NCBI GenBank assembly: GCA_016841765.1
Contig: JAENYN010000021.1
Location: 1-64,000, forward strand
Direction: 5' to 3'
Origin: Guptibacillus hwajinpoensis
GTDB lineage: Bacteria > Bacillota > Bacilli > Bacillales > Bacillaceae_O
Length of the DNA stretch: 64,000 nucleotides
This document shows, one piece after another, positions 1-64,000 of the stretch. How positions within the stretch are numbered: position 1 is the stretch's first letter; every line of letters begins with the position of its first letter. Made by a program: the position numbers and the translations under genes. Under the pieces are notes generated by a model. It had not been told where the DNA came from. It saw nothing but the letters and a program-made list of their open reading frames with translations, and did not search any database.

Positions 1-60
1 CCGCGGAAAGCGAGTACCTGCAACGGAAATCAACACTAGCGTTTAACAGAGCCTTAGTAA
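1..60. repeat. partial copy of the MITE-like element, cut by the window edge
   Basis: The first 40 bases (CCGCGGAAAGCGAGTACCTG and following) match one inner end of the elements at 13689-14120 and 22798-23152, where the equivalent text is CGTGGAAAGCGAGTGTCTGC. Only a fragment lies in the window, so its full extent and ends are unknown. Confidence 0.5.
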
Positions 61-80
61 AAAATAGACGAGGTGATCTT

Positions 81-974
81 ATGAAATATCGTACACTTGG
101 TAAGACAAATCAGGATGTTTCAGTCGTTGGAGTCGGCACATGGCAATATGGAGGAGAATGGGGAAAAGAATTTTCCCAGGATGAAGTAGACGGCATTCTC
201 GATAAGTCAAAGGAAGTCGGCATCAATCTGATTGATACGGCGGAATGTTACGGGGATCATTTATCAGAGCGGTTGATCGGGGACTATTTGAGCCGCCGTA
301 ACCGGGAAGATTGGGTGATTGCGACAAAATTCGGGCACCACTTCCATGGCAACTTTGACAGAACACGGCACTGGAATCCTGAAGATGTCCTTAAGCAGCT
401 GGATGAATCGCTCAAATCCTTGAAAACGGACTACATCGATCTTTATCAGGCCCATTCCTGTTCTGATGAAGAGTTTGCTAACGATGATCTGTGGACCATG
501 CTTGATAAGCAGGTCCAGGCGGGGAAAATCCGCCATCTTGGTGTATCCCTCCGCAAAAATGATGACGACTATCAGACAAAGAAAGCGACAGACTATGGTT
601 TTGGCGCAATCCAGGTCGTCTACAACAGGCTCGATCGCGCCCCTGAAGAAAAAATCTTCCCGGCGGCCGAAGATCAAAACCTCGGCGTGCTCGCCCGCGT
701 TCCGCTGGCAAGCGGCTATTTGAGCGGCAAATACAAGCCGGGCGCTGAATTTGCAAGCGATGATGTCCGTTCGAAACATGACCGGGAGAAGACAGATGAA
801 CTATTGAAACAAGTGGAAGAAATCAGGCGCAGCGAAGTCCCAGAAGGCGTTCCGATGGCTACCTGGGCCCTGGCATGGTGCCTGAAAAATCCGGCAGTCA
901 CGACTGTCATCCCTGGTGCCAAAAACCCTGAGCAGGTAGAGATGAATGCGAAGGCTGCAGAGCTTGTTGAATAG
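81..974 (+). CDS. aldo/keto reductase
   Basis: A 297-residue protein of the NADP-dependent aldo/keto reductase family, which reduces aldehydes and ketones on a TIM barrel. The N-terminal YRTLGKT and GVGTWQYGG segments, the catalytic Asp/Tyr in DTAECYGDHLSE (about residues 52-63), the Lys in ATKFGHH and the C-terminal VIPGAKNPEQVEMN cofactor segment are all visible and in order. Length is normal for the family. The ATG is preceded by GACGAGGTGAT. It stands alone: a repeat fragment lies upstream and a hairpin repeat that can serve as terminator directly follows. The physiological substrate cannot be read from the sequence; the nearest general type is the IolS/YccK-like group. Confidence 0.9.
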   Translation: MKYRTLGKTNQDVSVVGVGTWQYGGEWGKEFSQDEVDGILDKSKEVGINLIDTAECYGDHLSERLIGDYLSRRNREDWVIATKFGHHFHGNFDRTRHWNPEDVLKQLDESLKSLKTDYIDLYQAHSCSDEEFANDDLWTMLDKQVQAGKIRHLGVSLRKNDDDYQTKKATDYGFGAIQVVYNRLDRAPEEKIFPAAEDQNLGVLARVPLASGYLSGKYKPGAEFASDDVRSKHDREKTDELLKQVEEIRRSEVPEGVPMATWALAWCLKNPAVTTVIPGAKNPEQVEMNAKAAELVE

Positions 975-986
975 TATGGCAAAGAA

Positions 987-1030
987 GGTGCCTGACCCCC
1001 GACGCGTTAACGTGCCGGGGGTCAGGCACC
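987..1030. repeat. GGTGCCTGACCCCC hairpin repeat, copy 1
   Basis: Perfect 14-bp arms GGTGCCTGACCCCC and GGGGGTCAGGCACC surround a loop containing GCGTTAACG. A CTCTTTTTCTTT run follows, so on the plus strand it can terminate the aldo/keto reductase transcript. It is one member of a dispersed family also found at 23518, 32024, 34181, 49239 and 53218. Confidence 0.85.
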
Positions 1031-1039
1031 TCTTTTTCT

Positions 1040-1150
1040 TTACATCATTATTCCCGCTATCAGGAAGAACACAGCTGCAGTTCCGGCAGCAGCCAGTGCA
1101 TATGGGAGCTGGGTATTGATATGATCCATATGCTCGCAATCAGCGCCGAC
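1040..1150 (-). pseudogene. fragment of an NhaC-like Na+/H+ antiporter
   Basis: Reading the minus strand from 1150 gives an open frame of about 36 codons that begins V-G-A-D-C-E-H-M-D-H-I-N-T-Q-L-P-Y-A-L and continues into a hydrophobic segment ending at TAA (1042-1040). The D-H-(I/V)-x-T-Q-L-P-Y-A-L stretch resembles the conserved segment after the SDTT region in NhaC-family antiporters. The rest of the roughly 450-residue protein is absent, and the fragment stops ten bases from hairpin repeat copy 1. I read it as a degraded remnant; the family assignment is from memory of the motif and moderate only. Confidence 0.4.
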
Positions 1151-1501
1151 CCCCCGCTTCGTTTTCACTAAACGCAAGCCCCGGTGCAGTCATCCCTGTT
1201 CTCCTGGACGTATACTTAATGAACGCGACGATGATTCCCAGTACAAAACTGATGATCATATCAGTGGCTGTTCTTGTCATTCTGGGATTGTGGAATTACA
1301 CGCTGTCCCTGTTCTGGGAAATTCCCGCACTGCCGTTTGGCGGGAACCAGATGCAGATTCTCTACAGAAAAAAAAGAAAAACCCAATTACCATTTTTACT
1401 GGAAGCGATAATTATTTTCGTTATTGTGCTACGATGAGAGTATAAATTTACCAATTCATTAAAGATTCGATAGCACTTTTCTTGGACCAGGGGGATGTTT
1501 G
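1151..1501. other. no supported gene; open hydrophobic frame
   Basis: An open plus-strand frame at 1219-1437 would encode a hydrophobic 72-residue peptide (with PALPFGGNQMQ near its middle). It has no convincing ribosome binding site and a basic, low-complexity tail, and the frame is also open upstream of the ATG. It may be a remnant of another membrane protein. The last 60 bases probably hold the promoter of the following operon. Confidence 0.3.
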
Positions 1502-1714
1502 ATGAAAAAGAATAATCTTTTATTCTCGATAATTTTTGGAGGATCTTTTTTAATTCTTTTCCAATTCTATCGAGCTATCCATAACCGGTTTATTCCATTG
1601 ACTGGCTTCACTGAAGTATTGTCTCTTGCTGGTATCTTTTTCGTTATTTTGCCGATATCGTTACTGATCGCAAACAGACTTCTGGCTGAATGGGGAGAAC
1701 GGGATGGAAATTGA
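1502..1714 (+). CDS. small two-TM membrane protein
   Basis: A 70-residue protein starting at the ATG at 1502 (a TTG three bases earlier is possible), with AGGGGGATG upstream. Two hydrophobic segments (about residues 7-22 and 38-59) are separated by a short polar loop, and the tail is acidic (AEWGERDGN). I do not recognise a family. It is the first gene of a compact run: its end overlaps the start of the GNAT gene by 11 bases, so the two are likely translationally coupled. Confidence 0.6.
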   Translation: MKKNNLLFSIIFGGSFLILFQFYRAIHNRFIPLTGFTEVLSLAGIFFVILPISLLIANRLLAEWGERDGN

Positions 1715-2123
1715 ATTCCATACGGTTTTTTCAAATGAGGATCTTGCTGAAATGAAGGAAGTTTACCGCTCGGCAGGGTGGATGAAACATACAAACGAAG
1801 TCATTAAACAAGTTTTTGAAGCAAGCAACATTAAAGTGATCGCAAAGTCCGAGGGCCGGGTTGTTGGATTTGGCAGGGCAATTTCAGATGGCGTATTTAA
1901 CGCTGCAATTTACGATATCGTTGTACATAAAGAGTTTCAAAACGAGGGGATTGCCAGACAAATTTTGCAGGTATTGCTGGAAAAGTTAAGTGGGGTTTCG
2001 TGTGTTCATTTAATTTCTACGACCGGGAACGAAGGATTTTACCGGAAGCTCGGCTTTCGGAAGGTTAAAACCGGGATGGCAAGATATTTAAACAGTGAAC
2101 TGAGGAATGAATACCTGGAATGA
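1704..2123 (+). CDS. GNAT family N-acetyltransferase
   Basis: A 139-residue GNAT enzyme, using acetyl-CoA to acetylate an amine. Strand beta4 with IYDIVVHKEFQNEGIARQIL (residues about 73-92) carries the Q-N-E-G-I-A version of the acetyl-CoA pyrophosphate loop, and the C-terminal GNEGFYRKLGFRKVKTGMARY is the usual end of compact single-domain GNATs. The start lies inside the previous gene and its end overlaps the following membrane gene by 17 bases. Substrate unknown. An ANT(4')-like gene two positions downstream makes drug modification one possibility, but that is only context. Confidence 0.85.
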   Translation: MEIEFHTVFSNEDLAEMKEVYRSAGWMKHTNEVIKQVFEASNIKVIAKSEGRVVGFGRAISDGVFNAAIYDIVVHKEFQNEGIARQILQVLLEKLSGVSCVHLISTTGNEGFYRKLGFRKVKTGMARYLNSELRNEYLE

Positions 2124-2745
2124 ATTAGATCGGAGGCCTATTTTGAAAGAAATACAAGGAAGCAGTTTAAATTGGAAAAAGTATACGGGGTTCACATTGA
2201 TTGTTGGCGGTGCCGTCGCTTTATTATCAGTAGCTTCTGATAATCTGCCATACCTGGGGGATGGGGTGACAATTCGTGAATTTCTCGCTTCTTACCCGCC
2301 GCTTATGGTCAATTCCCTGCCTATGTGGTTTATCTTTGCCATGATTGCCGGCTATTTATTTGGCCAAAACATAAAGCAAGCGGCATTACTGGGCACGATT
2401 TATACACTCGTCGCCATAACATTTTATTTTTTGATCAGCGATTTTTTTACAGATGTTCGGGGCAAAACATCTTTCAAGGAAATAGCGGCCGTACGCATGA
2501 AATGGTATGGGGCATCCTTTTTTGGCGGGATGGTTGGCGGAGGTGTGGGATTTTGGGCGAAAAAGACACCTTTTGCATTGCTAGTCTTAGTTCCAGGCCT
2601 GATCTTGCAGCTGTTCTTGAATGGTGGTGGAAGCTGGAATGACATTGTAGGTATTGCGCAAAATGTGACATATGTTCTCATGGTTGCCGTTATCATTGTC
2701 TATGTAACTCTTGCTGGAAAAAAGGTAAAGGTGAGGGATCTCTAA
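2107..2745 (+). CDS. multi-pass membrane protein of unknown function
   Basis: A 212-residue protein with about five hydrophobic segments (near residues 30-45, 68-85, 92-108, 136-150 and 155-205 in two passes), and a soluble stretch with FFTDVRGKTSFKE between the third and fourth. Gly-rich SFFGGMVGGGVGFW marks the fourth helix. I cannot name the family with confidence. It overlaps the GNAT gene upstream, and its stop shares a base with the ATG of the nucleotidyltransferase at 2745, so the whole run is one transcription unit. Confidence 0.7.
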   Translation: MNTWNELDRRPILKEIQGSSLNWKKYTGFTLIVGGAVALLSVASDNLPYLGDGVTIREFLASYPPLMVNSLPMWFIFAMIAGYLFGQNIKQAALLGTIYTLVAITFYFLISDFFTDVRGKTSFKEIAAVRMKWYGASFFGGMVGGGVGFWAKKTPFALLVLVPGLILQLFLNGGGSWNDIVGIAQNVTYVLMVAVIIVYVTLAGKKVKVRDL

Positions 2746-3509
2746 TGCACACATGGTCTCCAGGCAGTTTCACTACACTGGACCGGTTGGAAACAGCGGA
2801 TAACATATTGCGAAAACTTAAGGAAAAATATGAAGATTCGCTGATATCGGTTGCGATTGAAGGCTCCACTGCAAAGGGGCTGGATGCACCAGAATCAGAT
2901 TTGGAGCTGAGAGTGCTCCTTGACAAAGAGTATGACTTTCATCGCTGGTATGCTTTTTTCTACCGAAATATGTTTGTCGGCATCAGCTATAATTCTGCAG
3001 CACGTGTTTTAGAAGAATCCAAAGAAATAGATTATGAATGGCCAGTGAGTGGTGACAGCATTGTATCGTCTACCGTGATCTATGATCCACATGATATCTA
3101 CTGGCGGCTTATTGAACAATCAGTCCAAGCTTTACAAAACACTGATTTTGTTCCTTTGCTTAAAGAAGCGCTAACCGATATGTATGAACATATATACAAA
3201 GTTTTCACAATCGACCGTGAAAACAGCATAGCCTTAAAAACCGAAGTTGCAAATATCGCATACTGGTGTGGGATCACAGTCGGGTTAGCCAATAAAGTGA
3301 GGTACAAATCCAACAAGTTTATGATGGAAGACAGTTTTCAATTAAAGTTGTTGCCGCCGAATTATGAACAAACCATCCGCAAGTTATTTGAAAACGATAA
3401 TTTTGATGAAGTCAAAAAGAATACAAGCCTGATATGGACAGCGTTTATCGAATGGAGTTCTGCGGAATTCAATATCGATTTACATGATGATGGCTTGCTG
3501 GGAATTTAA
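2745..3509 (+). CDS. ANT(4')-like nucleotidyltransferase (KNTase fold)
   Basis: 254 residues, the same length as kanamycin nucleotidyltransferase (253 aa). The nucleotidyltransferase core is clear: EGSTAKGLDAPESDLEL, with G40-S41 and the metal carboxylates D52 and E54. Downstream landmarks also match ANT(4'): DYEWPVSGDSIVSSTVIYD, the helix with E148 that aligns with the general base E145 of KNTase, and the C-terminal LPPNYEQTIRKLFENDNFDE segment. The third carboxylate (E76 in KNTase, in V-E-V) aligns with G79 in FVGISYNS, so metal binding may differ and aminoglycoside activity cannot be assumed. It is the fourth gene of the overlapping run. Resistance is one possible role; a housekeeping nucleotidyl transfer is another. 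Confidence 0.8.
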   Translation: MHTWSPGSFTTLDRLETADNILRKLKEKYEDSLISVAIEGSTAKGLDAPESDLELRVLLDKEYDFHRWYAFFYRNMFVGISYNSAARVLEESKEIDYEWPVSGDSIVSSTVIYDPHDIYWRLIEQSVQALQNTDFVPLLKEALTDMYEHIYKVFTIDRENSIALKTEVANIAYWCGITVGLANKVRYKSNKFMMEDSFQLKLLPPNYEQTIRKLFENDNFDEVKKNTSLIWTAFIEWSSAEFNIDLHDDGLLGI

Positions 3510-3521
3510 GGAGGAGATTCA

Positions 3522-3878
3522 GTGGGCTATCACCTAGTATATTTTTACAAATTGAAGCCTGGCCGCATGGACAAGTTCTTTGAGATACTCCGTCAAACAG
3601 GTGAAAAATATCAGGAATATGGCGGAGAACCTGAAGAGATTTTCAAACTGGAAAGCGCTGCAAAAGATTATGGGCTTAATTCAATTGGCGGGCTGCTCAA
3701 TCCGGAAGAGGAAGAAGAAATATGGCTGGGGATCGTTAAATTCAAATCGGAAAGTCACGCCAAAGAAGTGATGAGTCAATTCGATAAGGACCCGAAGGTA
3801 AATGAGTTGTATCACGAATTTATCAATGATGTGATTCCCCTTCGAAATATTACATACGGGGAATTCAGAGACTATTAA
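3522..3878 (+). CDS. small alpha/beta-barrel-like protein, DUF1428-like
   Basis: A 118-residue protein with a GTG start chosen because AAGGAGGAG sits 8 bases upstream. YHLVYFYKLKPGRMDKFFEIL at the N-terminus and a second copy of the same beta-alpha pattern (WLGIVKFKSESHAKEVMSQFDKDPKVNELY) suggest a dimeric ferredoxin-like alpha/beta barrel. The second half resembles DUF1428 proteins, but the first half is only loosely similar. It is the last gene of the 1502-3878 run, 12 bases after the nucleotidyltransferase, and is followed by a terminator. Function unknown. Confidence 0.65.
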   Translation: MGYHLVYFYKLKPGRMDKFFEILRQTGEKYQEYGGEPEEIFKLESAAKDYGLNSIGGLLNPEEEEEIWLGIVKFKSESHAKEVMSQFDKDPKVNELYHEFINDVIPLRNITYGEFRDY

Positions 3879-3881
3879 ATT

Positions 3882-3912
3882 AAAAAGGCCCTGCATACGC
3901 AGAGCCTTTTTC
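3882..3912. terminator. bidirectional terminator
   Basis: AAAAAGGC and GCCTTTTT arms with an inner CTGC/GCAG pairing. The hairpin has A and T runs on both sides, so it can end the plus-strand run (3878) and the convergent hydrolase (3937). Confidence 0.85.
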
Positions 3913-3936
3913 TTAAGGATTGATAGAGTATAAATT

Positions 3937-4518
3937 TTATTTAGCAAAACGATGGTTGCCGATTGTAACCGTCACTTCACGGCTGAATACCCACTTGCTT
4001 ACAGAAGTTCGCGGATTGAAAAAATAAAGGGATCCGTTGCCCTTGCCTCTATAGGCAAGTGCTTCATTGACGGCTTTTTTGGACTCAAAATCGGCCGCGC
4101 GATTGATTTCACCGTTTTTCACAGGGGTGAATGCATAATGCCCGCTGACTTTTTCATAAACGACACCAGCTACAGAGTCAGGAAATTTCTTGCTGTCAAC
4201 ACGGTTTAATACAACAGTTGCGACAGCCACTTTACCGGCATACGGTTCACCCTCCGCTTCGGCGCGGACAAGGCGGGCGAGCAGGTCACGTTCTTCAGAG
4301 CTTACCGGAGTCGGAATTTTTAATTGTTCCCCGGAATAGATCATATTCGAATAACGATTGTTGATGTTTTTCACCGCTGCTACCGGCACACCATGGTATT
4401 GGGCAATGCTCCATAGAGATTCACCCTGCTTTACTGTATGGGTAGATGCTGCTTGAGCAGCTGATATACCAGATAGGGTGAAGATAATCACAAGAAAAAT
4501 AACTGCAATTTTCTTCAT
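3937..4518 (-). CDS. LysM-SleB cell wall hydrolase (YkvT-like)
   Basis: A 193-residue secreted protein: a signal peptide (residues 1-23, cut near AQAAS), one LysM peptidoglycan-binding domain (about 26-69, HTVKQGESLWSIAQYHGV), then a Hydrolase_2/SleB domain (about 75-193). The catalytic glutamate region is RAEAEGEPYAGKVAVA (residues 85-100), and LYFFNPRTS near the end is typical of SleB/CwlJ enzymes. These are muramidase or transglycosylase-type enzymes acting on cortex or vegetative wall. The architecture and size match B. subtilis YkvT better than the spore germination enzyme SleB itself. AGGAGGTATT precedes the ATG. It is monocistronic, convergent with the preceding operon. Confidence 0.88.
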   Translation of the reverse strand: MKKIAVIFLVIIFTLSGISAAQAASTHTVKQGESLWSIAQYHGVPVAAVKNINNRYSNMIYSGEQLKIPTPVSSEERDLLARLVRAEAEGEPYAGKVAVATVVLNRVDSKKFPDSVAGVVYEKVSGHYAFTPVKNGEINRAADFESKKAVNEALAYRGKGNGSLYFFNPRTSVSKWVFSREVTVTIGNHRFAK

Positions 4519-4741
4519 TTTAATACCTCCTGTTTAAATTCAATACATGTAAATAGTAACAGGAAGTAATGCCTATTTCATTAGTAATATACACCAAATT
4601 TCATAATAATACCATTTTGAAAATTAGATTATCCCGTTGTTATAGTGTGGCTTCGTTTAATCGCGAATGCATAAACCTGCAGCAGATTCCGAACTTTAAC
4701 CCTCTCCGCCCGTTATTGATAATTGATAAATTAGGCTGCTA

Positions 4742-5170
4742 ATGACCTTCGGTACGATTGATATTGGTGCGAATGACTTGTTGCCCAGGATAATTGCCAG
4801 TCAAAACGGTAATTTAAGTAATGATGAAATCTAAGAAATGAAAGATATAATAAAGGGATTTCATATCAATTTATCAAACATCCTACAAGAGATTGATGAG
4901 CTGAACAAGAACGAAAATATTAAAGTTTATGTCATGGGATACTATAATCCAATTCCTAATTCACCTGAACTGTTACCTTTGTTAAATTCACTAAATCAAA
5001 CAATCGAGATGGCAGCCTCCCAGAACGGCGACATATTCGTTCCCACAAAAAAACTGATCGAAAAACATGAACAAACATATCTGCCAAATTCTAAAAACAT
5101 CAATTTAAGCGAAGAAGGCTACCAGATAGTGGCCAAAGAATTCTGGAAAGCGATAATGAGAAACAGATAG
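4742..5170 (+). pseudogene. SGNH/GDSL hydrolase remnant with in-frame stop
   Basis: The frame from 4742 reads M-T-F-G-T-I-D-I-G-A-N-D-L-L, which is the block III (GxND) of SGNH esterases. It meets TAA at 4832 and continues in the same frame through 5170, with YVMGYYNP and the C-terminal block V region (NINLSEEGYQIVAKEFW). The usual catalytic D-x-x-H appears replaced by N-I-N-L. The N-terminal block I with the nucleophilic Ser is missing and stops lie directly upstream. So the gene is truncated at its 5' end and also interrupted. Confidence 0.75.
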
Positions 5171-5212
5171 CAGTCTATTAAAATCAATCTGCAGCGGTTT
5201 TTACGTGGAACT

Positions 5213-5836
5213 TCAAAACTTATCCGCAACAACAGCAACAGTATGGAATTTTCTTGAATTTGGCCCTGATAACAACCTTACGTTTTTAAAACCCGTTTGT
5301 TTCATTAAGGGTATTAACTGTTCATCTATCATGTCCTGCACACCGTTCCACGTTTTTCCGTCCTTGCCATTACAAAGGGTTATTGTAACGGATCCCTTCG
5401 GCTTTAAAACCCTATAAATCTCAAATATAGTTTCAGGGGTAATATCCCAAAAGTAGATGGAATGGATGCTGAATACTCTGGTAAACCGTTCACTTACGAA
5501 AGGGATGTCATTTACATTCCCAAGAATCATATCTGTTTTTCCTTTCCTTATGTTCCGTCTGTTCCTAAGCTTTGCTGACCGAAGGATGGATGAAGATATG
5601 TCCAATCCGACTGCGTGTTGAACATTGGGCAGTTTAAGGAGCCTTTTGATCGCATATCCAGCCCCGCATCCGATTTCTAAAACCCTTTCTTCTTCTTTTA
5701 ATTTCAATAACTTGATTGTCCATATGGTTTCTGACCGGTGTTGCAAAACCATTTTTTCCCCGAAATATAAACCCAATATCCCCTTTGGTGACTGGTGCTG
5801 AAAGTCAATAATATCTTTCATCCTTTTTAGCAACAC
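5213..5836 (-). CDS. class I SAM-dependent methyltransferase
   Basis: A 207-residue Methyltransf_11-type enzyme. Motif I is VLEIGCGAGYAI (about residues 52-63), the acidic end of strand 2 is VGLDISSS, motif II is NVNDIPFVSERFTRVFSIHSIYFW, and post-motif LKPKGSVTITLCN follows. The GTG start is chosen because GAAGGGGG lies 7 bases upstream; a later ATG would remove only five residues. It is divergent from the LysR gene at 5955, about 120 bp away, so that regulator may control it. The acceptor molecule is unknown. Confidence 0.85.
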   Translation of the reverse strand: MLLKRMKDIIDFQHQSPKGILGLYFGEKMVLQHRSETIWTIKLLKLKEEERVLEIGCGAGYAIKRLLKLPNVQHAVGLDISSSILRSAKLRNRRNIRKGKTDMILGNVNDIPFVSERFTRVFSIHSIYFWDITPETIFEIYRVLKPKGSVTITLCNGKDGKTWNGVQDMIDEQLIPLMKQTGFKNVRLLSGPNSRKFHTVAVVADKF

Positions 5837-5954
5837 ATTTAAACCCCCTTCCTTTTCTGATAAAAAAATTATAGTATTGTTTGGATATTAAACAAGGTAA
5901 TATTGACTATAGTTATTATAAAAATTTTTTATAAATGGCAAGGGGATATAAATC

Positions 5955-6845
5955 ATGGACATCAATCAATTGGAGGCATTTGAGCACGTAGTAAGATTGG
6001 GCAGTTTCAGTAAAGCCGCAAGACACTTAAATCTATCTCAGCCTGCGATTAGTGTCAGAATTCAAGGTTTAGAAAAGGAGGTTGGGGGCGGCCTGTTTTA
6101 TCGTGTAGGAAAACGGGTCGAGCTTACTGAGATAGGGAAGGGCTTCTTGCCTTATGCGAGACAAGCAATCGAAATCTTAGCGAAAGGGATTGAAAGGGCG
6201 CAGCTGATGCAAGAAGGGCAACTGGGCCATGTTTCAATTGGAACCCTGCCCACATTCACTTCGGGGATCTTCAGTTCAGTTATCGCTTGCCTTTATAAAA
6301 ATCACCCCGGGATAAAATTTGAGATACATACGGGACATAACCAGCAGATTATTGAAATGCTTTACGATGGCTTTATTAAAGTCGGGATTTTGACAAGTCC
6401 ATATTTTAACACGGATATCAAGAGTATTTGCACTTTCAGGGAACCTCTTGTATTAGTTGCTCACAACTCTCATCCACTTGGATCTTCAGCTGGAAACTTT
6501 AGTTTTGCTGATGTCATAGAAGAAAGTAAACCATATATCATTGTGGATTGGAGTGAAGAAAGCAAACATTTGCAAAAGTCTATGATAAACCCCAGAATCG
6601 AATATTTGGAATTGCCTCCAGCCACCGCGTTAGACGTCGTCCTTTCCAATAATGGGGTTACGCTATTAACAGAATCAATGGCGGGTGACCTTTTAAAAGA
6701 AAAGAAGCTGGTGAAATTACAGCCAGCTGATTTTCCGACATTATATCGAGAAGTGGAATTGGTGGCTTTAGAGACGGAGAAGAACTTGACATCAACAGCA
6801 AAGACCTTTGTCGATGCTTTTAGAAATCAGATAACTGAGTCATAA
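5955..6845 (+). CDS. LysR family transcriptional regulator
   Basis: 296 residues, with the N-terminal winged HTH MDINQLEAFEHVVRLGSFSKAARHLNLSQPAISVRIQGLEKEVG (described here by its ends, residues 1-44) and a C-terminal type 2 periplasmic-binding-like effector domain (about 90-290) starting GHVSIGTLPTF. AAGGGGA precedes the ATG. LysR proteins usually act on the divergent neighbour, here the methyltransferase at 5836, through T-N11-A boxes in the shared AT-rich intergenic region. Effector unknown. A shared role with the PucR gene downstream is not indicated. Confidence 0.9.
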   Translation: MDINQLEAFEHVVRLGSFSKAARHLNLSQPAISVRIQGLEKEVGGGLFYRVGKRVELTEIGKGFLPYARQAIEILAKGIERAQLMQEGQLGHVSIGTLPTFTSGIFSSVIACLYKNHPGIKFEIHTGHNQQIIEMLYDGFIKVGILTSPYFNTDIKSICTFREPLVLVAHNSHPLGSSAGNFSFADVIEESKPYIIVDWSEESKHLQKSMINPRIEYLELPPATALDVVLSNNGVTLLTESMAGDLLKEKKLVKLQPADFPTLYREVELVALETEKNLTSTAKTFVDAFRNQITES

Positions 6846-6937
6846 GAGGTTATTAAGTGCAATGCGCAAGGCCATGTGGGGACCCCTATTGTGTTATAAT
6901 TAACTGAAAATACTGAAAGTAAACAGGAGGATCCTTC

Positions 6938-8773
6938 ATGCCGCTATCCGCAGCTGAAATCATCAACCTGCCGGCCATGCAGGCAGCGAGGGTTGTCGCA
7001 GGAAAAGACAGTCTCATAGATAAAAAAGTTGAATGGGTGTCTGTGCTGGAGACACCGGTGGAGAACTTTGTTCGGAAAAATGAGTTTGTGCTCAGCACTG
7101 GAATCGGATGCGGGCAAAGTGAAGCGTGTTTGCGTGATTTTGTGAAAGAGGTGTTTGACTCCGGTGCCACGATGCTTGGGCTTGCAACCGGACGGCATAT
7201 TTTTGACATACCGCGGAGTGTGGTCGAGTTTGGTGAACAGCATCAGTTTCCGATTATCGATATTCCGTGGGAAATCCGTTTTACTGATATCTCGAAAAGC
7301 TGCATGGATATTCTGGATCGCCATCAAAAGGAAAAATATAAGAGGTCAGAGGAACTGCAGCAGCAGCTTTTGCAGCTTGTGCTTTCAGGAGGGGACTGTT
7401 CGGATATCTCGAGGTTCGCCAGAAAAGAACTCGATCTCCCCATTTTAATAACCGATCAGAACGGAAAAGTGAAAGGGAAAGCCGGATGCCCGGATAAATT
7501 GGTCGAGAAGTGGGAGGGACATGTACTGGCGGGCTCCAATGCAGGAAATTCATCCCTGAATGAACGGGAGCGCGAAATTGCGGAGATGAAGCGGGGTGAA
7601 TTGCTGCAGGCACAGAAGGAAGCCGGTTATGCTGGGATTAATCCTTTGGAATTGTCAGATCCCCAATCCGACCGGAATCAGAGCTCCCCCATTGAAACCC
7701 ATCCCCTCCAGAAGAAACTTGAAGCAATTGACCTGGACGGGGTGTCGGCTGTGAAAATGAAAATCCAGTCTGCAGCTGTCAAGCAGGGCTGGCTTGTTGT
7801 TTTTACTTCAGACGAAAAACGGGACGTTGATGACTCTGAAGTGAGTATCCTCGAGCATGCCGCGACTGCTGCGGCTCTGGCTTTTTTAAAAGACAATGCC
7901 ATCGCTGAAACAGAAATGCGGCTGAAGGATGACTTCATCTGGAGCATAGCGAGCGGCGATATCCCGGATAAAGACCGGATGGTGTCACGGGGGAAAATGC
8001 TCGGATTCAATCTCAGTCTTCCCTATGTGTGTATTGTCGGTGAATTGGAAAATCTGCCCGAATTGTTTGAAGCTGCAAAGCCTGACTTTAAATCGTACGG
8101 GCACTGGTTTGAAAGCATGATGTATTACGCTGTGGACGAAATCGTGTATGCCGGTGAGCTGGTGGAGAAGCGGCTATTGATAACATCGGAAAAGAACCGG
8201 GTCATCATCTTTTTCGAAGCGCCCCAGACCCCTGGCACTCAACCGGTCACCCAGTTTCTGGATTTAGTGGAAAGGCGCTTGAAAAATTTCCTGCCCGGTG
8301 TTTTGCTGTCATGGGGCATCGGCAGCGAGGAAGATGGGATGCACGTTTTCAAGGAAAGTTATGAAAAAGCGAAAACCGCTCTTGATCTCGGCAAAAAACA
8401 AAAGGGTCCGGGGCACATTGTCAACTACGAGGATACGAAGATGAACCGCCTGCTGCTAAGGCTTTCAGATGACAATGAAGTACAGGAAATCATTAAGTCA
8501 ACCATTGCGCCGATTCTCCAATATGATAAAAAGCGGCCGATGGATCTTGTCGGCACGTTCGCAGCTTATCACCGCAACAAAGGGAATGTCAGCCAGACTG
8601 CAAGGGAACTGAATCTCCATCGCCAATCCCTGCTGTACCGGCTGAGGAAGATCGAGTCACTCACCGGGCTTTCCCTTGTGAATCCGGATGATGTGTTTTT
8701 GCTGGATCTCAGCATCAAAATTTGGTCGATCGGGGTTCAGCCTTCAGAGGGGAAGCCGAAGTCCCGAAAATAA
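6938..8773 (+). CDS. PucR family transcriptional regulator
   Basis: 611 residues. An N-terminal PucR-type sensor domain (about 5-130, with VEWVSVLETPVENFVRKNEFVL), a GAF-like middle, a degenerate GGDEF-like CdaR region (about 350-480), and a C-terminal PucR HTH (about 545-600) with GNVSQTARELNLHRQSLLYRLRKIE described by its core N-V-S-Q-T-A-R-E-L-N-L-H-R. AGGAGGATCC precedes the ATG. These proteins activate catabolic genes on sensing a nitrogenous substrate. The three-gene catabolic operon 140 bp downstream on the same strand is the obvious target, and the inverted repeat at 8806-8838 is a candidate operator. Confidence 0.88.
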   Translation: MPLSAAEIINLPAMQAARVVAGKDSLIDKKVEWVSVLETPVENFVRKNEFVLSTGIGCGQSEACLRDFVKEVFDSGATMLGLATGRHIFDIPRSVVEFGEQHQFPIIDIPWEIRFTDISKSCMDILDRHQKEKYKRSEELQQQLLQLVLSGGDCSDISRFARKELDLPILITDQNGKVKGKAGCPDKLVEKWEGHVLAGSNAGNSSLNEREREIAEMKRGELLQAQKEAGYAGINPLELSDPQSDRNQSSPIETHPLQKKLEAIDLDGVSAVKMKIQSAAVKQGWLVVFTSDEKRDVDDSEVSILEHAATAAALAFLKDNAIAETEMRLKDDFIWSIASGDIPDKDRMVSRGKMLGFNLSLPYVCIVGELENLPELFEAAKPDFKSYGHWFESMMYYAVDEIVYAGELVEKRLLITSEKNRVIIFFEAPQTPGTQPVTQFLDLVERRLKNFLPGVLLSWGIGSEEDGMHVFKESYEKAKTALDLGKKQKGPGHIVNYEDTKMNRLLLRLSDDNEVQEIIKSTIAPILQYDKKRPMDLVGTFAAYHRNKGNVSQTARELNLHRQSLLYRLRKIESLTGLSLVNPDDVFLLDLSIKIWSIGVQPSEGKPKSRK

Positions 8774-8805
8774 ACGTTTCTTATCAATATTGTATAAATA
8801 GGGCA

Positions 8806-8838
8806 TTGAAACTTCATACAATTTTGCGATTGTTTCAA
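8806..8838. promoter_or_regulatory. inverted repeat upstream of the DoeA-like operon, plus mini-ORF
   Basis: TTGAAAC (8806-8812) and GTTTCAA (8832-8838) form a 7-bp inverted repeat in the 139-bp gap before the DoeA-like gene, a plausible PucR operator. Just after it, AAGGGAG leads into a four-codon ORF, ATG AAA ATT AAT TGA, followed by the true start region. The regulatory meaning of the mini-ORF is unproven. Confidence 0.4.
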
Positions 8839-8912
8839 AGAAGGGAGTTCGATTATCATGAAAATTAATTGAAAATTTAAAAAATAAACAACCAGGAAGG
8901 GAGTGATTTCCC

Positions 8913-10142
8913 GTGGTCTCTTTCGAACTCCGGGAATTTCAGGAGAGGATTCAGCGCACGAAACGCCGGATGATTGAAAAGGGGATCGATGTCCTTCTCA
9001 TCACCGACCCTGCCAACATGAATTATATATCCGGATATGACGGCTGGTCGTTTTACGTTGATCAGATGGTTGTATTGATCCTAGATGAAGAACAGCCGCT
9101 CTGGATCGGCAGGAAAATGGATGCAAACGGCGCTAAAGCGACCACCTGGCTTTACCATGAGAATATCATTCCTTATACAGATGATTATGTCCACTCTTCC
9201 ACAAAGCACCCGATGGACTTCACCGCCGAAATTTTGGCGCAAATCGGGCACAGCAGGAGCAGAATAGGTGTGGAAATGGGCGCGTACTATTTTTCGGCCC
9301 TTGCTTTTGAACGGTTGAAAAAAGGGCTGCCGGATGCAAAATGGCAGGATGCGACCCTGCTTGTCAATGATGTCCGCATGATTAAGTCCCCGCAGGAAAT
9401 CGAATACATGAAAAAAGCAGCAAAGATTGTTGAAGCGGCGATGAGAAAGGGGATTGAAGCCATTGCGGAAGGGGTCCGGGAATGCGATGTCGTCGCGGAA
9501 ATTTATCATAAGCTGATCAGCGGGACCCCGGAGTTCGGAGGAGACTATCCGGCAATCGTGCCGATGCTGCCGGCCGGAAAGAACACATCGACTCCGCATC
9601 TGACCTGGTCGGATCAGAAGTACCGGAATAAGGATTCGGTGATTATCGAGCTTGCCGGCTGCTACAAACGGTATCACAGCCCGCTTGCCAGGACCGTATC
9701 GATCGGGCCCCCGTCTCCGAAAGTAAATGACCTGTCAAAAGTGGTCGTGGAAGGTTTGAATAATGCGCTGGATTTCGTTAAGCCCGGTGTCACATGTGAA
9801 GAAGTTGAAGAAGTGTGGCGCAGCACGATTTCCAAATATGGAATAGTGAAAGACTCGCGGATCGGCTATTCAATGGGCTTGAATTACCCGCCGGATTGGG
9901 GCGAGCATACGGCCAGCCTCCGCCAGGGTGACAAGATGGTTCTTAAGCCGAACATGACGTTCCATATGATTCCGGGAGTCTGGTACGGCGACTATGGAGT
10001 CGAAATCAGTGAATCCTTCCTGGTGACTGATAACGGATGTGAAGTGTTTGCCGATTTTCCGCGCGAGTTGATCGTCACTCCGAAAATGATGGTGCTTGGC
10101 GGCACTGAAGCAGGGGACCTTGCCCACGGTGAACCAATGTGA
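8913..10142 (+). CDS. doeA: creatinase-type M24 hydrolase, ectoine hydrolase (DoeA/EutD)-like
   Basis: 409 residues, GTG start after GAAGGGAG. N-terminal creatinase domain (about 10-160), then a pita-bread M24 domain. TDPANMNYISGYDGWSFYV, GRKMDANGAKATTWL and AGCYKRYHSPLART closely match ectoine hydrolases as I remember them. All five M24 metal ligands seem replaced: the DxG Asp is E246, the second Asp is P257, the GHGIG His region is GLNYPPDWGEH, the ExxPG Glu is I353 and the last Glu is S366. That fits the metal-free creatinase/EutD group. EutD opens ectoine to N-acetyl-diaminobutyrate isomers. The downstream M20 deacetylase would fit the next step. A different cyclic or ureido substrate cannot be excluded. 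Confidence 0.75.
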   Translation: MVSFELREFQERIQRTKRRMIEKGIDVLLITDPANMNYISGYDGWSFYVDQMVVLILDEEQPLWIGRKMDANGAKATTWLYHENIIPYTDDYVHSSTKHPMDFTAEILAQIGHSRSRIGVEMGAYYFSALAFERLKKGLPDAKWQDATLLVNDVRMIKSPQEIEYMKKAAKIVEAAMRKGIEAIAEGVRECDVVAEIYHKLISGTPEFGGDYPAIVPMLPAGKNTSTPHLTWSDQKYRNKDSVIIELAGCYKRYHSPLARTVSIGPPSPKVNDLSKVVVEGLNNALDFVKPGVTCEEVEEVWRSTISKYGIVKDSRIGYSMGLNYPPDWGEHTASLRQGDKMVLKPNMTFHMIPGVWYGDYGVEISESFLVTDNGCEVFADFPRELIVTPKMMVLGGTEAGDLAHGEPM

Positions 10143-10163
10143 ATTCTAAAATAGGGAGCTGAG

Positions 10164-11363
10164 ATGATGAAAAAATCACCAAGTATCGGAACCAAATCAG
10201 TATGGGACGGGGAAAAAGAGTATCTCGTCCACGGCGCGACACAGGTGCCGGTCGTCCACAGCGTATCGTTCGGTTATGATGACATGGATGAATGGTATGA
10301 AGTGGCGGTCGGCAATAAAGAAGGGCACATTTATGGAAGGAACACGAATCCGACCGTGCAGGCGTTTGAAGATAAAGTGAAATCCCTGGAGGGGGCGGAA
10401 GCGGCGACCAGCTTTTCGACAGGCATGGCGGCAATCAGCAACACGCTTGCCACCTTCCTCGTTCCAGGGGACAGAATTGTCTCGATCAAGGACACGTATG
10501 GCGGCACGAATAAGATCTTCACGGAATTTTTGCCGAGGCTGAACATTGATGTGGAGTTATGTGATACAGGAGACCACGAAGCGATCGAACGGGAAGTGGA
10601 AAAGGGCTGCAAGATCCTTTACCTGGAAAGCCCGACAAATCCGACTGTCAAAATTACAGACATCGAACGGATGACAAAGGCAGGGAAGGACGCGGGCGCC
10701 CTCGTCATTGTCGATAACACCTTTGCGACCCCCGTCAATCAGAACCCGCTCGAGCTTGGTGCGGATCTTGTCCTCCACAGTGCGACGAAGTTTCTCGGCG
10801 GCCATGCTGATGCCCTTGGCGGTGTCGTTTGCGGTAAAGAAGAACTCGTTGAAAAAATATATCACTACCGGGAAATAAACGGTGCCACACTCGACCCGAT
10901 GGCAGCTTATTTGCTGCTCCGGGGGATGAAGACCCTCCATCTCCGCGTCCGTCAGCAATGCGACAACGCGATGAAAGTGGCGGAATATTTACAGGGGCAG
11001 GATCTTGTAGAAGATGTTTTTTACCCAGGGCTGGCGACGCATCCAGGCCATGATATCGCCAAAAAACAGATGAAAAATTACGGAGGCATGCTGAGTTTTG
11101 CGGTTAAAGGCGGCGTCGAAACTGTCCGCGACCTTCTTCCCAAACTGAAGTATGCCAATAGAGCGGCGAATCTCGGGGCGGTCGAGACGACGGTCGGGCC
11201 GTCCAGAACGACGAGCCATGTCGAGTGCACGCCGGAAGAGCGGGCCGCAATGGGGATACCTGAAGGGTTGATCCGCTACTCGGCCGGCATTGAAGATATC
11301 GAGGATTTGATTGATGACCTTGAACAGGCCTTTAAAGCGGTGAAAGAAGGAACCGCCGTATAG
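10164..11363 (+). CDS. cystathionine gamma-synthase family PLP enzyme
   Basis: 399 residues, fold type I PLP enzyme of the Cys/Met metabolism family. The PLP lysine is K209 in LHSATKFLGGH; Y57-G-R59 forms the YxR phosphate-binding motif from the neighbouring subunit; Y112 stacks on the cofactor and D184 in IVDNTFATP binds the pyridine nitrogen. Length and order match CGS and methionine gamma-lyase. Start: tandem ATGs after AGGGAG. It lies 21 bases after the DoeA-like gene and 28 before the M20 gene, so it acts on the same pathway. The family does gamma-replacement and gamma-elimination; diaminobutyrate as substrate is an inference, not a known activity. Confidence 0.85.
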   Translation: MMKKSPSIGTKSVWDGEKEYLVHGATQVPVVHSVSFGYDDMDEWYEVAVGNKEGHIYGRNTNPTVQAFEDKVKSLEGAEAATSFSTGMAAISNTLATFLVPGDRIVSIKDTYGGTNKIFTEFLPRLNIDVELCDTGDHEAIEREVEKGCKILYLESPTNPTVKITDIERMTKAGKDAGALVIVDNTFATPVNQNPLELGADLVLHSATKFLGGHADALGGVVCGKEELVEKIYHYREINGATLDPMAAYLLLRGMKTLHLRVRQQCDNAMKVAEYLQGQDLVEDVFYPGLATHPGHDIAKKQMKNYGGMLSFAVKGGVETVRDLLPKLKYANRAANLGAVETTVGPSRTTSHVECTPEERAAMGIPEGLIRYSAGIEDIEDLIDDLEQAFKAVKEGTAV

Positions 11364-11391
11364 GGAACTGCACGATAAAGGAGGGAGACGC

Positions 11392-12621
11392 GTGACCGGC
11401 AGGAAGCATGAACTGGCAGAAAGGGCTGGCAGCCTTTATGAATCGCTTGTCAGCTGGCGAAGAAACATTCACGCCAACCCTGAACTGAGCTTCAAGGAAG
11501 TGCAAACATCCCGTTTCGTTGCGGACGTGTTGAAAAAGATCGGTGTCGATTCCGTTCAGTCAGGGATAGCCCGTACAGGGGTGGTTGCGACAATCACATC
11601 AGGGGAAGGGCCTATTGTCGCGCTCCGTGCCGATATGGATGCCCTGCCGATCACGGAAGCCGGATTTCACGATTACCGTTCGATGAATGACGGCATCATG
11701 CATGCCTGCGGCCATGATGCCCATACCGCGATGTTGTTGGGGGCCGCGGCCGTGCTTGTTGAAGACAAGAACAACAATCGATTGAACGGCACTGTCAAAC
11801 TCATCTTTCAGCCGGCTGAAGAAGATACAGATGAGGAAGGCAAATCAGGAGCGCCGCGAATGATTGAGGAAGGTGTGCTGAAGGATGTTGATTTTGCGGC
11901 AGCCCTCCATGTTTGCCCGTGGCAGCCGCCAGGTACCATCCAGGTGAACGATCATTTCAGCATGGCCAATATCGATGTGTTTGAAGCAAAAATTTACGGC
12001 ACCGGCGGCCATGCCGGCTATCCCCACTTTGCAAAGGACCCGATCTGGATGCTGTCAACCGTTCTGCCAGTCCTCTACGGAATCATCAACCGCCGGATAT
12101 CGCCGCTGGAAACGGCCGTCATGAGTATCGGAAAAATAAACACCGGCACAGCAAGCAATGTCATTCCTAATGAGGTCTCGATCACCGGAACAATGCGATC
12201 CTACACACCACAGGCACGAGAACAGCTCGCATCTGAGGTGAAATCCGCCTTTAAAATGGTGGAAGCATTAGGCGGCCGTTTCGAATTCGCACTTGAAAGA
12301 GGGGAGCCGGCCCTGAATAACAGCCCTGCTGTTAACAAAGAGATTGTGAAAGCAGCTGAAAACATTTATCCGGATTTGAAAATAGAATACGGTCCATTCG
12401 GGCTTGGCGGTGAAGATTTCGGATTCATGACAGAGAAGGTCCCCGGGGCCATGTTTTTCCTTGGCTGTTCATTACCGGATGGCGTGAGCCGAGATCTCCA
12501 CACCCCTGTTTTTGATATCGATGAATCATGCCTCCCGATTGGAACAGCCTTATTAACAGAGACGGCCCATAGGCTATTGCAAATCGGAAAACGAAATAAG
12601 GCCGAAAAAGAGCAACTTTGA
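11392..12621 (+). CDS. M20 family amidohydrolase/deacetylase
   Basis: 409 residues, GTG start after AAGGAGGGAG. An M20D-type enzyme (hippurate hydrolase, N-acyl amino acid deacetylase group). Metal and catalytic residues are visible: C106-x-H108-D109 in HACGHDAHTAM, E143-E144 in FQPAEED, H173 in ALHVCPW and a C-terminal DLHTP histidine. The lid domain (about 185-300) carries GTGGHAGYPH. In the operon it most simply removes the acetyl group from the product of the DoeA-like enzyme, a step done in Proteobacteria by the unrelated DoeB/EutE. This is inferred from context. A terminator overlaps its 3' end. Confidence 0.88.
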   Translation: MTGRKHELAERAGSLYESLVSWRRNIHANPELSFKEVQTSRFVADVLKKIGVDSVQSGIARTGVVATITSGEGPIVALRADMDALPITEAGFHDYRSMNDGIMHACGHDAHTAMLLGAAAVLVEDKNNNRLNGTVKLIFQPAEEDTDEEGKSGAPRMIEEGVLKDVDFAAALHVCPWQPPGTIQVNDHFSMANIDVFEAKIYGTGGHAGYPHFAKDPIWMLSTVLPVLYGIINRRISPLETAVMSIGKINTGTASNVIPNEVSITGTMRSYTPQAREQLASEVKSAFKMVEALGGRFEFALERGEPALNNSPAVNKEIVKAAENIYPDLKIEYGPFGLGGEDFGFMTEKVPGAMFFLGCSLPDGVSRDLHTPVFDIDESCLPIGTALLTETAHRLLQIGKRNKAEKEQL

Positions 12622-12641
12622 GGAAAAGCTGCTCTTTTTTT
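12606..12641 (+). terminator. terminator of the DoeA-like operon
   Basis: AAAGAGCA-A-CTTT and AAAG-C-TGCTCTTT arms around GAGG, followed by a T run. It includes the last codons and the stop of the M20 gene. Confidence 0.85.
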
Positions 12642-12905
12642 GTTGTTATGCGATTTATAAAAATGGTGAGTCGTTGGAAAAAGCCAGAAGGCTTTATCCC
12701 GGCTCTGAACGCCATGCGCTGTTGCCCGGAATGCTTAAAAAGGCATGGTCTTTTTTTCACATAAACCCTTCATTATCGCCGGCTTAATTTCTTGTATTCG
12801 GGAAGTTCGCCCCTATTTCTCAACCGTTTATTGATAAAAAAATCCAACGCAGGTAAAATGCTCCTCATATTCTAAGCTGAAATATATAGAAAAAGGAGCT
12901 TAAAA

Positions 12906-13214
12906 ATGTCTGGTACTGAGAAGCAGAGACGGCAGCTGCTGAAAGTTTATAAGCAAACGATTTTCCGAAACCGGAAAAAATATTTATACGGCTGCATTTC
13001 AGCCCGGGAATACTGGGAAAAGTATATGTTTGCAGCGAATATGCTGGTTGAAATGGAGTATGCGATATCAACGACACATCACTATTTATTTGAATCGGAG
13101 CGCCAGGCCGACCGTGACCTTGCAGCATTGAGCGAAAAGATAGAGGACCCCAGGGGAAAAGTGGGGATTCATAAACGCATTCTTATACATAAGAAGCTCT
13201 TGAACGATATTTGA
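12906..13214 (+). CDS. conserved-looking hypothetical protein
   Basis: 102 residues, ATG after AAAAGGAGCTTAAAA. Strongly basic N-terminus (KQRRQLLKVYKQTIFRNRKKYLYG), a Tyr/Trp/Met-rich middle and a charged C-terminus, predicted all-helical. No signal peptide, membrane segment or known motif was recognised. The good SD and separate position, with about 90 bp on the downstream side before the VOC gene's own SD, support a real gene. Confidence 0.6.
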   Translation: MSGTEKQRRQLLKVYKQTIFRNRKKYLYGCISAREYWEKYMFAANMLVEMEYAISTTHHYLFESERQADRDLAALSEKIEDPRGKVGIHKRILIHKKLLNDI

Positions 13215-13309
13215 CTCACCTCTGTGTCTTGAAAAATAACGATGTCAGCACCCTTGTGATTTTGTATACTCTACCTAAAAAGTGACAGAAAAGAAATGGG
13301 GGCAATCAG

Positions 13310-13678
13310 ATGAAAACGAGATTGATGCATGTCCGGGCGAATGTACATAACTTAAGTGAAGCGATTGAGTGGTACGCAGATGTACTGGGATTCAATGTCA
13401 CCGGCACATGGCCTCCGGAAAAGCCGAATTATGCCCATTTTGAATCGGAAGGCGGCGCGATTTTTGCGATCATGGAAGATGCCGATTTTCCTTCGCATGG
13501 TCGGTTTAATTTTACGGTTGAGGATACAGATGCACTGTGGGAACGGCTTAAGGACAGGGCAGAAGTGGTTGAATCGTTATTTGACACGCCGTACGGGACC
13601 AGGAAATTCACGATTAAAGATATTGCTGGGAATGAGCTGGGGTTTGTTCAGGCGCAAGGTGAGGAATTGGAGAAATGA
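13310..13678 (+). CDS. VOC family (glyoxalase/dioxygenase fold) protein
   Basis: 122 residues with the paired beta-alpha-beta-beta-beta modules of the vicinal oxygen chelate fold: RLMHVRANVHNLSEAIEWYADVLGF opens module 1 and RFNFTVEDTDALWERLKDRAEV opens module 2, closing with FTIKDIAGNELGFVQ. Possible metal ligands are the His in the first strand (H7), E45 and the final Glu. GGGGGCAATCAG precedes the ATG. Small stand-alone VOC proteins include lyases, thiol transferases and drug-binding proteins; the substrate cannot be told here. The MITE-like element begins ten bases after its stop. Confidence 0.85.
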   Translation: MKTRLMHVRANVHNLSEAIEWYADVLGFNVTGTWPPEKPNYAHFESEGGAIFAIMEDADFPSHGRFNFTVEDTDALWERLKDRAEVVESLFDTPYGTRKFTIKDIAGNELGFVQAQGEELEK

Positions 13679-13688
13679 AATAAAAAAA

Positions 13689-14120
13689 GAGGCTGGGAAA
13701 TAAGTATTTCAGCTAATGATAAACCCGAACGATTAGGTAAGATATCAATGAATCTTGCGCCTGACCGTTCGGGTCTTTTTTTAATCTCTTCAATAGAGAT
13801 CTTTTAATTTTGCATACTATTTTTATAAAACGAGTGGAATGGAGCGGAAGACACTCGACTCCTCGAAAATAAAAACCGATTTTCTTCGTGCGGTGTTATT
13901 TCAAAGAAGCTTTTTCAAAGTCCTACGGGAAATAGAGGAAAGGCTGAGACCCCGCAGGCGTAGCCGAGGAGGCTCAGCTTCCTCCCCGTGGAAAGCGAGT
14001 GTCTGCAGCGCAATGGAACGAACTTGTTTTTTCAGCCTAACTGATTATTAGTAAACAGTATTACGTTGAATATATTTTGTTCGTCTCTAAACATGACTTA
14101 TTTAGTAATGTCCCAACCTC
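13689..14120. mobile_element. MITE-like element, copy A (432 bp)
   Basis: Bounded by imperfect terminal inverted repeats, GAGGCTGGGAAATAAGTATT at the left and, on the other strand from the right end, GAGGTTGGGACATTACTAAA. It holds a terminator-like hairpin (CCCGAACG ... CGTTCGGG plus T run, about 13723-13783) and an inner palindromic block where GTGGAATGGAGCGGAAGACA and AGGCTGAGACCCCGCAGGCG occur. There is no transposase. Copy B (22798-23152) is the same element in inverted orientation. The short open frame inside it is not a gene. Confidence 0.75.
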
Positions 14121-14126
14121 GTCTGT

Positions 14127-16073
14127 TTATTGTACAGGGATTGCTCCGCCTGCCGCATCATAACGTGCATAAAATTCCTGCAGAAACTGGTTGGCAATAG
14201 CCGAATCATGAATAAAAAGCATATTTTCATCGTTAATGTCGTTCCCATTCGTGCTCCAGTTGGTGGAACCGACCATTACTGTCGGATCACTGTCCGGGTG
14301 GTCGGCATCCACCATCATTGTTTTGCTGTGCATTTTCCGGTCCTCGTTATCTTGATAGACAGGCGCAGGATTATTCCAGCGGATATTAGGATTATTCGTT
14401 GACGTCTGGGATGCTGTTCTTCCGGTCATTTCAAGGGAGGCGGACCACCACTGATTCCAGAAGCTTTCATCAAAAACACCTTTCACTTTAAATCCTGTCA
14501 GGCTTCCCTCCATATCATTGTAAGACCCTTCCCACTTGTTTTTCAGTTCGTCTACAAGGGCTTGATCGGACCAGGCGAAAATATCAAAATAGGTGCTGTA
14601 ATCGGCATTGTTTTTCACATAGTCCGTCATATGGCCAACCGCATCGTCACCTGCTGAAAAATATACTTCAACAGGATGACCGCCAACAGTCAAAGTATGG
14701 CGGGTGTTATCGGTCTTCCGGCTATGGAAATTGGAAACGGCGGGATCAGGTACAGGGCCGGAGCTTCCCCACATTTCATTAAACTCCGTCTTATAAATGC
14801 CGGCAAGCTCTGCTGAATTCATTTCAACGACATTTTGTGTATTCCCTTCAAGGACACCGTTCTGCATATTCTGTTCCGATCCGTATAATCCGGTGACGGT
14901 AAAATTCCAGCTGCCGGTGAATACCCAGGTATTATCGATGACAGCAAATTTATTGTGCATTTGATCACCGGGTGAATAGTAGCTGTCTGTGTCTTTCTGT
15001 TCAGCATCTGCGAGCTGGTAGCCGGATTGTGAGCCTGACCCGACGTTTACCGTTACATACGGTATATCATCGATTGATGCCGGCAGGTTATGGCTGCTGC
15101 GCAACGTTTGGTCTTCCACGGCAAACATGATGGAATCGGAAAATACAGTGATATCATCGGCGGTACCAATCGTGCCGTCTTTGCCGCGCACCATTTCTTC
15201 TAAATATAACCGCATTGTTTGATAACGTTCCGTATAATGCGGGTCGGAGCCGTCTTTTGCATCTGCCAGAATGCGTACATCCACACCTTCTGCAGCTTTA
15301 TTAATCAAGGCGTTGATGACGTTCGGCAAGTTAATTTCATATGTAGCAAGATCAATTGAGGTTGAAGCATTATTGATTCGGTGGATCAGGCGGTTTTCCA
15401 AATTTACGTTATAATTCGCTTCATTTCCGGAATCCGCGAAAATATCGTACGCACATTTATTGAAGTAAACGTTGATAGCGCCAGCCGCTTCTGAAACATT
15501 ATTCAATTGTTCGGCTGCAGTGGGACAGCCGGATGCGGCAGTTGTTTTCGGAGTACCAAGCCCGCCGCTGTATGAATCAACGGCAGTCGTCCAATTTGTT
15601 GAATCAGTTCCGCTTACCAGAGGGTCGACACGCTCCATTGTGGCTTTGGTGTTGTTATCGCCGGCATACCAGGCATCGACTTGATCGACAAGGGTGCCGC
15701 TGGAGTCCCTTAGATCAAGATTTTCTCCTGAGTTGCTGAGAGCGCCGGTATAGATGAGATCGGCGGCTGCTTCCGTCACGGTATCATCGCTCGTCCGTTC
15801 AAGTAAATAGACGCCTCCGGCCGGTATGCTTCCGGAAAGAGTTATGGCAGGAGTTCCATCTGTCGCGTTCAGGGTCCAACCATCAAGATTAATATCCGCA
15901 TTTGTACTGTTATACAATTCAATCCATTCGTCATTGTAATCGGTGGTTGTCCCCATCCATGCGATTTCATTTATTGCCACATCCTGTGGAGACGCGGCAT
16001 AGGAGACTTGCTGAAAAGGCAGATACGTGGCAACTAAAGCAAGGATAACAGTGAATAAAAACGAACGTTTCAT
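14127..16073 (-). CDS. secreted phospholipase D-like protein with lamin-tail domain
   Basis: 648 residues. Signal peptide (1-26, ending SYAAS), a lamin-tail (LTD) Ig-like domain (about 28-150: VAINEIAWMGTTTDYNDEWIELYN, then LDGWTLNATDGTP), and a PLD_2 domain pair with two HKD motifs: HNKFAVIDN with GSWNFT near residue 372, and HSKTMMVDAD with GSTNWS near 581. The first lacks a textbook K-x4-D-x6-G spacing only slightly. It would hydrolyse phosphodiesters in lipid or nucleic acid outside the cell; extracellular nucleases often carry LTD domains, so a DNA target is plausible. AAAGGGGTTTG precedes the ATG. It stands alone next to the MITE-like element. Confidence 0.85.
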   Translation of the reverse strand: MKRSFLFTVILALVATYLPFQQVSYAASPQDVAINEIAWMGTTTDYNDEWIELYNSTNADINLDGWTLNATDGTPAITLSGSIPAGGVYLLERTSDDTVTEAAADLIYTGALSNSGENLDLRDSSGTLVDQVDAWYAGDNNTKATMERVDPLVSGTDSTNWTTAVDSYSGGLGTPKTTAASGCPTAAEQLNNVSEAAGAINVYFNKCAYDIFADSGNEANYNVNLENRLIHRINNASTSIDLATYEINLPNVINALINKAAEGVDVRILADAKDGSDPHYTERYQTMRLYLEEMVRGKDGTIGTADDITVFSDSIMFAVEDQTLRSSHNLPASIDDIPYVTVNVGSGSQSGYQLADAEQKDTDSYYSPGDQMHNKFAVIDNTWVFTGSWNFTVTGLYGSEQNMQNGVLEGNTQNVVEMNSAELAGIYKTEFNEMWGSSGPVPDPAVSNFHSRKTDNTRHTLTVGGHPVEVYFSAGDDAVGHMTDYVKNNADYSTYFDIFAWSDQALVDELKNKWEGSYNDMEGSLTGFKVKGVFDESFWNQWWSASLEMTGRTASQTSTNNPNIRWNNPAPVYQDNEDRKMHSKTMMVDADHPDSDPTVMVGSTNWSTNGNDINDENMLFIHDSAIANQFLQEFYARYDAAGGAIPVQ

Positions 16074-16320
16074 TTAACAAACCCCTTTGTCATGGTAGTA
16101 ATGTGTTCGATAATAAGGTTACTATGTTTTAATATTTGAAATCTATAGGTATATGAGACCTTTACAATTGTTAACAAGGGGTTAATTGTATTTGCATTCG
16201 TTGTTTATTCAAAGAAACTCTATAAAGACAAGTGGTTGTGACATAACGAGGGCTAATAAACCCGCCCTTTTCAAATACTTCACCGCCGTCCTGAGGTTCG
16301 AGTTGGGGGGTTCAGCCACA

Positions 16321-16370
16321 AAAGTAAAAGACCCGGGGATCTGTACATACAGTCCCTGGGTCTCTTTACT
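16321..16370. terminator. strong bidirectional hairpin
   Basis: AAAGTAAA-AGACCCGGGGA and TCCCTGGGTCT-CTTTACTT arms pair over about 18 bp. On the minus strand it ends the sigma/anti-sigma operon; its right arm overlaps the stop of the anti-sigma gene at 16366. Confidence 0.8.
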
Positions 16371-17766
16371 TGCCTAAATCTATTTTTATCGAATTCATTT
16401 TTACCGGTGAGTTAAGGCTCAGTGTGCCAAATGGAACAGAAATGGCATAATCACTCAACCGCGCATTCTTGTTATTTAGAATAAAAGTAGACTTAAAACG
16501 AAGCGTATCACTGTCCGTTTCAACCGTTTCAGTGCTACGGATCCGGTGGGCGATTGTTTCGTTCATGTCGATCTCCCCGTTTTTGTCCATGTATATGTTT
16601 TTAGTTTTGACCAGCATGATGAAGTGGGCGAAGTTGTTGATGATATCTCTGTCAAATGCCTTTTGGTCGATATTTTGTATCGTATAGTCAATGGTAAGTC
16701 CGCTATTTTTCCGGGTGATGCCGTTAATCCTGATTTGATAGTCAAAGCGTTTGCTTTCAATAGTAAATGGTGTATCTTTTATTTGTCTGAAGGTATCGCG
16801 TTCATATTTCCGGATTTCCGGATAAACGGTAAGGTACTTAGCCTGTTCATCAATTTTGCTGCTGAATAATTCCCGGATTTCTTTCACTGCAGCCCCGTCT
16901 GCGGTTTCTGTTGATAGAACATCGGCACTGCTTTTAATCAGTTTGTTGCCGTTATTATCGACAACGGACAAATTGAATTGATCTTCTTTCCCGTTGATGG
17001 GGAAGACCGCCTTATAGTTAAGAATCGTCGTCGCTTTTCCTTTTATAAGTGATTCCAAATTCAGTGAATAATTCCCACCATCTGATACACTTTCCGCTTC
17101 CAGACTGATTGTTTCAGAGGCTATTTTTGAAACCGGCACATCAAAGCGCCATGTCCCCTTTTGACCACCAATAGCAGTGAAAGTGATGGGGAGCGTGAAC
17201 TGTTCTGGCAATTTTATACCGGGGTTATGAAATTCAAGGGCGGCCGTATAGCCTTCTCCTGCTTGTTGTAATTCTGTAAAGCTTGCCGACCATTGCGTTT
17301 GCTCCTCTCCATCAAACAAATGAAACCCATATCCCGCTTCAGGCCCGCTTTCTCCGCCGTTATCAAGAGAAATGCTGTTACCGTCCGCTTTGATGGTGAT
17401 ACCAATGACATTACCGTCATAGTAGGCACCGGTTACTGTAACATCTACTCCATTGCTCGATGCTTTTTCATTAAGCTGGGTAACCAGGTTACTTTCAAAT
17501 AATTCCTGCCCGATTTGCAAGCTGTATTTTTCATAGATGCCTCCAATTAAAGGGACATCTGCCAGCACATTCGAAACCGGCCCAAAAATCAATCCGGATG
17601 CGAGAAAACTGGCAGCAGCGGCAGAAGAGACAGTACCGGTGAGCTTGATCCTGGATCTTCTTTTGGTTTTCTTTCCTTTTGAGATCCCGTTATCGATTGC
17701 GGCTAACACTTCATTCACCGGAACGTTTATTTCGTCTATTTCTTTTTCAAAATGCTCTTTGTTCAT
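16366..17766 (-). CDS. DUF4179 anti-sigma-type membrane protein
   Basis: 466 residues. A short cytoplasmic N-terminus (1-40) with VPVNEVLAAIDNGISKGKKTKRRS, one membrane segment (about 43-66), then a large extracellular part of DUF4179/DUF5643 type rich in beta strands. The N-terminal helix is the expected sigma-binding region. Its start overlaps the end of the ECF sigma gene by 20 bases, the usual arrangement for a sigma factor and its membrane anti-sigma, so it most likely holds the sigma inactive until an envelope signal arrives. GGAGTGAAACGGT precedes the ATG. Confidence 0.82.
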   Translation of the reverse strand: MNKEHFEKEIDEINVPVNEVLAAIDNGISKGKKTKRRSRIKLTGTVSSAAAASFLASGLIFGPVSNVLADVPLIGGIYEKYSLQIGQELFESNLVTQLNEKASSNGVDVTVTGAYYDGNVIGITIKADGNSISLDNGGESGPEAGYGFHLFDGEEQTQWSASFTELQQAGEGYTAALEFHNPGIKLPEQFTLPITFTAIGGQKGTWRFDVPVSKIASETISLEAESVSDGGNYSLNLESLIKGKATTILNYKAVFPINGKEDQFNLSVVDNNGNKLIKSSADVLSTETADGAAVKEIRELFSSKIDEQAKYLTVYPEIRKYERDTFRQIKDTPFTIESKRFDYQIRINGITRKNSGLTIDYTIQNIDQKAFDRDIINNFAHFIMLVKTKNIYMDKNGEIDMNETIAHRIRSTETVETDSDTLRFKSTFILNNKNARLSDYAISVPFGTLSLNSPVKMNSIKIDLGK

Positions 17767-18286
17767 ACCGTTTCACTCCTTCCAGCTGTTCCCGCAGCTC
17801 TAACTTGGCACGCCGCAAATACGTTTTGACCGTGTTTTCGGGTTTTTCCATGATTTCCGCAATTTCATGGATAGTCAGGTCGTGATAGTAAAATAAAATA
17901 ATAACCGTTTGGTAGTTATGGTTTAAAGTTGTTATGGCATTTAACAGATCCAATCGTCCTTCAATATCCTGTTTGGTTTCAACAGGATATGTATTCAGGA
18001 TGCTCTCATCCATTAGGACGTTCTTTCTCTTTCTCAGTAGGTCAAAAGCTGTCCGGATTAGGATTTTGGTCAGCCATGTAGAGAAAAACTCCGGTTGTTT
18101 TACTTGTTTGATTGAGATGAAGGCTTTATAAACCGTTTCCTGTAAAACATCGAGGGCATCTTCTTTATTTCTGACATAGAGAAAGGCAGTTTTGTATAAT
18201 TTCTCACTTTCTTGTTTGATGAGGGTTTCAAAAGCATCTTCGTTGCCTCTGATAGCTTTTTTCACAAGGTTCAATTTTTTATCCAA
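17747..18286 (-). CDS. ECF RNA polymerase sigma factor
   Basis: 179 residues, TTG start after AAAGGAGGCTGCAGC. Region 2 (about 20-85) has LYKTAFLYVRNKEDALDVLQETVYKAF, with the D-A-L-D-V-L-Q-E-T core of ECF factors; region 4 (about 115-170) has NYQTVIILFYYHDLTIHEIAEIMEKPENTVKTYLRRAK with the HTH around I-H-E-I-A-E-I-M. Regions 1.1 and 3 are absent. It is co-transcribed with the DUF4179 anti-sigma. A TGAAACC box upstream (18337-18331) suggests it may drive its own promoter, as ECF factors commonly do. Target genes are unknown. Confidence 0.9.
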   Translation of the reverse strand: MDKKLNLVKKAIRGNEDAFETLIKQESEKLYKTAFLYVRNKEDALDVLQETVYKAFISIKQVKQPEFFSTWLTKILIRTAFDLLRKRKNVLMDESILNTYPVETKQDIEGRLDLLNAITTLNHNYQTVIILFYYHDLTIHEIAEIMEKPENTVKTYLRRAKLELREQLEGVKRYEQRAF

Positions 18287-18330
18287 GCTGCAGCCTCCTT
18301 TCGATCGTTAGAGGAGTATGTGGACTCTAA

Positions 18331-18337
18331 GGTTTCA
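18331..18337 (-). promoter_or_regulatory. candidate ECF -35 box (TGAAACC)
   Basis: On the minus strand, TGAAACCTT lies about 45 bases before the sigma start. It matches the -35 element of many Bacillus ECF promoters, but no clean CGTC/CGTA -10 was found at 16-17 bases, so the call is weak. Confidence 0.3.
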
Positions 18338-18469
18338 AAAAGTTTGTTGATTCTTAGCATCGAGATCGGAAATCGGCAATCCCCGGGTTGTTCTGCAGTA
18401 TGGCCGTTATAAAAAATTCCACACCTTCTTCGTGTTGTTGCTGTGACAGATGAAATGCCAGAAACGAAA

Positions 18470-18506
18470 AAAACAATCCCACCCTGTTTTATCGGCGGGA
18501 TTGTTC
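18470..18506 (-). terminator. terminator of the VOC gene
   Basis: ACAATCCC and GGGATTGT arms around ACCCTGTTTTATCGGC, with a T run on the minus strand past the arm at 18470. Confidence 0.75.
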
Positions 18507-18516
18507 AGATTATTAG

Positions 18517-18918
18517 TTATTGTCCGTCATGCAACACATTGGTGGCGCTCAACAAATTGCCGTCCGGGTCTTTGAAGCCGAATCCCCCATACCCATTTTC
18601 AGGATGCACGTTCAACGGTCCTGTTTCGATGCCTTTTTCCATCAGCCAGTTTCGGAACGCTTCCAGGGATGGTGAATAAAAGTCGATGACAGTATGTACA
18701 ATGCCGTTATTGGTGTTTTCGAAGGATAACCCTCCGGCTGATTCGGTTTCAACGAGGAAAATCGTTGGGACTCCCGTCTTTTTGAATGAGAGCATTGCGT
18801 TTTTTTCTCCTTTGAATTCAACCTCGCACCCGAGTACATCAACGTAAAATTGGATTGATCTTTCCAGTTCGCTTACCGGCACCTCGAGTGTTGCAACATG
18901 TGAAATGAAAGTGGACAT
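18517..18918 (-). CDS. VOC family protein
   Basis: 133 residues of the vicinal oxygen chelate fold: HVATLEVPVSELERSIQFYVDVLGCEVEF (described by its ends) opens module 1, and HTVIDFYSPSLEAFRNWLMEKGIE opens module 2, ending YGGFGFKDPDGNLLSATN. The C-terminal D-P-D-G-N is typical of the family. AGGAGGTTGTTTGG precedes the ATG. It is monocistronic with its own terminator. Not closely similar to the VOC protein at 13310; substrate unknown. Confidence 0.85.
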   Translation of the reverse strand: MSTFISHVATLEVPVSELERSIQFYVDVLGCEVEFKGEKNAMLSFKKTGVPTIFLVETESAGGLSFENTNNGIVHTVIDFYSPSLEAFRNWLMEKGIETGPLNVHPENGYGGFGFKDPDGNLLSATNVLHDGQ

Positions 18919-19049
18919 CCAAACAACCTCCTATTTTTGCTGAAGATAAATATTCTCTATATAAAATGAAAAAACCTTCTAAAAATATCCAGGAGAAAAA
19001 GGATAAGGTGCATTCGGGGAAGAAATAGAACCTGAACCAGAGATTTTCC

Positions 19050-19313
19050 ATGTCAATAATAAAGGGAGTGCAGGGGGTCATAAAGCGATTTTTGAAATGG
19101 GGATTACTTGTATCGGGATCAAGCGTCATAATAGGTGCACTGTTTTTTGAGGTTTCATTTGAACAATCTGTACCGAAGGGAGTGGACCTGGGAATAGAAC
19201 CATTCTATTTTCTGGCATTCCTGGCAGGGGGTTTTATGGTTTATTTGAGCACCATTGCCGACTCTGTAAAGGAATTTGACAGAGGCTTTAAAGAAAACAA
19301 AAACCTTGAGTAA
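19050..19313 (+). CDS. small membrane protein
   Basis: 87 residues with two hydrophobic segments (about 15-34 and 48-66), separated by a loop (FEQSVPKGVDLGIEP), and a charged C-terminus (FDRGFKENKNLE). The ATG at 19050 has only a weak SD; an in-frame GTG at 19068 follows GGGAG and may be the true start, giving 81 residues. It ends 15 bases before the NUDIX gene and is probably co-transcribed with it. Family not recognised. Confidence 0.55.
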   Translation: MSIIKGVQGVIKRFLKWGLLVSGSSVIIGALFFEVSFEQSVPKGVDLGIEPFYFLAFLAGGFMVYLSTIADSVKEFDRGFKENKNLE

Positions 19314-19328
19314 GGAAGGAGCATTCAA

Positions 19329-19955
19329 ATGGAACAAGAACAGTTGAAAATTTTTGACCGTTACCGAAATCGGATCGGAGTTGCCTCCCGTGCGGAAGTG
19401 CATCGCATCGGCTACTGGCATGAAGCGTTCCAGTGCTGGTTTGTCGGCAGGGAAAATGACAGGGAAATAATTTTTCTGCAAATCCGGAGCGAAGATAAAA
19501 GGGACTATCCAAATTTGTTGGATATAACAGCTGCAGGCCATCTGTTAGCCAATGAAACCGTCCGGGACGGCGTAAGGGAGATAGAAGAGGAGATTGGGAT
19601 CAATCTGTCTTTTGATGAGCTGATCCCCCTCGGAGTCATTGAATATTGTATTACGAAAAAGAACTTCATAGACAAAGAACTGGCTAATGTTTTTTTATAT
19701 GAAAGTGATCATTCGCTTGATGATTTCAACCTGCAGCGGGAAGAAGTCTCCGGCATGGTGAAGGCGGAATTGAACGAATTTGCGGAGTTATGGTCGGGAA
19801 AAATTGAAGCAATCCGGATCGAGGGGTTTGAATTGAAAGCGGATGGAAAAAAAGCTTCGATAGACAAAATGGCTGGCCGCGATGAGTTTGTCCCCCATCC
19901 TGTTTCATATTACGAGACGGTAACCAAACGAATCATGGAAAGAACGAAAGAATAG
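19329..19955 (+). CDS. NUDIX hydrolase
   Basis: 208 residues. The NUDIX box is GHLLANETVRDGV-REI-EEEIGI (about residues 68-89). It keeps the catalytic R-E-x-x-E-E glutamates, but the loop between the first Glu and REI is one residue shorter than the usual consensus, as in the IDI-like branch with GHLxAxE. Opening FDRYRNRIGVASRAEVHRIGYWHEA also resembles that branch, whose members are annotated as YqkG/YfcD-like without known substrate. AAGGAAGGAGCATTCAA precedes the ATG. It forms a short run with the small membrane protein and the kinase-like gene. Confidence 0.85.
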   Translation: MEQEQLKIFDRYRNRIGVASRAEVHRIGYWHEAFQCWFVGRENDREIIFLQIRSEDKRDYPNLLDITAAGHLLANETVRDGVREIEEEIGINLSFDELIPLGVIEYCITKKNFIDKELANVFLYESDHSLDDFNLQREEVSGMVKAELNEFAELWSGKIEAIRIEGFELKADGKKASIDKMAGRDEFVPHPVSYYETVTKRIMERTKE

Positions 19956-19981
19956 AACTTGAAGGAAAGGGGAGGGACTCT

Positions 19982-20542
19982 ATGAAACTTATCCTGTTGT
20001 TCGGCCCCCAGGCCGCCGGGAAAATGACTGTCGGGGAAGAACTTGAGAAAATGACGGAGCTGAAACTCTTTCATAACCACATGGCAATCGAATTTGTCAC
20101 TCCCTTTTTCAGTTACGGAACAACGGAAGGAAAGCGCCTGGTTAACTTGTTCAGGGAAGAGATTTTTGAAGCAGTGGCAAAAAGCGATATGTATGGCTTG
20201 ATTTTCACATACGTCTGGGCATTTGACCAGCAGGAAGACTGGGATTACGTAGATAAGCTATGCCGTATTTTTGAGGAAAAAGGCGGCACGGTTTACTGGG
20301 TGGAACTCGAAGCGGACCTTCAGGAAAGGCTTACGCGGAACAGAAGCGGGCACAGGCTGGAAAAGAAGCCTACGAAAAGGGATATTGAATGGTCTGAAAA
20401 TGAATTGAAATCAAGCATGAAAAAATACCGGTTGAATTCTGCAGAAGGGGAAATACGAAGGGACAACTATATGAGGATTGATAATACAAATTTAAGTGCG
20501 AAAGATACTGCTAGAACCGTTAAGGAACAGTTCGGGTTGTAA
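19982..20542 (+). CDS. P-loop small-molecule kinase-like protein
   Basis: 186 residues. Walker A is GPQAAGKMTVG (residues 8-18), following a hydrophobic strand; LFHNHMAIEFV resembles the substrate region of AAA_33/shikimate-kinase-like proteins, and VYWVELEADLQERLTRNRSGHR is a lid-type segment with arginines. No obvious Walker B with DE is seen beyond TYVWAFDQQEDWDYVD. AAAGGGGAGGGACTCT precedes the ATG, 26 bases after the NUDIX gene. Members of this group phosphorylate small molecules, but the acceptor is unknown. Confidence 0.75.
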   Translation: MKLILLFGPQAAGKMTVGEELEKMTELKLFHNHMAIEFVTPFFSYGTTEGKRLVNLFREEIFEAVAKSDMYGLIFTYVWAFDQQEDWDYVDKLCRIFEEKGGTVYWVELEADLQERLTRNRSGHRLEKKPTKRDIEWSENELKSSMKKYRLNSAEGEIRRDNYMRIDNTNLSAKDTARTVKEQFGL

Positions 20543-20590
20543 ACAGGATATTGGGCTGTGATAAGCAGAGATGAGCAGGATTTAATTTGA

Positions 20591-21022
20591 TCTAGAGAAA
20601 CATTACAGGCACTGAATAATGATTCAGTGCCTGAATTAGCTTCCTATTTACAAGAATTATTTGAAACCCATCCGTTTCATAATAAAATCAAAACACTAAC
20701 ACACTCTTATAACAATTGAGCTAAAAATCCAATAACACACCCATTGGCATCAAAAGATAAAGGATTTCATAAAGTCGATTGCACAACTGATTTATCTTCC
20801 CTTGAACCGAAAGTAATAGCGAAACTTATAATGAATGTAAATGATAATGCCACAAATAGTTTTATTCAACAAATTCGGAGAAGATTATCCATCCTTGAAA
20901 GACCTTTGATGATCGCAAGAGGCGATGGAAAAAGTTATATTTATGCCAACTTCAATCCGAAGTATGCTCAATACGCCTTAACTATTCTAAGTGTAAAATT
21001 CAGTAAACTGACAAAAATATAA
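20591..21022 (+). pseudogene. insertion-element protein remnant
   Basis: One frame runs E-T-L-Q-A-L-N-N-D-S-V-P-E-L-A-S-Y-L, meets TGA at 20717, and continues in the same frame to 21022 with DLSSLEPKVIAKLIMNVND, ATNSFIQQIRRRLSILERP and SYIYANFNPKYAQYALTIL. The last segment resembles C-termini of a transposase-like 'insertion element protein' family of Bacilli, as I recall it. There is no start codon with an SD and stops lie directly upstream. It includes a perfect 12-bp hairpin (20606-20617 with 20622-20633). I treat it as a decayed gene; the family call is tentative. Confidence 0.4.
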
Positions 21023-21059
21023 TATGATTTTCTTAGATATAAAATAGGAGGTGTTAGTC

Positions 21060-21239
21060 TTGGAGTTTTGGATTATGACTGCTGGAGGTATATTAGCGTT
21101 TGGAGCTTGGATTTGGTACTACGCCTCATTAGGTAAAAGAATTTCTTCAGAAGAAAAGGAAGATGGAAGAGATTTAACATATGAAATTAATCCTTTTACG
21201 GGTTCTGCAAAAGATACAAGTAATAAAAAAGGGAAATAA
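21060..21239 (+). CDS. small single-TM protein
   Basis: 59 residues if started at TTG 21060, chosen because AGGAGGTG (21046-21053) lies 6 bases upstream; the GTG at 21051 is inside that SD. One membrane helix (LEFWIMTAGGILAFGAWIWYY, residues 1-21 approximately) and a hydrophilic tail ending TSNKKGK. A terminator follows at once. Family not recognised. Confidence 0.6.
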   Translation: MEFWIMTAGGILAFGAWIWYYASLGKRISSEEKEDGRDLTYEINPFTGSAKDTSNKKGK

Positions 21240-21248
21240 AAAAATAAC

Positions 21249-21280
21249 AAAAAGAGCATTTGATTTCAAATGCTCTTTTT
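21249..21280 (+). terminator. terminator
   Basis: AAAAAGAGCATTTGA and TCAAATGCTCTTTTT arms form an almost perfect stem with a T tail, directly after the small membrane gene. Confidence 0.9.
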
Positions 21281-21479
21281 AGTGTCTTTTAATCTGCTAT
21301 TTATGTGTAGATAATAGGTGTGAAATGGTTTGACATTTTTATTTTTCTCCACATTATCTGAACTACTTAGCCTAAAAGGCTCCCTCTTTTTTTGCCCGGA
21401 TCAGCAGGATATCTCAGTTGTAAAAAGAAAGGGAATAAGATAAACATCAATTAAAGACAAACAGGGAGGAAACCAGGGT

Positions 21480-22073
21480 TTGATCAAAATCGACGGCACA
21501 AAAGTCATACTAAAAGAAGCAGTCCAGGAAGATATCGATGAATTGTACTACTGGAGATATGAAGAAGAGGAACAAGAGGCGAAAAAATGGAATGGCCCTT
21601 ATATTCCGGAACCCTATATCACAAAAGAGGAATATAGGAATACATGGGAAGAAGACTATGAAATCTTTCCAGGTGTACCGGCCACGCTTGTCATCCGTGC
21701 TGATGGAAAACTCCTCGGAACGGTCGGTGCCTACTGGGTCGATAAAAATACAAGTTGGCTTGAAACCGGTATTGTCATTTATGATAAAGCGTATTGGAAC
21801 GGCGGCTATGGTTATGAAGCATATAAACGCTGGATTGACTTCCTTTTTCGGTCAACCGGCCTGCATCGACTGGGCATGTCAACCTGGTCGGGAAATATCC
21901 GGATGATGAAGGTGGCAGAAAAGATCGGCATGAAGGAAGAGGCCAGAATCAGAAAAGCGCGAATCGTAGACGGCAACTATTTTGATGCCATCAAGATGGG
22001 GATTCTGCGGGAAGAGTGGGAAGAATCTGCCGGAACAATAACTCCCGGGAAAAGCATTGGTAACCGGTATTAA
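21480..22073 (+). CDS. GNAT N-acetyltransferase, RimJ/RimL-like
   Basis: 197 residues, TTG start after GGGAGGAAACCAGGG. The acetyl-CoA loop is NGGYGYEAYKRWIDFLF (about 118-134), followed by LHRLGMSTWSGNIRMMKVAEKIGMKEEARIRKARIV (described by its ends), the usual RimJ/RimL C-terminal half. A longer N-terminal region with several acidic residues (DIDELYYWRYEEEEQEAKKW) suits a basic substrate. The HAD gene follows with 24 bases between, suggesting one transcript. Substrate unknown. Confidence 0.87.
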   Translation: MIKIDGTKVILKEAVQEDIDELYYWRYEEEEQEAKKWNGPYIPEPYITKEEYRNTWEEDYEIFPGVPATLVIRADGKLLGTVGAYWVDKNTSWLETGIVIYDKAYWNGGYGYEAYKRWIDFLFRSTGLHRLGMSTWSGNIRMMKVAEKIGMKEEARIRKARIVDGNYFDAIKMGILREEWEESAGTITPGKSIGNRY

Positions 22074-22097
22074 CAATTGATAAAGGGTGTGTTCGAT

Positions 22098-22745
22098 TTG
22101 AAAGCGGTCATTTTTGATTTTGATGGTACGTTAGCTGATACATTGCCCGTTTGTTTCCATTCGTTTCAAGCAGTTTTCAAGGAGTTTGATGACCTTGATC
22201 TTTCCCCGGATGAGATCAAAGCCATGTTCGGGCCCACGGAAACTGGCGTCATAAAGAAAAACCTGCGAAACGGACAGCACGACCAAGCGATTGAGTTGTA
22301 TTATGACCAGTATAGTGAAAAGCACCGCGAGCTTGTGTTGGAAAATGACGAGATTAAACAATTGCTGCTGCTATTAAAAAGGGAAGGATACAAAATAGGG
22401 ATTGTAACCGGCAAAGCAAAAAGGAGCCTTTTGATTTCCCTGGAACAGCTTAATATGGAGAACTTATTTGATGTCATGATCGCTGGTGATGATGTTGAAA
22501 AACCGAAACCTCACCCTGAGGGAATCAACAAGGCATTGACTGAGCTTGGCGTTAAAAACAGTGAGGCAGTTTTTGTGGGAGACAGCGATGCAGACATTCT
22601 GGCGGGTAAACGGGCGAATGTACATACAATCGGAGTTCAATGGCTTCCGAATTACCAGACGGCTTATTTCAGTGTTCAACCTGATCAACTGATCGATAAG
22701 ATTGATGTATTCGTAAAGTCTTTCATTGAAAGGGATGATCGCTAA
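22098..22745 (+). CDS. HAD family phosphatase, phosphoglycolate phosphatase-like
   Basis: 215 residues from TTG 22098, chosen because it puts the first HAD motif at the N-terminus and follows AAAGGGTGTG; upstream in-frame starts add seven residues. Motif I is FDFDGTLAD (nucleophile D in the DxD), motif II is GIVTGKAKRS, and motifs III/IV are EKPKPHPEGI and VFVGDSDADILAG. A helical C1 cap lies between residues about 15 and 85. The family hydrolyses small phosphate esters such as phosphoglycolate or pyrophosphate (PpaX-like). Substrate not determined. The MITE-like copy B lies 50 bases downstream. Confidence 0.88.
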   Translation: MKAVIFDFDGTLADTLPVCFHSFQAVFKEFDDLDLSPDEIKAMFGPTETGVIKKNLRNGQHDQAIELYYDQYSEKHRELVLENDEIKQLLLLLKREGYKIGIVTGKAKRSLLISLEQLNMENLFDVMIAGDDVEKPKPHPEGINKALTELGVKNSEAVFVGDSDADILAGKRANVHTIGVQWLPNYQTAYFSVQPDQLIDKIDVFVKSFIERDDR

Positions 22746-22797
22746 TTTGATGGTTGCAGAGGATTTTCATAATAATACCATTACTTATTAACAGAAC

Positions 22798-23152
22798 GAG
22801 ACTGGGACATAACTAAATAAGTCATGCTTAGAAATGAACAATATCTATTCAACGTCATACTAATTATCAGTTAAGCTGAAAAAACAAGTTCGTTCCATTG
22901 CGCTGCAGACACTCGCTTTCCACGGGGAGGAAGCTGAGCCTCCTCGGCTGCGCCTGCGGGGTCTCAGCCTTTCCTCTATTTCACGTAGGAGTCGAGTGTC
23001 TTCCGCTCCATTCCACTAGTTTTAAAAATAGTTTGGCAAAAGATTTATTGAAGAAAGTAAATAAAGACCCGAACGGCCAGGCGAAAGATTCATTGAAATC
23101 TTACCTAATCGTTCGGGTTTATCAATTGCTAAAATACTTATGTCTCAACATC
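22798..23152. mobile_element. MITE-like element, copy B (355 bp), inverted to copy A
   Basis: The left end, GAGACTGGGACATAACTAAA, matches the right end of copy A on the other strand. The right end, ...ACTTATGTCTCAACATC, matches the left end of copy A. The inner block (CGCTGCAGACACTCGCTTTC, GCGCCTGCGGGGTCTCAGCC) and the CCCGAACG/CGTTCGGG hairpin are shared. It is shorter than copy A by an internal deletion. No coding sequence. Confidence 0.75.
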
Positions 23153-23155
23153 AAC

Positions 23156-23341
23156 TCATGATTCAGTCAAAGTCCGTTTTTTCTTTTCGTACTCCTCTTC
23201 ATCTATTTCACCGCGGGCATAACGTTCATTCAATATATCGAGGGAAGACTGGCCGGATTTTTGGTTAAAGTTAATCCCCCCTCCGGATTTTGAGAAATAA
23301 TAGACAGCGGCGATCAGGAGAACGATAAATAGTATACCCAT
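23156..23341 (-). CDS. small SHOCT-domain membrane protein
   Basis: 61 residues starting at the ATG at 23341, preceded by AAAGGAGTGATTTCA; a longer upstream frame lacks an SD. One N-terminal membrane helix (MGILFIVLLIAAVYYF) and a C-terminal SHOCT motif, SSLDILNERYARGEIDEEEYEKKK (residues about 32-55, described by its ends). SHOCT proteins are often anchored oligomerisation or assembly factors; no role can be assigned. The stop codon is four bases from the edge of MITE-like copy B. Confidence 0.8.
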   Translation of the reverse strand: MGILFIVLLIAAVYYFSKSGGGINFNQKSGQSSLDILNERYARGEIDEEEYEKKKRTLTES

Positions 23342-23440
23342 TGAAATCACTCCTTTTCTATTTCTGACTTTAGTATAACCGGTTATTATGGAGAAATTGT
23401 GCACACAGAATAAGAAGCGGGACAGGAGAGAAGAAAAAAG

Positions 23441-23472
23441 AAAAGCGTTCCGTCATATAGCCGGAACGCTTG
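23441..23472 (-). terminator. terminator of the liv operon
   Basis: AAGCGTTCCG and CGGAACGCTT arms, followed on the minus strand by TTTCTTTTTTC. It lies about 50 bases past the stop of the last liv gene. Confidence 0.85.
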
Positions 23473-23493
23473 CTGGCACAAGGTATCTCACTG

Positions 23494-23533
23494 TATTGCG
23501 TTAACGAGTCAGCACAGCGGGGGTCAGGCACCG
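23494..23533. repeat. hairpin repeat, copy 2 (one conserved arm)
   Basis: GCGTTAACGAGTCAGCACAG followed by CGGGGGTCAGGCACC keeps the loop and one arm of the GGTGCCTGACCCCC family. The conserved arm overlaps the 3' end of the livF-type gene: its last Gly-Ala codons and TGA stop are read from GGTGCCTGA. Confidence 0.75.
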
Positions 23534-24231
23534 CCAAGGTAAGCTTCTTTGATACTGGAGTCTTTAAGCAGATCGGCTGCCGGGCCGCTTTTTACCACTT
23601 TTCCTGTTTCCAGGACGTATGCGTAATCGGCAATTTTCAGTGCCTGGCGGGCATTTTGCTCCACTAGCAATACAGTTGTTCCTTCAGTGTTGATTTCTTT
23701 TACAATTTGGAAGATATCTTTCACAATCAGCGGAGCAAGGCCCATTGAAGGCTCGTCAAGCAAAAGGAGTTTTGGCTTTGCCATGAGCGCTCTTGCGATG
23801 GCGAGCATTTGCTGCTGTCCGCCTGAAAGGGTCCCGCCCAGCTGCGACTGCCGCTCTTTCAAAATCGGGAAGCGGTCCATCACCATTTCAAGATCATCTT
23901 TAATTGAGCCTTTGCGGTGAAAGGCCCCCATTTCCAGATTTTCAATCACCGACATCCCTGAGAGGATCGCTCTTCCTTCAGGAACAAGCGAGATTCCTTT
24001 TCCCACGAGCACATCAGGAGTGCAGCCGGTAATGTCTTCATTTAAAAATGTGATTTTTCCTTCTTTCGGTTTCAATACACCTGCTATGGTTTTCATCGTT
24101 GTTGTCTTGCCGGCCCCGTTGGCTCCAAGGATGGTCACAATGCTTCCTTCGGGTACTTCGATACTTACGCTTTTTAGTGCCTGGATGTTTCCGTAGAAGG
24201 TTTGAATATTGTCTACACTAAGCAAGCTCAT
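23524..24231 (-). CDS. livF: branched-chain amino acid ABC transporter ATPase (LivF)
   Basis: 235 residues from the ATG at 24231, after ACAGGAGGAAG. Walker A GANGAGKTT, signature LSGGQQQMLAIARALMAKP, Walker B LLLLDEPSMGLAPLI and H-loop region LLVEQNARQAL are all present, with the LivF hallmark S-M-G-L-A-P. It energises uptake together with LivG at the inner face of the membrane. The gene overlaps livG by 14 bases. Its final residues (LGGA, stop) lie in hairpin repeat copy 2, so the repeat seems to have landed on or replaced the original stop. Confidence 0.93.
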   Translation of the reverse strand: MSLLSVDNIQTFYGNIQALKSVSIEVPEGSIVTILGANGAGKTTTMKTIAGVLKPKEGKITFLNEDITGCTPDVLVGKGISLVPEGRAILSGMSVIENLEMGAFHRKGSIKDDLEMVMDRFPILKERQSQLGGTLSGGQQQMLAIARALMAKPKLLLLDEPSMGLAPLIVKDIFQIVKEINTEGTTVLLVEQNARQALKIADYAYVLETGKVVKSGPAADLLKDSSIKEAYLGGA

Positions 24232-24988
24232 CTTCCTCCTGTCCGAGGTAGGCTTCAATCACGTCAGGATTATTGCTGATTTCTTCAGGGGTTCCCTGGG
24301 CGATTTTTTCACCGAAATTCAGCACCGCGATCCTGTCGCATACCTTCATTACAAGCGGCATGTCATGCTCGATAAGCAAAATGGTGATGCCCAGTTTTTT
24401 AATTTTCAGGATAAGTTCAAACAAGTCGTTTGTTTCTTTTTCATTCATTCCGGCAGCGGGTTCATCGAGCAATAACAAGGTAGGGCTGCTGGCAAGGGCG
24501 CGGGCGATTTCCAGCCGGCGCTGCTGTCCATAAGCCAGATTATCTGCAAACGTATCCTCATATTCCGCAAGGCCGACCATTTTTAACAGTTTGCGGGCGT
24601 TCGATTTGATTTTTTCTTCTTCGAGCCTTTGCGATTTCAATCTGAATACACTGGACCAGACACCGGCCTTTGTCCGGCAGTGTTCACCGACTGTAACATT
24701 TTCAAGTACGGTCATATCCGGGAATAATCGGATATTCTGGAACGTCCTGCAGACGCCTTCCTTCGTGATCTCATAAGGTTTTTTTCCCGTGAGCCGGGTG
24801 TTTGCAAAGACGATTTCCCCGTCGGTAGGGGGGAACATGGATGTGATGATATTAAACATCGTTGTTTTCCCTGCACCATTGGGGCCGATCAGGCCGAACA
24901 CTTCGCCTTTGTCAACCGTGAAAGATACATCGGTCAAAGCCTGGATGCCGCCGAAATTTTTTGTAATGCCTTTAACTTCCAACACCAT
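24218..24988 (-). CDS. livG: branched-chain amino acid ABC transporter ATPase (LivG)
   Basis: 256 residues from the ATG at 24988, after AAAGGAGAGTAACC; the longer frame upstream lies in livM. Walker A GPNGAGKTTMFNIITSMF, signature LAYGQQRRLEIARALASSP (the Y-G-Q form usual in LivG), Walker B LLLLDEPAAGMNEKET and switch His IEHDMPLVM. The insertion ending in VWSSVFRLKSQRLEEEKI is typical of LivG. It overlaps livM by 17 bases and livF by 14, so the three are coupled. Confidence 0.93.
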   Translation of the reverse strand: MVLEVKGITKNFGGIQALTDVSFTVDKGEVFGLIGPNGAGKTTMFNIITSMFPPTDGEIVFANTRLTGKKPYEITKEGVCRTFQNIRLFPDMTVLENVTVGEHCRTKAGVWSSVFRLKSQRLEEEKIKSNARKLLKMVGLAEYEDTFADNLAYGQQRRLEIARALASSPTLLLLDEPAAGMNEKETNDLFELILKIKKLGITILLIEHDMPLVMKVCDRIAVLNFGEKIAQGTPEEISNNPDVIEAYLGQEEDELA

Positions 24989-25976
24989 GATGGTTACTCT
25001 CCTTTTCCTCAACAATGGCATCTTGACTATTCTTTTTGTTCTTCCTGGATTTTCTGCTGAGACGATGAATCATCTGATGATCGATAAGCCCCTGCGGCCG
25101 GAAAGCCATCATGGCAACAAGGATGACCCCGTAAATCATATAGCGGTACTCGCTGACTTCCCTAAGCAGTTCAGGCATCGCAGTAAGAAAGACAGCACCG
25201 AAAATGGGTCCCCATATTACTTCGATTCCGCCGAATACCGCAAAGATAAGGATTTCGACTGCACGATGATAAGCAAAATCGGACGGGCTGATGTAAGCAG
25301 TGATATGGGCATAAAGCGCACCCGCAAAACCGGCTACCATCGCACCCTGGGCAAAAGCCAAAACTTTATAATACGTAATATTGATCCCCATGGCCTCTGC
25401 TGCGCTTTCGTCCATTTTTATCGCGGCAAACGCACGGCCCACCCGGGAATGGTTTTGCCGTACAAAAAAGGAGATTAGGAGAACAGTGATGGCAAGCAGA
25501 ATAATGAATACGATCAAACTGATGAACTGGTTATTCCTGATGCCGATCATGTCAGCAGTAAAGCCGGCATCTCTGAACCCTGTCACGATTTCGCGGCCGA
25601 GATGGGGAATCGCGGATATTCCGATTGCTCCCTGGGTGAGACTCTCCCAGTTGACAAAGAGGACCCGGATCACTTCACCGAAACCAAGGGTTGCGATGGC
25701 CAAATACACTCCCTGCAAGCGCAAAGTGGGAAGGCCGATCAACACGCCGGCAAGTCCGGCGAGGATGGAACCAAGCAATATGCCGGCGGGAAGCGGAAAT
25801 CCAAAATTAATCGTCAGGATTGCAGACGTGTACGCCCCTATACTCATAAACCCGGCATGCCCTAATGAAAGCTGGCCGGTTGACAGCGTAATGTAAATGC
25901 TAACACCAAGAATGATGTTAATCAGGATAAAGGACAGAACCTGTAAATAATATGGGTTGATCATTTCAGCTAACAT
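24972..25976 (-). CDS. livM: branched-chain amino acid ABC transporter permease (LivM)
   Basis: 334 residues with about nine or ten membrane segments and the LivM signature LSTGQLSLGHAGFMSIGAYTSAI near the N-terminus (described by its ends). The EAA-type loop AAIKMDESAAEAMGINITYYKVLAFAQGA lies about residues 195-225, where it contacts an ATPase. The C-terminal basic tail (FRPQGLIDHQMIHRLSRKSRKNKKN) is cytoplasmic. The start is four bases after the livH stop. Confidence 0.92.
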   Translation of the reverse strand: MLAEMINPYYLQVLSFILINIILGVSIYITLSTGQLSLGHAGFMSIGAYTSAILTINFGFPLPAGILLGSILAGLAGVLIGLPTLRLQGVYLAIATLGFGEVIRVLFVNWESLTQGAIGISAIPHLGREIVTGFRDAGFTADMIGIRNNQFISLIVFIILLAITVLLISFFVRQNHSRVGRAFAAIKMDESAAEAMGINITYYKVLAFAQGAMVAGFAGALYAHITAYISPSDFAYHRAVEILIFAVFGGIEVIWGPIFGAVFLTAMPELLREVSEYRYMIYGVILVAMMAFRPQGLIDHQMIHRLSRKSRKNKKNSQDAIVEEKESNHHGVGS

Positions 25977-25980
25977 CCAT

Positions 25981-26865
25981 TCACCGCCTTGCCTCTTGCA
26001 CCGGCTGCCCGAAAAGGCCCTGCGGCCTGACCAGCAGGATGACGATAATCGCGATGAACGCTATCGCATCCCGATAGCCGGATTCACCGAATACCACAAT
26101 CATCGTTTCCGACAAGCCAAGAATCAGTCCTCCGGCCATCGCGCCCCTGACACTGCCCATGCCGCCAAGAATAATGATGGCGAGACCTTTTAGTCCCATC
26201 GATAAACCCATTTGCGGTGTTACCGAGTTAAAGGCCATACCTACTAATATCCCGGCAATTCCTCCCATAATGGAGGCAATGACGACGGTCATCATGATCA
26301 TGCGTTTCGTATTGATGCCGAGGAGACTGGCCGCCTCCAGGTCTTCTGCACAAGCACGCAGGGCCTTGCCTGCTTTCGTTTTCGACAGCCAAAAGGAAAG
26401 GCTGACCATCAGAAAAACAGCGATGGCAAAAATAACAAGCTGTACGGCATAAATTGTCACAGAACCGACTTGAATGCTGTATTCAGAAAGGGATGTAGAA
26501 AAAGGGCGGTTTCCTGCACCAAAAAGATGGTGTGCCAGATTTTCCAGAAAAATCGAAACTCCGATCGTGCTGATTAACGGGGCGAGGTGGGACACGCCTT
26601 TTTTTCCGCGGAGCGGCCGCAGAGCAAGCAGTTCAAGGAAAAGGCCGAGCAAAGCGGTTACGGCGATTGCGGCCAAAAATGCTAAGGCCAGCGGAAGCTG
26701 CAGGGTGTTCGTAATAACCACACCCATGAAAGCCCCGAACATAAAAATTTCTCCGTGAGCCATGTTCAGAATGCCCAGTACACCAAAGACCAGGGTGTAA
26801 CCAAGCGCAACGATGGCGTATATGCTTCCAAGGGTTAATCCATTAACTAATTGTTCCAATAACAA
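25981..26865 (-). CDS. livH: branched-chain amino acid ABC transporter permease (LivH)
   Basis: 294 residues, TTG start after AGAGGTGCAGAACT. Opening LVNGLTLGSIYAIVALGYTLVFGVLGILNMAHGEIFM is the LivH signature (described by its ends), with eight or so membrane segments. The cytoplasmic loop KALRACAEDLEAASLLGINTKRM is the EAA motif. Pairs with LivM to form the translocation path. It is separated from livK by 85 bp that contain a terminator-like hairpin. Confidence 0.92.
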   Translation of the reverse strand: MLLEQLVNGLTLGSIYAIVALGYTLVFGVLGILNMAHGEIFMFGAFMGVVITNTLQLPLALAFLAAIAVTALLGLFLELLALRPLRGKKGVSHLAPLISTIGVSIFLENLAHHLFGAGNRPFSTSLSEYSIQVGSVTIYAVQLVIFAIAVFLMVSLSFWLSKTKAGKALRACAEDLEAASLLGINTKRMIMMTVVIASIMGGIAGILVGMAFNSVTPQMGLSMGLKGLAIIILGGMGSVRGAMAGGLILGLSETMIVVFGESGYRDAIAFIAIIVILLVRPQGLFGQPVQEARR

Positions 26866-26910
26866 AGTTCTGCACCTCTTTCTCTTTGGAGTTTGAAGGA
26901 TTAAATAAAA

Positions 26911-26937
26911 ATTGAGAGAGAAATCGTCTCTCTCAAT
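26911..26937 (-). terminator. hairpin between the binding-protein gene and the rest of the operon
   Basis: ATTGAGAGAG and CTCTCTCAAT pair perfectly and a TTTTTATTTAA tail follows on the minus strand. It lies just after livK and would let part of the transcripts stop there, giving more binding protein than permease. Confidence 0.8.
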
Positions 26938-26950
26938 CTTCAGCCGTTAT

Positions 26951-28111
26951 TTATTCGAACAATTGGAATTGGCCGTCTTTGATTGTCAAAACGGTAGGAT
27001 CCATGACAATATCTCCCTCTTCATCGAAAGACATTTCACCGAGCACTCCCTCAAACCCTTGTGTTTCAGCCAGTGCGTCCCTGATGGCATCACGGTCATC
27101 GCTTCCGGCTCTCTTGATTGCATCAGCCAGTATATACAATGCATCATAAGCCTGTGCCGCAAATTGGTCCGGTTCTTTGCCATACTCTTCTTTATATTTC
27201 TCAACAAAATCCTGGACTTTCTGATCTTCCTTACCGCTGAACCATGGAGTGGCTACAATCAATCCATTGGAAGCGTCACCTGCAATGTTGATCACTTCAG
27301 GGGAGTTAAAGCCGTTCCCGCCAACAAATGGGACATCGATGCCCATTTTTCTGGCCTGGTCCATGATGACAGCCCCTTCATTGTAGAGGGCGGAACAGAG
27401 AATCAAGTCCGGTTTTGTTTCTTTTATTTTCGTAAGCTGGGCATTGTAATCGGCCTGTCCCTTTTGGAAGGTTTCCGTTGTCAGGATTTCAAGCCCTTTC
27501 TCTTCAGCCACCTGTTTCATCGTATCGTATCCGGATTTAGTGAACACATCATCATTTCCGTAAAGGATGGCAACCTTTTTCACCTCGTATTTTTCGACCG
27601 CACTCGTGATGGATGCCGGAATGGCCAATGACTCGGGAATGGAATCCCGGAATACATACTCTCCGATTTGCGGAATACCAGCTGCCGTTGTGGAGGTTCC
27701 CATGATCGGAACACCGTTCAGATCAGCCTCGGGACCGACTACCTTCATCTCCGTACTCAATGTAGGGCCGATGATGGCGGAAACATTTTCCGAGTTCATC
27801 AGCTTTTGGGCAGATGACAGAGCCTGTTCCTGCTTTCCGGCCGAATCTTCTGTGACCAGTTCGATCTTGACCTCGCCTTTTTCTTTGATTTCGTTATTTG
27901 CGAGCTTGAGTCCATTTGTAATGGCTTCCCCATAACCGGCGCCAGCACCTGACAACCAGGAAATAACGCCGACTTTTACACTGGTTGCTCCGTCTTTACC
28001 AGAGTCACCTTTCTGTTTTGCCGATGTCTCTTCATCTCCGCCGCAAGCACTTACAAACAAAAGGGACAAAACAGCTAAAATAGCCAACCAACCTTTAGAA
28101 AACTTCCCCAA
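26951..28111 (-). CDS. livK: branched-chain amino acid ABC transporter substrate-binding lipoprotein (LivK)
   Basis: 386 residues, TTG start after GGGGG. Lipoprotein signal with lipobox LLFVSACGG (Cys at about residue 23), then a type 1 periplasmic-binding fold: VKVGVISWLSGAGAGYGEAITNGLKLA opens lobe 1 (described by its ends), and SAIIGPTLSTEM and GTSTTAAGIPQIGEYVFR are ligand-side loops typical of Leu/Ile/Val-type proteins. Anchored outside the membrane, it delivers substrate to LivHM. The exact ligand (branched-chain amino acid, amide or urea) cannot be told. First gene of the operon. Confidence 0.9.
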   Translation of the reverse strand: MGKFSKGWLAILAVLSLLFVSACGGDEETSAKQKGDSGKDGATSVKVGVISWLSGAGAGYGEAITNGLKLANNEIKEKGEVKIELVTEDSAGKQEQALSSAQKLMNSENVSAIIGPTLSTEMKVVGPEADLNGVPIMGTSTTAAGIPQIGEYVFRDSIPESLAIPASITSAVEKYEVKKVAILYGNDDVFTKSGYDTMKQVAEEKGLEILTTETFQKGQADYNAQLTKIKETKPDLILCSALYNEGAVIMDQARKMGIDVPFVGGNGFNSPEVINIAGDASNGLIVATPWFSGKEDQKVQDFVEKYKEEYGKEPDQFAAQAYDALYILADAIKRAGSDDRDAIRDALAETQGFEGVLGEMSFDEEGDIVMDPTVLTIKDGQFQLFE

Positions 28112-28445
28112 CCTTAAAACCCCCTATTAAATTTTTTAAAACCGATGACAAAATATTAAATATATTGATAATTTTCTGTAATTTTATAATAAAAATGATA
28201 TTTTTGCAATGTATTTAAAAAAGGAGGGCGTTTAATATTTTCCATTATTGAAAGAGTCATATAAAATATAGAAAAACAGAAACTTTTGCTTCTTTAGTCT
28301 CCTGTTTTTCCGGCTGACGTGCTTTTAACACGAAAGATGGACGTTTGCTTTACAGTTAAAGGCATTTTAAGGAATAAAACCGTATAAAGATTAAAGAATG
28401 ATATTTCCAAAAAATGATTTTATTAGTCTGGGAGGCTTATGCCGA
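28112..28445. other. intergenic region between divergent transporter operons
   Basis: It must hold the promoters of the liv operon (minus) and the ABC exporter pair (plus). Visible structure: a GAAAAACAG/CTGTTTTTC hairpin (about 28273-28317) and a strong AAAAGGAGGGCG box near 28218 with no usable start codon after it. A 16-codon upstream extension of the exporter frame begins at 28398, with a weak SD. No separate gene seen. Confidence 0.5.
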
Positions 28446-30185
28446 ATGAGAAAGCTCTTTTCATATCTCAAACCTTACCGCCTCCCGATCGGGGCGGCGC
28501 TGTTTTTAATGCTGCTTGAATTGGCGGTCGAACTGGTCCAGCCCCTGTTGATGGCAGCAATCATAGATGAAGGCATTATGAAAAATGACCTGGATCGTGT
28601 CCTGATATGGGGCAGTGTGATGATTGGCATTTCGCTGCTGTCATTTGCCGCAGGTGCCACGAATTCATTTTTTGCTTCACATGTCAGCCAGAGTTTCGGT
28701 TATGATGTCCGCCTTGGCTTAATGGAAAAGCTGCAGTCTTTTTCCTTCAATAACTTGCAGAAGTTTTCAAATGCAACGCTGATCACCAGGATGACCAATG
28801 ATGTCACGCAGGTGCAAAACACGGTGTTTATGGGCGTCCGCATTATGATGCGGGCACCGCTGCTGCTGTTTGGCGGCGTCATCATGGCACTGCTTGTGGA
28901 TGTACAACTTGCCCTTATTTTGGTCATCACGATCCCGATTCTTTTCTTGTTTCTCGTTTGGGCATTAAACAGGGCCGGCAAGCTGTTCACCTCGGTACAG
29001 GAGCGACTTGATGCGGTAAACAGCGTGATGCGGGAAAATCTGTCCGGCATGCGGCTCATTAAAGCGTTTGTAAGGGGGCAGCATGAAATCGGCCGGTTTG
29101 GGGAAGTGAATGAAAAGCTGAGGGACAGGACGATAACGGCTCTGCGCCTGATTGAATTCACGATGCCAGTGCTGATCCTTGTGATGAACCTCAGTGTTCT
29201 CGTTGTGCTGTGGTTTGGAAACATTAAGGTGGAAACGGGCGGCGCAACTGTCGGAGAGGTGGTCGCCATCCTCAATTACGGAACCCGGATGACGTCCGCA
29301 CTGTCGGTCATGACCTGGATTTTGATGGTGATTTCCCGGGCCAAAGCATCTGCGCGGCGGATTGCAGATGTGTTTGATGCAGAAGTGGATGCATTTGAGA
29401 CAGAGGAAGGCGATCAGGCCGGACAAATCCGGGAAGGGAAGGTTGAATTTGATAAGGTTTCCTTCCATTATCCGGGAACGGATACTGCAGTGCTTTCCGG
29501 CATTTCTTTTTCCGTGGCCCCGGGAGAGACGGTCGCGTTTCTCGGAGAAACAGGTTCCGGAAAGACGTCGCTGTTCCAGTTGATTCCCCGCCTGTATGAT
29601 GTGAATGCCGGGAAAGTCCGGGTTGACGGGAAAGATGTCCGTCAGATAGATACCGGGATTCTGCGCCGGGCTATTGGCTTTGTCCCCCAGGAAGCTGTAC
29701 TGTTCAGCGGTTCTGTAAAAGACAACATATCCTGGGGGAAAACGGATGCTTCCATGAATGACATCATCGCTGCCGCACAGGATGCCCAGATCCACGAAAC
29801 GATTGAAAATTTGCCTGCCCGGTATGATACAAAAATCGGCCAAAAGGGTATTAACCTGTCAGGCGGGCAAAAGCAGCGCCTGTCTATTGCCAGGGCGCTT
29901 GTCCGCAAGCCGAAGATTCTGCTGCTCGATGACAGCACAAGTGCACTTGATCTGAAAACAGAAGCAAAGCTGCTGGATGCGATCGAAAGCTATCAGTGTA
30001 CGATACTGATTATTACGCAGAAAATCAGTACGGCCATGAAAGCGGACCGCATCATCCTCCTTGAAAACGGAGAAATAGCAGGTGCAGGGAACCATCACCA
30101 TTTGTTGGATGAGTCGGCCCTGTACCGGAAAATTGTTCAGTCGCAAAATTGGAAAGGGGAGGAAGTATCATGTTCAAGGAACTGA
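28446..30185 (+). CDS. heterodimeric ABC exporter subunit 1 (YfiB-like)
   Basis: 579 residues from the ATG at 28446, after GGGAGG. Type IV exporter: six membrane helices (about 1-310), opening MRKLFSYLKPYRLPIGAALF, then an ATPase domain with Walker A LGETGSGKTSLFQL and signature LSGGQKQRLSIARAL. Walker B is ILLLDDSTSALD: the usual catalytic Glu is Asp, so this is the degenerate site of a heterodimer. It overlaps the next gene by 16 bases. The pair matches B. subtilis YfiB/YfiC in order and size, multidrug-type exporters with poorly known substrates. Confidence 0.88.
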   Translation: MRKLFSYLKPYRLPIGAALFLMLLELAVELVQPLLMAAIIDEGIMKNDLDRVLIWGSVMIGISLLSFAAGATNSFFASHVSQSFGYDVRLGLMEKLQSFSFNNLQKFSNATLITRMTNDVTQVQNTVFMGVRIMMRAPLLLFGGVIMALLVDVQLALILVITIPILFLFLVWALNRAGKLFTSVQERLDAVNSVMRENLSGMRLIKAFVRGQHEIGRFGEVNEKLRDRTITALRLIEFTMPVLILVMNLSVLVVLWFGNIKVETGGATVGEVVAILNYGTRMTSALSVMTWILMVISRAKASARRIADVFDAEVDAFETEEGDQAGQIREGKVEFDKVSFHYPGTDTAVLSGISFSVAPGETVAFLGETGSGKTSLFQLIPRLYDVNAGKVRVDGKDVRQIDTGILRRAIGFVPQEAVLFSGSVKDNISWGKTDASMNDIIAAAQDAQIHETIENLPARYDTKIGQKGINLSGGQKQRLSIARALVRKPKILLLDDSTSALDLKTEAKLLDAIESYQCTILIITQKISTAMKADRIILLENGEIAGAGNHHHLLDESALYRKIVQSQNWKGEEVSCSRN

Positions 30186-31993
30186 TCAAGCCTTTCCAAT
30201 ATGAGAAGATCGATCTTGAAAAAATCGAAATCGAGAATCTGAAACCGAATGCTCCCCTGCAAAACAAAAGCAAACGATTTGAGACACTAAAAAGGATATG
30301 GCGTTTTCTGGCTGTTGAAAAAGGGCTGTTCCTGCTGGTGCTGCTGATGGTTGCAGGCAGTTCGGCACTGGCACTTGCCGGGCCGTTTTTTGTCGGTAAA
30401 ACAGTTGATGAGTTTCTGGTCAATCAGGATAAAAGCGGCCTTGGTTTTATGCTGATGGTGCTGGTCATCATTTATTTACTGCACTCACTGACACTCTTCC
30501 TGCAAAATTATTGGATGGTCGGCATTGCCCAGAATACCGTTTTTGCGATGCGTGACAAATTGTTCCGCCATCTCCATCGCCTCCCTGTTTCCTTTTTTGA
30601 CAAGAGGAAACATGGGGAATTGATGAGCCGGGTTACGAATGATATTGAAAATGTCAGCACAACGCTGAACAGTTCGGTCATCCAAATTTTCTCAAGCCTC
30701 CTGACCCTTATCGGCACCGTTGCGGTTATGCTTTGGCTCAGTCCGTTGCTCACATTCATCACCGTTCTTGTTGTGCCGGCGATGTTTTTCGGCCTGAAGT
30801 GGATTACGAGCCGGACCGGAAAGCTGTTTAAGGAACAGCAGCGGAATCTTGGTGACATAAATGGTTTTATTGAAGAAACCATCTCCGGCCAGCGCATTGT
30901 CAAAACGTTTTCCAGGGAAAATGAAATCATTGAAGAATTCAAAGCCAAAAATGAAAAACTGCGGCGTTCGGCCTTCTGGGCCCAGGCCTTTTCAGGATTC
31001 ATCCCGAAAGTGATGAATACTCTTAACCATTTGAGTTTCGCCCTGATTGCGGGAGTCGGCGGCCTGCTTGCAATAAACGGAGCGATTTCGATCGGCACAA
31101 TTATTGTATTCACCGAATATTCGCGGCAGTTCACCCGCCCGCTGAACGATCTGGCCAACCAGTTCAATACGTTGCTGTCAGCCATTGCCGGTGCCGACCG
31201 GGTGTTTGATATCCTGGATGAAAAGGAAGAGGCCAGGCACGGAATTGAAGGGAAAGAACTTGATGATATAAAAGGGGAAGTCCAGTTTGACGATGTCTCA
31301 TTTTCCTATGATAAAGATGATGAAGGCGATACGGTTACAGATATCAATATCACAGCTTCGCCTGGGGAAACTGTGGCTCTTGTCGGGCCGACGGGTGCCG
31401 GCAAATCGACGATCCTCAATTTATTATCGAGATTTTATGACCCGGGCAGCGGCAGGATTTTGATAGACGGCCAGGATATAGCGGAAGTGAAACACGAAAG
31501 CGTCCGCAAACAGATGGCATTCGTGCTCCAGGATACCATCCTTTTCGAAGGGACCATCAAGGACAATATCAGGTTCGGAAGACTGGATGCGAGTGACAGG
31601 GAGATTATCGAGGCAGCAAAGCAGGCAAATGCCCATTCATTTATCAGAAAGCTTCCGAAAGTATATGATACCGTTTTGAAACAGGACGGCAGCGGAATCA
31701 GCCAGGGCCAGCGGCAATTGCTTGCCATCGCCAGGGCGATCCTTGCCGATCCTGCCATCCTTATCCTTGATGAGGCGACAAGCAGCATCGATACCGTGAC
31801 GGAACTGAAAATCCAGGAAGCCCTTGACCTGCTCATGAAAGACAGGACAACATTCGTCATTGCCCACCGCCTGAACACCATCCGCAAAGCGGATCTCATC
31901 CTTTTCCTAGAGGATGGAGAGATTGTTGAGAAAGGGACGCATGAGGAGCTGATTGGGAAGAGGGGGTATTATGCGGGGATGCATGGGGCTTAG
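30170..31993 (+). CDS. heterodimeric ABC exporter subunit 2 (YfiC-like)
   Basis: 607 residues from the ATG at 30170, after GGGGAGGAAGTATC. A cytoplasmic N-terminal extension of about 45 residues precedes six membrane helices. ATPase domain: Walker A VGPTGAGKSTILNLLSRFYD, signature ISQGQRQLLAIARAI (S-Q-G-Q variant, common in the active partner's motif set), Walker B AILILDEATSSID with the catalytic Glu, and H-loop FVIAHRLNTIRKAD. So the consensus hydrolysis site is made from this subunit's Walker B and the partner's canonical LSGGQ. The gene runs to hairpin repeat copy 3. Confidence 0.9.
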   Translation: MFKELIKPFQYEKIDLEKIEIENLKPNAPLQNKSKRFETLKRIWRFLAVEKGLFLLVLLMVAGSSALALAGPFFVGKTVDEFLVNQDKSGLGFMLMVLVIIYLLHSLTLFLQNYWMVGIAQNTVFAMRDKLFRHLHRLPVSFFDKRKHGELMSRVTNDIENVSTTLNSSVIQIFSSLLTLIGTVAVMLWLSPLLTFITVLVVPAMFFGLKWITSRTGKLFKEQQRNLGDINGFIEETISGQRIVKTFSRENEIIEEFKAKNEKLRRSAFWAQAFSGFIPKVMNTLNHLSFALIAGVGGLLAINGAISIGTIIVFTEYSRQFTRPLNDLANQFNTLLSAIAGADRVFDILDEKEEARHGIEGKELDDIKGEVQFDDVSFSYDKDDEGDTVTDINITASPGETVALVGPTGAGKSTILNLLSRFYDPGSGRILIDGQDIAEVKHESVRKQMAFVLQDTILFEGTIKDNIRFGRLDASDREIIEAAKQANAHSFIRKLPKVYDTVLKQDGSGISQGQRQLLAIARAILADPAILILDEATSSIDTVTELKIQEALDLLMKDRTTFVIAHRLNTIRKADLILFLEDGEIVEKGTHEELIGKRGYYAGMHGA

Positions 31994-32023
31994 TGGAGTG
32001 GGTCCCATATTGAGTGCACAGTG

Positions 32024-32067
32024 GGTGCCTGACCCCCAGCGCATTAACGCGCCGTGGGTCAGGCACC
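32024..32067. repeat. GGTGCCTGACCCCC hairpin repeat, copy 3
   Basis: GGTGCCTGACCC(CC) and G(T)GGGTCAGGCACC arms with an AGCGCATTAACGCGCC loop that is itself a small palindrome. It sits between the converging exporter operon and the small gene at 32071. Confidence 0.85.
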
Positions 32068-32070
32068 GCA

Positions 32071-32217
32071 TCACTCATAAATCTCATCAGCGTTTTCATA
32101 CCGCATTTTTTCAGAATGGATTTTTTCTTTTTTGTCCTGACTGGTGTTCCGGGCATTTGACAAGCTTTCGTTTTCACGGGGAATTGGCGGCTGTACCCTG
32201 TTATTGTTATCTTCCAT
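32071..32217 (-). CDS. small hydrophilic protein (48 aa)
   Basis: The frame from ATG 32217 has CAGGAGTGATTCC upstream and ends at TGA 32073-32071. The product begins MEDNNNRVQPPIPRENES and ends EKMRYENADEIYE. It is Asn/Glu/Lys-rich with no hydrophobic segment and looks disordered, like many small sporulation or stress proteins of Bacilli, but no family was recognised. The stop lies four bases from hairpin repeat copy 3. Confidence 0.6.
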   Translation of the reverse strand: MEDNNNRVQPPIPRENESLSNARNTSQDKKEKIHSEKMRYENADEIYE

Positions 32218-32322
32218 GGAATCACTCCTGTTTTAGTTTATCGGTGTTATTTTACCCAGAAGTTGTCGTCGGATGTACAAAATTACAAGGTTTACCCTAT
32301 TTAATAAGGGGGGAAGGGGCTT

Positions 32323-32859
32323 ATGGGGTTTCCGACACTAGAAACAAAAAGGTTGAAACTAGTTCAATTGGGAGAGGAACACATTCCTGGTTTTTTTGAT
32401 ATCATGTCGCGCGATGAAGTCACGAAATATTATGGAATGGAAAGTTTGAAAAGTATGGAAGAAGCTGCCCGGATTATCGAATCTTTCCGGACGAATTTTG
32501 AAAATAAAAGATCGATAAGATGGGGGATTATGCTTAGAGAAACAGATGACCTTGCCGGAACTGTCGGGTTGAATAATCTCCACATACGGGGTAAACGGGC
32601 TGAAATCGGTTATGAATTGCATCCTTCGTATTGGAATAAGGGAATTACGACAGAAGCTGTGAAAGAAGTGTTGCGCTACGCTTTTGAAGAGCTGGATTTA
32701 TTCAGAATGGGTGCTGTAACGTTTACCGAAAACAAAATATCGATCCATTTATTAGAGCGCCTTGGTTTTAAAGAAGAAGGGGTTCTCAGGGGTTATCTGT
32801 ATCAGAATCAACAATCTCATAATGGTTTGGTGTTTTCGCTGCTTAAGCCGGAATGGTGA
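32323..32859 (+). CDS. GNAT N-acetyltransferase, RimJ/RimL-like
   Basis: 178 residues, ATG after GGGGGGAAGGGGCTT. PTLETKRLKLVQLGEEHIPGFFDIM is the standard opening of ribosomal-protein-type acetyltransferases; the acetyl-CoA loop is SYWNKGITTEAVKEVLRYAF (about 108-127), and ISIHLLERLGFKEEGVLRGYLYQN ends the fold (described by its ends). The ending HNGLVFSLLKPEW is also typical. Substrate unknown; alone in its transcript. Confidence 0.87.
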   Translation: MGFPTLETKRLKLVQLGEEHIPGFFDIMSRDEVTKYYGMESLKSMEEAARIIESFRTNFENKRSIRWGIMLRETDDLAGTVGLNNLHIRGKRAEIGYELHPSYWNKGITTEAVKEVLRYAFEELDLFRMGAVTFTENKISIHLLERLGFKEEGVLRGYLYQNQQSHNGLVFSLLKPEW

Positions 32860-33067
32860 ACGACTGCAATCATAATCCGGGGATAAAAGCCTTTATAAAA
32901 TTTAAATGTGGGCCGTGGATTGGAGCGGAATAACAGCCGCCTTTTTAAGTATTCGATTTTTGAAAAAGGAACTTGGGTTGAAAGAATCGAAATTGATAAG
33001 TATTGCGTTTTTTTCAGGACGGAATACAATCTAAATAAGTGATCATTAGTTATCGGAGGGATACGAT

Positions 33068-34168
33068 TTGAGTAAGAAAATAAGAGTAGGCCTGGTGTTT
33101 GGCGGTAAATCGGCTGAGCATGAGGTTTCACTTCAGTCAGCTAAAAATATTGCGGATGCAATCGATAAGGACAAATACGATGTTACGCTGCTCGGGATTG
33201 ATAAAGAAGGCCAGTGGCATTTGAGTGACAGTTCGAAATACCTCATTAATGAAGAAAATCCGAAACTCATCCAGTTGAATAAGTCCAATCAATCAATAGC
33301 TCTTGTGCCGGGAAAGGAAAATCAGCAAATTTTGAATGTCACCCAGTCCAATCCTATTGAGCAGCTGGATGTGATTTTTCCAATCGTGCATGGGACTCTC
33401 GGAGAAGACGGCAGTATCCAGGGGATGCTTCGCATTGCCAATATCCCTTACGTTGGAGCGGATGTTTTGGGATCCGCTGTATGCATGGATAAAGATATTG
33501 CCAAAAAACTGCTTAAGAGCGCCGGTATTAATGTGGCCGATTCCCTGACGTACCGAAGAAGTTCCCGTCAGGCCATCAGCTTTGAAGAAGTGCAAGAAAC
33601 ACTAGGCCTGCCGTGTTTCGTGAAGCCTGCCAGCCAGGGGTCTTCTGTAGGCGTCAGCAAAGTGTACGACGAAGAAGGGTTCAACAAAGCTGTAGAAGAA
33701 GCTTTTTCTTATGATCATAAGATTTTGATCGAAAAAGCGGTAAAAGGCCGTGAAATTGAATGTGCAGTATTGGGAAATGACGAGCCGGAAGCTTCATTGC
33801 CAGGTGAAATCCTTCCGCAGGGAGATTTCTATTCGTATGATACAAAGTACATTGATGAAAACGGCGCTATCCTGGAAATGCCGGCAAAGTTAAATGATGA
33901 ACAGATTGATGAAATTAAAAAGACCGCTATCGAAACTTTTAAAGTTCTGGAATGTCAGGGAATGGCAAGAGTGGATTTTTTCCTGACGGAAGATGGCCAG
34001 CTGATCATCAATGAAGTCAACACACTGCCCGGTTTCACAAAAATCAGCATGTACCCGAAACTGTGGGATATCAGCGGCGTTTCCTATCCGGAGCTTATTG
34101 ATCGGCTGATCCAGCTTGGCATTGAGAGGTATGAGCAGAATCAGATGTTGAAAAGTAGTGTGGATTGA
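33068..34168 (+). CDS. ddl: D-alanine--D-alanine ligase
   Basis: 366 residues, TTG start after CGGAGGGATACGA. ATP-grasp enzyme making D-Ala-D-Ala for peptidoglycan. N-terminal VFGGKSAEHEVSLQSA carries the catalytic Glu of the DdlA/B triad, PASQGSSVGVSKV the Ser, and GDFYSYDTKYIDENG the Tyr that marks D-Ala (not D-lactate) specificity. MARVDFFLTEDGQLIINEVNTLPGFT holds the Mg2+ ligands. Length matches the DdlA type. An S66 LD-carboxypeptidase follows after a hairpin repeat, so the two cell-wall genes may or may not share a transcript. Confidence 0.93.
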   Translation: MSKKIRVGLVFGGKSAEHEVSLQSAKNIADAIDKDKYDVTLLGIDKEGQWHLSDSSKYLINEENPKLIQLNKSNQSIALVPGKENQQILNVTQSNPIEQLDVIFPIVHGTLGEDGSIQGMLRIANIPYVGADVLGSAVCMDKDIAKKLLKSAGINVADSLTYRRSSRQAISFEEVQETLGLPCFVKPASQGSSVGVSKVYDEEGFNKAVEEAFSYDHKILIEKAVKGREIECAVLGNDEPEASLPGEILPQGDFYSYDTKYIDENGAILEMPAKLNDEQIDEIKKTAIETFKVLECQGMARVDFFLTEDGQLIINEVNTLPGFTKISMYPKLWDISGVSYPELIDRLIQLGIERYEQNQMLKSSVD

Positions 34169-34180
34169 ATAGGAGCAGTA

Positions 34181-34223
34181 GGTGCCTGACCCTTGTTGCT
34201 TAAAGCGCCGGGGGTCAGGCACT
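34181..34223. repeat. GGTGCCTGACCC hairpin repeat, copy 4
   Basis: GGTGCCTGACCC and GGGGTCAGGCACT arms with a TTGTTGCTTAAAGCGCC loop. It lies between ddl and the S66 peptidase gene and directly precedes that gene's SD. The arms are less perfect than in copies 1 and 3. Confidence 0.8.
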
Positions 34224-34240
34224 GCAAAGGGGGAATACAT

Positions 34241-35272
34241 ATGCTAATCAAACCAAAAAAATTGCAGCCGGGCGACACGATTGCAACCGTAAGTCCTTCT
34301 TGGGGCGGTGCCGGGGAACCGGACCTGCGGTGGCGTTATGAACAGGGAGTGGAGAGGCTGGAGAACGTTTTCGGCCTTAACGTTGTGCCGATGCCGAACA
34401 GCCTGAAAGGCGCAGAATATTTATACCAGAATCCGCAGGCCAGAGCTGAAGATTTAATGACAGCTTTCAGGGATGAAAAGGTGAAAGCGATTTTTGCCAA
34501 TATCGGCGGGAGTGACAGCATTCGGCTGTTTCCTTATATCGATTTTGATGTGATCCGCAACAATCCCAAAATTTTTGTCGGCTATTCAGACAATACGATT
34601 TCTCACCTGTTTTGCCTGAAAGCAGGCGTTTCCTCCTTTTACGGTCCGGCGGTGATGGTCGATTTCGCTGAGAATGTGGAAATGGATCCTTACACAGTGG
34701 AAATGGTGAACCGGACATTCTTTTCAAATGATATCATTGGAGAAATCAAGCCGGCTAAGGAGTGGACCAGCGAGCACTTAAGATGGGAAGAAGGGAATAA
34801 AAGCCAACGCCGTTCTATGAACAAGAATTCCGGCTATGAAGTCCTTCAGGGTTCCGGAACCGTTCAAGGACGTTTGATGGGCGGATGTATCGAGGTGCTT
34901 GAGTTTGCAAAAGGGACAGAAATCTGGCCGGACAGAGAATACTGGGAAGGCAGCATTCTCTTTTTTGAAACTTCGGAAGAGAAGCCGAGGCCGGAGTACA
35001 TAACGTACTGGCTCCGCAATTATGCGGCTCAAGGCATATTGCAAAACGTAAAAGGAATCATTTTTGGCAAGCCGCAGGATGAAACGTATTACGAAGAATA
35101 CAAACAGGAAATCCTGCAGGTCATGAAAGAATACGATTTAGAGCACTTGCCCATTTTATATAATTTGAATTTTGCCCATACGGAGCCGAAGAACATATTG
35201 CCTTACGGTGCACAGGCGGAGATTGATTGTGATGGAGGGACGTTTTCTATTTTGGAGAGTGGTGTGGAATAA
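34241..35272 (+). CDS. S66 family LD-carboxypeptidase/MccF-like peptidase
   Basis: 343 residues from ATG 34241, after AAAGGGGGAATACAT; the longer frame begins inside the hairpin repeat. An N-terminal domain with PGDTIATVSPSWGGAGEPD, the nucleophile Ser in VGYSDNTISHLF (about residue 112), and a C-terminal domain with the Glu in ILFFETSEEKPRPEY and the His in NLNFAHTEPKNILPYG. This Ser-Glu-His set and the length fit S66. Family members cleave the L,D-bond of muropeptides or detoxify microcin C-type acyl-adenylates; the S-E-E-K-P insertion resembles the MccF side. Which is correct cannot be decided. Confidence 0.85.
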   Translation: MLIKPKKLQPGDTIATVSPSWGGAGEPDLRWRYEQGVERLENVFGLNVVPMPNSLKGAEYLYQNPQARAEDLMTAFRDEKVKAIFANIGGSDSIRLFPYIDFDVIRNNPKIFVGYSDNTISHLFCLKAGVSSFYGPAVMVDFAENVEMDPYTVEMVNRTFFSNDIIGEIKPAKEWTSEHLRWEEGNKSQRRSMNKNSGYEVLQGSGTVQGRLMGGCIEVLEFAKGTEIWPDREYWEGSILFFETSEEKPRPEYITYWLRNYAAQGILQNVKGIIFGKPQDETYYEEYKQEILQVMKEYDLEHLPILYNLNFAHTEPKNILPYGAQAEIDCDGGTFSILESGVE

Positions 35273-35302
35273 ATCTGGATTTAGAGTATTAACCATATCG
35301 TG

Positions 35303-35345
35303 AAAAAGCGCTTGGATTAACAATCCAAGCGTTCCGTTTTGTTAT
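35303..35345. terminator. bidirectional terminator
   Basis: AAGCGCTTGGATT and AATCCAAGCGTT arms around AAC, with A-rich and T-rich flanks, between converging genes. Confidence 0.85.
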
Positions 35346-35391
35346 TGTCTTATTCAACCAATACCCCGATAGCAAAACAAGGAATGAATAA

Positions 35392-36240
35392 TTACTTTAC
35401 ATCGACTAATAAAGTGTCGTATGCAATTTCTATGTTCAGACCTTCCAATTTTAGTCTGTTTTCCAATGTCTTTAAATCATCAAAACTAAAGCCATTAATG
35501 TGAGTAAGTAGCGTTTTCTTTGGATTTAGTTTATTTATAATTTCGATAGTTTTGGAAAAAGTACATTCTTCATTTAAAACTGGATGATTTACATCAACAA
35601 ATCTTTCTTCAGTTAACGGGTGATATTCTAATACACCAATAGGTAAAATTGCGAGGTCCAGTCCCTCAAATCTATGATCAGGGTTCCAGTCACTCAGCTC
35701 GTCTGGAATAATCAAAATTTTGGTTTTGACATCTTGAACGAGGAAACCATAAGCATAATCCTCGGCTAATCTAAAAGGTGTGACTTGTATATCATTAAAA
35801 GATACAGAATTTCCATCTATTATGTTGTGAAGATTGATGCACCCCTTGTTTTTTAAGAATTCAAGATGGTCTCCAGTTCCAAGAAAACGTTTAATATCAA
35901 TTCCTACTTGTTCAGGAAGGAACACATCGGTTCTTGTATTCTTCGATGGATGGTTTACATAATTTGCATTTAGTTGTTCCAACACTCTTCTGCCCATAAC
36001 GTGGTCTGGGTGCCAATGTGAGTAAAATAGTCCATTTATTTGGGTGATCTTTGAACGATTTATTTGCATATTTATATCTTCCGAGGTGTCAAATAAAAGA
36101 TTAGGTCCGTGTAAAAATAAACTGGGGCAAGAACGGCTGTATGGAACCCCTTTTTTTCTTGCTTGTTGGCAAACCTCACAATTGCACAAAGGACGCGGGA
36201 CAGCCATTGGTCCAGCAGTTCCTAAAAATTCAATTTTCAT
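35392..36240 (-). CDS. PhnP-like metallo-beta-lactamase-fold hydrolase
   Basis: 282 residues from ATG 36240, chosen over an upstream ATG because GGGGGAAC lies 6 bases before it. Begins KIEFLGTAGPMAVPRPLCNCEVCQQARKKG, where the C-N-C-E-V-C cluster is the structural zinc site of PhnP-type phosphodiesterases. The metal-binding SHWHPDH (about residue 75) and later ILIIPDELSDW and LTHINGF supply the dinuclear-site residues. PhnP hydrolyses cyclic phosphodiesters; related enzymes act on coenzyme and tRNA substrates. The neighbourhood has no phosphonate genes, so its substrate is open. Confidence 0.8.
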   Translation of the reverse strand: MKIEFLGTAGPMAVPRPLCNCEVCQQARKKGVPYSRSCPSLFLHGPNLLFDTSEDINMQINRSKITQINGLFYSHWHPDHVMGRRVLEQLNANYVNHPSKNTRTDVFLPEQVGIDIKRFLGTGDHLEFLKNKGCINLHNIIDGNSVSFNDIQVTPFRLAEDYAYGFLVQDVKTKILIIPDELSDWNPDHRFEGLDLAILPIGVLEYHPLTEERFVDVNHPVLNEECTFSKTIEIINKLNPKKTLLTHINGFSFDDLKTLENRLKLEGLNIEIAYDTLLVDVK

Positions 36241-36567
36241 TGTTAAGTTCCCCCATTGCATGCTCTTTCTAGATTCTTATTCAACAATCTCTCCGTTCGT
36301 TTATGAACGATCTTTTCACAAACTCTATACATATGAAAAATGAATTTAAGTTGTGATGACTGATTCCAGGTATTGTATGTAAAACAAAAGACCAAATCAT
36401 ATCCGATTTGATCAGCTAGTCAGTATACTAGTTCGCTTACACAATTGCAGATCGGCGGCTACTCCCTTATATAACCATTTTACCATATAGCCCGCTGAAT
36501 AATCAGTCTGTTTTCAAGGACGGGTGCCGCCTATAATAAAGAGGCAGATTCATATAGGGGGGATCCG
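36241..36567. other. intergenic region, no gene seen
   Basis: AT-rich gap between divergent genes (PhnP-like on minus, aldo/keto reductase pseudogene on plus), so it should hold both promoters. A GATCAGCTAGTCAGTATACTAG stretch near 36410 has short dyads (CTAGTCAGTATACTAG) that could be an operator. Nothing else supported. Confidence 0.4.
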
Positions 36568-37600
36568 ATGATAAGTGGTCATGCTGACTTGAAGGGAACC
36601 AGTGTGTATTTTCAGAAAGAGAGTGACATGCCGGTCCGGCAGTCGCCATTTTTCAGTGTTTCACCTATTGCGCTTGGAACGCATTTAGGGGATATGACGG
36701 ATTCAGACTCGGCTCTTTATCAGGATGCAATCCGATATGGGCTGATGCATGGCATCAACATGGTTGATACAGCGCTGAATTACCGGGGAATGAAATCTGA
36801 ACGTGACGTAGGGGCTGTTTTAAGACTGCTGCTTTTAGAGCGGGAAGAGTTACATAGGGATCAACTTGTCATCTCGACAAAAGCTGGAATCATTCCGGGG
36901 GATATTGATGCGAATCTGGTGCCCGCAGACTATTTGGAGCAAGTTCTCTATAAACAGAACATCATTACCGCTGCTGATGTAAACGTCGTTGACCATCATC
37001 GCCATGTGTTATCACCTGAATACTTCGGGTTTGCGATTGCTCAAAGCAGAAAACATCTGCAGCTTGAAACGATTGATATCTACTATCTCCATAATCCCGA
37101 AATTTCAATGATGGTGTTGGGGCCTGACTCCTTTTATAAGAAACTGATTCCGTTATTTTCTTTTTTTGAAGAACAGGTGAAAAAAGGGAGAATCCGTTTG
37201 TATGGAATGGCCACCTGGGAAGCATTCCTGCTGCCAGAAGGGGAACCCGGGTATATTGGACTTGAGAATGCAGTGGAGGTTGCAAAGTCTGTAGCCGGGG
37301 AACATCATCATTTTAGATTTCTGCAGACACCTTATCATCAATGCAATCCTGATGCAGGAAGAGTCAAAAATCAACAGGTTGCAGGAAAGAACTATACATT
37401 GCTTGATGCTGCAGAACAGTTAGGGATGTTTGTGACAAGCAGCGCCCCTTTTTAATCTGGGTAAAATTTTCAAAGAGAATAGCAGCGCTGAAGAAGCTTT
37501 AATGAATGTCGTAAAGACTAGAGGGGTTTTTTCGACAATGGCCGGTATGAAACAAGTAGCGCATGTCCGCAAGAATATAGAAACAGTAAAAGGGCTGTAA
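36568..37600 (+). pseudogene. aldo/keto reductase with a single-base frameshift
   Basis: Residues 1-295 follow an aldo/keto reductase up to FVTSSAPF, then stop at 37455. Shifting by one base, the sequence continues N-L-G-K-I-F-K-E-N and ends A-G-M-K-Q-V-A-H-V-R-K-N-I-E, the standard C-terminal cofactor segment, with stop at 37600. Dropping one T from the TTTTT run at about 37449 restores a single frame of about 343 residues. The N-terminus has DTALNYRGMKSERDVG (catalytic Tyr region) and a larger insertion than classic family members. It is either a real decay or a sequencing indel. GGGGGGATCCG precedes the ATG. Confidence 0.82.
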
Positions 37601-37605
37601 CCATG

Positions 37606-37647
37606 GAAACCGGTGTTTTTCCCTGAGCGGAAGCGCCGGTTTTTTTA
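37606..37647 (+). terminator. terminator
   Basis: AAACCGG and CCGGTTTTTTT arms with an inner GCGGAAGCG loop, right after the aldo/keto reductase pseudogene. Confidence 0.65.
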
Positions 37648-37762
37648 ATGCAAAAATAATCAGTCGGCCGGGTGATTAATGATAAAATTAATTATAGTTA
37701 CCAAATTAGAAAGGCTGAGTTGACAGAACTTTCATTTGGCTCAGGTAAAAGGAAGGAATACG

Positions 37763-38561
37763 ATGGAGAACAAATACATTGACCGGATTAAACAGGTTTA
37801 CCCCGATTTGCTTATTGAAGACTATGAAATGAATGATATCGGGCAAAACAACGATGTGATGATCGTCAACAACGCGCTGGTGTTCCGGTTTCCGAAATAT
37901 GAAAAAGGAATAGTGAGAATGCAGGAAGAAAAGGCGATCTTAGCATACCTGAAAAATCGTTTACCGCTTCAGGTTCCCGATCCTGGTTACCAGGCTTTTG
38001 CTGAACTGGAAGCGGGAAAGGTTTTTACCGGCTATCCCATCATCCCGGGAGAACCGTTGTTGAAAGACCGATTAGCGGCCGTTGATGATACAAAAAAGGT
38101 ATATCATATAGCTTTACAGCTGGCGGGATTTTTAGCTGCACTTCATTCCATTTCAAAAAAAGAGCTGGATGCGGTTCTCCAGTTGGAAAACGCGGGAAGA
38201 AATCAACTATTCTTTTACTTCGTTTTTGGAGCGCATTTCCGGCTTTAACTTGCGGCCGACTCTCATCCATGGAGATTTTGGGGCTTCGAATATTATTTGG
38301 GACCCGGAAACATGCAAGATTACCGGGATCATCGATTTTGGCGGTTCAGGCCTTGGGGATCCGGCCTATGATTTTGCCGGGATACGATCCAGCTATGGCG
38401 AAGATTTTTATAATATGTGCATCAATTTGTATCCTGAGGGTTCTGAAATTTCTGAACGGGTAATGTTTTATAGAAGCACATTCGCATTACAGGAAGCGTT
38501 GCACGGATTTGATAATGACGATCTGAAAGCTTTTGAAAATGGGCTGAAAGATTACCGTTAA
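37763..38561 (+). pseudogene. aminoglycoside-phosphotransferase-family kinase with a frameshift
   Basis: From ATG 37763 (SD AAAGGAAGG) the frame encodes the N-lobe of an APH-type kinase, ending LQLENAGRNQLF, and stops at 38248. The C-lobe continues in another frame up to 38561, with the catalytic loop LIHGDFGASNI (H-G-D-x4-N) and metal site IIDFGGSGLGDPAYD. Removing one G from the GGG at about 38190 would join the two as E-N-A-E-E-I-N. All kinase motifs are otherwise intact. The restored protein is about 266 residues, normal for APH(2'')-like or fructosamine-kinase-like proteins. A real pseudogene or an assembly error. Confidence 0.8.
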
Positions 38562-38577
38562 TGGGAGGATGCCAAAA

Positions 38578-39081
38578 TTGATCACGATTCAAAAAGCGAT
38601 GGAGCAGCATATAAAGGGAATTATCAGCGTATGTTCAGAAGGATATCGGGATACGTATTCTGAAAGCCATGCGCCGGAATATATTGAAAGGATTGTACGG
38701 GATTTTTACAATGAGGACCGGATTCGGGGCGAGTTAATGCCGGCAGCAGGATGGGACGGCTGGTTTGTGGCCATTGAGGAAGGAAAGATTGTCGGAGCAG
38801 GCGGAGGCGGGATGATTTCCGGCAATGAAGCTGAGCTCTTTGTACTGTATCTCGATCCAGCACGAAGGCGGGAGGGCATCGGTACCTTGCTTCTTGATGC
38901 CATCACCCTTGAGCAAAAGAACCGCGGGGCTGACTTCCAGTGGGTGTCTGTGTTCAAGGGAAATTATAAAGGGATTCCATTTTATGAAGCGAAAGGCTTC
39001 GTGAAACACGAGATCAGGGATTCGTACGGCAATTCATATGGTGAAAATTATGAGAGCATCCGTTATCGGAGGGCGCTTTGA
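38578..39081 (+). CDS. GNAT N-acetyltransferase
   Basis: 167 residues from TTG 38578. The ATG at 38569 directly abuts its SD (GGGAGG at 38563-38568) and could not be used, whereas the TTG has a 9-base spacing. Core motifs: AELFVLYLDPARRREGIGTLLLDAITLEQ (described by its ends) with the R-R-E-G-I-G acetyl-CoA loop, and FQWVSVFKGNYKGIPFYEAKGFVKH. The GGGG in VGAGGGGMIS is unusual but is in a loop. It is one base after the APH-like frame ends, so co-transcribed. Substrate unknown. Confidence 0.85.
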   Translation: MITIQKAMEQHIKGIISVCSEGYRDTYSESHAPEYIERIVRDFYNEDRIRGELMPAAGWDGWFVAIEEGKIVGAGGGGMISGNEAELFVLYLDPARRREGIGTLLLDAITLEQKNRGADFQWVSVFKGNYKGIPFYEAKGFVKHEIRDSYGNSYGENYESIRYRRAL

Positions 39082-39123
39082 CAAAGAGGTAAAGGAAATT
39101 ATGCAGGAGAGGAACTTGTTGCA

Positions 39124-39615
39124 ATGAACAATCATTTTGAAAAATATGAGAAAGCTATGGAATTGAAACAAAACGGCCATTTAGAAAAATCCCGGAATCT
39201 CTTTTTGCAGGCGGTCAATGAAGAGCCGGAAAATGCAGAATATAATTTCTTTTGCGGCCAGGTGCATGATGCACAGGGACTGGAACAGGAAGCGGCCCAT
39301 TTCTATGAAAAGGCGATGGAAAAGGGGCTGGCAGACGATCTGTTGAAGGATGCATATGTATGTCTGGCAAGCACTTATAACGTTCTTGGCAAGAGCGGTA
39401 AATCTCTTGAACTATTGGAAACGGGAGAGCAGCGGTTTCCGCACTATCTTCCCATCCAGGTTTTCAAGTCTCTTACCCTTCATAAGCTTCACAGGCATTC
39501 GCAGGCTCTTGGCAAGCTTTTAAACGTCTTGACTGAGACCACAGGTGATAAAGGAATCAAAGCGTACAGCAGGGCACTTAAATATTATGCTGAGCAACTG
39601 GAGCGCCAGCCCTAA
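39124..39615 (+). CDS. tetratricopeptide repeat protein
   Basis: 163 residues with about three to four TPR units: KAMELKQNGHLEKSRNLFLQAVNEEPEN (residues 9-36), NFFCGQVHDAQGLEQEAAHFYEKAMEKG (41-68), a looser CLASTYNVLGKSGKSLELLETGEQRFP (75-101) and a last FKSLTLHKLHRHSQALGKLLNVL. AGGAGAGGAACTTGTTGCA precedes the ATG. No signal or membrane segment, so a cytoplasmic scaffold. Similar short TPR proteins occur across Bacilli without known partner. Confidence 0.82.
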   Translation: MNNHFEKYEKAMELKQNGHLEKSRNLFLQAVNEEPENAEYNFFCGQVHDAQGLEQEAAHFYEKAMEKGLADDLLKDAYVCLASTYNVLGKSGKSLELLETGEQRFPHYLPIQVFKSLTLHKLHRHSQALGKLLNVLTETTGDKGIKAYSRALKYYAEQLERQP

Positions 39616-39654
39616 ATAAACGTTCATGTATAGGGGGGAAAGGAGATGAATGTG

Positions 39655-39786
39655 ATGACAGTTCAAGGAGTAGAGGAAACAGGTACTTATTTTTCATGGT
39701 CAACCGCCTTTGGCCCCTTGATAGCCATTATTTTAATGTCCATGGTAATTTTTCTTCTGTACCTGAGTCTTTTTAAAAGAAGGTGA
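39655..39786 (+). CDS. small single-TM protein (43 aa)
   Basis: ATG 39655 is preferred because GGGGGGAAAGGAG ends 9 bases upstream; the ATG at 39646 touches the SD. The product has a short N-terminus (MTVQGVEETGTYFSW), one membrane helix (FGPLIAIILMSMVIFLLYLS) and the positive tail LFKRR, so the tail faces the cytoplasm. The size and layout resemble small sporulation or transport-associated peptides, but no family was recognised. Confidence 0.6.
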   Translation: MTVQGVEETGTYFSWSTAFGPLIAIILMSMVIFLLYLSLFKRR

Positions 39787-39847
39787 AACTCCAGAAAAAT
39801 AACCAAAGAATAAGTTTGCAAATTATAGTTTTTAGGGGGAACATCAT

Positions 39848-40366
39848 GTGGTCATCAGGGAGATAACTGTATCAGACGCCGAAGCATTCATTAACCTGAC
39901 AGCGGAAGTTGAAAGAACGTCCGGCTTCATGCTCTGGGAAGAGGGTGAAAGGACAATGACTGCGGCTGATCAGCGCAGCAGGATCGAAACGATGAAACAA
40001 AGCGGGAACTCGACGATTTTCGTAGCTGAGGTGAACAATGAGCTGGCAGGTTATGTGATGGCTTTCGGCGGAAGTGCAAAAAGAAATAAACATTCAGCCT
40101 ATCTTGTTGCTGGAGTTTTAGAAGAATATAGAGGAATTGGTGTTGGGACGGCGCTGTTCAAGGACTTGGAAAAGTGGGCAGTTGCTCACGGCATCCATCG
40201 TCTTGAGTTGACTGCCGTCACCCAAAATGAAGCAGGAATCGCCCTTTATAAAAAAATGGGATTTGAGATTGAAGGAACAAAACGGGCCTCACTGTGTATC
40301 GGGGGCCGATATGTTGACGAGTATTATATGGGGAAGTTGATTTTTCCGGAGCCTGAACAAGATTGA
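39848..40366 (+). CDS. GNAT N-acetyltransferase
   Basis: 172 residues, GTG start at 39848 after GGGGGAACATCAT; the ATG two bases earlier leads to a stop after six codons. The acetyl-CoA loop is LEEYRGIGVGTALFKDLEKWA (about 91-111), and LELTAVTQNEAGIALYKKMGFEIEGTKRAS completes the fold (described by its ends). ITVSDAEAFINLTAEVERTSGFMLWE is the opening typical of the YesJ/YdhI-like group of Bacillus GNATs. Single gene with its own terminator; substrate unknown. Confidence 0.87.
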   Translation: MVIREITVSDAEAFINLTAEVERTSGFMLWEEGERTMTAADQRSRIETMKQSGNSTIFVAEVNNELAGYVMAFGGSAKRNKHSAYLVAGVLEEYRGIGVGTALFKDLEKWAVAHGIHRLELTAVTQNEAGIALYKKMGFEIEGTKRASLCIGGRYVDEYYMGKLIFPEPEQD

Positions 40367-40388
40367 GATCGGTCAAATGAAGGATGTC

Positions 40389-40420
40389 TGCTCAGAGTAA
40401 AGCTGAGTGTCTTTTTTTTG
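40389..40420 (+). terminator. terminator
   Basis: GCTCAG and CTGAGT arms around AGTAAAG, then TGTCTTTTTTTT. Confidence 0.75.
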
Positions 40421-40580
40421 CCCGGGAAGCAGGGCGGGCAGCTTGGAAAACTTAAAAAATTGGAAAATTTGGTAAAAAAGCCTCAAACACAGTCTGTATT
40501 CTGATAGAATGGTAGCATGCACAATTCGGTTCGGTCCATATCATTCTTTACATAGAAAAAACAGGATGGCGAGGTGCGAT

Positions 40581-42131
40581 ATGAAAACAATCATAAACAT
40601 TATCCTGAGACTTTTTCTGTTTTTTGTTTTCCTGGCAGCGGTTTCTTATTTCATCCTTAATCTGAATAAAGAAATGAACATTGCAGGCACAGCACTCTTG
40701 ATTATCCTGTTTTTATTTGTCGGCCTGGCATTTGGGTTTGCCGGTTTGATGAAAGGGCATATCAAACTCTTTCGAATAAAAGGGAGAACCGGCGCTGCCG
40801 CATTATTTCTGGGTTCACTGTTCTTGATTCTTTATGTCGGCGGACTTGCCGCATTAAATGTGATGCTTGTCGGCGAAATCACCGGGAAGGACTTCGGGGC
40901 AAAAGAAAAGGCGGCTTTTTTGGTCGAAGGTTTCAGCCAGGATGACTATCGAAAAGGACTGGCCGCTGTTACATATGAAGGATTAACGATTCATTATCCG
41001 GCACAGGATGAGGAGAACATAACGGAAATAAAAGACTTGTACCCAAAGATGAAGGCGGAAGCGGATGCCTTATTCGGTGTGCAAAGAGCAGATGCACTTA
41101 CTGTAGTCGTCTATGATTCATGGGAATCTCTACAGTCGAATACGTATCTGTCAGATGTCGGCGGCTATTATAAAGCAAGTGATGACTCCATCCATATCCT
41201 CAGTTCGAAGCTGAATAGCGCCTGGCAATTTGAGGAAATGTTTGCCCATGAATATATCCATTACCGGACAGATTTGTTTATGGAGGCCAACGATGTCCCT
41301 TCCCACAAAATTCCCCAATGGGTGTATGAAGGCATAGCGGAGTCAGCCAGCACCTGGTCGGGATATATGGATATCAAACATAAACGGGGCATGGACCTGA
41401 GCCTAATTGAAACGAATCAGCAATTTCACCAGGCGAGAGGCGGAATCTATAACCCGTATTTACAAAGTTATTATGCGGTCGAAGAGCTCCTCTTTCAGCA
41501 TGGGAACGACATCATGGCAAACCTCCTCTTATCAGCGAAAAATAAAGATTTCGGACCTGCCTTCGAGAAGGTAACCGGAATCACATTGAAAGAATTCGGA
41601 AACTCCTATATGGATCGGCGCCGGCATGCCGGAAACCTTCTGGAGAAAGTGGTGGAAGCCCAGAAAAATAAAGACTTTCACCAGGCTGAATTGCTACTTA
41701 AGGAAGTCATCGATATTGCCCCGGACAGCATGGCGTCACAGAGTTTACCGCATGTATATATTAAACAGCACAAGTTTGCCGAGGCGATTGACAGAATACA
41801 GAAAAATATGAGGGCTGATTCAGAGCCGGCTCAATCAAATCTGTTACTATTGTCCGAGTTATTCTTGCTTGAGAACCCACAGCTTGCCCTGGAATATGCA
41901 GAAAAAGCCGAAAAGCTGGCAAGCAAGAAAGGTGTCCCGGGTGGCCATTCCCAAAAATTCGCAACTGCTTTGCAGAAAATAAACTCCGATGATCCGTTAG
42001 AGGGCTATGTCATGTTATTTTCGGAAGACTTGCTCAGCTATGATGAAGTACAAGATCAATTGTACGCAAAAGTGGCCGCTGCGTATTCACTTGACCATCG
42101 CATAGCAACAGCAATCGAAGACGGACGGTGA
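40581..42131 (+). CDS. membrane-anchored gluzincin metallopeptidase with TPR-like tail
   Basis: 516 residues from ATG 40581, after GCGAGGTGCGAT; a longer frame upstream has no SD. Three membrane helices (about 5-25, 33-55 and 70-92) precede an extracytoplasmic peptidase-MA-like domain with the zinc site HEYIH (223-227) and a downstream E-G-I-A-E (about 250-254), the pattern of gluzincins. The C-terminal third (about 360-500) is made of helix pairs (KDFHQAELLLKEVIDIAPDS, NPQLALEYAEKAEKLASKKG) that look like TPRs. Substrate and role unknown. The GNAT gene starts seven bases after its stop. Confidence 0.8.
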   Translation: MKTIINIILRLFLFFVFLAAVSYFILNLNKEMNIAGTALLIILFLFVGLAFGFAGLMKGHIKLFRIKGRTGAAALFLGSLFLILYVGGLAALNVMLVGEITGKDFGAKEKAAFLVEGFSQDDYRKGLAAVTYEGLTIHYPAQDEENITEIKDLYPKMKAEADALFGVQRADALTVVVYDSWESLQSNTYLSDVGGYYKASDDSIHILSSKLNSAWQFEEMFAHEYIHYRTDLFMEANDVPSHKIPQWVYEGIAESASTWSGYMDIKHKRGMDLSLIETNQQFHQARGGIYNPYLQSYYAVEELLFQHGNDIMANLLLSAKNKDFGPAFEKVTGITLKEFGNSYMDRRRHAGNLLEKVVEAQKNKDFHQAELLLKEVIDIAPDSMASQSLPHVYIKQHKFAEAIDRIQKNMRADSEPAQSNLLLLSELFLLENPQLALEYAEKAEKLASKKGVPGGHSQKFATALQKINSDDPLEGYVMLFSEDLLSYDEVQDQLYAKVAAAYSLDHRIATAIEDGR

Positions 42132-42138
42132 TACATAA

Positions 42139-42615
42139 GTGAATGTGATTTTACAGAAAGCGGCAAACGAAGATGCCCGGGCCATTTACGACATTCAGGT
42201 AAAGGCATTCAAGCCGTTATTGGAAAAATACAGGGATTATCATACCAATCCTGCTAATGAAACGATTGAAAGAGTCCTCGAAAGAATAAATCATCCGAAC
42301 AGCGGCTTTTTTAAAATCGTTGCCGACGGACGTTTAGCTGGTGCGATATGCATCGTTTGGAAAAATGATCTGAGTTTCTGGATCAGCCCCATGTTCATCC
42401 TTCCTGAATATCAGGGGAACGGGATTGCCCAGCAGGCGATCCGGTTGGCGGAGGCATTATTTCCACAGGCGGGCAGCTGGGAACTTGCAACAATCCTGGA
42501 AGAAGAGCGGAACTGCTATTTGTATGAAAAAATGGGTTATACGAAAACGGGCGTGACGAAAAAACTGAATGAAATGGCTACGCTTGTGTTTTATAAAAAA
42601 GGGATATGGACTTAA
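42139..42615 (+). CDS. GNAT N-acetyltransferase
   Basis: 158 residues, GTG start; no strong SD because the preceding gene ends seven bases upstream, so translation is probably coupled. Core: MFILPEYQGNGIAQQAIRLAEALFP (about 90-114), with Q-G-N-G-I-A as the acetyl-CoA loop, and the C-terminal NCYLYEKMGYTKTGVTKKLNEM. Opening QKAANEDARAIYDIQVKAFKPLLEKYRDYHTNPA is common in a group of Bacillus GNATs of unknown function. It is followed by a strong bidirectional hairpin. Confidence 0.87.
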   Translation: MNVILQKAANEDARAIYDIQVKAFKPLLEKYRDYHTNPANETIERVLERINHPNSGFFKIVADGRLAGAICIVWKNDLSFWISPMFILPEYQGNGIAQQAIRLAEALFPQAGSWELATILEEERNCYLYEKMGYTKTGVTKKLNEMATLVFYKKGIWT

Positions 42616-42617
42616 CT

Positions 42618-42650
42618 GGAACAACCGCAGGCTGCCTGCGGTTGTTCGTG
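42618..42650. terminator. strong hairpin between converging genes
   Basis: GAACAACCGCAGG and CCTGCGGTTGTTC pair perfectly over 13 bp around a CTG loop. It lies between the converging GNAT and MFS genes. Confidence 0.85.
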
Positions 42651-42651
42651 A

Positions 42652-43863
42652 TTATTCGAGTTTTACCCTCAGGGGCCGGCCAAGCTTGCGCAAAGACGGA
42701 TGTAAAAGGAAATAGACGGTAAAAACGAGATATCCGCCTCCCGCGAGATAAAGAGTCAGCATTCCCGAGCTGATTTCACCCAGCAAGCCTCCAAGAAAAT
42801 AACCGGCAGGGCTAAGCGACCCTAACAGCGATGATAAAAAGGCAAAACCGATTCCGATATACTCATCCGGCATGTTCACTTGGATTAACGTCTGTATATA
42901 AATACTGAGAATCCCAATCCCATCCCAGGATAAGAAGAAAAATCCATATGGAAGGATGGACAAATCGCTCGACAAAAACGCGAGCAGCCAGCTTATACCG
43001 GAAATCAAGGAGACAGCAGGCATGATCCGGTTAAGCGGAAAGTTTTCCAGAGGGCTGGACAGTACGGTACCGGTCAAAGTGCCTCCGGACATCGCTGCCA
43101 GCCAGAAGCCGTATTCAGCCGGCGTTGGTGAAATGATTGGCAGCATGGCAATCCCCATCGTTGCTGTCACATTTATGGCAATGACACCGGCAAGGATTGC
43201 GAGCAGTGTCTGCTGCTTTTTTATGGCAATATATCCGTCAATAAAATCCTTCCGATATTGCTGGAAAAAAGGATACGATGGAGGCTGTTTCTCCTTATTT
43301 GTTTTAGGCACAGCCAGGAAGAAGAAAAACAACAATCCGGTAGCGATGAGAAGCAAGCTGTTTGATACATAGATGAATCCAAGACCGATAAAGGCGATGA
43401 GAATCCCTGACACAGCATCTGCGAGCAGATCTAATGTCTGATAAGAAAAAGCAAAAATGGAATTCACTTTTGTCAGCTCTTCATCCGCAGATAACCGTTT
43501 GATCAGTGCATTTTCTGTAGGGTATGTGACCTCAGACAGTGTTAGTGCCATAAACATCAGCAAAAACAGAACCGGCAGCCATAGCATGCTGGTGAAATAA
43601 AGAATGCTGATGGCGCCAACTAAAATCCCCTGTCCGATTTCAGCCACATAAAGCAATTTCCGTTTCGAAAATCGGTCGATCAAAGGGCCATATAAAAATT
43701 GCAATGTTATCGGCAGCATGGCGACGGCACTTGTCAGGCCGACCAAAAAGGCGGAGTCTGTAGCTGACTTGACAAACCAGACCGTTGCAATCATATACAT
43801 GCTGTCTGCGATATTTGTAAGAATCCTGCCGCTTAATAAAATCCATAACTGTTTGTTCATCAT
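42652..43863 (-). CDS. MFS efflux transporter, DHA3/macrolide-type
   Basis: 403 residues with about twelve membrane helices. Opening WILLSGRILTNIADSMYMIATVWF, then the motif A-like loop GPLIDRFSKRKLLYVAEIGQ between helices 2 and 3 (described by its core, D-R-F-S-K-R-K), match the MefA/DHA3 family of drug/H+ antiporters. The C-half has PLENFPLNR and MPDEYIGIGFAFLSSLLGS. The GGAGGAGG SD 4 bases before the ATG is inside the hairpin at 43871-43914, and a short leader ORF lies further up, as in inducible antibiotic efflux genes. Actual drug unknown. Confidence 0.87.
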   Translation of the reverse strand: MMNKQLWILLSGRILTNIADSMYMIATVWFVKSATDSAFLVGLTSAVAMLPITLQFLYGPLIDRFSKRKLLYVAEIGQGILVGAISILYFTSMLWLPVLFLLMFMALTLSEVTYPTENALIKRLSADEELTKVNSIFAFSYQTLDLLADAVSGILIAFIGLGFIYVSNSLLLIATGLLFFFFLAVPKTNKEKQPPSYPFFQQYRKDFIDGYIAIKKQQTLLAILAGVIAINVTATMGIAMLPIISPTPAEYGFWLAAMSGGTLTGTVLSSPLENFPLNRIMPAVSLISGISWLLAFLSSDLSILPYGFFFLSWDGIGILSIYIQTLIQVNMPDEYIGIGFAFLSSLLGSLSPAGYFLGGLLGEISSGMLTLYLAGGGYLVFTVYFLLHPSLRKLGRPLRVKLE

Positions 43864-43870
43864 TATTCCT

Positions 43871-43914
43871 CCTCCGATATAAGTAGATCTGCTTAACGAT
43901 CAACTTATCGGAGG
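43871..43914 (-). promoter_or_regulatory. SD-sequestering hairpin upstream of the MFS gene
   Basis: On the minus strand the transcript reads CCTCCGATA-AGTTGATC...GATCTACTTA-TATCGGAGG: 9-bp perfect outer arms (CCTCCGATA with TATCGGAGG) and a further inner AAGT/ACTT-GATC pairing. The 3' arm contains the GGAGG that serves as SD for the MFS start. No T tail follows, so it is not a terminator; it would mask translation start. Confidence 0.75.
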
Positions 43915-43929
43915 GCCACGGACACAAGG

Positions 43930-43968
43930 TTAATGATCAAAAGGGTTTAAATGATAGATGGCAATCAT
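43930..43968 (-). CDS. leader peptide of the MFS gene (12 aa)
   Basis: ATG at 43968 with AAAGG 8 bases upstream, a 12-codon ORF reading MIAIYHLNPFDH and TAA at 43932-43930, 16 bases before the masking hairpin. The layout (SD, short peptide, hairpin hiding the next SD, efflux gene) is that of drug-inducible translational attenuators such as those of erm, cat and mef genes. The peptide itself matches none that I remember. Ribosome stalling on it would be expected to open the hairpin. That is inference from architecture. Confidence 0.65.
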   Translation of the reverse strand: MIAIYHLNPFDH

Positions 43969-44294
43969 CGAAACATCCTTTCTAAGAAATGGTAAAATAA
44001 TTGTTTCATATTTTGAATGAGAGTTCAATGAAGTGTTGATTTTTTAACAAGGGAATAGTGCCGTTCGTTGCCGGTAGTTTAATAGATTTTAGATTTTAAA
44101 CTCCCATCGTTTGTCTGTTCAACGGATGGCTGTGTTGATGAGGAAGCTAAACAAGTGAGGAAGAAAATTATACTGAATTTTCCATATTACCTTTCATAAT
44201 GGACAGAGCAAATAGGATACAATAGAATTGGTAGCCCGTCGAACAGGGTGGGGCAGACAGGTTTGAAAGGTTATTCAGAAAGGGTTGTGTTTTG
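43969..44294. other. divergent promoter region, no gene seen
   Basis: The left part should contain the promoter of the leader peptide/MFS transcript, the right part that of the membrane gene at 44295 (a GGATACAAT -10-like box near 44217). No hairpin or ORF of note besides. Confidence 0.4.
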
Positions 44295-44738
44295 ATGAAA
44301 TCCTTGAATGAGAAGTATACCAAAGATGCCCGCCGTATGAACTGGTCTGTTTTCAGATTACTTGTTATTTCTGGGGGAATCGCAACAGCTGTAACAATAG
44401 TTGATTTAATGAAAGGACCTTCAGATTCGTTGGATGGTGATCAGTCTTATATCGGTTTCAACTGGGAATTTCATGACACTGTAATGTCTTTAACATTGGC
44501 CATTTTAACTGTTCTGCTAGCTGCATATTGGAAGCGCCTGTTTCCGTTCAATATGGCTCTGGCTATTATTCTTTCAGGCTTTTTCTATCAGTTATTTTTC
44601 TTTATTTTTACGGTCGGATGGGATGGGTTTCAGGGGTTGGTGGGTCTGATCGTTTCTGTCTTTGCCGGATTGTTTCTGTTTATCTGGCAAGGCGTTTTGC
44701 TGTTTAAGCAATGGAAGGGTTTGAAGGTGAAAGAATGA
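44295..44738 (+). CDS. four-TM membrane protein of unknown function
   Basis: 147 residues from ATG 44295, after AGAAAGGGTTGTG. Basic N-terminus (KSLNEKYTKDARRMNW), helices at about 19-38, 66-84, 90-108 and 112-138, an acidic loop (DGDQSYIGFNWEFHD) outside, and a basic C-terminus (FKQWKGLKVKE). Family not recognised. Its stop overlaps the ATG of the next small gene. Confidence 0.6.
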   Translation: MKSLNEKYTKDARRMNWSVFRLLVISGGIATAVTIVDLMKGPSDSLDGDQSYIGFNWEFHDTVMSLTLAILTVLLAAYWKRLFPFNMALAIILSGFFYQLFFFIFTVGWDGFQGLVGLIVSVFAGLFLFIWQGVLLFKQWKGLKVKE

Positions 44739-44833
44739 AAAACTGGATTTTTATAACGTATGCAATTCTTTTGGGAGTAATCTCGATTTTTTACAGTGAG
44801 GTTGTGACATTTGTCATGCTGGGGTTTATTTAA
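44735..44833 (+). CDS. very small hydrophobic peptide (32 aa)
   Basis: ATG overlaps the previous stop (ATGA at 44735-44738), with GAAGGTGAAAGA as SD. The product MKNWIFITYAILLGVISI and following is one membrane helix with Ser-Glu in the middle. Coupling to the preceding membrane gene suggests a real subunit or accessory peptide. It has not been recognised elsewhere. Confidence 0.5.
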   Translation: MKNWIFITYAILLGVISIFYSEVVTFVMLGFI

Positions 44834-44933
44834 TCAATTCAACCTTGAAGAAAATCCTAAAAGAGAATCGTATTGAAGAAAAGTAATGAAAGATGGCGTC
44901 TCTTCGGTGCTTATCGGACAAGTTATCACAAAT

Positions 44934-44969
44934 AAAAATCCTGAGGAAGCATCACGCCTCAGGATTTTT
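44934..44969. terminator. bidirectional terminator
   Basis: AAAAATCCTGAGG and CCTCAGGATTTTT pair perfectly over 13 bp. On the minus strand the stem includes the last codons of the DHA2 transporter; on the plus strand it ends the small membrane genes. Confidence 0.9.
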
Positions 44970-46349
44970 AACGAAAAATGATATGACCAACCCGATGACC
45001 GCAGATATGCCGGCTACAAAGAACGATACATTTACTCCGTGTACCAGTCCGGCTGCACCTTCGTTCGGCAATGCGGCGGTCGACATGACTGTGACAAGCA
45101 GAGCGGTTCCGACGGCACCTGATACTTGCCGCATCGTATTGTTCATGGCTGTGCCGTGCGGAAGCAACTTGATCGGCAGGGCATTGAGTCCAGCGGTTGT
45201 GACCGGCATCATCACCATGGCGACACTAAGCATCCTGAATGCATTGACGATTGTCAAATAAGCGAAGGATGTCTCAGGTTTCAGGATTGTAAACAAAAAG
45301 GTCGAGATGGTCAGAAGGCTCAGGCCGATGATGGCCAGCCACCTGGCTCCGAATTTATCAAAAAGCCGTCCGGTGACAGGATTCATGAATCCCATAATGA
45401 GAGCACCCGGAAGCAGCATCAGGCCTGATTCAAAGGCAGTGTAGCCAAGCATGTTTTGCATGAGGAGCGGGAGAACGGTTGCTCCGCCTATCATGGCAAT
45501 GAATACGAGCATGCCTAGAATCGTAGAGAGAGTGAACATTTTATTTTTAAATACCCGGAACTCCAGGATTGGCTGTTTTAATTTGAACTGCCTTAAAATG
45601 AACAGCGTGAGCGCAACTGCGCCGACAATCATTGAAATGATGACTTGATTGCTTTCCCAGCTGGCGGACCCTGCCGTACTGAATCCATACAGCAAGCCGC
45701 CGAATCCGAGTGAAGACAAAATAATCGACAGGAAATCCACTTTCGGATACGTCTGCTTCGTCACATTTTTAAGAATGAAATAAGCGATGATGAAATCGAC
45801 GATCACAATCGGCAAGATGACATAAAACAAACTTCTCCATGGAAAATGTTCCACAAGCCAACCGGATAAAGTCGGACCGATTGCCGGTGCAAACGAGATG
45901 ACAAGACCGAACATTCCCATGGCAGAGCCCCGCTTGTTAGGCGGGTAGACAAGAAACAAGATTGTCTGCATAAGCGGCATGATGATGCCGGCGCCGGAAG
46001 CCTGAAGGATCCTCCCGATGAGCAAAATGGCAAAATTGGGCGAGATGGCGGCGACGAAGGTTCCGGCAGCAAAAAGACCCATAGCTGACAGGAACAGGGC
46101 CCTCGTCGTAAACCGTTCGATTAAAAAGGCGGTGATCGGGATCATCACCCCATTCACAAGCATAAAAATCGATGTCAGCCATTGGGCCGTACTGGCTTCG
46201 AGGTTCAAATCCCTCATAATATGAGGGAGTGCTGTCGCAAGCAGCGTCTGATTCAGGATTGCGGCAAACGCACCGGAAAGCAGAACGGCGATTAGCGGTG
46301 TTTTATTAACAGTTACATGCCCTTGTTCTGCATGTTCATTGTTTTCCAT
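44952..46349 (-). CDS. MFS drug efflux transporter, DHA2/EmrB (LmrB-like)
   Basis: 465 residues with about fourteen membrane helices. Features of DHA2 proteins: LNQTLLATALPHIMRDL, then TAQWLTSIFMLVNGVMIPITAFL (motif D1 region), motif C-like GPTLSGWLVEHFPWRSLFYVILP (described by its ends) and a long second half. The closest general type is B. subtilis LmrB/YhcA. AGAAAGAAGGAAAACC precedes the ATG. It lies 30 bases after the TetR gene in one operon, with twin palindromes in front of that gene, so expression is probably drug-inducible by derepression. Confidence 0.9.
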   Translation of the reverse strand: MENNEHAEQGHVTVNKTPLIAVLLSGAFAAILNQTLLATALPHIMRDLNLEASTAQWLTSIFMLVNGVMIPITAFLIERFTTRALFLSAMGLFAAGTFVAAISPNFAILLIGRILQASGAGIIMPLMQTILFLVYPPNKRGSAMGMFGLVISFAPAIGPTLSGWLVEHFPWRSLFYVILPIVIVDFIIAYFILKNVTKQTYPKVDFLSIILSSLGFGGLLYGFSTAGSASWESNQVIISMIVGAVALTLFILRQFKLKQPILEFRVFKNKMFTLSTILGMLVFIAMIGGATVLPLLMQNMLGYTAFESGLMLLPGALIMGFMNPVTGRLFDKFGARWLAIIGLSLLTISTFLFTILKPETSFAYLTIVNAFRMLSVAMVMMPVTTAGLNALPIKLLPHGTAMNNTMRQVSGAVGTALLVTVMSTAALPNEGAAGLVHGVNVSFFVAGISAVIGLVISFFVKNPEA

Positions 46350-46379
46350 TGGTTTTCCTTCTTTCTATCTAATGGTGTA

Positions 46380-46994
46380 TCAGGAGGGGCGTGTACTCAA
46401 ACCGGCTTTCAGCATTTCGATTTCATGCCTGTGTTTTTGCATTGCATCTTCCAACGTCAGCTCATTCGCGATGCTGTACACAAGGTTATGGAAGGTCACA
46501 GCCATAATGAGCTGCATGGCATGAAATAGCTCTTTTTCGGATGAAACGGAAATGATATCCATATCGATTAAAGGAAGCAATTCACTGTATCCGCCGCCGG
46601 ATGGCTCCCGGCCAAAAAAACGGGTCAATGCATGTTCGATTTTGTAATTCATATTTAGCAGGACATTTTTGATGAATTGATCCCGATCCTTTGCTTCTTC
46701 CAGGGATGATTGAAACAACTCTATCGTTGCCTCAAAGAGATCTCCATCCCACTTTCTCAACTTCGACATGAACTCTACATGCCGTTCCCGGGCATGCTCT
46801 TTCAAAAGATAAAAAAAGGCATCTTCCTTATCCTCAAAATACTGATAAAAGCTGCCTCTCGGTATGCCCGCTGTCTTAAGAATATTTGCAATGGAAGCTT
46901 CGTACAGGGAAACTCTCGTAAACTCTTTTCTGGCAGCCTCTATCAACGTTCTTCTTTTCTCTTCTTTCAAGTTATAAAAGGTTGGTTTCGGCAT
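46380..46994 (-). CDS. TetR family repressor
   Basis: 204 residues from ATG 46994; a longer frame upstream runs through the operator and has no SD. N-terminal HTH (about 8-55): TLIEAARKEFTRVSLYEASIANILKTAGIPRGSFYQYFEDKEDAFFYLL (described by its ends), where G-S-F-Y-Q-Y-F is the recognition helix ending typical of TetR. The rest (about 60-204) is a helical ligand domain. It precedes and is co-transcribed with the DHA2 pump, so it likely represses both through the palindromes at 47023-47067. Confidence 0.9.
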   Translation of the reverse strand: MPKPTFYNLKEEKRRTLIEAARKEFTRVSLYEASIANILKTAGIPRGSFYQYFEDKEDAFFYLLKEHARERHVEFMSKLRKWDGDLFEATIELFQSSLEEAKDRDQFIKNVLLNMNYKIEHALTRFFGREPSGGGYSELLPLIDMDIISVSSEKELFHAMQLIMAVTFHNLVYSIANELTLEDAMQKHRHEIEMLKAGLSTRPS

Positions 46995-47022
46995 ATTCGT
47001 ATTTCTCCCAATATTTATTAAA

Positions 47023-47067
47023 TGTGACAGACTGTCACAAAGGATAATGTTAAGTGACACCGTGTCA
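47023..47067. promoter_or_regulatory. twin palindromic operators for the TetR/MFS operon
   Basis: TGTGACAG-A-CTGTCACA (47023-47039) is a perfect 17-bp palindrome and TGACAC-C-GTGTCA (47055-47067) a perfect 13-bp one. They share the TGACA...TGTCA half-sites and their centres (47031 and 47061) are 30 bp apart, about three helical turns. They lie 29-73 bases before the TetR start. Confidence 0.75.
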
Positions 47068-47206
47068 TATGTCAACCGATTTGGTGTGCGCATACTTAGC
47101 CGCTGCAAGGGTGACAGCGGGATATTGTCATCCGCTTGAAACCTTTCTTTTCCAATTCCGTATAAGTAGTAACAGGCTGCCTGGATAAAAAAAGGAGGAG
47201 TTCATC

Positions 47207-47527
47207 ATCCGAAAACTGATAAGCATCGGACTGACGCTTTTGTTTCTTCTGGCTGTCAATATTGGATTCACCTTCTTGATTGATGCTCACTTTGTTGACT
47301 TTGTGTTTTTCACAGGATTGCTTGCTGTCGCTGTCATTTTCTTTTTCAGTTCATCCGGCGGGCTTTCGAGCCGCCAGCTTGATTTGCAAATCCAGTCACA
47401 AACCGGGATGAAACAGGAAGCGGGAAAGCGGTCGTTTCAAGGAATAGCCAGTTTTTACACTGCCGTTGCATATACTGTAATAGGAGCTGTCATTTCGGTG
47501 GTGTATTACTGGGAGTACTTTTTTTGA
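47207..47527 (+). CDS. small membrane protein with a possible non-AUG (ATC) start
   Basis: The frame is open from upstream; AAAGGAGGAG (47190-47200) is an excellent SD but the codons at proper spacing are ATC (47204 and 47207), giving I-R-K-L-I-S-I-G-L-T-L-L-F-L-L. The first standard start is TTG 47240, which would lose half of the first helix and sit 40 bases from the SD. About three helices (5-24, 28-46 and 80-102 with the ATC start). AUC initiation is rare but known in bacteria; a point mutation from ATG is an alternative. The protein may belong to the DUF5316 group. Confidence 0.5.
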   Translation: MRKLISIGLTLLFLLAVNIGFTFLIDAHFVDFVFFTGLLAVAVIFFFSSSGGLSSRQLDLQIQSQTGMKQEAGKRSFQGIASFYTAVAYTVIGAVISVVYYWEYFF

Positions 47528-47602
47528 TAAATTTGCTTTGAGCCGATCTGCATATGATTTCCGGGGGAAAACCATTTTAGATAAGAAGAAAGGAGTGGCC
47601 GG

Positions 47603-47776
47603 ATGAGCTGGTTTTGGATCATGATTGGCGGTATCTTAGGGTTTGCTTTTCTGATCGATTGGAGAAGGAAGAGGAATCGCAACACTTCACAACAACCGAT
47701 CAATCCCAATCAAAAGCCCGGTGAAGATGCCAATTATATGATGGGTGATAACCGCTATACGGGCGGCGGGCAGTAA
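47603..47776 (+). CDS. small single-TM protein (57 aa)
   Basis: ATG 47603 after AAAGGAGTGGCCGG. One N-terminal helix (SWFWIMIGGILGFAFLI) followed by a basic stretch (DWRRKRNRN) and a disordered, Asn/Gly-rich tail (NQKPGEDANYMMGDNRYTG). So the tail is cytoplasmic. No family recognised, but the clean SD and distinct composition support a real gene. It may be co-transcribed with 47207. Confidence 0.65.
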   Translation: MSWFWIMIGGILGFAFLIDWRRKRNRNTSQQPINPNQKPGEDANYMMGDNRYTGGGQ

Positions 47777-47825
47777 TCCGGGCAATCATATCGGTAAGTG
47801 CCGGGGCTCAGGAGAAAGGCATCAA

Positions 47826-47860
47826 CAAAAATTCCCCTCCAGGCGAAGGGGAATCTTTTA
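47826..47860 (-). terminator. terminator of the APC permease gene
   Basis: AAAATTCCCCT and AGGGGAATCTTT arms around CCAGGCGA, with T run on the minus strand. Confidence 0.85.
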
Positions 47861-49153
47861 TTGATTTCGGGGTTTTAGGAAAAAGTATTCTCCAAGGAAT
47901 ACCAGTCCGATGAAAACGGCCGACACGATCACAATAAGAATGTCCGTCTCCAATTTGATCCACAGGAAAGCGGAAAGGACTATGGCATCCAGAACAAACG
48001 CGGTCAGCACAATAACCGGGTTTGCGTTAACTTTATCACGCAAGTTTTTGAATACACCCCAGTGGATGACCATGTCCATTACAAGATATAGAATGGCGCC
48101 CATTGAAGCGATGCGTGTCAGGTCAAAAAAGATCGTTAAAACCATAGCCAGAACGATGGTATACACAAGGGTATGCCGCTGGATTGTGCCGGACATCCCA
48201 AAGTGGCTGTGCGGAATCAGTTTCATATTCGTAAGCATCGCAAGCATTCGGGATACGGCAAAAACACTGGCGATAATACCGGTTACCGTTGCAATGATTG
48301 CGAGAATAACAGTCATCCAGAGTCCTGTACTTCCAAAAGCGGGGCGTGCCGCTTCAGCCAGCGCATAGTTTTTTGCCGCGATTGTCTCTGTTATCGAAAG
48401 ATTGCTTGAGACTGCCCATGCCAGCAGCAAATACACGACCAGGCTGATCAATATGGAAAGAGCAATGGCACGGCCGACATTTTTCTTTGGCTTTGTAATT
48501 TCAGCACCACTGTTTGTAATTGTCGTAAAGCCTTTAAAAGCGAGAATTGTAAGGGCTACGGCTCCAATGTATCTTGCCATTCCCGGATCTGGCGGGTTTG
48601 ACCCCGGTTCCGCAAGATTGAAAGAGAAGTCAGCCGCCCAGATGCCTGCAATCGCCATGACGGAAAGGCCAAGTATTTTGATGAGCGATGCAATGGATGT
48701 GAACGTCTGAATGAATTCATTGCCTGAAATATTAACAAGAAAGGCTATGGTGACTAAAATGACGCCAAGAAGCGGGACGAGCCAGTCTGCCTGCTTTCCA
48801 TCAAACAGCTGTAATGTGTAGGTTCCGAATGTCCTGGCGACAAGACTCTGATTGATTACCATCGAAATGGCCATCATGAGTGCAGCAGAAGCAGTGATGA
48901 CTCCTTTGCCGTATGCTTTTACGAGAAACATGCCGATGCCGCCGGCGGAAGGGTACTCCTGGCTCATCCTGATATACGAGTAAGAACTGAACGCGGTCAC
49001 GATACTTCCGATCAGGAAAATGAGCGGAAACCAGACGCCGGAAAGCTCTGCCACTTGCCCGAGGAGGGCGAAAATGCCTGCGCTGATCATGACCCCGGTC
49101 CCGAGTCCGACGGCGCCAACTAGTGTTATGCTGTTCTTTCTGTATTCCTGCAA
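47858..49153 (-). CDS. APC family amino acid permease
   Basis: 431 residues, TTG start after AAGGAGGCGTCAAACC. About twelve helices with the APC helix 1 motif LVGAVGLGTGVMISAGIFALLG (G-x-G-x-M-I-x-x-G-I-F) near the N-terminus, and conserved YIRMSQEYPSAGG in helix 3. AFKGFTTITNSGAEITKPKKNVGRAI is the family's helix 6-7 region. Substrate amino acid not predictable. The selenoprotein gene is divergent, 372 bp away; a functional link is possible but not shown. Confidence 0.88.
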   Translation of the reverse strand: MQEYRKNSITLVGAVGLGTGVMISAGIFALLGQVAELSGVWFPLIFLIGSIVTAFSSYSYIRMSQEYPSAGGIGMFLVKAYGKGVITASAALMMAISMVINQSLVARTFGTYTLQLFDGKQADWLVPLLGVILVTIAFLVNISGNEFIQTFTSIASLIKILGLSVMAIAGIWAADFSFNLAEPGSNPPDPGMARYIGAVALTILAFKGFTTITNSGAEITKPKKNVGRAIALSILISLVVYLLLAWAVSSNLSITETIAAKNYALAEAARPAFGSTGLWMTVILAIIATVTGIIASVFAVSRMLAMLTNMKLIPHSHFGMSGTIQRHTLVYTIVLAMVLTIFFDLTRIASMGAILYLVMDMVIHWGVFKNLRDKVNANPVIVLTAFVLDAIVLSAFLWIKLETDILIVIVSAVFIGLVFLGEYFFLKPRNQ

Positions 49154-49238
49154 GGTTTGACGCCTCCTTCTATTTTGCTATAGTTGGACTATTCCCTTTT
49201 CCGCGTCTGGTAATCTTGGAGATTCACAGTGTTTTTTC

Positions 49239-49290
49239 GGTGCCTGACCCCCAGTGCGGTGATGCTTTATCAGGGCGGGGGTCAGGCACC
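49239..49290. repeat. GGTGCCTGACCCCC hairpin repeat, copy 5
   Basis: GGTGCCTGACCCCC and GGGGGTCAGGCACC arms with a longer loop (AGTGCGGTGATGCTTTATCA). It is placed in the gap between the divergent APC permease and selenoprotein genes, closer to the permease side. Confidence 0.85.
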
Positions 49291-49417
49291 GCCATGCACA
49301 AATAGCTCACCTTTTTCATAGCATACGGTAAGTATTTAATTCCGATAAGAAAACTAGGGTTGATTTCTCGGAATTCCGTGGTAAAATGAAAATTACTTAT
49401 CAAACAGCAAGCAAATT

Positions 49418-49502
49418 GAAGGCGGCCTATTTTTTTAGTTTTAAAGTATACTAAACTCATAGGAATTAATGAAATTAATAAGCAGGTGAAATTGCCGCCT
49501 TC
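49418..49502. promoter_or_regulatory. long-range inverted repeat before the selenoprotein gene
   Basis: GAAGGCGGC (49418-49426) and GCCGCCTTC (49494-49502) are perfect inverted copies 67 bases apart; the second is 23 bases before the ATG and just ahead of the SD (AAGGAAAGGAGAG). The enclosed stretch contains a TATACT -10-like box near 49447. It may be operator half-sites or a 5'-UTR hairpin. Confidence 0.45.
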
Positions 49503-49525
49503 TCATCAAGGAAAGGAGAGACGAG

Positions 49526-50266
49526 ATGAGTAACAATCCGTTGTCCCATCAGATTTATAAAATGATGGCAAAAAAAGAAATTAAAAAAGTCAAAGCGGAC
49601 ACCGATCTCACGTTACTGAACAAACCGGCAAATGAGTGGAATGTGGCGTTTCTGACGACGGCGGGTGTCCATTTGAAGACACAGACACCGTTTGATGTCG
49701 AAGCTGGCGACAATACGGTCCATCTGATTCCGGGTAACGCGGATGTGTACGATTTGATGATCACACACACGCATTACGACACGGAAGACGCGGAGAAAGA
49801 TGTCAATTGCGTTTTCCCGATCGAGCGTCTCCGTGAATTGGAAAGCGAGGGGGTCATAGGCTCAGTATCAGAAGTCCACTTCGGTATGATGGGATACATT
49901 CCTGATACGGAAAAGCTGAAGCAGGAGAGCATACCGCTCATTTTGAAAGAATTGAAAAAAGCGGAAGTGGATGTCCTGCTCGCATCGCCTGGCTGATATA
50001 TTTGCCATCAATCCGTGGGATTGATTCAGAGAGCCGTAGAAGCAGAAGGAATTGCCACCGTGTCGATCAGCCACTTGCCTGATTTGACGGAACGCGTGAA
50101 AGTGCCGCGTGCGCTTCATTTGAAATTTCCGCTTGGCCGCAGTTTCGGTTCTGCCGGACGGGATGATCTGCAGCGGAAGATTGTTCTTGATATGTTGAAA
50201 GCTGTGAGTGAAATCGAAGAGGCGGAGACGATCCAGAAACTGCCTTATCGATGGAAAAGGGATTGA
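49526..50266 (+). CDS. selenoprotein, PrdB/GrdB-type reductase-like (Sec at UGA)
   Basis: 246 residues if TGA 49994-49996 is read as selenocysteine (U157). ATG after AAAGGAGAGACGAG. The first part (TTAGVHLKTQTPFDVEAGDNTVHLIPG, DVNCVFPIERLRELESEGVIGSVSEVHFG, described by ends) follows PrdB of D-proline reductase, and the frame stays open after TGA with QRAVEAEGIATVSISHLPD and VPRALHL, also PrdB-like. The UGA sits in ASPG-U-Y-I-C, the U-x-x-C redox motif of the family. A hairpin begins ten bases after UGA. The PrdA partner and a Grd set are absent here, so the substrate is unknown. A Cys homologue-type enzyme with a nonsense mutation is the alternative, but the position argues against it. Confidence 0.82.
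50007..50025 (+). promoter_or_regulatory. SECIS-like hairpin for the selenoprotein UGA
   Basis: ATCAATCC (50007-50014) and GGATTGAT (50018-50025) pair perfectly over 8 bp with a GTG loop. It starts 10 bases after the UGA and puts the loop 18 bases away, with G first in the loop, as in bacterial SECIS elements read by SelB. Confidence 0.75.
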
Positions 50267-50329
50267 TGTTAGCTGGTTTAGGATTTTGGATTGGCCGGTT
50301 GGTTTGGTTGTAGGCTGGCGGCAGGGTTT

Positions 50330-50564
50330 GCGTGAGACGTTCACCGAATGGCGTGAAAGGTTCGGTGAACGGCGTGATCCCCCTGTTATGGCGCGATATG
50401 TGGGGAGTTCGGCGTGAATTAGCCCGAGTTGCGCGTGAATAGGCAAGAGGTTGGCGTGATTTTTTACAGATGCGGTGTGATAGCGTCAGCCGTATATCGG
50501 TCCGTGATATATCTGGCGTGAAATAGGCTGTGAAGGGCGTGATTCCTGCAATTTTCGGCGTGAA
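50330..50564. repeat. 21-bp-periodic GGCGTGA repeat array
   Basis: GGCGTGA(A/T) or one-base variants recur at 50330, 50350, 50371, 50390 (GGCGCGA), 50411, 50432, 50453, 50474 (GGTGTGA), 50515, 50536 and 50557. Nearly all spacings are 21 bp, and one gap is 41. Only the heptamer is conserved; the other 14 bases differ. No gene supported on either strand. Confidence 0.8.
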
Positions 50565-50678
50565 AACACAGCCGGTTGACGACTTCCCGCAGCCAATCAG
50601 CATGAAAATAGTCTCTTTTTAAGTGAAATTCACTTAAAATCGCTGATGAGATGCCAGTTTTGCGCAGCAACCAGGCCG

Positions 50679-50772
50679 TTACTGTCCAGTTTTCCGGGTT
50701 TACTGTCCAAATTGAGGAGTTTACTGTCCAAATCCGCAGCTTTACTGTCCAAATCTCAACCGTTACTGTCCA
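50679..50772. repeat. 21-bp-periodic TTACTGTCCA repeat array
   Basis: TTACTGTCCA occurs exactly at 50679, 50700, 50721, 50742 and 50763, five copies with a 21-bp period; mostly followed by A-A-(A)-T-C/T. It uses the same period as the adjacent GGCGTGA array but a different core. The minus-strand frame (I/N-W-T-V-x repeats) is a by-product of the period being seven codons. Confidence 0.9.
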
Positions 50773-50862
50773 ATTCAGCAACTCCCCGGGTCCAAACTCG
50801 AATAAAACAATCATGCACCCTTTAAACCCGACTAAACTAATAAGAATAATGGAGGTTCGACG

Positions 50863-51855
50863 ATGAATAAACGAGTAATAGCTAGCCTTGCAGCCCTTGT
50901 TTTTTTAGTAATTGGTTTTTTCACTTATGATTATTTCACCGGGATCAAGGCCCAGGAAGTCAATGTCAGTGCCCAGCAGAAGAAAATCAATGAGTATGCG
51001 AATCCTAAAGCATTCATCACACCTGAACAGCTGAAGGCATTACAGGATGATAAAGAGAAGGACGTCGTTGTTATCGGAACGATGAATTCAAAAGACAAAG
51101 CGATTCCGGGATCATTCGTTTTATGGCGTGATGATTACCAGGGATCTGAAGGGCATGAATACGGCGGCATGGCAAGTCCGAAGGAAAAAATGGAAGAAAT
51201 GTTGAGCAGCTTTGGCGTGAGCGAGGATACGACCATTGTCACTTATGCAGCCAATGACCAGCATGATTCAGCCCGCCTGTTTTGGCAGCTGAAGATGCTC
51301 GGCCATGAGGACGTACGTTTTCTGGATGGGGGCATCAACGTATGGATCGGCGAAGGGTATGAAACGGCAGAAGCTGCCCGTCCGGGTGACCGCCCGAAAA
51401 CAGAATACAAAGCTCCTGATTTCAATGAAGAAGCATTCAATGCGGACATTGATGAAGTTGCTTCTGCGGTAGAAAACAACGATGAATTTTATCTGCTGGA
51501 TACCCGCAGTGAAAGCGAAGAAACCGGCAGTGATACGAAAAAAGGTGCATACGGACCGGGAAAAATTAAGGGGTCAACGTGGATCGAGTATTCCCAGGCC
51601 ACATCGGAAGAAGGGACGCTAAAATCGAAGGATGAGCTTGAGGACTTATACGGTGAAGTCATTGAGTCCAATAAAGAAGTGATCAGCTATTGCCAATCCG
51701 GGGTCAGGTCCGCCTATACTTGGCTGGTGCTGACACAGGCGCTTGGCTATGAGCGTGTGCAAAACTACGATGGTTCATGGATCGAATGGAGCTATAACTC
51801 TTATGAACAGGCTGATGAGGGCATCAAGTCAAAAGTTGAGAACGGCAAGTTTTAA
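50863..51855 (+). CDS. membrane-anchored tandem rhodanese (sulfurtransferase)
   Basis: 330 residues, ATG after AATGGAGGTTCGACG. An N-terminal membrane anchor (about 5-25, IASLAALVFLVIGFFTYDY), then two rhodanese domains outside the membrane. Domain 1 (about 50-175) has the degenerate YAANDQHDSARLFW in place of a catalytic Cys loop; domain 2 (about 195-325) has the active C277 in YCQSGVRS and YDGSWIEW. Thiosulfate sulfurtransferase-like; related enzymes also handle selenium. It precedes the TVP38 gene by 24 bases in one operon and follows the selenoprotein gene across the repeat field. No lipobox seen. Confidence 0.87.
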   Translation: MNKRVIASLAALVFLVIGFFTYDYFTGIKAQEVNVSAQQKKINEYANPKAFITPEQLKALQDDKEKDVVVIGTMNSKDKAIPGSFVLWRDDYQGSEGHEYGGMASPKEKMEEMLSSFGVSEDTTIVTYAANDQHDSARLFWQLKMLGHEDVRFLDGGINVWIGEGYETAEAARPGDRPKTEYKAPDFNEEAFNADIDEVASAVENNDEFYLLDTRSESEETGSDTKKGAYGPGKIKGSTWIEYSQATSEEGTLKSKDELEDLYGEVIESNKEVISYCQSGVRSAYTWLVLTQALGYERVQNYDGSWIEWSYNSYEQADEGIKSKVENGKF

Positions 51856-51879
51856 ACAAAATGACAGAGGATGATCACC

Positions 51880-52581
51880 ATGGCTTCCAGCAAGCAAGTA
51901 AAGAAAAAAGAAACTATAAAACTTTTGGCTGCGGTCACGCTGATCGCAGCAGCCTTTTTAATCGCCTGGAAAGCAGGGCTGGTGGACGTATTGAAAGATG
52001 TTCGGGCCATGCAGGGTTGGTTTAACGGCTTCGGCTTTTACGGATATATCGTGTTTATTCTTGTTTTTGTCGCCGTTGCCGTGTTTATGCTGCCGGGTTC
52101 CCTCCTTACGATTATCGCCGGTATCACCTTTGGCGCAATCAAAGGAGGCGTCCTTTCATTGCTTGGTGCTACACTGGGCGCCATGGCGGCATTTCTCATT
52201 GCCAGGTATGCCGCAAGGGAATTGATTGTAAAAAAATTTGAAGGAAATCCAATTTTTAAAAAGATAGATGAGGGAGTAGAGAAGAACGGGATCAGCTTCC
52301 TGATCCTCACCCGCCTTGTGCCCGTTTTCCCGTACAATGTCCAGAACTATGCATACGGTTTTACAAAAATTCCGTTCCTGACCTATTCGGTCATTTCGCT
52401 TCTCACGATGGCTCCTGCCGCCTTTGTATATGCGTATATGGCGGGACAAATCGTGGAAGAAGGGGTCTCTGTGAAACTGTTGATCGAGTTTGCGCTGGCG
52501 GGAATCATCCTGTTCCTTGTCTCATTGATTCCGAAGTATATTTCCAAAAAGAAAGGAATCAGCCTGGAGGATTATCAATAA
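51880..52581 (+). CDS. TVP38/TMEM64 family (SNARE-associated/DedA) membrane protein
   Basis: 233 residues from ATG 51880; the ATG at 51871 touches the GAGG SD. Basic N-terminus (KQVKKKETIK), helix about 12-30, then the SNARE-associated domain with AVFMLPGSLLTIIAGITFGAIKGGVLSLLGATLGAMAAFLIARY (described by its ends), the amphipathic KKIDEGVEKNGISFLILTRLVPVFPYNVQNYAYG and final helices. YdjX/YdjZ-like proteins may flip lipids or move anions; function not settled. Co-transcribed with the rhodanese, so they likely act together in the envelope. Confidence 0.87.
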   Translation: MASSKQVKKKETIKLLAAVTLIAAAFLIAWKAGLVDVLKDVRAMQGWFNGFGFYGYIVFILVFVAVAVFMLPGSLLTIIAGITFGAIKGGVLSLLGATLGAMAAFLIARYAARELIVKKFEGNPIFKKIDEGVEKNGISFLILTRLVPVFPYNVQNYAYGFTKIPFLTYSVISLLTMAPAAFVYAYMAGQIVEEGVSVKLLIEFALAGIILFLVSLIPKYISKKKGISLEDYQ

Positions 52582-52591
52582 TGTGGATTTA

Positions 52592-52625
52592 GCGGAGTCA
52601 TGCATGTAAGCATGGCTCCTTTTTG
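52592..52625 (+). terminator. terminator of the rhodanese operon
   Basis: GGAG-T-CATGC and GCATG-G-CTCC arms around ATGTAA, followed by TTTTT. Confidence 0.85.
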
Positions 52626-52731
52626 CTATTTAGGAAATTAAAAAACGTATGTGTCGTGGATAAAAAGCCAGAAGGGAGTTATCCAGCGGTGTTCCCCATC
52701 ACCTTTCTGCGGGCGCCTTGCACTTTTGCTC

Positions 52732-53118
52732 TTACCTGATCCATATTTGATAAGCCTCAATGAAAAGCCAGGACAAAACCAGAATCCACAGCAGGATGAT
52801 GATGGTGCCTGCAATCCAGTTCTTCGGTTTGCCTTTTGCCATAAGCTCTTCTGCTTCGCCTGTGCAGTCCGCAATGATAGGGTCCGGTATCATTTTCAGC
52901 GCAAGAAAAATGCCGGCGGGAACGAGGAGGATGTCATCAAGATAGCCGAGCACCGGAATGAAATCCGGGATCAAGTCAATCGGGCTGAAGGCATACGCAA
53001 CAACCAGTGCGGTGAACAGCCGGGCAAACCACGGTGTCCGCTTATCTTTATATGCAAGATACAAAATGAAAATCTGTTTTTTCAGCTGTTTAGCCCATAC
53101 TTTTAACTTTGCAATCAT
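52732..53118 (-). CDS. YkvA/DUF1232 family membrane protein
   Basis: 128 residues, ATG after TAAGGAGCCCGCAGA. DUF1232 core at about 22-65: LAYKDKRTPWFARLFTALVVAYAFSPIDLIPDFIPVLGYLDDILLVPAG (described by its ends), with the conserved S-P-I-D-L-I-P-D. A second helix near the C-terminus (WIAGTIIILLWILVLSWLF) anchors it. Basic N-terminus (AKLKVWAKQLKKQ). The family is widespread in Bacilli without an established function. Alone in its transcript. Confidence 0.85.
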   Translation of the reverse strand: MIAKLKVWAKQLKKQIFILYLAYKDKRTPWFARLFTALVVAYAFSPIDLIPDFIPVLGYLDDILLVPAGIFLALKMIPDPIIADCTGEAEELMAKGKPKNWIAGTIIILLWILVLSWLFIEAYQIWIR

Positions 53119-53217
53119 TCTGCGGGCTCCTTAGTTCTCTTAAGACTTGTCGCTATTATACGAGATAGATGTGGAGTTGGGCAAGCTGGAACCCGCTGCT
53201 GCATCACCACTTTAGCG

Positions 53218-53235
53218 CAGCGGGGGTCAGGCACC
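53218..53235. repeat. hairpin repeat, copy 6 (one arm)
   Basis: CAGCGGGGGTCAGGCACC keeps one arm of the GGTGCCTGACCCCC family; upstream CTGCTGCATCACCACTTTAG has no pairing arm. It lies between the convergent ends of no genes: after pirin (minus) and upstream of YkvA's start. Confidence 0.7.
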
Positions 53236-53254
53236 AAAATAGGCACCAAAGATA

Positions 53255-54082
53255 TTAAAACTTACCTGAACGGTAATCCTCAAACGCCTGCCTGATTTCG
53301 TCTTCCGTATTCATGACAAACGGCCCGTGTGCGACGACTTTTTCTTTCACGGGTTTTCCGGCATACAGGAGTACGCGCAGGGGCTCGTCAGCCTGAATGG
53401 AGATTTCGGTTTCTTCTTCTTGATCGGGGAAGTTCATCATTAGTGCTTGATTTTTTTCACCCTGCGTCTCACCTTGCCCGAAACGGCCGCTGCCTTCAAG
53501 AATATAGAAGAAGCCGTTGAAATCACCCGGCAGCTGCTGGGTGATTGAAGCGCCCTTTTCAAGTGTCATCTCAACGAACGTAACCGGCACATGGTTTTGG
53601 GTGTTGGATTCGATATCCCCCGAAGAGCCTGAAAAGACTCTGACCTCCGCCCCTTCTTCTTCCCGGATCGGAATGTCGCCAGAACTCAAATCCTGATAGC
53701 GGGGCTCTGTCATTTTTTTATTAGACGGCAGATTCACCCAGAGCTGCAGGCTGTGCACCGTTTCACCGGGCATGGGATCTTCGGAGTGGACGATGCCGCG
53801 CCCGGCAGTCATCCATTGCACATCACCTGGTGCAAGAATGCCAGATCCGCCATGATTGTCTTCGTGCTTAAGCTTTCCTTCAATGACATAGGTGACCGTT
53901 TCAATGCCGCGATGGGGATGGAAATCGAAGGTGCCCTGACGGAACCAGTCTTCATTCAGCAGCAGGAAGGGATCAAGTTCTTCCCAGCTTCCCGGCGGAA
54001 TGATCTGGCTTACCTGGAGGTGCGGCCCCATTCCGGGACGCGGGTTGACATCCCACACCTTTTTTATATGACGCTGTTTCAA
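53255..54082 (-). CDS. pirin family protein (YhhW-like)
   Basis: 276 residues from TTG 54082, with AAGGTGG 8 bases upstream; earlier GTGs overlap that SD. Bicupin of the pirin family. Cupin 1 has the metal ligands in FDFHPHRGIETVTYVIEGKLKHEDNHG, then GDVQWMTAGRGIVHSEDP (His and Glu). Cupin 2 includes GFFYILEGSGRFG. Related proteins act as quercetinases or as redox-responsive regulators; which applies is unclear. Divergent from an HxlR regulator with a shared palindrome, as in quinone- and thiol-stress regulons of Bacillus. Confidence 0.87.
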   Translation of the reverse strand: MKQRHIKKVWDVNPRPGMGPHLQVSQIIPPGSWEELDPFLLLNEDWFRQGTFDFHPHRGIETVTYVIEGKLKHEDNHGGSGILAPGDVQWMTAGRGIVHSEDPMPGETVHSLQLWVNLPSNKKMTEPRYQDLSSGDIPIREEEGAEVRVFSGSSGDIESNTQNHVPVTFVEMTLEKGASITQQLPGDFNGFFYILEGSGRFGQGETQGEKNQALMMNFPDQEEETEISIQADEPLRVLLYAGKPVKEKVVAHGPFVMNTEDEIRQAFEDYRSGKF

Positions 54083-54116
54083 TAAACACACCACCTTAAC
54101 TGCGATTTACTTATTA

Positions 54117-54133
54117 ACTTACGATTCGTAAGT
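54117..54133. promoter_or_regulatory. palindromic HxlR-type operator
   Basis: ACTTACGA-T-TCGTAAGT is a perfect 17-bp palindrome between the divergent pirin and HxlR genes. TTAC...GTAA half-sites are those of the YodB/CatR/HypR branch of HxlR repressors. It lies 35 bases before the pirin start and 69 before the HxlR start. Confidence 0.72.
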
Positions 54134-54201
54134 AAGGGTATTATTTCCATTATGATATAATAGCGATACACTGTCAACGAAGATGAAATGAGGTGCGGCG
54201 T

Positions 54202-54516
54202 GTGGAAGAGAGATTTCAATTGTGCCCCAAATTTGAAGCTGCATTTCAACTGTTGGGCAAAAGATGGACGGGCTTGATCATCCACGTATTGTTATCCGGA
54301 CCAAAACGGTTTAAAGATATAGCGGCAATCATTCCGAATCTTAGTGACAAAATGATCGCAGAGCGGTTGAAGGAGCTGGAAGCGGAAAATGTCGTGACCA
54401 GGCGGGTATATCATGAGGTGCCCGTCCGAATCGAATATGAACTCACCGAAAAGGGGAGAGCATTGGAGTCAGTCATGGCCGGGTTTCAGAAATGGGCGGA
54501 AGACTGGATGGACTGA
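54202..54516 (+). CDS. HxlR family transcriptional regulator
   Basis: 104 residues from GTG 54202, after TGAGGTG. Winged-helix core: CPKFEAAFQLLGKRWTGLIIHVLLSGPKRFKDIAAIIPNLSDKMIAERLKELE (described by its ends), with C-P near residue 9, the position of the redox Cys in YodB and HypR (C6 and C14 types). RVYHEVPVRIEYELTEKGRAL is the family wing. It is divergent from the pirin gene and probably represses it and itself through the palindrome at 54117-54133. The single Cys suggests a redox or electrophile sensor. Confidence 0.9.
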   Translation: MEERFQLCPKFEAAFQLLGKRWTGLIIHVLLSGPKRFKDIAAIIPNLSDKMIAERLKELEAENVVTRRVYHEVPVRIEYELTEKGRALESVMAGFQKWAEDWMD

Positions 54517-54691
54517 AGTTTAAAAAGGATTTTCCATAAGTGAAGGCTGTTACGTTCTGCCGTAAAAAGGAAAACCTCTGTATCTGCTGATTCACGTCAA
54601 GCGGCAGAAGAAAAAACAGCAGCAGGACAGAAGGCGAAAAAACAAACCGAAATGGAAGAGCGGCAGCTAAGCTTGCCTGTATAGAAAGTAA

Positions 54692-54729
54692 GAAACGGAT
54701 CTCCTGCAGCATAACAGGAGATCCGTTTC
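54692..54729. terminator. strong terminator
   Basis: GAAACGGATCTCCTG and CAGGAGATCCGTTTC pair perfectly over 15 bp around CAGCATAA. It ends the M36 protease gene (minus) and can also end the HxlR transcript. The gap before it (54517-54691) has no gene. Confidence 0.9.
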
Positions 54730-54733
54730 ATAT

Positions 54734-57700
54734 TTAATAAGGTGCCGAAGCAGTCAAAGTAAAGTTGATGTTGTTTCCTGAATACAGGCCTACATACACA
54801 TAACGTGTACCGCCCGGAATGACGCCTGATTCGTCGGCTGCTGTTGTTGCAATGCTGCCGATATATTCAAAGCTGCTGTTGTAGAAGAAAATGTCAAAAT
54901 CATAGGAGCCGTTGCCAGGGCCAGCCACTTTCAGATTATGGATACCGTCTCCGAATCCGTCAGGAAGGGTGACGACATAACCGTCGGTGCCCTGCGAAGC
55001 AGGCTCAGGGTTTTGAGTGCCGGTGAACTCCGTCTGGGTGACGCCGAGGCTTGCATCATCCACACCGGCAATGAGTCCGATACCTGTTCCCGGATTGCCG
55101 GCCTTGATGGTTCCTTCAGCGGTAAATGGCTCTTCGGGTTCAAGCGTGAGCGGCTCCATTTTTGTCTTGCCGGCGGCAAATGCCTGAAGTTCAGCGATTT
55201 GCACATAACCGCCGCTGTCGTCTTGCGCATTATGGGCGATCAGCTTCAAGTACTTTGCGTTGACAGGCTGATCAAGCTCGAATTTTTGATAGTGGAGATC
55301 TGGAGAGCCGGGCCGCGGTTTAGCGGCAGTGAAGCCGCCTTCAAGCACCTTGTTCCATGTTTCTCCATCAACGGACGCCTCGATTGTAAAGTCCTTCAGC
55401 GTCTGGAAGCGGCCTTTCTCCACATCCTTAAACGCACTGACCTGGATATGGGAGAGGCTGACCGGTTTGTCACCCGCAAGCTCCACTGTCACTTCCGAAC
55501 CGGTAAATGCTTCTTCTTGTTTTGCAGTTGCGTACACACTTGCTTCGGTATCATCGATCAAGTTTTTAACCGGGTTGCTTTCGGATTCACTGCTCATCCC
55601 GTGAATTGCTGCACCATTGAATACAGAAGCGGCATTTGGTTCAAGCGAGATTCTCATCTGTTTCTTTTTACCGGATGTGAAGGACATGTTTTCCAGAGTT
55701 GTTGCACCGTAGCCCCGCGCCTGTATTGTGATATCGTATTCACCTTCGGTCATCGGTAAAGCGAACATTCCGTTTTTAGACGTAACCGTCGCAGCACTTG
55801 TGCGGGCTTCATATTGACCGACAATGATTCTTGCACCCTCAATCGGCTTGTTTGTTGCTGCATTGACAAGCTTTCCGGCAAACATGCTGTTGTATTTGTC
55901 ATTCGGATGGTCATAGGCCGGCTTCGGATCTGTATCATCACCGCCTTCGGAGAAAGCAGACTGACCGAGTCCGCGCTGAGCAAATGCTTTCCACAGGGTT
56001 TCATAGTGCTTGCCGTTGTACCGGATCATATCGGCTGCCAGAATGGCATTGCGCATATCGACCATTGACGGATTAGGTGCAGAGATCGGCATTGCATCCA
56101 TGACGAGGTGCTCGGCTGTTTTTTCACCTTCAGATGCGCCGAAGGAGTTGATAAGCGCTGTACGCATGTGCCATAAAATGGCTGCCCATATTTCTCCGTC
56201 TGCATGGACTTCAGGACCGATCAGGTCATAACCGATATCCCCAAATCCGAGCGGGGAGTCGTCGAGCGCCCAGTTGCGGATGCCGCGGTCGTCATTTCCG
56301 GTAACATAAGCACCCACAATGGGGCGGTCCTGCAATCCATTCTTCACGAGATAATGCATGGCGAACCAGTCGCCCCATGCTTCACCCATCGATCCTGCTT
56401 GATGGCTGTTGAGCGACTCGCCGCCTGCCACCATCCGCTGTGAAAGGGCGTGGGAATATTCGTGGTAAATGATGCCGGCGTCATAGTCGCCGTCCGCATA
56501 TTCACCTTCAAAAGCCCCGGCAATCGGTTCCCACAGGAACATTCCGCTCCATCCGGGAATGCCGTCCGGCAGCGTCAGCATGTAGGCATTGTCGCGGCCG
56601 GTATAGGTCGGATCCCCGCCTGAAGCAGCTCCTGCCTGCACAAGCCCAAGAATCGGATCACCTTCCATTCCGCCTTTTCCAAAGTTCGAAACTTGCAAGT
56701 TGCCGGCTGATTCTGTCCAGCCAAGCTTGTAAAAATAATCGTGGAAGAGATTATGTTGGTAGAACAGATTCGTTGTGGCGCTGTGTACGTCTTCTGCGTA
56801 CGATGGCGGTACAGTTGCGCCGTTTGTGTTCTGCCATTCATTCTTAAAATTGTATTTGAACTTGCCGAACGCATCGACAGGACGTATCAGTCCAGAACCT
56901 TCAGGAACGAGAAAGTTTGACCAGTTTGCATACGTATCTGCATTGTTTCCGATTGTCGTGAAGCCGGTGTCCAGTCCCGGCAGGAGCCAGCCTTCCGGGG
57001 AAGCCTGCGGGTCGCCGTTGAACGACTTCACTGTTTGGTGTCCGCCTTTTTCAGCACCTGGATAATTCTCGAAAACAAGTCCTTCAGGATCAAACAGGTA
57101 TTGTACAAGCGGCCGTTCGAGCAGTTTTTCACCAGTAGCGCCGTCGATGATTACTTCTGAGGCTTTATTCAGTTCTTCAATGAACAGTACCCTGAAAGCG
57201 GGCCGAATTTCATTTGAGGTGAAAAAGGCTGCTTTTTTGACACGCTGTTCCGCCGGAAGCACGTTCCCGCCATCAAAGACTTTCCAGCCTGCTTCATCTT
57301 TAAGAGCCGCCAGCATGTCGATTGACACATCCGGTTTGTACTCGGCGAGTACGTTTTTCAATGCGTCTGCTGCTGAAAGCCTAAAACCTTCCGAAAAGCC
57401 TGTTCCGCCATCCGGGTTGATATTCCCCGATACAGAAGCGATCCGGCCGTCTTTCGTAACCGTTACAATGAGGCGGCCGCCGTATGCCGATTCAATCCCG
57501 TCCACAATTTGCTGGAAGGTGACGGGATGCATGCCGGTTCCGGGCATTTTAAATTCTTTTATCACCTTTAGGGAGGAAATCTCTTCTTTTGACAGACCAT
57601 AGAGTGCGCTGTTATTTGTTATCCATTGCCGGGCTAATTCAGCAGGTTCACCTGAAGCAGGCTCTGTTAAGTAGCCCTTGTCTTTCATGATCATTGCGGG

Positions 57701-57979
57701 TGTGCCGAATTCCGTATTCCATGTGATCCGAGTCCCAGCGCCAGCCGTATCCACAACCTGTTTAGCCGCATCGAGCCGGCTGTCATCAGGGAAGACAGCA
57801 CTGGCTGCTGACCTGATATCAAAGTACGTCTCTTCTGTATGGTCGAATACATCAATGGCCTGGCCTGTTGCTGGTCCGGATGAACCAGTTTCGGCGGCAG
57901 TTGTCACTTGAGCCGCCTGGAACACCTGGGCACACAAAACTGCAACAGCAAGCAGCGGCAATCCTAATTTTCCTTTCAC
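54734..57979 (-). CDS. secreted M36 (fungalysin-type) metalloprotease with C-terminal modules
   Basis: About 1081 residues from GTG 57979; the GTG at 57988 lies inside the GAGGGG SD. Signal peptide (1-30), an FTP/PepSY-type propeptide (about 60-290), then the M36 catalytic domain with zinc site HEYSH (about 509-513) and GEAWGDW (third ligand Glu, about 540). After it come a carboxypeptidase-regulatory-like beta domain (about 700-770, FAGKLVNAATNKPIEGARIIVGQ), an F5/8 type C-like domain (about 790-930) and a C-terminal beta module (about 985-1081). The tail modules likely bind carbohydrate or host surfaces. A degradative exoenzyme; M36 enzymes are rare in Bacilli. Confidence 0.87.
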   Translation of the reverse strand: MKGKLGLPLLAVAVLCAQVFQAAQVTTAAETGSSGPATGQAIDVFDHTEETYFDIRSAASAVFPDDSRLDAAKQVVDTAGAGTRITWNTEFGTPAMIMKDKGYLTEPASGEPAELARQWITNNSALYGLSKEEISSLKVIKEFKMPGTGMHPVTFQQIVDGIESAYGGRLIVTVTKDGRIASVSGNINPDGGTGFSEGFRLSAADALKNVLAEYKPDVSIDMLAALKDEAGWKVFDGGNVLPAEQRVKKAAFFTSNEIRPAFRVLFIEELNKASEVIIDGATGEKLLERPLVQYLFDPEGLVFENYPGAEKGGHQTVKSFNGDPQASPEGWLLPGLDTGFTTIGNNADTYANWSNFLVPEGSGLIRPVDAFGKFKYNFKNEWQNTNGATVPPSYAEDVHSATTNLFYQHNLFHDYFYKLGWTESAGNLQVSNFGKGGMEGDPILGLVQAGAASGGDPTYTGRDNAYMLTLPDGIPGWSGMFLWEPIAGAFEGEYADGDYDAGIIYHEYSHALSQRMVAGGESLNSHQAGSMGEAWGDWFAMHYLVKNGLQDRPIVGAYVTGNDDRGIRNWALDDSPLGFGDIGYDLIGPEVHADGEIWAAILWHMRTALINSFGASEGEKTAEHLVMDAMPISAPNPSMVDMRNAILAADMIRYNGKHYETLWKAFAQRGLGQSAFSEGGDDTDPKPAYDHPNDKYNSMFAGKLVNAATNKPIEGARIIVGQYEARTSAATVTSKNGMFALPMTEGEYDITIQARGYGATTLENMSFTSGKKKQMRISLEPNAASVFNGAAIHGMSSESESNPVKNLIDDTEASVYATAKQEEAFTGSEVTVELAGDKPVSLSHIQVSAFKDVEKGRFQTLKDFTIEASVDGETWNKVLEGGFTAAKPRPGSPDLHYQKFELDQPVNAKYLKLIAHNAQDDSGGYVQIAELQAFAAGKTKMEPLTLEPEEPFTAEGTIKAGNPGTGIGLIAGVDDASLGVTQTEFTGTQNPEPASQGTDGYVVTLPDGFGDGIHNLKVAGPGNGSYDFDIFFYNSSFEYIGSIATTAADESGVIPGGTRYVYVGLYSGNNINFTLTASAPY

Positions 57980-58278
57980 GCCGTTCACCCCTCTTATTTA
58001 ATTGGTGAGTAGTTCAAACTGGTTATTCTAAAACAATTTAATCAGCAGGAAAGCGGAGCGTCAATTGAATTCAGAATATTTAGTTCATTCATAAATCAAA
58101 GTTAGACTAAAAGGGGAAAGCGGAATACTCCTTTTGGATTAATTGGATTTACTCTTTAGGCGGTGCTGTCTGGTCATGTGGATGAATAGACAGGATAGAA
58201 ACTGTTACCCACAAAAAGGATACAGGAGCAGACTATCGAACTAATTCGGTAAGGGATAAAGAAAAAGGGGAGAGGGAT

Positions 58279-59979
58279 ATGACGAACCGGGAAAAAATTG
58301 CCGAATTGGAAAAGCGGGTGAATTCACTGCAGAAGGAAGCGGTGGACCTGAAGAGAACCATCCTTGAAATGAAGCGGGATGTCATAAAAGAAGAAAAGAG
58401 CGGCCGCAGCCCGGTGATTGCGAAAGCGGGAAGCAAGGCCGGGAAGGTTGCCGAAGAGGATTTGTCAAAACATAAAAAGGATTGGCTTGAACGGGAACCG
58501 ATTGACTGGGAAAAGAGGATCGGCCAGGTGTGGCTGCCGCGGGTTTTCATTTTTGTGCTGCTCTTCGGGGTCATCTGGGCTTTCAAGGCGGCATCTGATT
58601 ACGGTTTTATCAATCCGCCGGTCAAAGTAGGGCTTGGCTATCTTTCGGCAGGTGCACTCCTGTATTTGGGAGACAGGCAGGTAAAGAAAAAACGGACTGC
58701 CCTCGGCCAGGTGTTATTGAGCGGAAGTGTGGTGCTGCTACTCATTTCAACCTTTGCCATGCATGCCCTTTATGGGATGGTTCCTGCCGCACCGGCATTT
58801 TTTCTGAATCTTGCCTGGGTGGGGATCGGCATTTTTCTTTCTATAAAATACAGTTCTGAGCCGATTGCGATTTTAACGGCTGTGGGCGGCTACTTGATAC
58901 CATTTTTATTGGAGAGCAGGGAGCCGAGCATCACCAATTTCGTCGCGTTCGAAACGGTCTTTTACATCGTGCTTCTGCTGTTTGCAATGAAAGAGAAATT
59001 CATTTATTTGTATTTTGCGGCATTTGGGCTGCTGCATATGACACTGCTTGCCGGGATGGTTTTCATCGCTCCGGTTGATGATGACATTTTCGGCATGGCT
59101 GTCATCATCCAGCACATCGCCATATTGGCTGCTTTCCTTTTCATCCCGTTCATGAAAAGCCGCCAGCTCGGCACTGTTTTCGCAAGCTTTATCCTGACCT
59201 CTGCCTGGGTGAATTTCACCTTAACCTACATGCAGTATGAGATGATGATGCTCGGTTCTATAGGCGTGTATGCCGGATTGGCGGTGTACTTCCTTAAAAA
59301 GGACAGGGTTCGGCTTCCGGCCGCTTTATCAGTTGCAACAATGGCACTGTTGTTTTACCTTACAAGCAGGTTTGAAGCGGAGGACATCCTTTCGCTGTTG
59401 ATCATCCAGGGGCTGGCTGCGATTTATCTCGGCATCAAGGCTTCATCAAAACTTCAGCAGGCGGTCGGCGCCTTGATTTATCTCATAAGCGCCACTTTCA
59501 TTTTTAACGATCCGTTTACCGAGATCCGGCAAATTGAATTTTTGAACTGGCTCGTGCTGACAGGTTCAACTGGGGGAGCATACCTGCTGATTTCCATGTA
59601 TGATGGTGCAGCTGAAGAAACTAAGAAACAGGCCAAACGGATTGTGCTGGGTGCAGGACTGCTGTTATTCCTGGTATTTATCACGTTGACTGTGCAGGCG
59701 CTGACTGCCGGGGCAACGTTAAATATCCGGTACATGGCCGTTTCCGTTGTCTGGGCGGTTTATGCATTTAGCGCCATCATTTCGGGTGTGTTAAAGAGTA
59801 ACAAACTGCTGAGAATATTCGGCCTCATCTTGCTGTTTGTCACCCTTGCAAAACTGGTGTTTTTCGATCTTGCCTACCTGTCCCTTGTCATCCGGGCATT
59901 TCTCTTTATTTTACTGGGGCTGATCGGGATTGCAGGTTCGCGTATTTTTTATAAAAGCGGTGTGAAGCAGGGCAAATAA
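58279..59979 (+). CDS. DUF2339 multi-pass membrane protein
   Basis: 566 residues, ATG after GGGGAGAGGGAT. An N-terminal coiled-coil (about 3-40: EKIAELEKRVNSLQKEAVDLKRTILEMK) precedes a linker ending in EREPIDWEKRIGQVWLPRVF and about fifteen membrane helices. The WEKRIGQVWLPRV entry and the helix pattern mark DUF2339. The family is common in Bacteroidetes and Bacilli without known function. It stands alone, with its own promoter region (57989-58278). Confidence 0.85.
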   Translation: MTNREKIAELEKRVNSLQKEAVDLKRTILEMKRDVIKEEKSGRSPVIAKAGSKAGKVAEEDLSKHKKDWLEREPIDWEKRIGQVWLPRVFIFVLLFGVIWAFKAASDYGFINPPVKVGLGYLSAGALLYLGDRQVKKKRTALGQVLLSGSVVLLLISTFAMHALYGMVPAAPAFFLNLAWVGIGIFLSIKYSSEPIAILTAVGGYLIPFLLESREPSITNFVAFETVFYIVLLLFAMKEKFIYLYFAAFGLLHMTLLAGMVFIAPVDDDIFGMAVIIQHIAILAAFLFIPFMKSRQLGTVFASFILTSAWVNFTLTYMQYEMMMLGSIGVYAGLAVYFLKKDRVRLPAALSVATMALLFYLTSRFEAEDILSLLIIQGLAAIYLGIKASSKLQQAVGALIYLISATFIFNDPFTEIRQIEFLNWLVLTGSTGGAYLLISMYDGAAEETKKQAKRIVLGAGLLLFLVFITLTVQALTAGATLNIRYMAVSVVWAVYAFSAIISGVLKSNKLLRIFGLILLFVTLAKLVFFDLAYLSLVIRAFLFILLGLIGIAGSRIFYKSGVKQGK

Positions 59980-60002
59980 ACTGGTGTTGTTGGATAAAAA
60001 CG

Positions 60003-60362
60003 ATTTCAACTGAGATAGGGACGGTTTTTTACATCCCCGTAAGCGATATCGAAAAAGCGCGCGACTGGTATTGCGGTACCCTTGGACTGCCGGTGGACGG
60101 AGAAATCCAGTTCGGCCATCTTTACGTCATTCTGAGGAATGGGACGGGAATCGTACTCGACGGTAATATTTTTCCGGAGGAAATAATCCTCGAAACTCCG
60201 TTATTTCATTTGAATACGGATGATATCGAAGAAGCAGACAAGTTAATGAAAGAGAAGAAGGTCGAATTATCAAGCGGAATCCAGTACAATATTCATTTTA
60301 ACTTGAAGGTTCCTGACGGCAATCAGCTTATGGGTTGCCAATATGAAGGAAGGGGGAAAAAA
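60003..60362 (+). pseudogene. VOC family protein with disrupted start
   Basis: The frame reads S-T-E-I-G-T-V-F-Y-I-P-V-S-D-I-E-K-A-R-D, a typical VOC opening, and goes on to PDGNQLMGCQYE, the usual end. No ATG, GTG or TTG lies in this frame before residue 30 (GTG 60093). A TTG at 59990 reads into the frame if one A of the AAAAA run at 59996-60000 is dropped (giving M-D-K-T-I-S-T-E). There is also no stop at its end: it runs in frame into the small membrane gene at 60363. So either it is a damaged gene or the assembly has an extra A. Substrate unknown. Confidence 0.6.
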
Positions 60363-60569
60363 ATGGATTTGCTCCCGTATATCGTTGTGCCGGCTGTCAT
60401 CCTCATTCTTGCTGTGATCAAAGTGAAAGACCTGAAGCATAACAGAAGGCACCCCGACCGTCAGTGGGAGGGCGAGCGGCCTGAAGCGGACGAACAGCGG
60501 CGGCGTGATGCAGAAAAAGATGCAGCTGTCAGGAGAGGTGCAGGGAATGCCGGCGGCCCGATGGGGTAA
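60363..60569 (+). CDS. small membrane protein with charged tail
   Basis: 68 residues from ATG 60363, with GAAGGAAGGGGG as SD. One membrane helix (MDLLPYIVVPAVILILAVIKV) and a long, highly charged tail with RRRDAEKDAAVRRG, ending in AGNAGGPMG. The upstream VOC frame enters it without a stop, so a fused protein of about 188 residues (VOC plus anchor) is also possible. Family not recognised. Confidence 0.55.
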   Translation: MDLLPYIVVPAVILILAVIKVKDLKHNRRHPDRQWEGERPEADEQRRRDAEKDAAVRRGAGNAGGPMG

Positions 60570-60596
60570 AGAAAAGCCGACGCCATAAAAGCAGCC

Positions 60597-60621
60597 AGGC
60601 TGCCGGTGTTTGCCGGCAGCC
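60597..60621. terminator. bidirectional hairpin
   Basis: AGGCTGCCGG and CCGGCAGCCT pair perfectly around TGTTT, between the converging small gene and gtrA-like gene. T runs are short, so termination strength is uncertain. Confidence 0.65.
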
Positions 60622-60629
60622 TGATGAAT

Positions 60630-61100
60630 TCATCCTTCTTTTTTCAGTTTGGTGAAGACGAGATATTTCATAAAAAAGAAACTTGCGGTAAAGGACAGAA
60701 ACATGGCAAGCCCTTTTGAAATGTTGTTGATGATGAAGTTTCGCAGCCCCGTCATTGAACTTAACAGTTCGATTGAACCGATGAAGACAAGGTTGCTGAT
60801 GCCGAGGCTGACAAGCGCCTGGGCCGCGAATTTCCACTTTACAACGCCCGTCCGTTTTCCATGCTTGAACGTCAGCCGAGAGTTTAAAAAGTAGCTGTTC
60901 AATACTGCGAGCGAATAGGCGGTTGTATTATAAAGGGTCAGCAAAATATCGTTTTTGGTCGGGAAAAGGAAGAGGAGAATATTCAGTGACACGATATCGA
61001 CAGCTGCATTGATCACGCCGATAGCACTGAATTGCATGAATTGAAAGGGTCCTTTTCTTCTCGTTCCTGCTGGCATACGATCCCTCGTTTTCTCGTTCAC
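60630..61100 (-). CDS. GtrA family membrane protein
   Basis: 156 residues, GTG start after GAGGTAAAGACAA. Four helices with the GtrA signature FMQFSAIGVINAAVDIVSLNILLFL and LNSYFLNSRLTFKH (described by its ends). GtrA proteins are thought to flip or carry lipid-linked sugars across the membrane. It starts six bases after the SqdX-like gene's stop, so it belongs to the sulfolipid-type operon and may help place the glycolipid. That link is inference from position. Confidence 0.87.
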   Translation of the reverse strand: MNEKTRDRMPAGTRRKGPFQFMQFSAIGVINAAVDIVSLNILLFLFPTKNDILLTLYNTTAYSLAVLNSYFLNSRLTFKHGKRTGVVKWKFAAQALVSLGISNLVFIGSIELLSSMTGLRNFIINNISKGLAMFLSFTASFFFMKYLVFTKLKKEG

Positions 61101-61106
61101 TTGTCT

Positions 61107-62270
61107 TTACCTCGGTTCTTCACCGGCCTTGAAGCGGTGCACATTTTTCTCTTCCCGGGCCCGTTCATGAAGGACATCTTTATAAAGCTGCTCGAGCTGT
61201 TCAGCAGGGCGATTCCACCCCATCGTCCTGCCTTCCTCCAATGCCTTTGCTGAGATGGAAGCGAGCAAGCGGCTGTCTTGTGTTTTCAGCACAGTCGTTG
61301 TGAAACTTGTCCGGTCTTTCGGATCATAAAGGAGGCCGGTGACCTCGTCCTCGATTTGCTCACGCGTCGGTCCGCTGTCAGCGGCAATCACTGGCAGTCC
61401 TGATGCCATAGCTTCCAGAATGACAAGCCCCAGTGTTTCGGTCGTTGATGGAAAAATGAACGCATCAGCAGACGCATAAGCTGCAGCGAGTTCTCCGCCG
61501 TGGAGGAAGCCGGTGAAAACCGTGTCCGTCCCCGCAAAATGGCGTTCCAATTCGTTCCGGTAAGGACCGTCACCGACAAGGGCAAGGCAAAACTGATCGG
61601 ATTCCTCAAGCACATCCTTGATTTTTTGGATTTCCTTTTCAGCGGCAAGCCGTCCGACATAGAGCAGCAGGACTTTGTCCTTTTTTCCGCCTGTAAGCCG
61701 CTCCCGCATTGTCTCGTCATAATATTCAGAGCCGAACTTATCGACAGCTACGCCCCGTTTCCAGACATGGACATTGTGAAAGCCTCTTCCGGTCAGATCT
61801 TTCTGTACCGACTGTGATGTGCACAAATTCAAGTCAGCTTTATTGTGCATCCGGCGGATCCACCACCACAGCAGGGGTTTGAACGCTGAAAGCCGGTAAT
61901 AGTCGAGATAGCGGGGTACATTTGTATGATAGGAGGCGACGAGCGGCAGCTTCAGTTTTTCTGCATATTGGACCCCGGCGAAACCGACAAGTGCCGGATT
62001 GACGGCATGGACGACATCCGGCTGGAACTCCTTAAAAATCTTTTTCACCTTCCGGCTCGGCAGGCTGAATTCCCGGGACCGGTAGAAAAAGAATTTCCGG
62101 GCCGGAATCCCTTTGACCGGAACTCCTTCAAATTCATCCACGCCAAGGTCAGGGGCGATGACAATAATGTCGTGCCCCTGTTCCTTTAACCATTTGATCG
62201 TGGCGCACAGCCTTGTCACCACACCGTCTGTAGATGGCAGGAATGTTTCTGTGACGATGGCGATTTTCAT
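61107..62270 (-). CDS. sqdX: GT4 glycosyltransferase, SqdX-like (sulfoquinovosyl-diacylglycerol synthase type)
   Basis: 387 residues, ATG after AAGGAGTTTTTCC. GT-B fold: N-domain IAIVTETFLPSTDGVVTRLCATIKWL (described by its ends), VASYHTNVPRYLDYY, NLCTSQSVQKDLTGRG and WKRGVAVDKF; C-domain with LLLYVGRLAAEKEI and the E-x7-E nucleotide region PSTTETLGLVILEAMASGLPVIA. These segments match SqdX and related lipid glycosyltransferases. Next to a clear SqdB it is best read as the enzyme that moves sulfoquinovose from UDP-sulfoquinovose to diacylglycerol. An ordinary glucosyl-diacylglycerol synthase is the alternative. Confidence 0.78.
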   Translation of the reverse strand: MKIAIVTETFLPSTDGVVTRLCATIKWLKEQGHDIIVIAPDLGVDEFEGVPVKGIPARKFFFYRSREFSLPSRKVKKIFKEFQPDVVHAVNPALVGFAGVQYAEKLKLPLVASYHTNVPRYLDYYRLSAFKPLLWWWIRRMHNKADLNLCTSQSVQKDLTGRGFHNVHVWKRGVAVDKFGSEYYDETMRERLTGGKKDKVLLLYVGRLAAEKEIQKIKDVLEESDQFCLALVGDGPYRNELERHFAGTDTVFTGFLHGGELAAAYASADAFIFPSTTETLGLVILEAMASGLPVIAADSGPTREQIEDEVTGLLYDPKDRTSFTTTVLKTQDSRLLASISAKALEEGRTMGWNRPAEQLEQLYKDVLHERAREEKNVHRFKAGEEPR

Positions 62271-62285
62271 TGGAAAAACTCCTTC

Positions 62286-63823
<1,538 letters not shown>

Positions 63824-64000
63824 GGGACGGGAAACATCGTGAATCCGATTAGTGCACATAAACAGAAGGGATCCGAAATTAGAAGCACTGAATCTCCATT
63901 CAATGCGGATAAATAGAAGAAAGCCGAAATTAGAAGGACTGAGTCTCAATTCAATGCGGATAAACAGAAGAAAGTCAAAATTAGGCGCACTGAACCTTCA
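63824..64000. repeat. 51-bp tandem repeat, running off the window
   Basis: Units begin at 63875 (GAAATTAGAAGCACTGAATC), 63926 (GAAATTAGAAGGACTGAGTC) and 63977 (AAAATTAGGCGCACTGAACC), exactly 51 bp apart, each containing ATTCAATGCGGATAAA and AGAAGAAAG. A degenerate unit precedes from about 63824. At least three units; the end is outside the window. Confidence 0.9.

Follow-up and report, generated by a model that had tools for sequence, protein, structure and literature searches.

A conserved leader with in-frame coding beyond its stop codon precedes an MFS pump gene of Guptibacillus hwajinpoensis: a candidate stop-codon-gated translational attenuator

Upstream of an MFS pump gene of Guptibacillus hwajinpoensis, we found a short leader ORF whose reading frame continues, past the leader stop codon, into a conserved Arg-Gly-Pro-Pro (RGPP) motif. 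The two proline codons of this motif constitute the first bases of the hairpin arm that masks the Shine-Dalgarno (SD) sequence of the pump. The region lies in a 64,000-nucleotide stretch of contig JAENYN010000021.1, hereafter the window, and is probably best explained as a stop-codon-gated translational attenuator. We also lean, a little more cautiously, towards a riboregulator that senses termination failure, in which the stop codon would be the sensor, the in-frame RGPP (or WKPP in one clade) the amplifier, and the Pro-Pro anti-SD arm the switch.

Results

A leader ORF and an SD-masking hairpin precede the pump gene

The gene located at 42652..43863 (minus strand) encodes a 403-residue MFS transporter, placed by profile matches in the H+-antiporter (TIGR00900)/Mef-like branch. 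It matches MFS_1 with an E value of 1.6e-20, TIGR00900 with 5e-28, which is below the cut-off of this model, and Mef(A), distantly, with 3e-7; no solved-structure relatives were found by sequence. Translation would start at ATG 43863 or, by homology, at ATG 43860. The initial annotation had described an SD, a 12-codon ORF, a stop and an SD-masking hairpin on the minus strand ahead of this gene, and this organization was confirmed at 43983-43863. The leader SD AGAAAGGATG (43974..43983, minus strand), with purine-rich counterparts similarly placed in the homologues, is followed by the leader ORF MIAIYHLNPFDH-stop (43930..43968, minus strand), whose 12 codons run from ATG 43968 to TAA 43930.

Folding and sequence place the 5' (anti-SD) arm of the hairpin at 43903..43914 and the 3' arm at 43871..43884 (both minus strand), the latter including the first GGAGG upstream of the MFS ATG 43863. 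The arms CCTCCGATA...TATCGGAGG form 9 perfect base pairs, as had been proposed, and can be extended to 12 bp if a 2-nt bulge is allowed (43914-43903/43884-43871), the extended arms being written CCTCCGATA(AGT) / (ACT..)TATCGGAGG. The pump SD GGAGGAGG (43868..43875, minus strand) keeps its final AGG outside the stem. Folding of the 131-nt region yields -38 kcal/mol (z -3.6), a value equalled by 1 of 200 shuffled sequences. No terminator-like site was found before the pump, the hairpin being followed by AGGAATAATG; the element is a translational attenuator devoid of a terminator U-run. No Rfam match at gathering score was obtained within the window.

The conservation of the leader and of the hairpin, which the initial annotation had left to be checked, was observed for both in 28 further loci, where counterparts of MIAIYHLNPFDH* stand before an orthologous or related MFS pump. 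The resulting 29 loci, 17 of which belong to one genus-level clade and which are therefore not independent cases, comprise 25 from the group of pump relatives and 4 from f62, a distant family with pumps just 32-38% identical to that of locus L020. The relatives include a same-genus genome (81% identity), Rossellomorea aquimaris (64%) and more genomes of the order; no copies of the pump were found on plasmids or in viruses. Since the inner stems share no sequence relationship and are misplaced in the MAFFT alignment, RNAalifold gave no consensus pairs on it, and the hairpin of each locus was folded separately instead. An SD-masking hairpin was thus found at all 29 loci, with a mean z of -5.0 (range -2.5 to -12.3).

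A covariance-model search of samples of the order, class and phylum recovered the leader only before this pump family and at two decayed copies, the remaining matches (e.g. L051, L078) being weak and chance-like. For instance, the weak match in L051 (about 1523-1560, reverse complement), MILFYFKRLDH-stop with an SD but no RGPP, precedes an unrelated gene starting MQLYSLKIEGFRRHL and is probably due to chance. In the decayed copies, L076 (1510-1866) and L019, leader and pump are broken together; L076 still encodes a post-stop RGPP (CGA GGT CCA CCT), and in L019 the frame remains readable, with RSPP. Five pump relatives are leaderless (L034, L035, L039-L041). In L034, whose pump shares 47-48% identity with its relatives, a plain GGAGG without any leader precedes the gene, indicating that the control element can be lost.

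Two further observations concern the surroundings of the leader. A block TATGAAACAATTATTTTACC at 44010-43991 (minus strand), which reads TATGAAATAATTACC in relatives, about 17 nt past a TTGAA hexamer, probably represents a conserved promoter from which leader and pump are transcribed together; its score did not reach the cut-off in the promoter scan. A second efflux system adjoins the region at 44952-47108 (minus strand), namely a DHA2-type MFS pump (LmrB-like, E 9e-116) preceded by a TetR regulator that carries a TetR_C_19 domain.

The leader end is conserved and carries an acidic penultimate residue

Leaders vary from 8 to 12 codons among the loci, and their C-terminal ends follow the consensus [NKC]P[FS][DE]H-stop, or LNDI-stop in the f62 clade. 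In the window this end reads NPFDH-stop (43930..43947, minus strand), and KPFDH, NPSDH, NPFEH and CPFEH occur as variants. By parsimony, changes in the last six leader codons are distributed 1/2/25 over codon positions 1, 2 and 3, i.e. nearly all are third-position, showing that this segment is selected as protein. The residue at position -2 is acidic in 29 of the 29 leaders (D in 26, E in 3) as against 8 of the 69 long ORFs of the window; D or E is also found at -2 in 11 of the 29 pumps themselves. The leader stop is UAG at 20 loci and UAA at 9, UGA being used at none. No known drug-arrest motif is present in the leader, and a literature search found no paper naming NPFDH as a leader peptide.

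Coding selection resumes beyond the leader stop

Read on in the leader frame, the sequence past the leader stop encodes the extension PCVRGPPIS-stop (TGA; 43900..43929, minus strand). It contains RGPP, a RAPP-type arrest motif (PMC12992588) encoded here by CGT GGC CCT CCG (43909..43920, minus strand), which was absent from the initial annotation. A post-stop motif occurs in the leader frame at all 29 loci: RGPP at 11, RPPP at 1, WKPP at 16 and FKPP at 1. RGPP is spread over deep branches of the pump tree, while the WKPP group makes up one clade of 17. The spacing between stop and motif is 9, 12 or 15 nt depending on the clade (three to five codons), and in each case divisible by 3. We also considered that ribosomes might reach the motif by frameshifting, but rejected this because leader and motif are in one frame.

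The R, G, P and P codons of the 12 RGPP/RPPP loci carry 2/1/17 changes at the three codon positions by parsimony (P=2.8e-6 against one third), and the Arg codon itself varies between CGT, CGA, CGC and AGG. No such periodicity is seen in the four codons past Pro-Pro (16/18/18), nor is it significant in the 3-5 linker codons (6/7/11 in the RGPP group). In the WKPP group, the third-position excess is weaker (11/14/25, P=0.011) because the stretch also pairs. A stop codon (UAA or UGA) directly follows the motif in 17 of the 17 WKPP/FKPP loci versus 1 of the 11 RGPP loci. As judged from these substitution patterns, RGPP is under selection as protein, even though a stop closes the frame upstream and no start codon is conserved. 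Hence, an R(A/G)PP motif under coding selection upstream of a regulated gene is present in the 12 RGPP/RPPP loci, and no uninterrupted uORF surrounds it, since UAG or UAA precedes the motif in 29 of 29 loci.

The same bases could also be maintained as a pure RNA element, with CGNGGNCCNCC and TGGAARCCNCC kept solely to form the 5' strand of a longer hairpin over the SD and start codon, and RGPP/WKPP merely incidental. Indeed, base pairing between Pro-Pro and the SD is seen at nearly all loci, and several WKPP loci additionally pair TGGAAACC with GGATTTTCA. On the other hand, 17 of the 20 changes in RGPP are third-position, CGN/AGG included, every spacing is a multiple of 3, and CGNGG is largely unpaired in the f62 clade. 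Furthermore, in most RGPP loci the first Pro codon has a third base that does not pair with the A of GGAGG, and therefore pairing does not explain CCN CCN. We consider this explanation quite unlikely.

A ribosome on the motif, but not at the leader stop, is predicted to free the pump SD

Exposure of the pump SD was predicted by refolding the RNA with a ribosome footprint reaching +15 from the P site. Over the 29 loci, the free RNA has a mean exposure of 0.24, which stays at 0.24 when a ribosome stands at the leader stop and rises to 0.61 when it stands at the motif; the latter position gives the greater value in 29 of 29 loci. The pump SD, masked in all loci, is thus predicted to be freed by a ribosome on the Pro-Pro codons. 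In the window locus, the first Pro codon lies 51 nt from the pump ATG, a distance that, judging from an estimated ribosome size, would accommodate a second ribosome for initiation.

These values bear directly on attenuation of the erm/cat type, the layout suggested initially, in which a drug-bound ribosome stalling within MIAIYHLNPFDH or at its stop would open the hairpin. The part of this proposal that stands is the translated and conserved leader with its SD-sequestering hairpin; the masked SD and the strong conservation of NPF[DE]H, as for a nascent-chain sensor, both fit it. The switching step does not hold. A ribosome whose A site holds the leader stop does not reach the 5' arm, its edge being still 5-11 nt away, and a stall on the 12 codons leaves SD exposure unchanged, the predicted fold contains no competing anti-hairpin helix, and coding selection on the post-stop RGPP/WKPP is left unexplained. 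Given the difference in SD exposure between the two ribosome positions, a stall in the leader fails on geometry, whereas a post-stop stall fits, and erm/cat-type attenuation appears unlikely. Induction of the pump by an antibiotic is plausible.

Discussion

Proposed mechanism

Since the selected codons of the arm lie downstream of the leader stop, ribosomes would have to pass this stop. By default, in the stop-codon-gated attenuator that we favour, ribosomes would finish the 8-12-codon leader at UAG or UAA, the hairpin would hide the MFS SD and the pump would stay off. The trigger would be failed termination, caused by a release-blocking or miscoding antibiotic or by some other source of readthrough. 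Some ribosomes would then go on in frame for 3-5 codons to Arg-Gly-Pro-Pro, or to Trp-Lys-Pro-Pro-stop in one clade, and would be arrested when the P and A sites hold the two Pro codons. Jammed on the anti-SD arm, such a ribosome could keep the hairpin open and allow translation of the pump. If the arrest is very stable, rare readthrough could suffice for a long-lived ON state. In the WKPP-stop clade, the stall may take place at the second stop, as in human AMD1; a literature search found no published arrest at WKPP-stop.

Several properties of the individual steps are documented. RGPP is the most robust of the RAPP-like arrest motifs, is refractory to EF-P and is active in B. subtilis (Fujiwara et al., PMC12992588); its arrest needs little upstream sequence and tolerates varied N-terminal sequences (PMC12992588). 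In RAPP-type stalls, RAP occupies the P site and Pro the A site (PMC10951233). Aminoglycosides, odilorhabdins, negamycin and apidaecin induce readthrough (PMC7544508), and UGA is leaky in B. subtilis, at about 6% (PMC7918605).

The acidic penultimate residue of the leader may weaken termination. Acidic residues at position -2 reportedly favour readthrough, according to Mottagui-Tabar and colleagues (EMBO J, 1994), with which the invariably acidic residue of the leaders agrees.

The main objection to the stop-gated mechanism comes from loci L020, L021 and L032, where a second in-frame stop (UGA) separates UAG from RGPP, so that two stops would have to be passed. Moreover, the stop is UAA, as a rule the tightest of the three, in nine leaders. 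The double stop would be bypassed without readthrough if ribosomes terminated at the leader stop and restarted at a near-cognate codon just before RGPP/WKPP, and the codon preceding R or W is indeed often ATT, ATC, ATA, GTG, ATG or CTG. However, this codon is TCC, TGC, GTC or GTT in several loci, with no conserved start, an SD is absent there and the peptide would be just about 5 residues long, making reinitiation very unlikely.

A literature search found no description of this leader, nor of readthrough followed by arrest in any bacterial leader. If the stop-gated attenuator is confirmed, it would, as far as this search shows, be the first bacterial regulatory leader to use stop-codon readthrough and then programmed arrest, and would serve in nature as a sensor of failed translation termination. 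The place of the MFS pump behind such a sensor would imply export of a termination-blocking or miscoding antibiotic, and the element could serve as a reporter for termination-inhibiting and miscoding antibiotics. It would also mean that arrest motifs hide past stop codons, where uORF surveys based on annotated ORFs miss them.

Comparison with known systems

The erm/cat and fexA attenuators similarly consist of a short SD-led leader ORF followed by a hairpin hiding the SD of a resistance or efflux gene, and their switching on likewise needs a ribosome on the 5' arm. The present element differs from them by its conserved NPF[DE]H-stop leader end and by its proposed stall site, located in frame past the leader stop and not inside the ORF. 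The E. coli toiL uORF also acts via SD occlusion and senses several classes of ribosome-targeting antibiotics, but its stalls occur within the uORF at several codons, and a post-stop coding element is absent (PMC12121999). Transcription attenuators of the mef/mel and bmr type share a leader peptide before a Mef-like MFS pump; they act, however, via a terminator, and none was found here.

The RAPP/RGPP arrest peptides (ApdA, ApdP, ApcA, the S. lividans RGPP uORFs and CruR) resemble the proposed mechanism in that an arrested ribosome opens downstream RNA (PMC12992588, PMC10951233). In these known cases, the motif is part of an open uORF that mostly also encodes a secretion or membrane signal, and regulation is by pulling or metals (PMC12992588, PMC10951233), whereas here it stands past a stop codon, at the end of a chain of 15-20 residues. 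The RGPP survey reported such uORFs as absent from many Gram-positive groups, Bacillota included (PMC12992588); this absence is presumably due to the use of predicted proteins.

The nearest concept to a stop-gated arrest is the readthrough-stall of human AMD1, which combines a stop, conserved in-frame coding and a programmed stall at a second stop (PMC13025110), comparable to the WKPP-stop clade. A conserved coding signal past the stop, as in AMD1, is found here at the motif, where the ribosome may stall. The AMD1 system is eukaryotic, places its stall 384 nt past the stop and limits the output of its own mRNA (PMC13025110), whereas the element described here is bacterial, carries its motif 9-15 nt past the stop and is proposed to switch on the next gene.

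Follow-up and report, generated by a model that had tools for sequence, protein, structure and literature searches.

A PrdB-related gene with an in-frame TGA in Guptibacillus hwajinpoensis: a predicted selenoprotein subfamily and its association with Ydj/Ynj-type genes

The stretch of DNA analysed here (the window, 64,000 nucleotides of a Guptibacillus hwajinpoensis contig) carries on its forward strand a gene for a PrdB-like protein of 246 residues with the motif PG-U-Y-I-C-H-Q-S-V (49526..50266), recognized by matches to TIGR04483 and PF07355 and by its position in a phylogenetic tree. Re-reading of the sequence agreed with the initial annotation, which described a single 246-codon frame running from the ATG at 49526 to the terminal TGA at 50264-50266, with the TGA at 49994-49996 as its sole internal stop. 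This codon, number 157, lies within ASPG-U-YICHQSV and would, if it were not read through, split the frame into ORFs of 156 and 83 amino acids; in view of the relatives and the sel genes discussed below, it is read here as selenocysteine (Sec). A Shine-Dalgarno-like element, AAAGGAGA, was found on the same strand by direct reading 5' of the ATG (49512..49519), and direct reading of the protein revealed no evident signal sequence.

The next two same-strand genes downstream encode a two-domain, YnjE-like rhodanese with an N-terminal hydrophobic anchor (50863..51855, forward strand; PF00581 in two stretches) and a VTT-domain membrane protein of the TVP38/DedA kind that resembles YdjX and YdjZ (51871..52581, forward strand; PF09335, 94 bits). 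The rhodanese has weak similarity to the NCBIfam model ExtH, which is associated with selenite/tellurite operons (57 bits at a cut-off of 200). Between the selenoprotein and rhodanese genes, at 50328-50775, there are families of direct repeats, largely spaced by 21 nt, with a GGCGTGA type at 50328-50546 and a TTTACTGTCCAAAT type at 50679-50775.

The in-frame TGA is a conserved property of this gene. A copy in another genome of the genus is 94% identical and retains the codon, further loci in the order with 54-70% identity each have one TGA, and it is present in 18 of 18 close-clade loci of the order. An alignment-profile scan of named genomes, which overlap partly with those of the order set, yielded 44 loci, all 44 with TGA at the position of codon 157; a contig scan with a single protein query gave no match, and the alignment-based scan found no locus on viral contigs. 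The clade that carries the TGA spans Bacillales, Lactobacillales and Tissierella. Cys homologues, with which the initial annotation proposed an alignment as a check, did not turn up: all clade relatives, more than 50 in number, have TGA and a Cys version was not seen among them, even though the scan patterns used (YICHQSVG and GMMGYIP) are blind to the Sec/Cys difference. When the window gene is compared to the same-genus copy, dN is 0.015 and dS 0.488 on the 3' side of the TGA (dN/dS about 0.03), the dN/dS on the 5' side is 0.037/0.507, and similarity stops at the terminal stop codon. The strong purifying selection 3' of the TGA implies that the second half is translated in the same frame. 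On these comparisons the frame can be taken as confirmed, real and far from chance, and kept with its TGA in relatives. That the TGA is a true stop in a pseudogene or a miscalled TGC/TGT, the objection anticipated at the outset, has a negligible probability and is rejected in view of the same TGA in every sampled clade relative across these three groups and the selection downstream of it, as well as the conserved hairpin and the Sec genes.

The machinery for Sec incorporation, which the initial annotation recommended searching for, was found completely in the genome. A tRNA-Sec gene is located on another contig (G000:C56:22499-22591, where G000 is the window genome), scores 64 bits, which is over the cut-off, and has the anticodon TCA according to ARAGORN; it is adjoined by genes for SelB, SelD and SelA, the last of which exceeds its cut-off. 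In-frame TGA codons also occur in the SelD of this genome (AKSG-U-GCK) and in its FdhA formate dehydrogenase (NRT-U-HAPS). With the conserved TGA and the SECIS-like hairpin, these findings sustain the original proposal of a selenoprotein, and the assignment of 49994-49996 as a Sec codon is strongly supported by sequence comparison. The accompanying statement that selenoproteins are uncommon in aerobic Bacilli did not hold for the order studied: of its 397 genomes, 181 encode a SelA that exceeds the cut-off, and the Sec trait is thus common among these bacilli, contrary to a common assumption.

The putative SECIS-like hairpin of the window was recognized by comparison at 50007..50025 on the forward strand (13-31 nt downstream, counted from the first TGA base) and has a stem of 7-8 bp (ATCAATC(C)/(G)GATTGAT) and a CGTGG loop. 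Among 50 distinct sequences it begins 13 nt beyond the first TGA base and has seven pairs and a loop of five bases, in most cases CGTGG or GGTCG. Standard pairs make up 95.7% of the cells in this set, compared to 6-53% for slid partners, and to a mean of 93.4% and a maximum of 94.6% after shuffling of the 3' letters among sequences. Both-sided changes were found in eleven pair cells in total, including a synonymous double change at pair 5 from A-U to G-C in ten sequences (CAA to CAG for Gln, TTG to CTG for Leu). Synonymous constraint peaks within codons +4 to +10; it is strongest (relative entropy 0.27-0.53) at +4, +6, +8 and +9, and likewise at the GGC that precedes the TGA. The fold energy of the window sequence is not unusual when compared to synonymous shuffles (z of -0.3; clade mean -1.1), so the case for the hairpin rests on the comparison among sequences. 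Seen in this way, the conserved stem-loop just 3' of the UGA is as expected of a bSECIS element and is a putative target of SelB.

Regarding the family to which the protein belongs, the part of the initial annotation that called it PrdB-like was well founded. The UGA falls at the active-site position, in a U-x-x-C motif at the same place as in PrdB, the two proteins are of similar length, and identity between the window protein and the PrdB proteins of plasmid records is roughly 34-41%. However, it is not PrdB itself, since its TIGR04483 score of 200.3 bits (residues 26-245 of 246) is below the equivalog cut-off of 300, and since a tree of 81 proteins places it in a clade of its own (the UYIC clade; 52 rows, support 99/95), separate from a clade of true PrdB (100/100) of which several members have annotated prdA partners; with the lack of PrdA in the genome, this led us to reject identification as true PrdB. 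The two also differ in the motif (AG-U-GTCHR in PrdB, PG-U-YICHQ here), in a loop (FMGGGG in PrdB, MMGYIP here) and in gene context, the PrdB-type surroundings (prdA, prdC, prdD, proline racemase) not being found around the UYIC-clade gene. The PF07355 (GRDB) model matches residues 76-151 with 30.2 bits, above its gathering score of 22, and the GrdB model TIGR01918 gives 47 bits, which is under its cut-off. As compared to protein B of glycine, sarcosine and betaine reductase (GrdB/GrdF/GrdH; PF07355), the C-terminal half is homologous and Sec is likewise part of U-x-x-C, but the window protein is about 190 residues shorter than the models of 431-435 aa and is not in a GrdA/GrdC/GrdE context. 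Further PrdB-like Sec groups are present in the order. By these sequence comparisons, the PG-U-Y-I-C-H-Q proteins form a distinct subfamily within the GrdB/PrdB superfamily that is strongly supported as Sec-containing.

The selenoproteins GrdB and PrdB are parts of the Stickland amino acid reductases of anaerobes, and in proline reductase the substrate amine is bound by a pyruvoyl subunit. The absence of PrdA, noted initially for the window, extends to the whole genome, in which no PF09338 (PrdA/GrdE-type) protein was matched. Counting the window genome, such a protein is absent from 16 of the 17 genomes that carry the gene, which means that the superfamily active site is present here without the pyruvoyl subunit; the exception (G124) has three PF09338 copies, GrdE-type genes located on another contig than the selenoprotein gene. 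Elsewhere in the order, PF09338 proteins were found in three genomes with true PrdB (G150, G015 and G271), where a PrdB of the Cys type adjoins PrdA (locus L064 in G150) and SelA is not over its cut-off, suggesting that selenium-free D-proline reductase exists in the order. A description of the UYIC subfamily was not found in the literature searched, which is no proof that there is none. PrpU of Eubacterium acidaminophilum was considered as a precedent and rejected, as it is an 11 kDa CxxU protein of a glycine decarboxylase operon (PMC4056300).

Structure prediction with 38 homologues gave a model with a pLDDT of 91.6, as compared to 35.5 for a single-sequence fold, and Sec157, Cys160, His81, His161 and Pro155 are invariant in the 38 sequences. 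A Foldseek search of the PDB with the predicted model returned no match at E<=0.001, and a PrdB or GrdB structure was not found by sequence search. The Z values obtained with VIA-align were at most 9.2, against unrelated proteins, and these matches would reflect a common alpha/beta arrangement only. Lacking a confident PDB match, the active site is not comparable with that of a solved enzyme.

The gene had been regarded as an orphan reductase, which is correct in so far as PrdA is missing, but a recurrent set of rhodanese, VTT/DedA, YdjY and YnjBCD genes accompanies it. The gene order of the window recurs in G001 and, more tightly and with a dihydrolipoamide dehydrogenase (LPD)/MerA-like flavoprotein gene on the 5' side, in G124, and a rhodanese gene also follows the selenoprotein gene at loci L040 and L041. 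In Neobacillus, Calidifontibacillus and others, the order is YdjY-VTT-flippase-like-(Sec gene)-YnjB-YnjC-YnjC-YnjD-YnjF. YnjB (439-493 bits, cut-off 203) and YdjY (125-129 bits, cut-off 50) both belong to their NCBIfam families. Variant arrangements occur in Facklamia, Aerococcus, Tissierella and Ammoniphilus. Two Aerococcus genomes have a single run that starts with SelD-YedF-(95 aa ORF)-SelB-SelA-TIGR04282-(Sec gene) and continues with rhodanese-VTT-VTT-TIGR04283-rhodanese-YnjB-YnjC-YnjC-YnjD, and at locus L047 selA lies 1.1 kb upstream of the selenoprotein gene. Glycosyltransferases of the rSAM/selenodomain-associated TIGR04282/TIGR04283 kind adjoin the gene in Facklamia, where they score over the cut-off, and have homologues in the Aerococcus and Tissierella sets; the Facklamia set also holds CcdA- and ResA-like proteins. 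The Sec-assisted organometal (SAO) system (PMC13188914) likewise combines selenoproteins with an ABC transporter, but the importer subunits at the loci studied here are not selenoproteins, no selenoproteins of the SaoL, SaoC or SaoT type were noticed there, and similarity to SaoA is weak (169 vs 360 bits).

In the window organism, linkage is confined to the rhodanese and VTT genes, and YnjBCD is encoded on contig C13. There (L169, G000:C13:34000-52000), a full Ynj operon encodes a Fer4_20/pyridine nucleotide flavoprotein, a CCG-domain protein, a rhodanese, a VTT protein, YnjB, YnjC, YnjC, YnjD, YnjF and an LPD-like protein. The rhodanese-VTT pair of C13 is 65-70% identical to that of the window, and both the flavoprotein and the CCG-domain protein resemble NF045663, a near-Sec dicluster protein. 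With YnjB on another contig, the link in this genome consists of co-occurrence and of the rhodanese-VTT neighbours.

Over the 52 distinct loci of the clade, a VTT/DedA, YdjY or YnjB gene lies at most 8 kb from the selenoprotein gene in 37, and a VTT gene in 36; about 15, mainly from Alkalicoccus and Salipaludibacillus, have no Ydj/Ynj gene within this distance. Within the order, the VTT cluster was found at 9 of 18 UYIC-clade loci, and all 20 loci that belong to other PrdB-like groups lack it (p=3e-4). YnjB is encoded by 125 of the 397 genomes, 69 of which also have SelA, and all 17 genomes with the selenoprotein gene carry both. The link between YnjB and the gene among SelA-positive genomes has a Fisher p=2e-8, a value that overstates its strength as the 17 genomes are related and represent 8 genera, and that includes genomes with unlinked genes, such as the window genome. 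YnjB occurs without SelA in 56 genomes, and together with SelA but without the selenoprotein gene in 52, so the Ynj system can do without this selenoprotein; a further 112 genomes have SelA and neither YnjB nor the gene. The membership of the selenoprotein in a YnjBCD-type system is nevertheless well supported by these patterns of linkage and co-occurrence.

A similar cluster in E. coli K-12 has the order ydjX (DedA)-ydjY-ydjZ (DedA)-ynjA (AhpD-like)-ynjB-ynjC-ynjD-ynjE (rhodanese)-ynjF, in which VTT/DedA proteins, YdjY, YnjB, a permease, an ATPase, a rhodanese and a CDP-alcohol phosphatidyltransferase are brought together as in the loci described above. Two differences are that YnjC of E. coli is one fused protein, and that the place before ynjB, taken by the Sec protein in many Bacillaceae loci, is held in E. 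coli by YnjA, an AhpD-like protein with a CEFC motif. In the literature searched, neither a function for the E. coli ydj/ynj locus nor a tie to selenium was found, which again is no proof.

The gene context leads us to propose, with a probability of roughly 0.7, that this selenoprotein of the GrdB/PrdB superfamily acts as a cytosolic selenol reductase of a YdjXYZ/YnjBCDEF-like uptake/redox system, without a pyruvoyl PrdA/GrdE protein. SelB and tRNA-Sec would recode the UGA at 49994 by means of the hairpin just downstream, and YnjBCD is the candidate importer of a small substrate, which the VTT membrane proteins and the exported rhodanese may help to handle. Since the selenoprotein has no evident signal sequence, it is expected to act on the imported compound in the cytosol. 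In the superfamily, the selenolate serves as nucleophile and a nearby cysteine resolves the intermediate; by analogy to GrdB and PrdB, Sec157 would attack the substrate and Cys160 of the U-x-x-C motif would resolve the intermediate. The selenoprotein could then be re-reduced by the LPD/MerA-like flavoprotein or by a thioredoxin-like partner, as PrdC does for PrdB (PMC6867894). The rhodanese, LPD/MerA-like and thioredoxin-like proteins that go with it point to chemistry of sulfur or selenium, and an organic or oxyanionic compound of one of these elements is the most likely class of substrate.

A more far-reaching possibility, which we advance tentatively and at slightly less than even odds, is that a new selenoenzyme subfamily has taken over the reductase step of the YdjXYZ/YnjBCDEF system in Sec-using Firmicutes and acts on an imported substrate that is foreign to the known GrdB and PrdB enzymes, probably a sulfur or selenium compound. 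It would mean that a branch of the superfamily left the Stickland pathway, lost its pyruvoyl partner and joined a transporter and sulfur-handling set that is uncharacterised even in E. coli K-12, and it would provide a first chemical handle on the ynj locus of that organism. Given the strict conservation of the Sec codon, dependence on selenium offers a simple genetic and biochemical test for this long-uncharacterised locus.

Other roles can be envisaged. It is unlikely, but consistent with the rhodaneses near UYIC-clade genes and with the CcdA- and ResA-like proteins of Facklamia, that the U-x-x-C motif serves to reduce peroxides or disulfides, either of proteins or of low molecular weight, and that the Ynj linkage stems from a common response to oxidative or sulfur stress and not from a metabolic pathway. 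A Sec peroxiredoxin gene (TPV-U-GAQMPSYEDDL) indeed precedes the gene of the related AG-U-PLCHR group at 8 of 9 sampled loci; however, this pairing is not seen with the UYIC clade itself, and the importer YnjBCD, with which the UYIC gene co-occurs, would be superfluous for a general redox protein. Also rather improbable is a function in selenium supply or homeostasis, in which the YnjBCD cluster would import selenium compounds for SelD and the selenoprotein would free selenide. The Aerococcus run with selD, yedF, selB and selA and the weak similarity of the rhodanese to ExtH are in line with such a function, whereas the 56 genomes with YnjB but not SelA, together with the 112 that have SelA and neither of the other two, indicate that neither YnjB nor the selenoprotein is generally needed for Sec use. 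Even less can be said for a stand-alone amino acid reductase that would act, in the absence of PrdA, on an amine such as proline, glycine or sarcosine, for which we see very little chance: homology to PrdB and GrdB and the common U-x-x-C motif would fit, but none of these NCBIfam models gives a score that reaches its cut-off, the clade is separate, the PrdA/GrdE-type protein and PrdB contexts are missing as described, and the GGGG loop of PrdB is replaced.

Some related genes deserve mention besides the proposed selenol reductase. Eight genomes of the order have an operon for two selenoproteins, a Sec peroxiredoxin (DWTPV-U-GAQMPSYEDDL) followed by a PrdB-like protein with VLLTAG-U-PLCHRTV (L058, L066-L068, L070-L072 and L076, each around position 8000). 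Another PrdB-like protein (L073:8082-8735) has two in-frame TGA codons (PA-U-PI-U-HQS) where its relatives have U-x-x-C. Finally, two Clostridiales MAGs carry a second, distant Sec gene with the sequence PV-U-PVCHVSVGH (L121:622-1308 and L122:49-699), separated from the UYIC gene by only a gene for an LPD/MerA-like flavoprotein.
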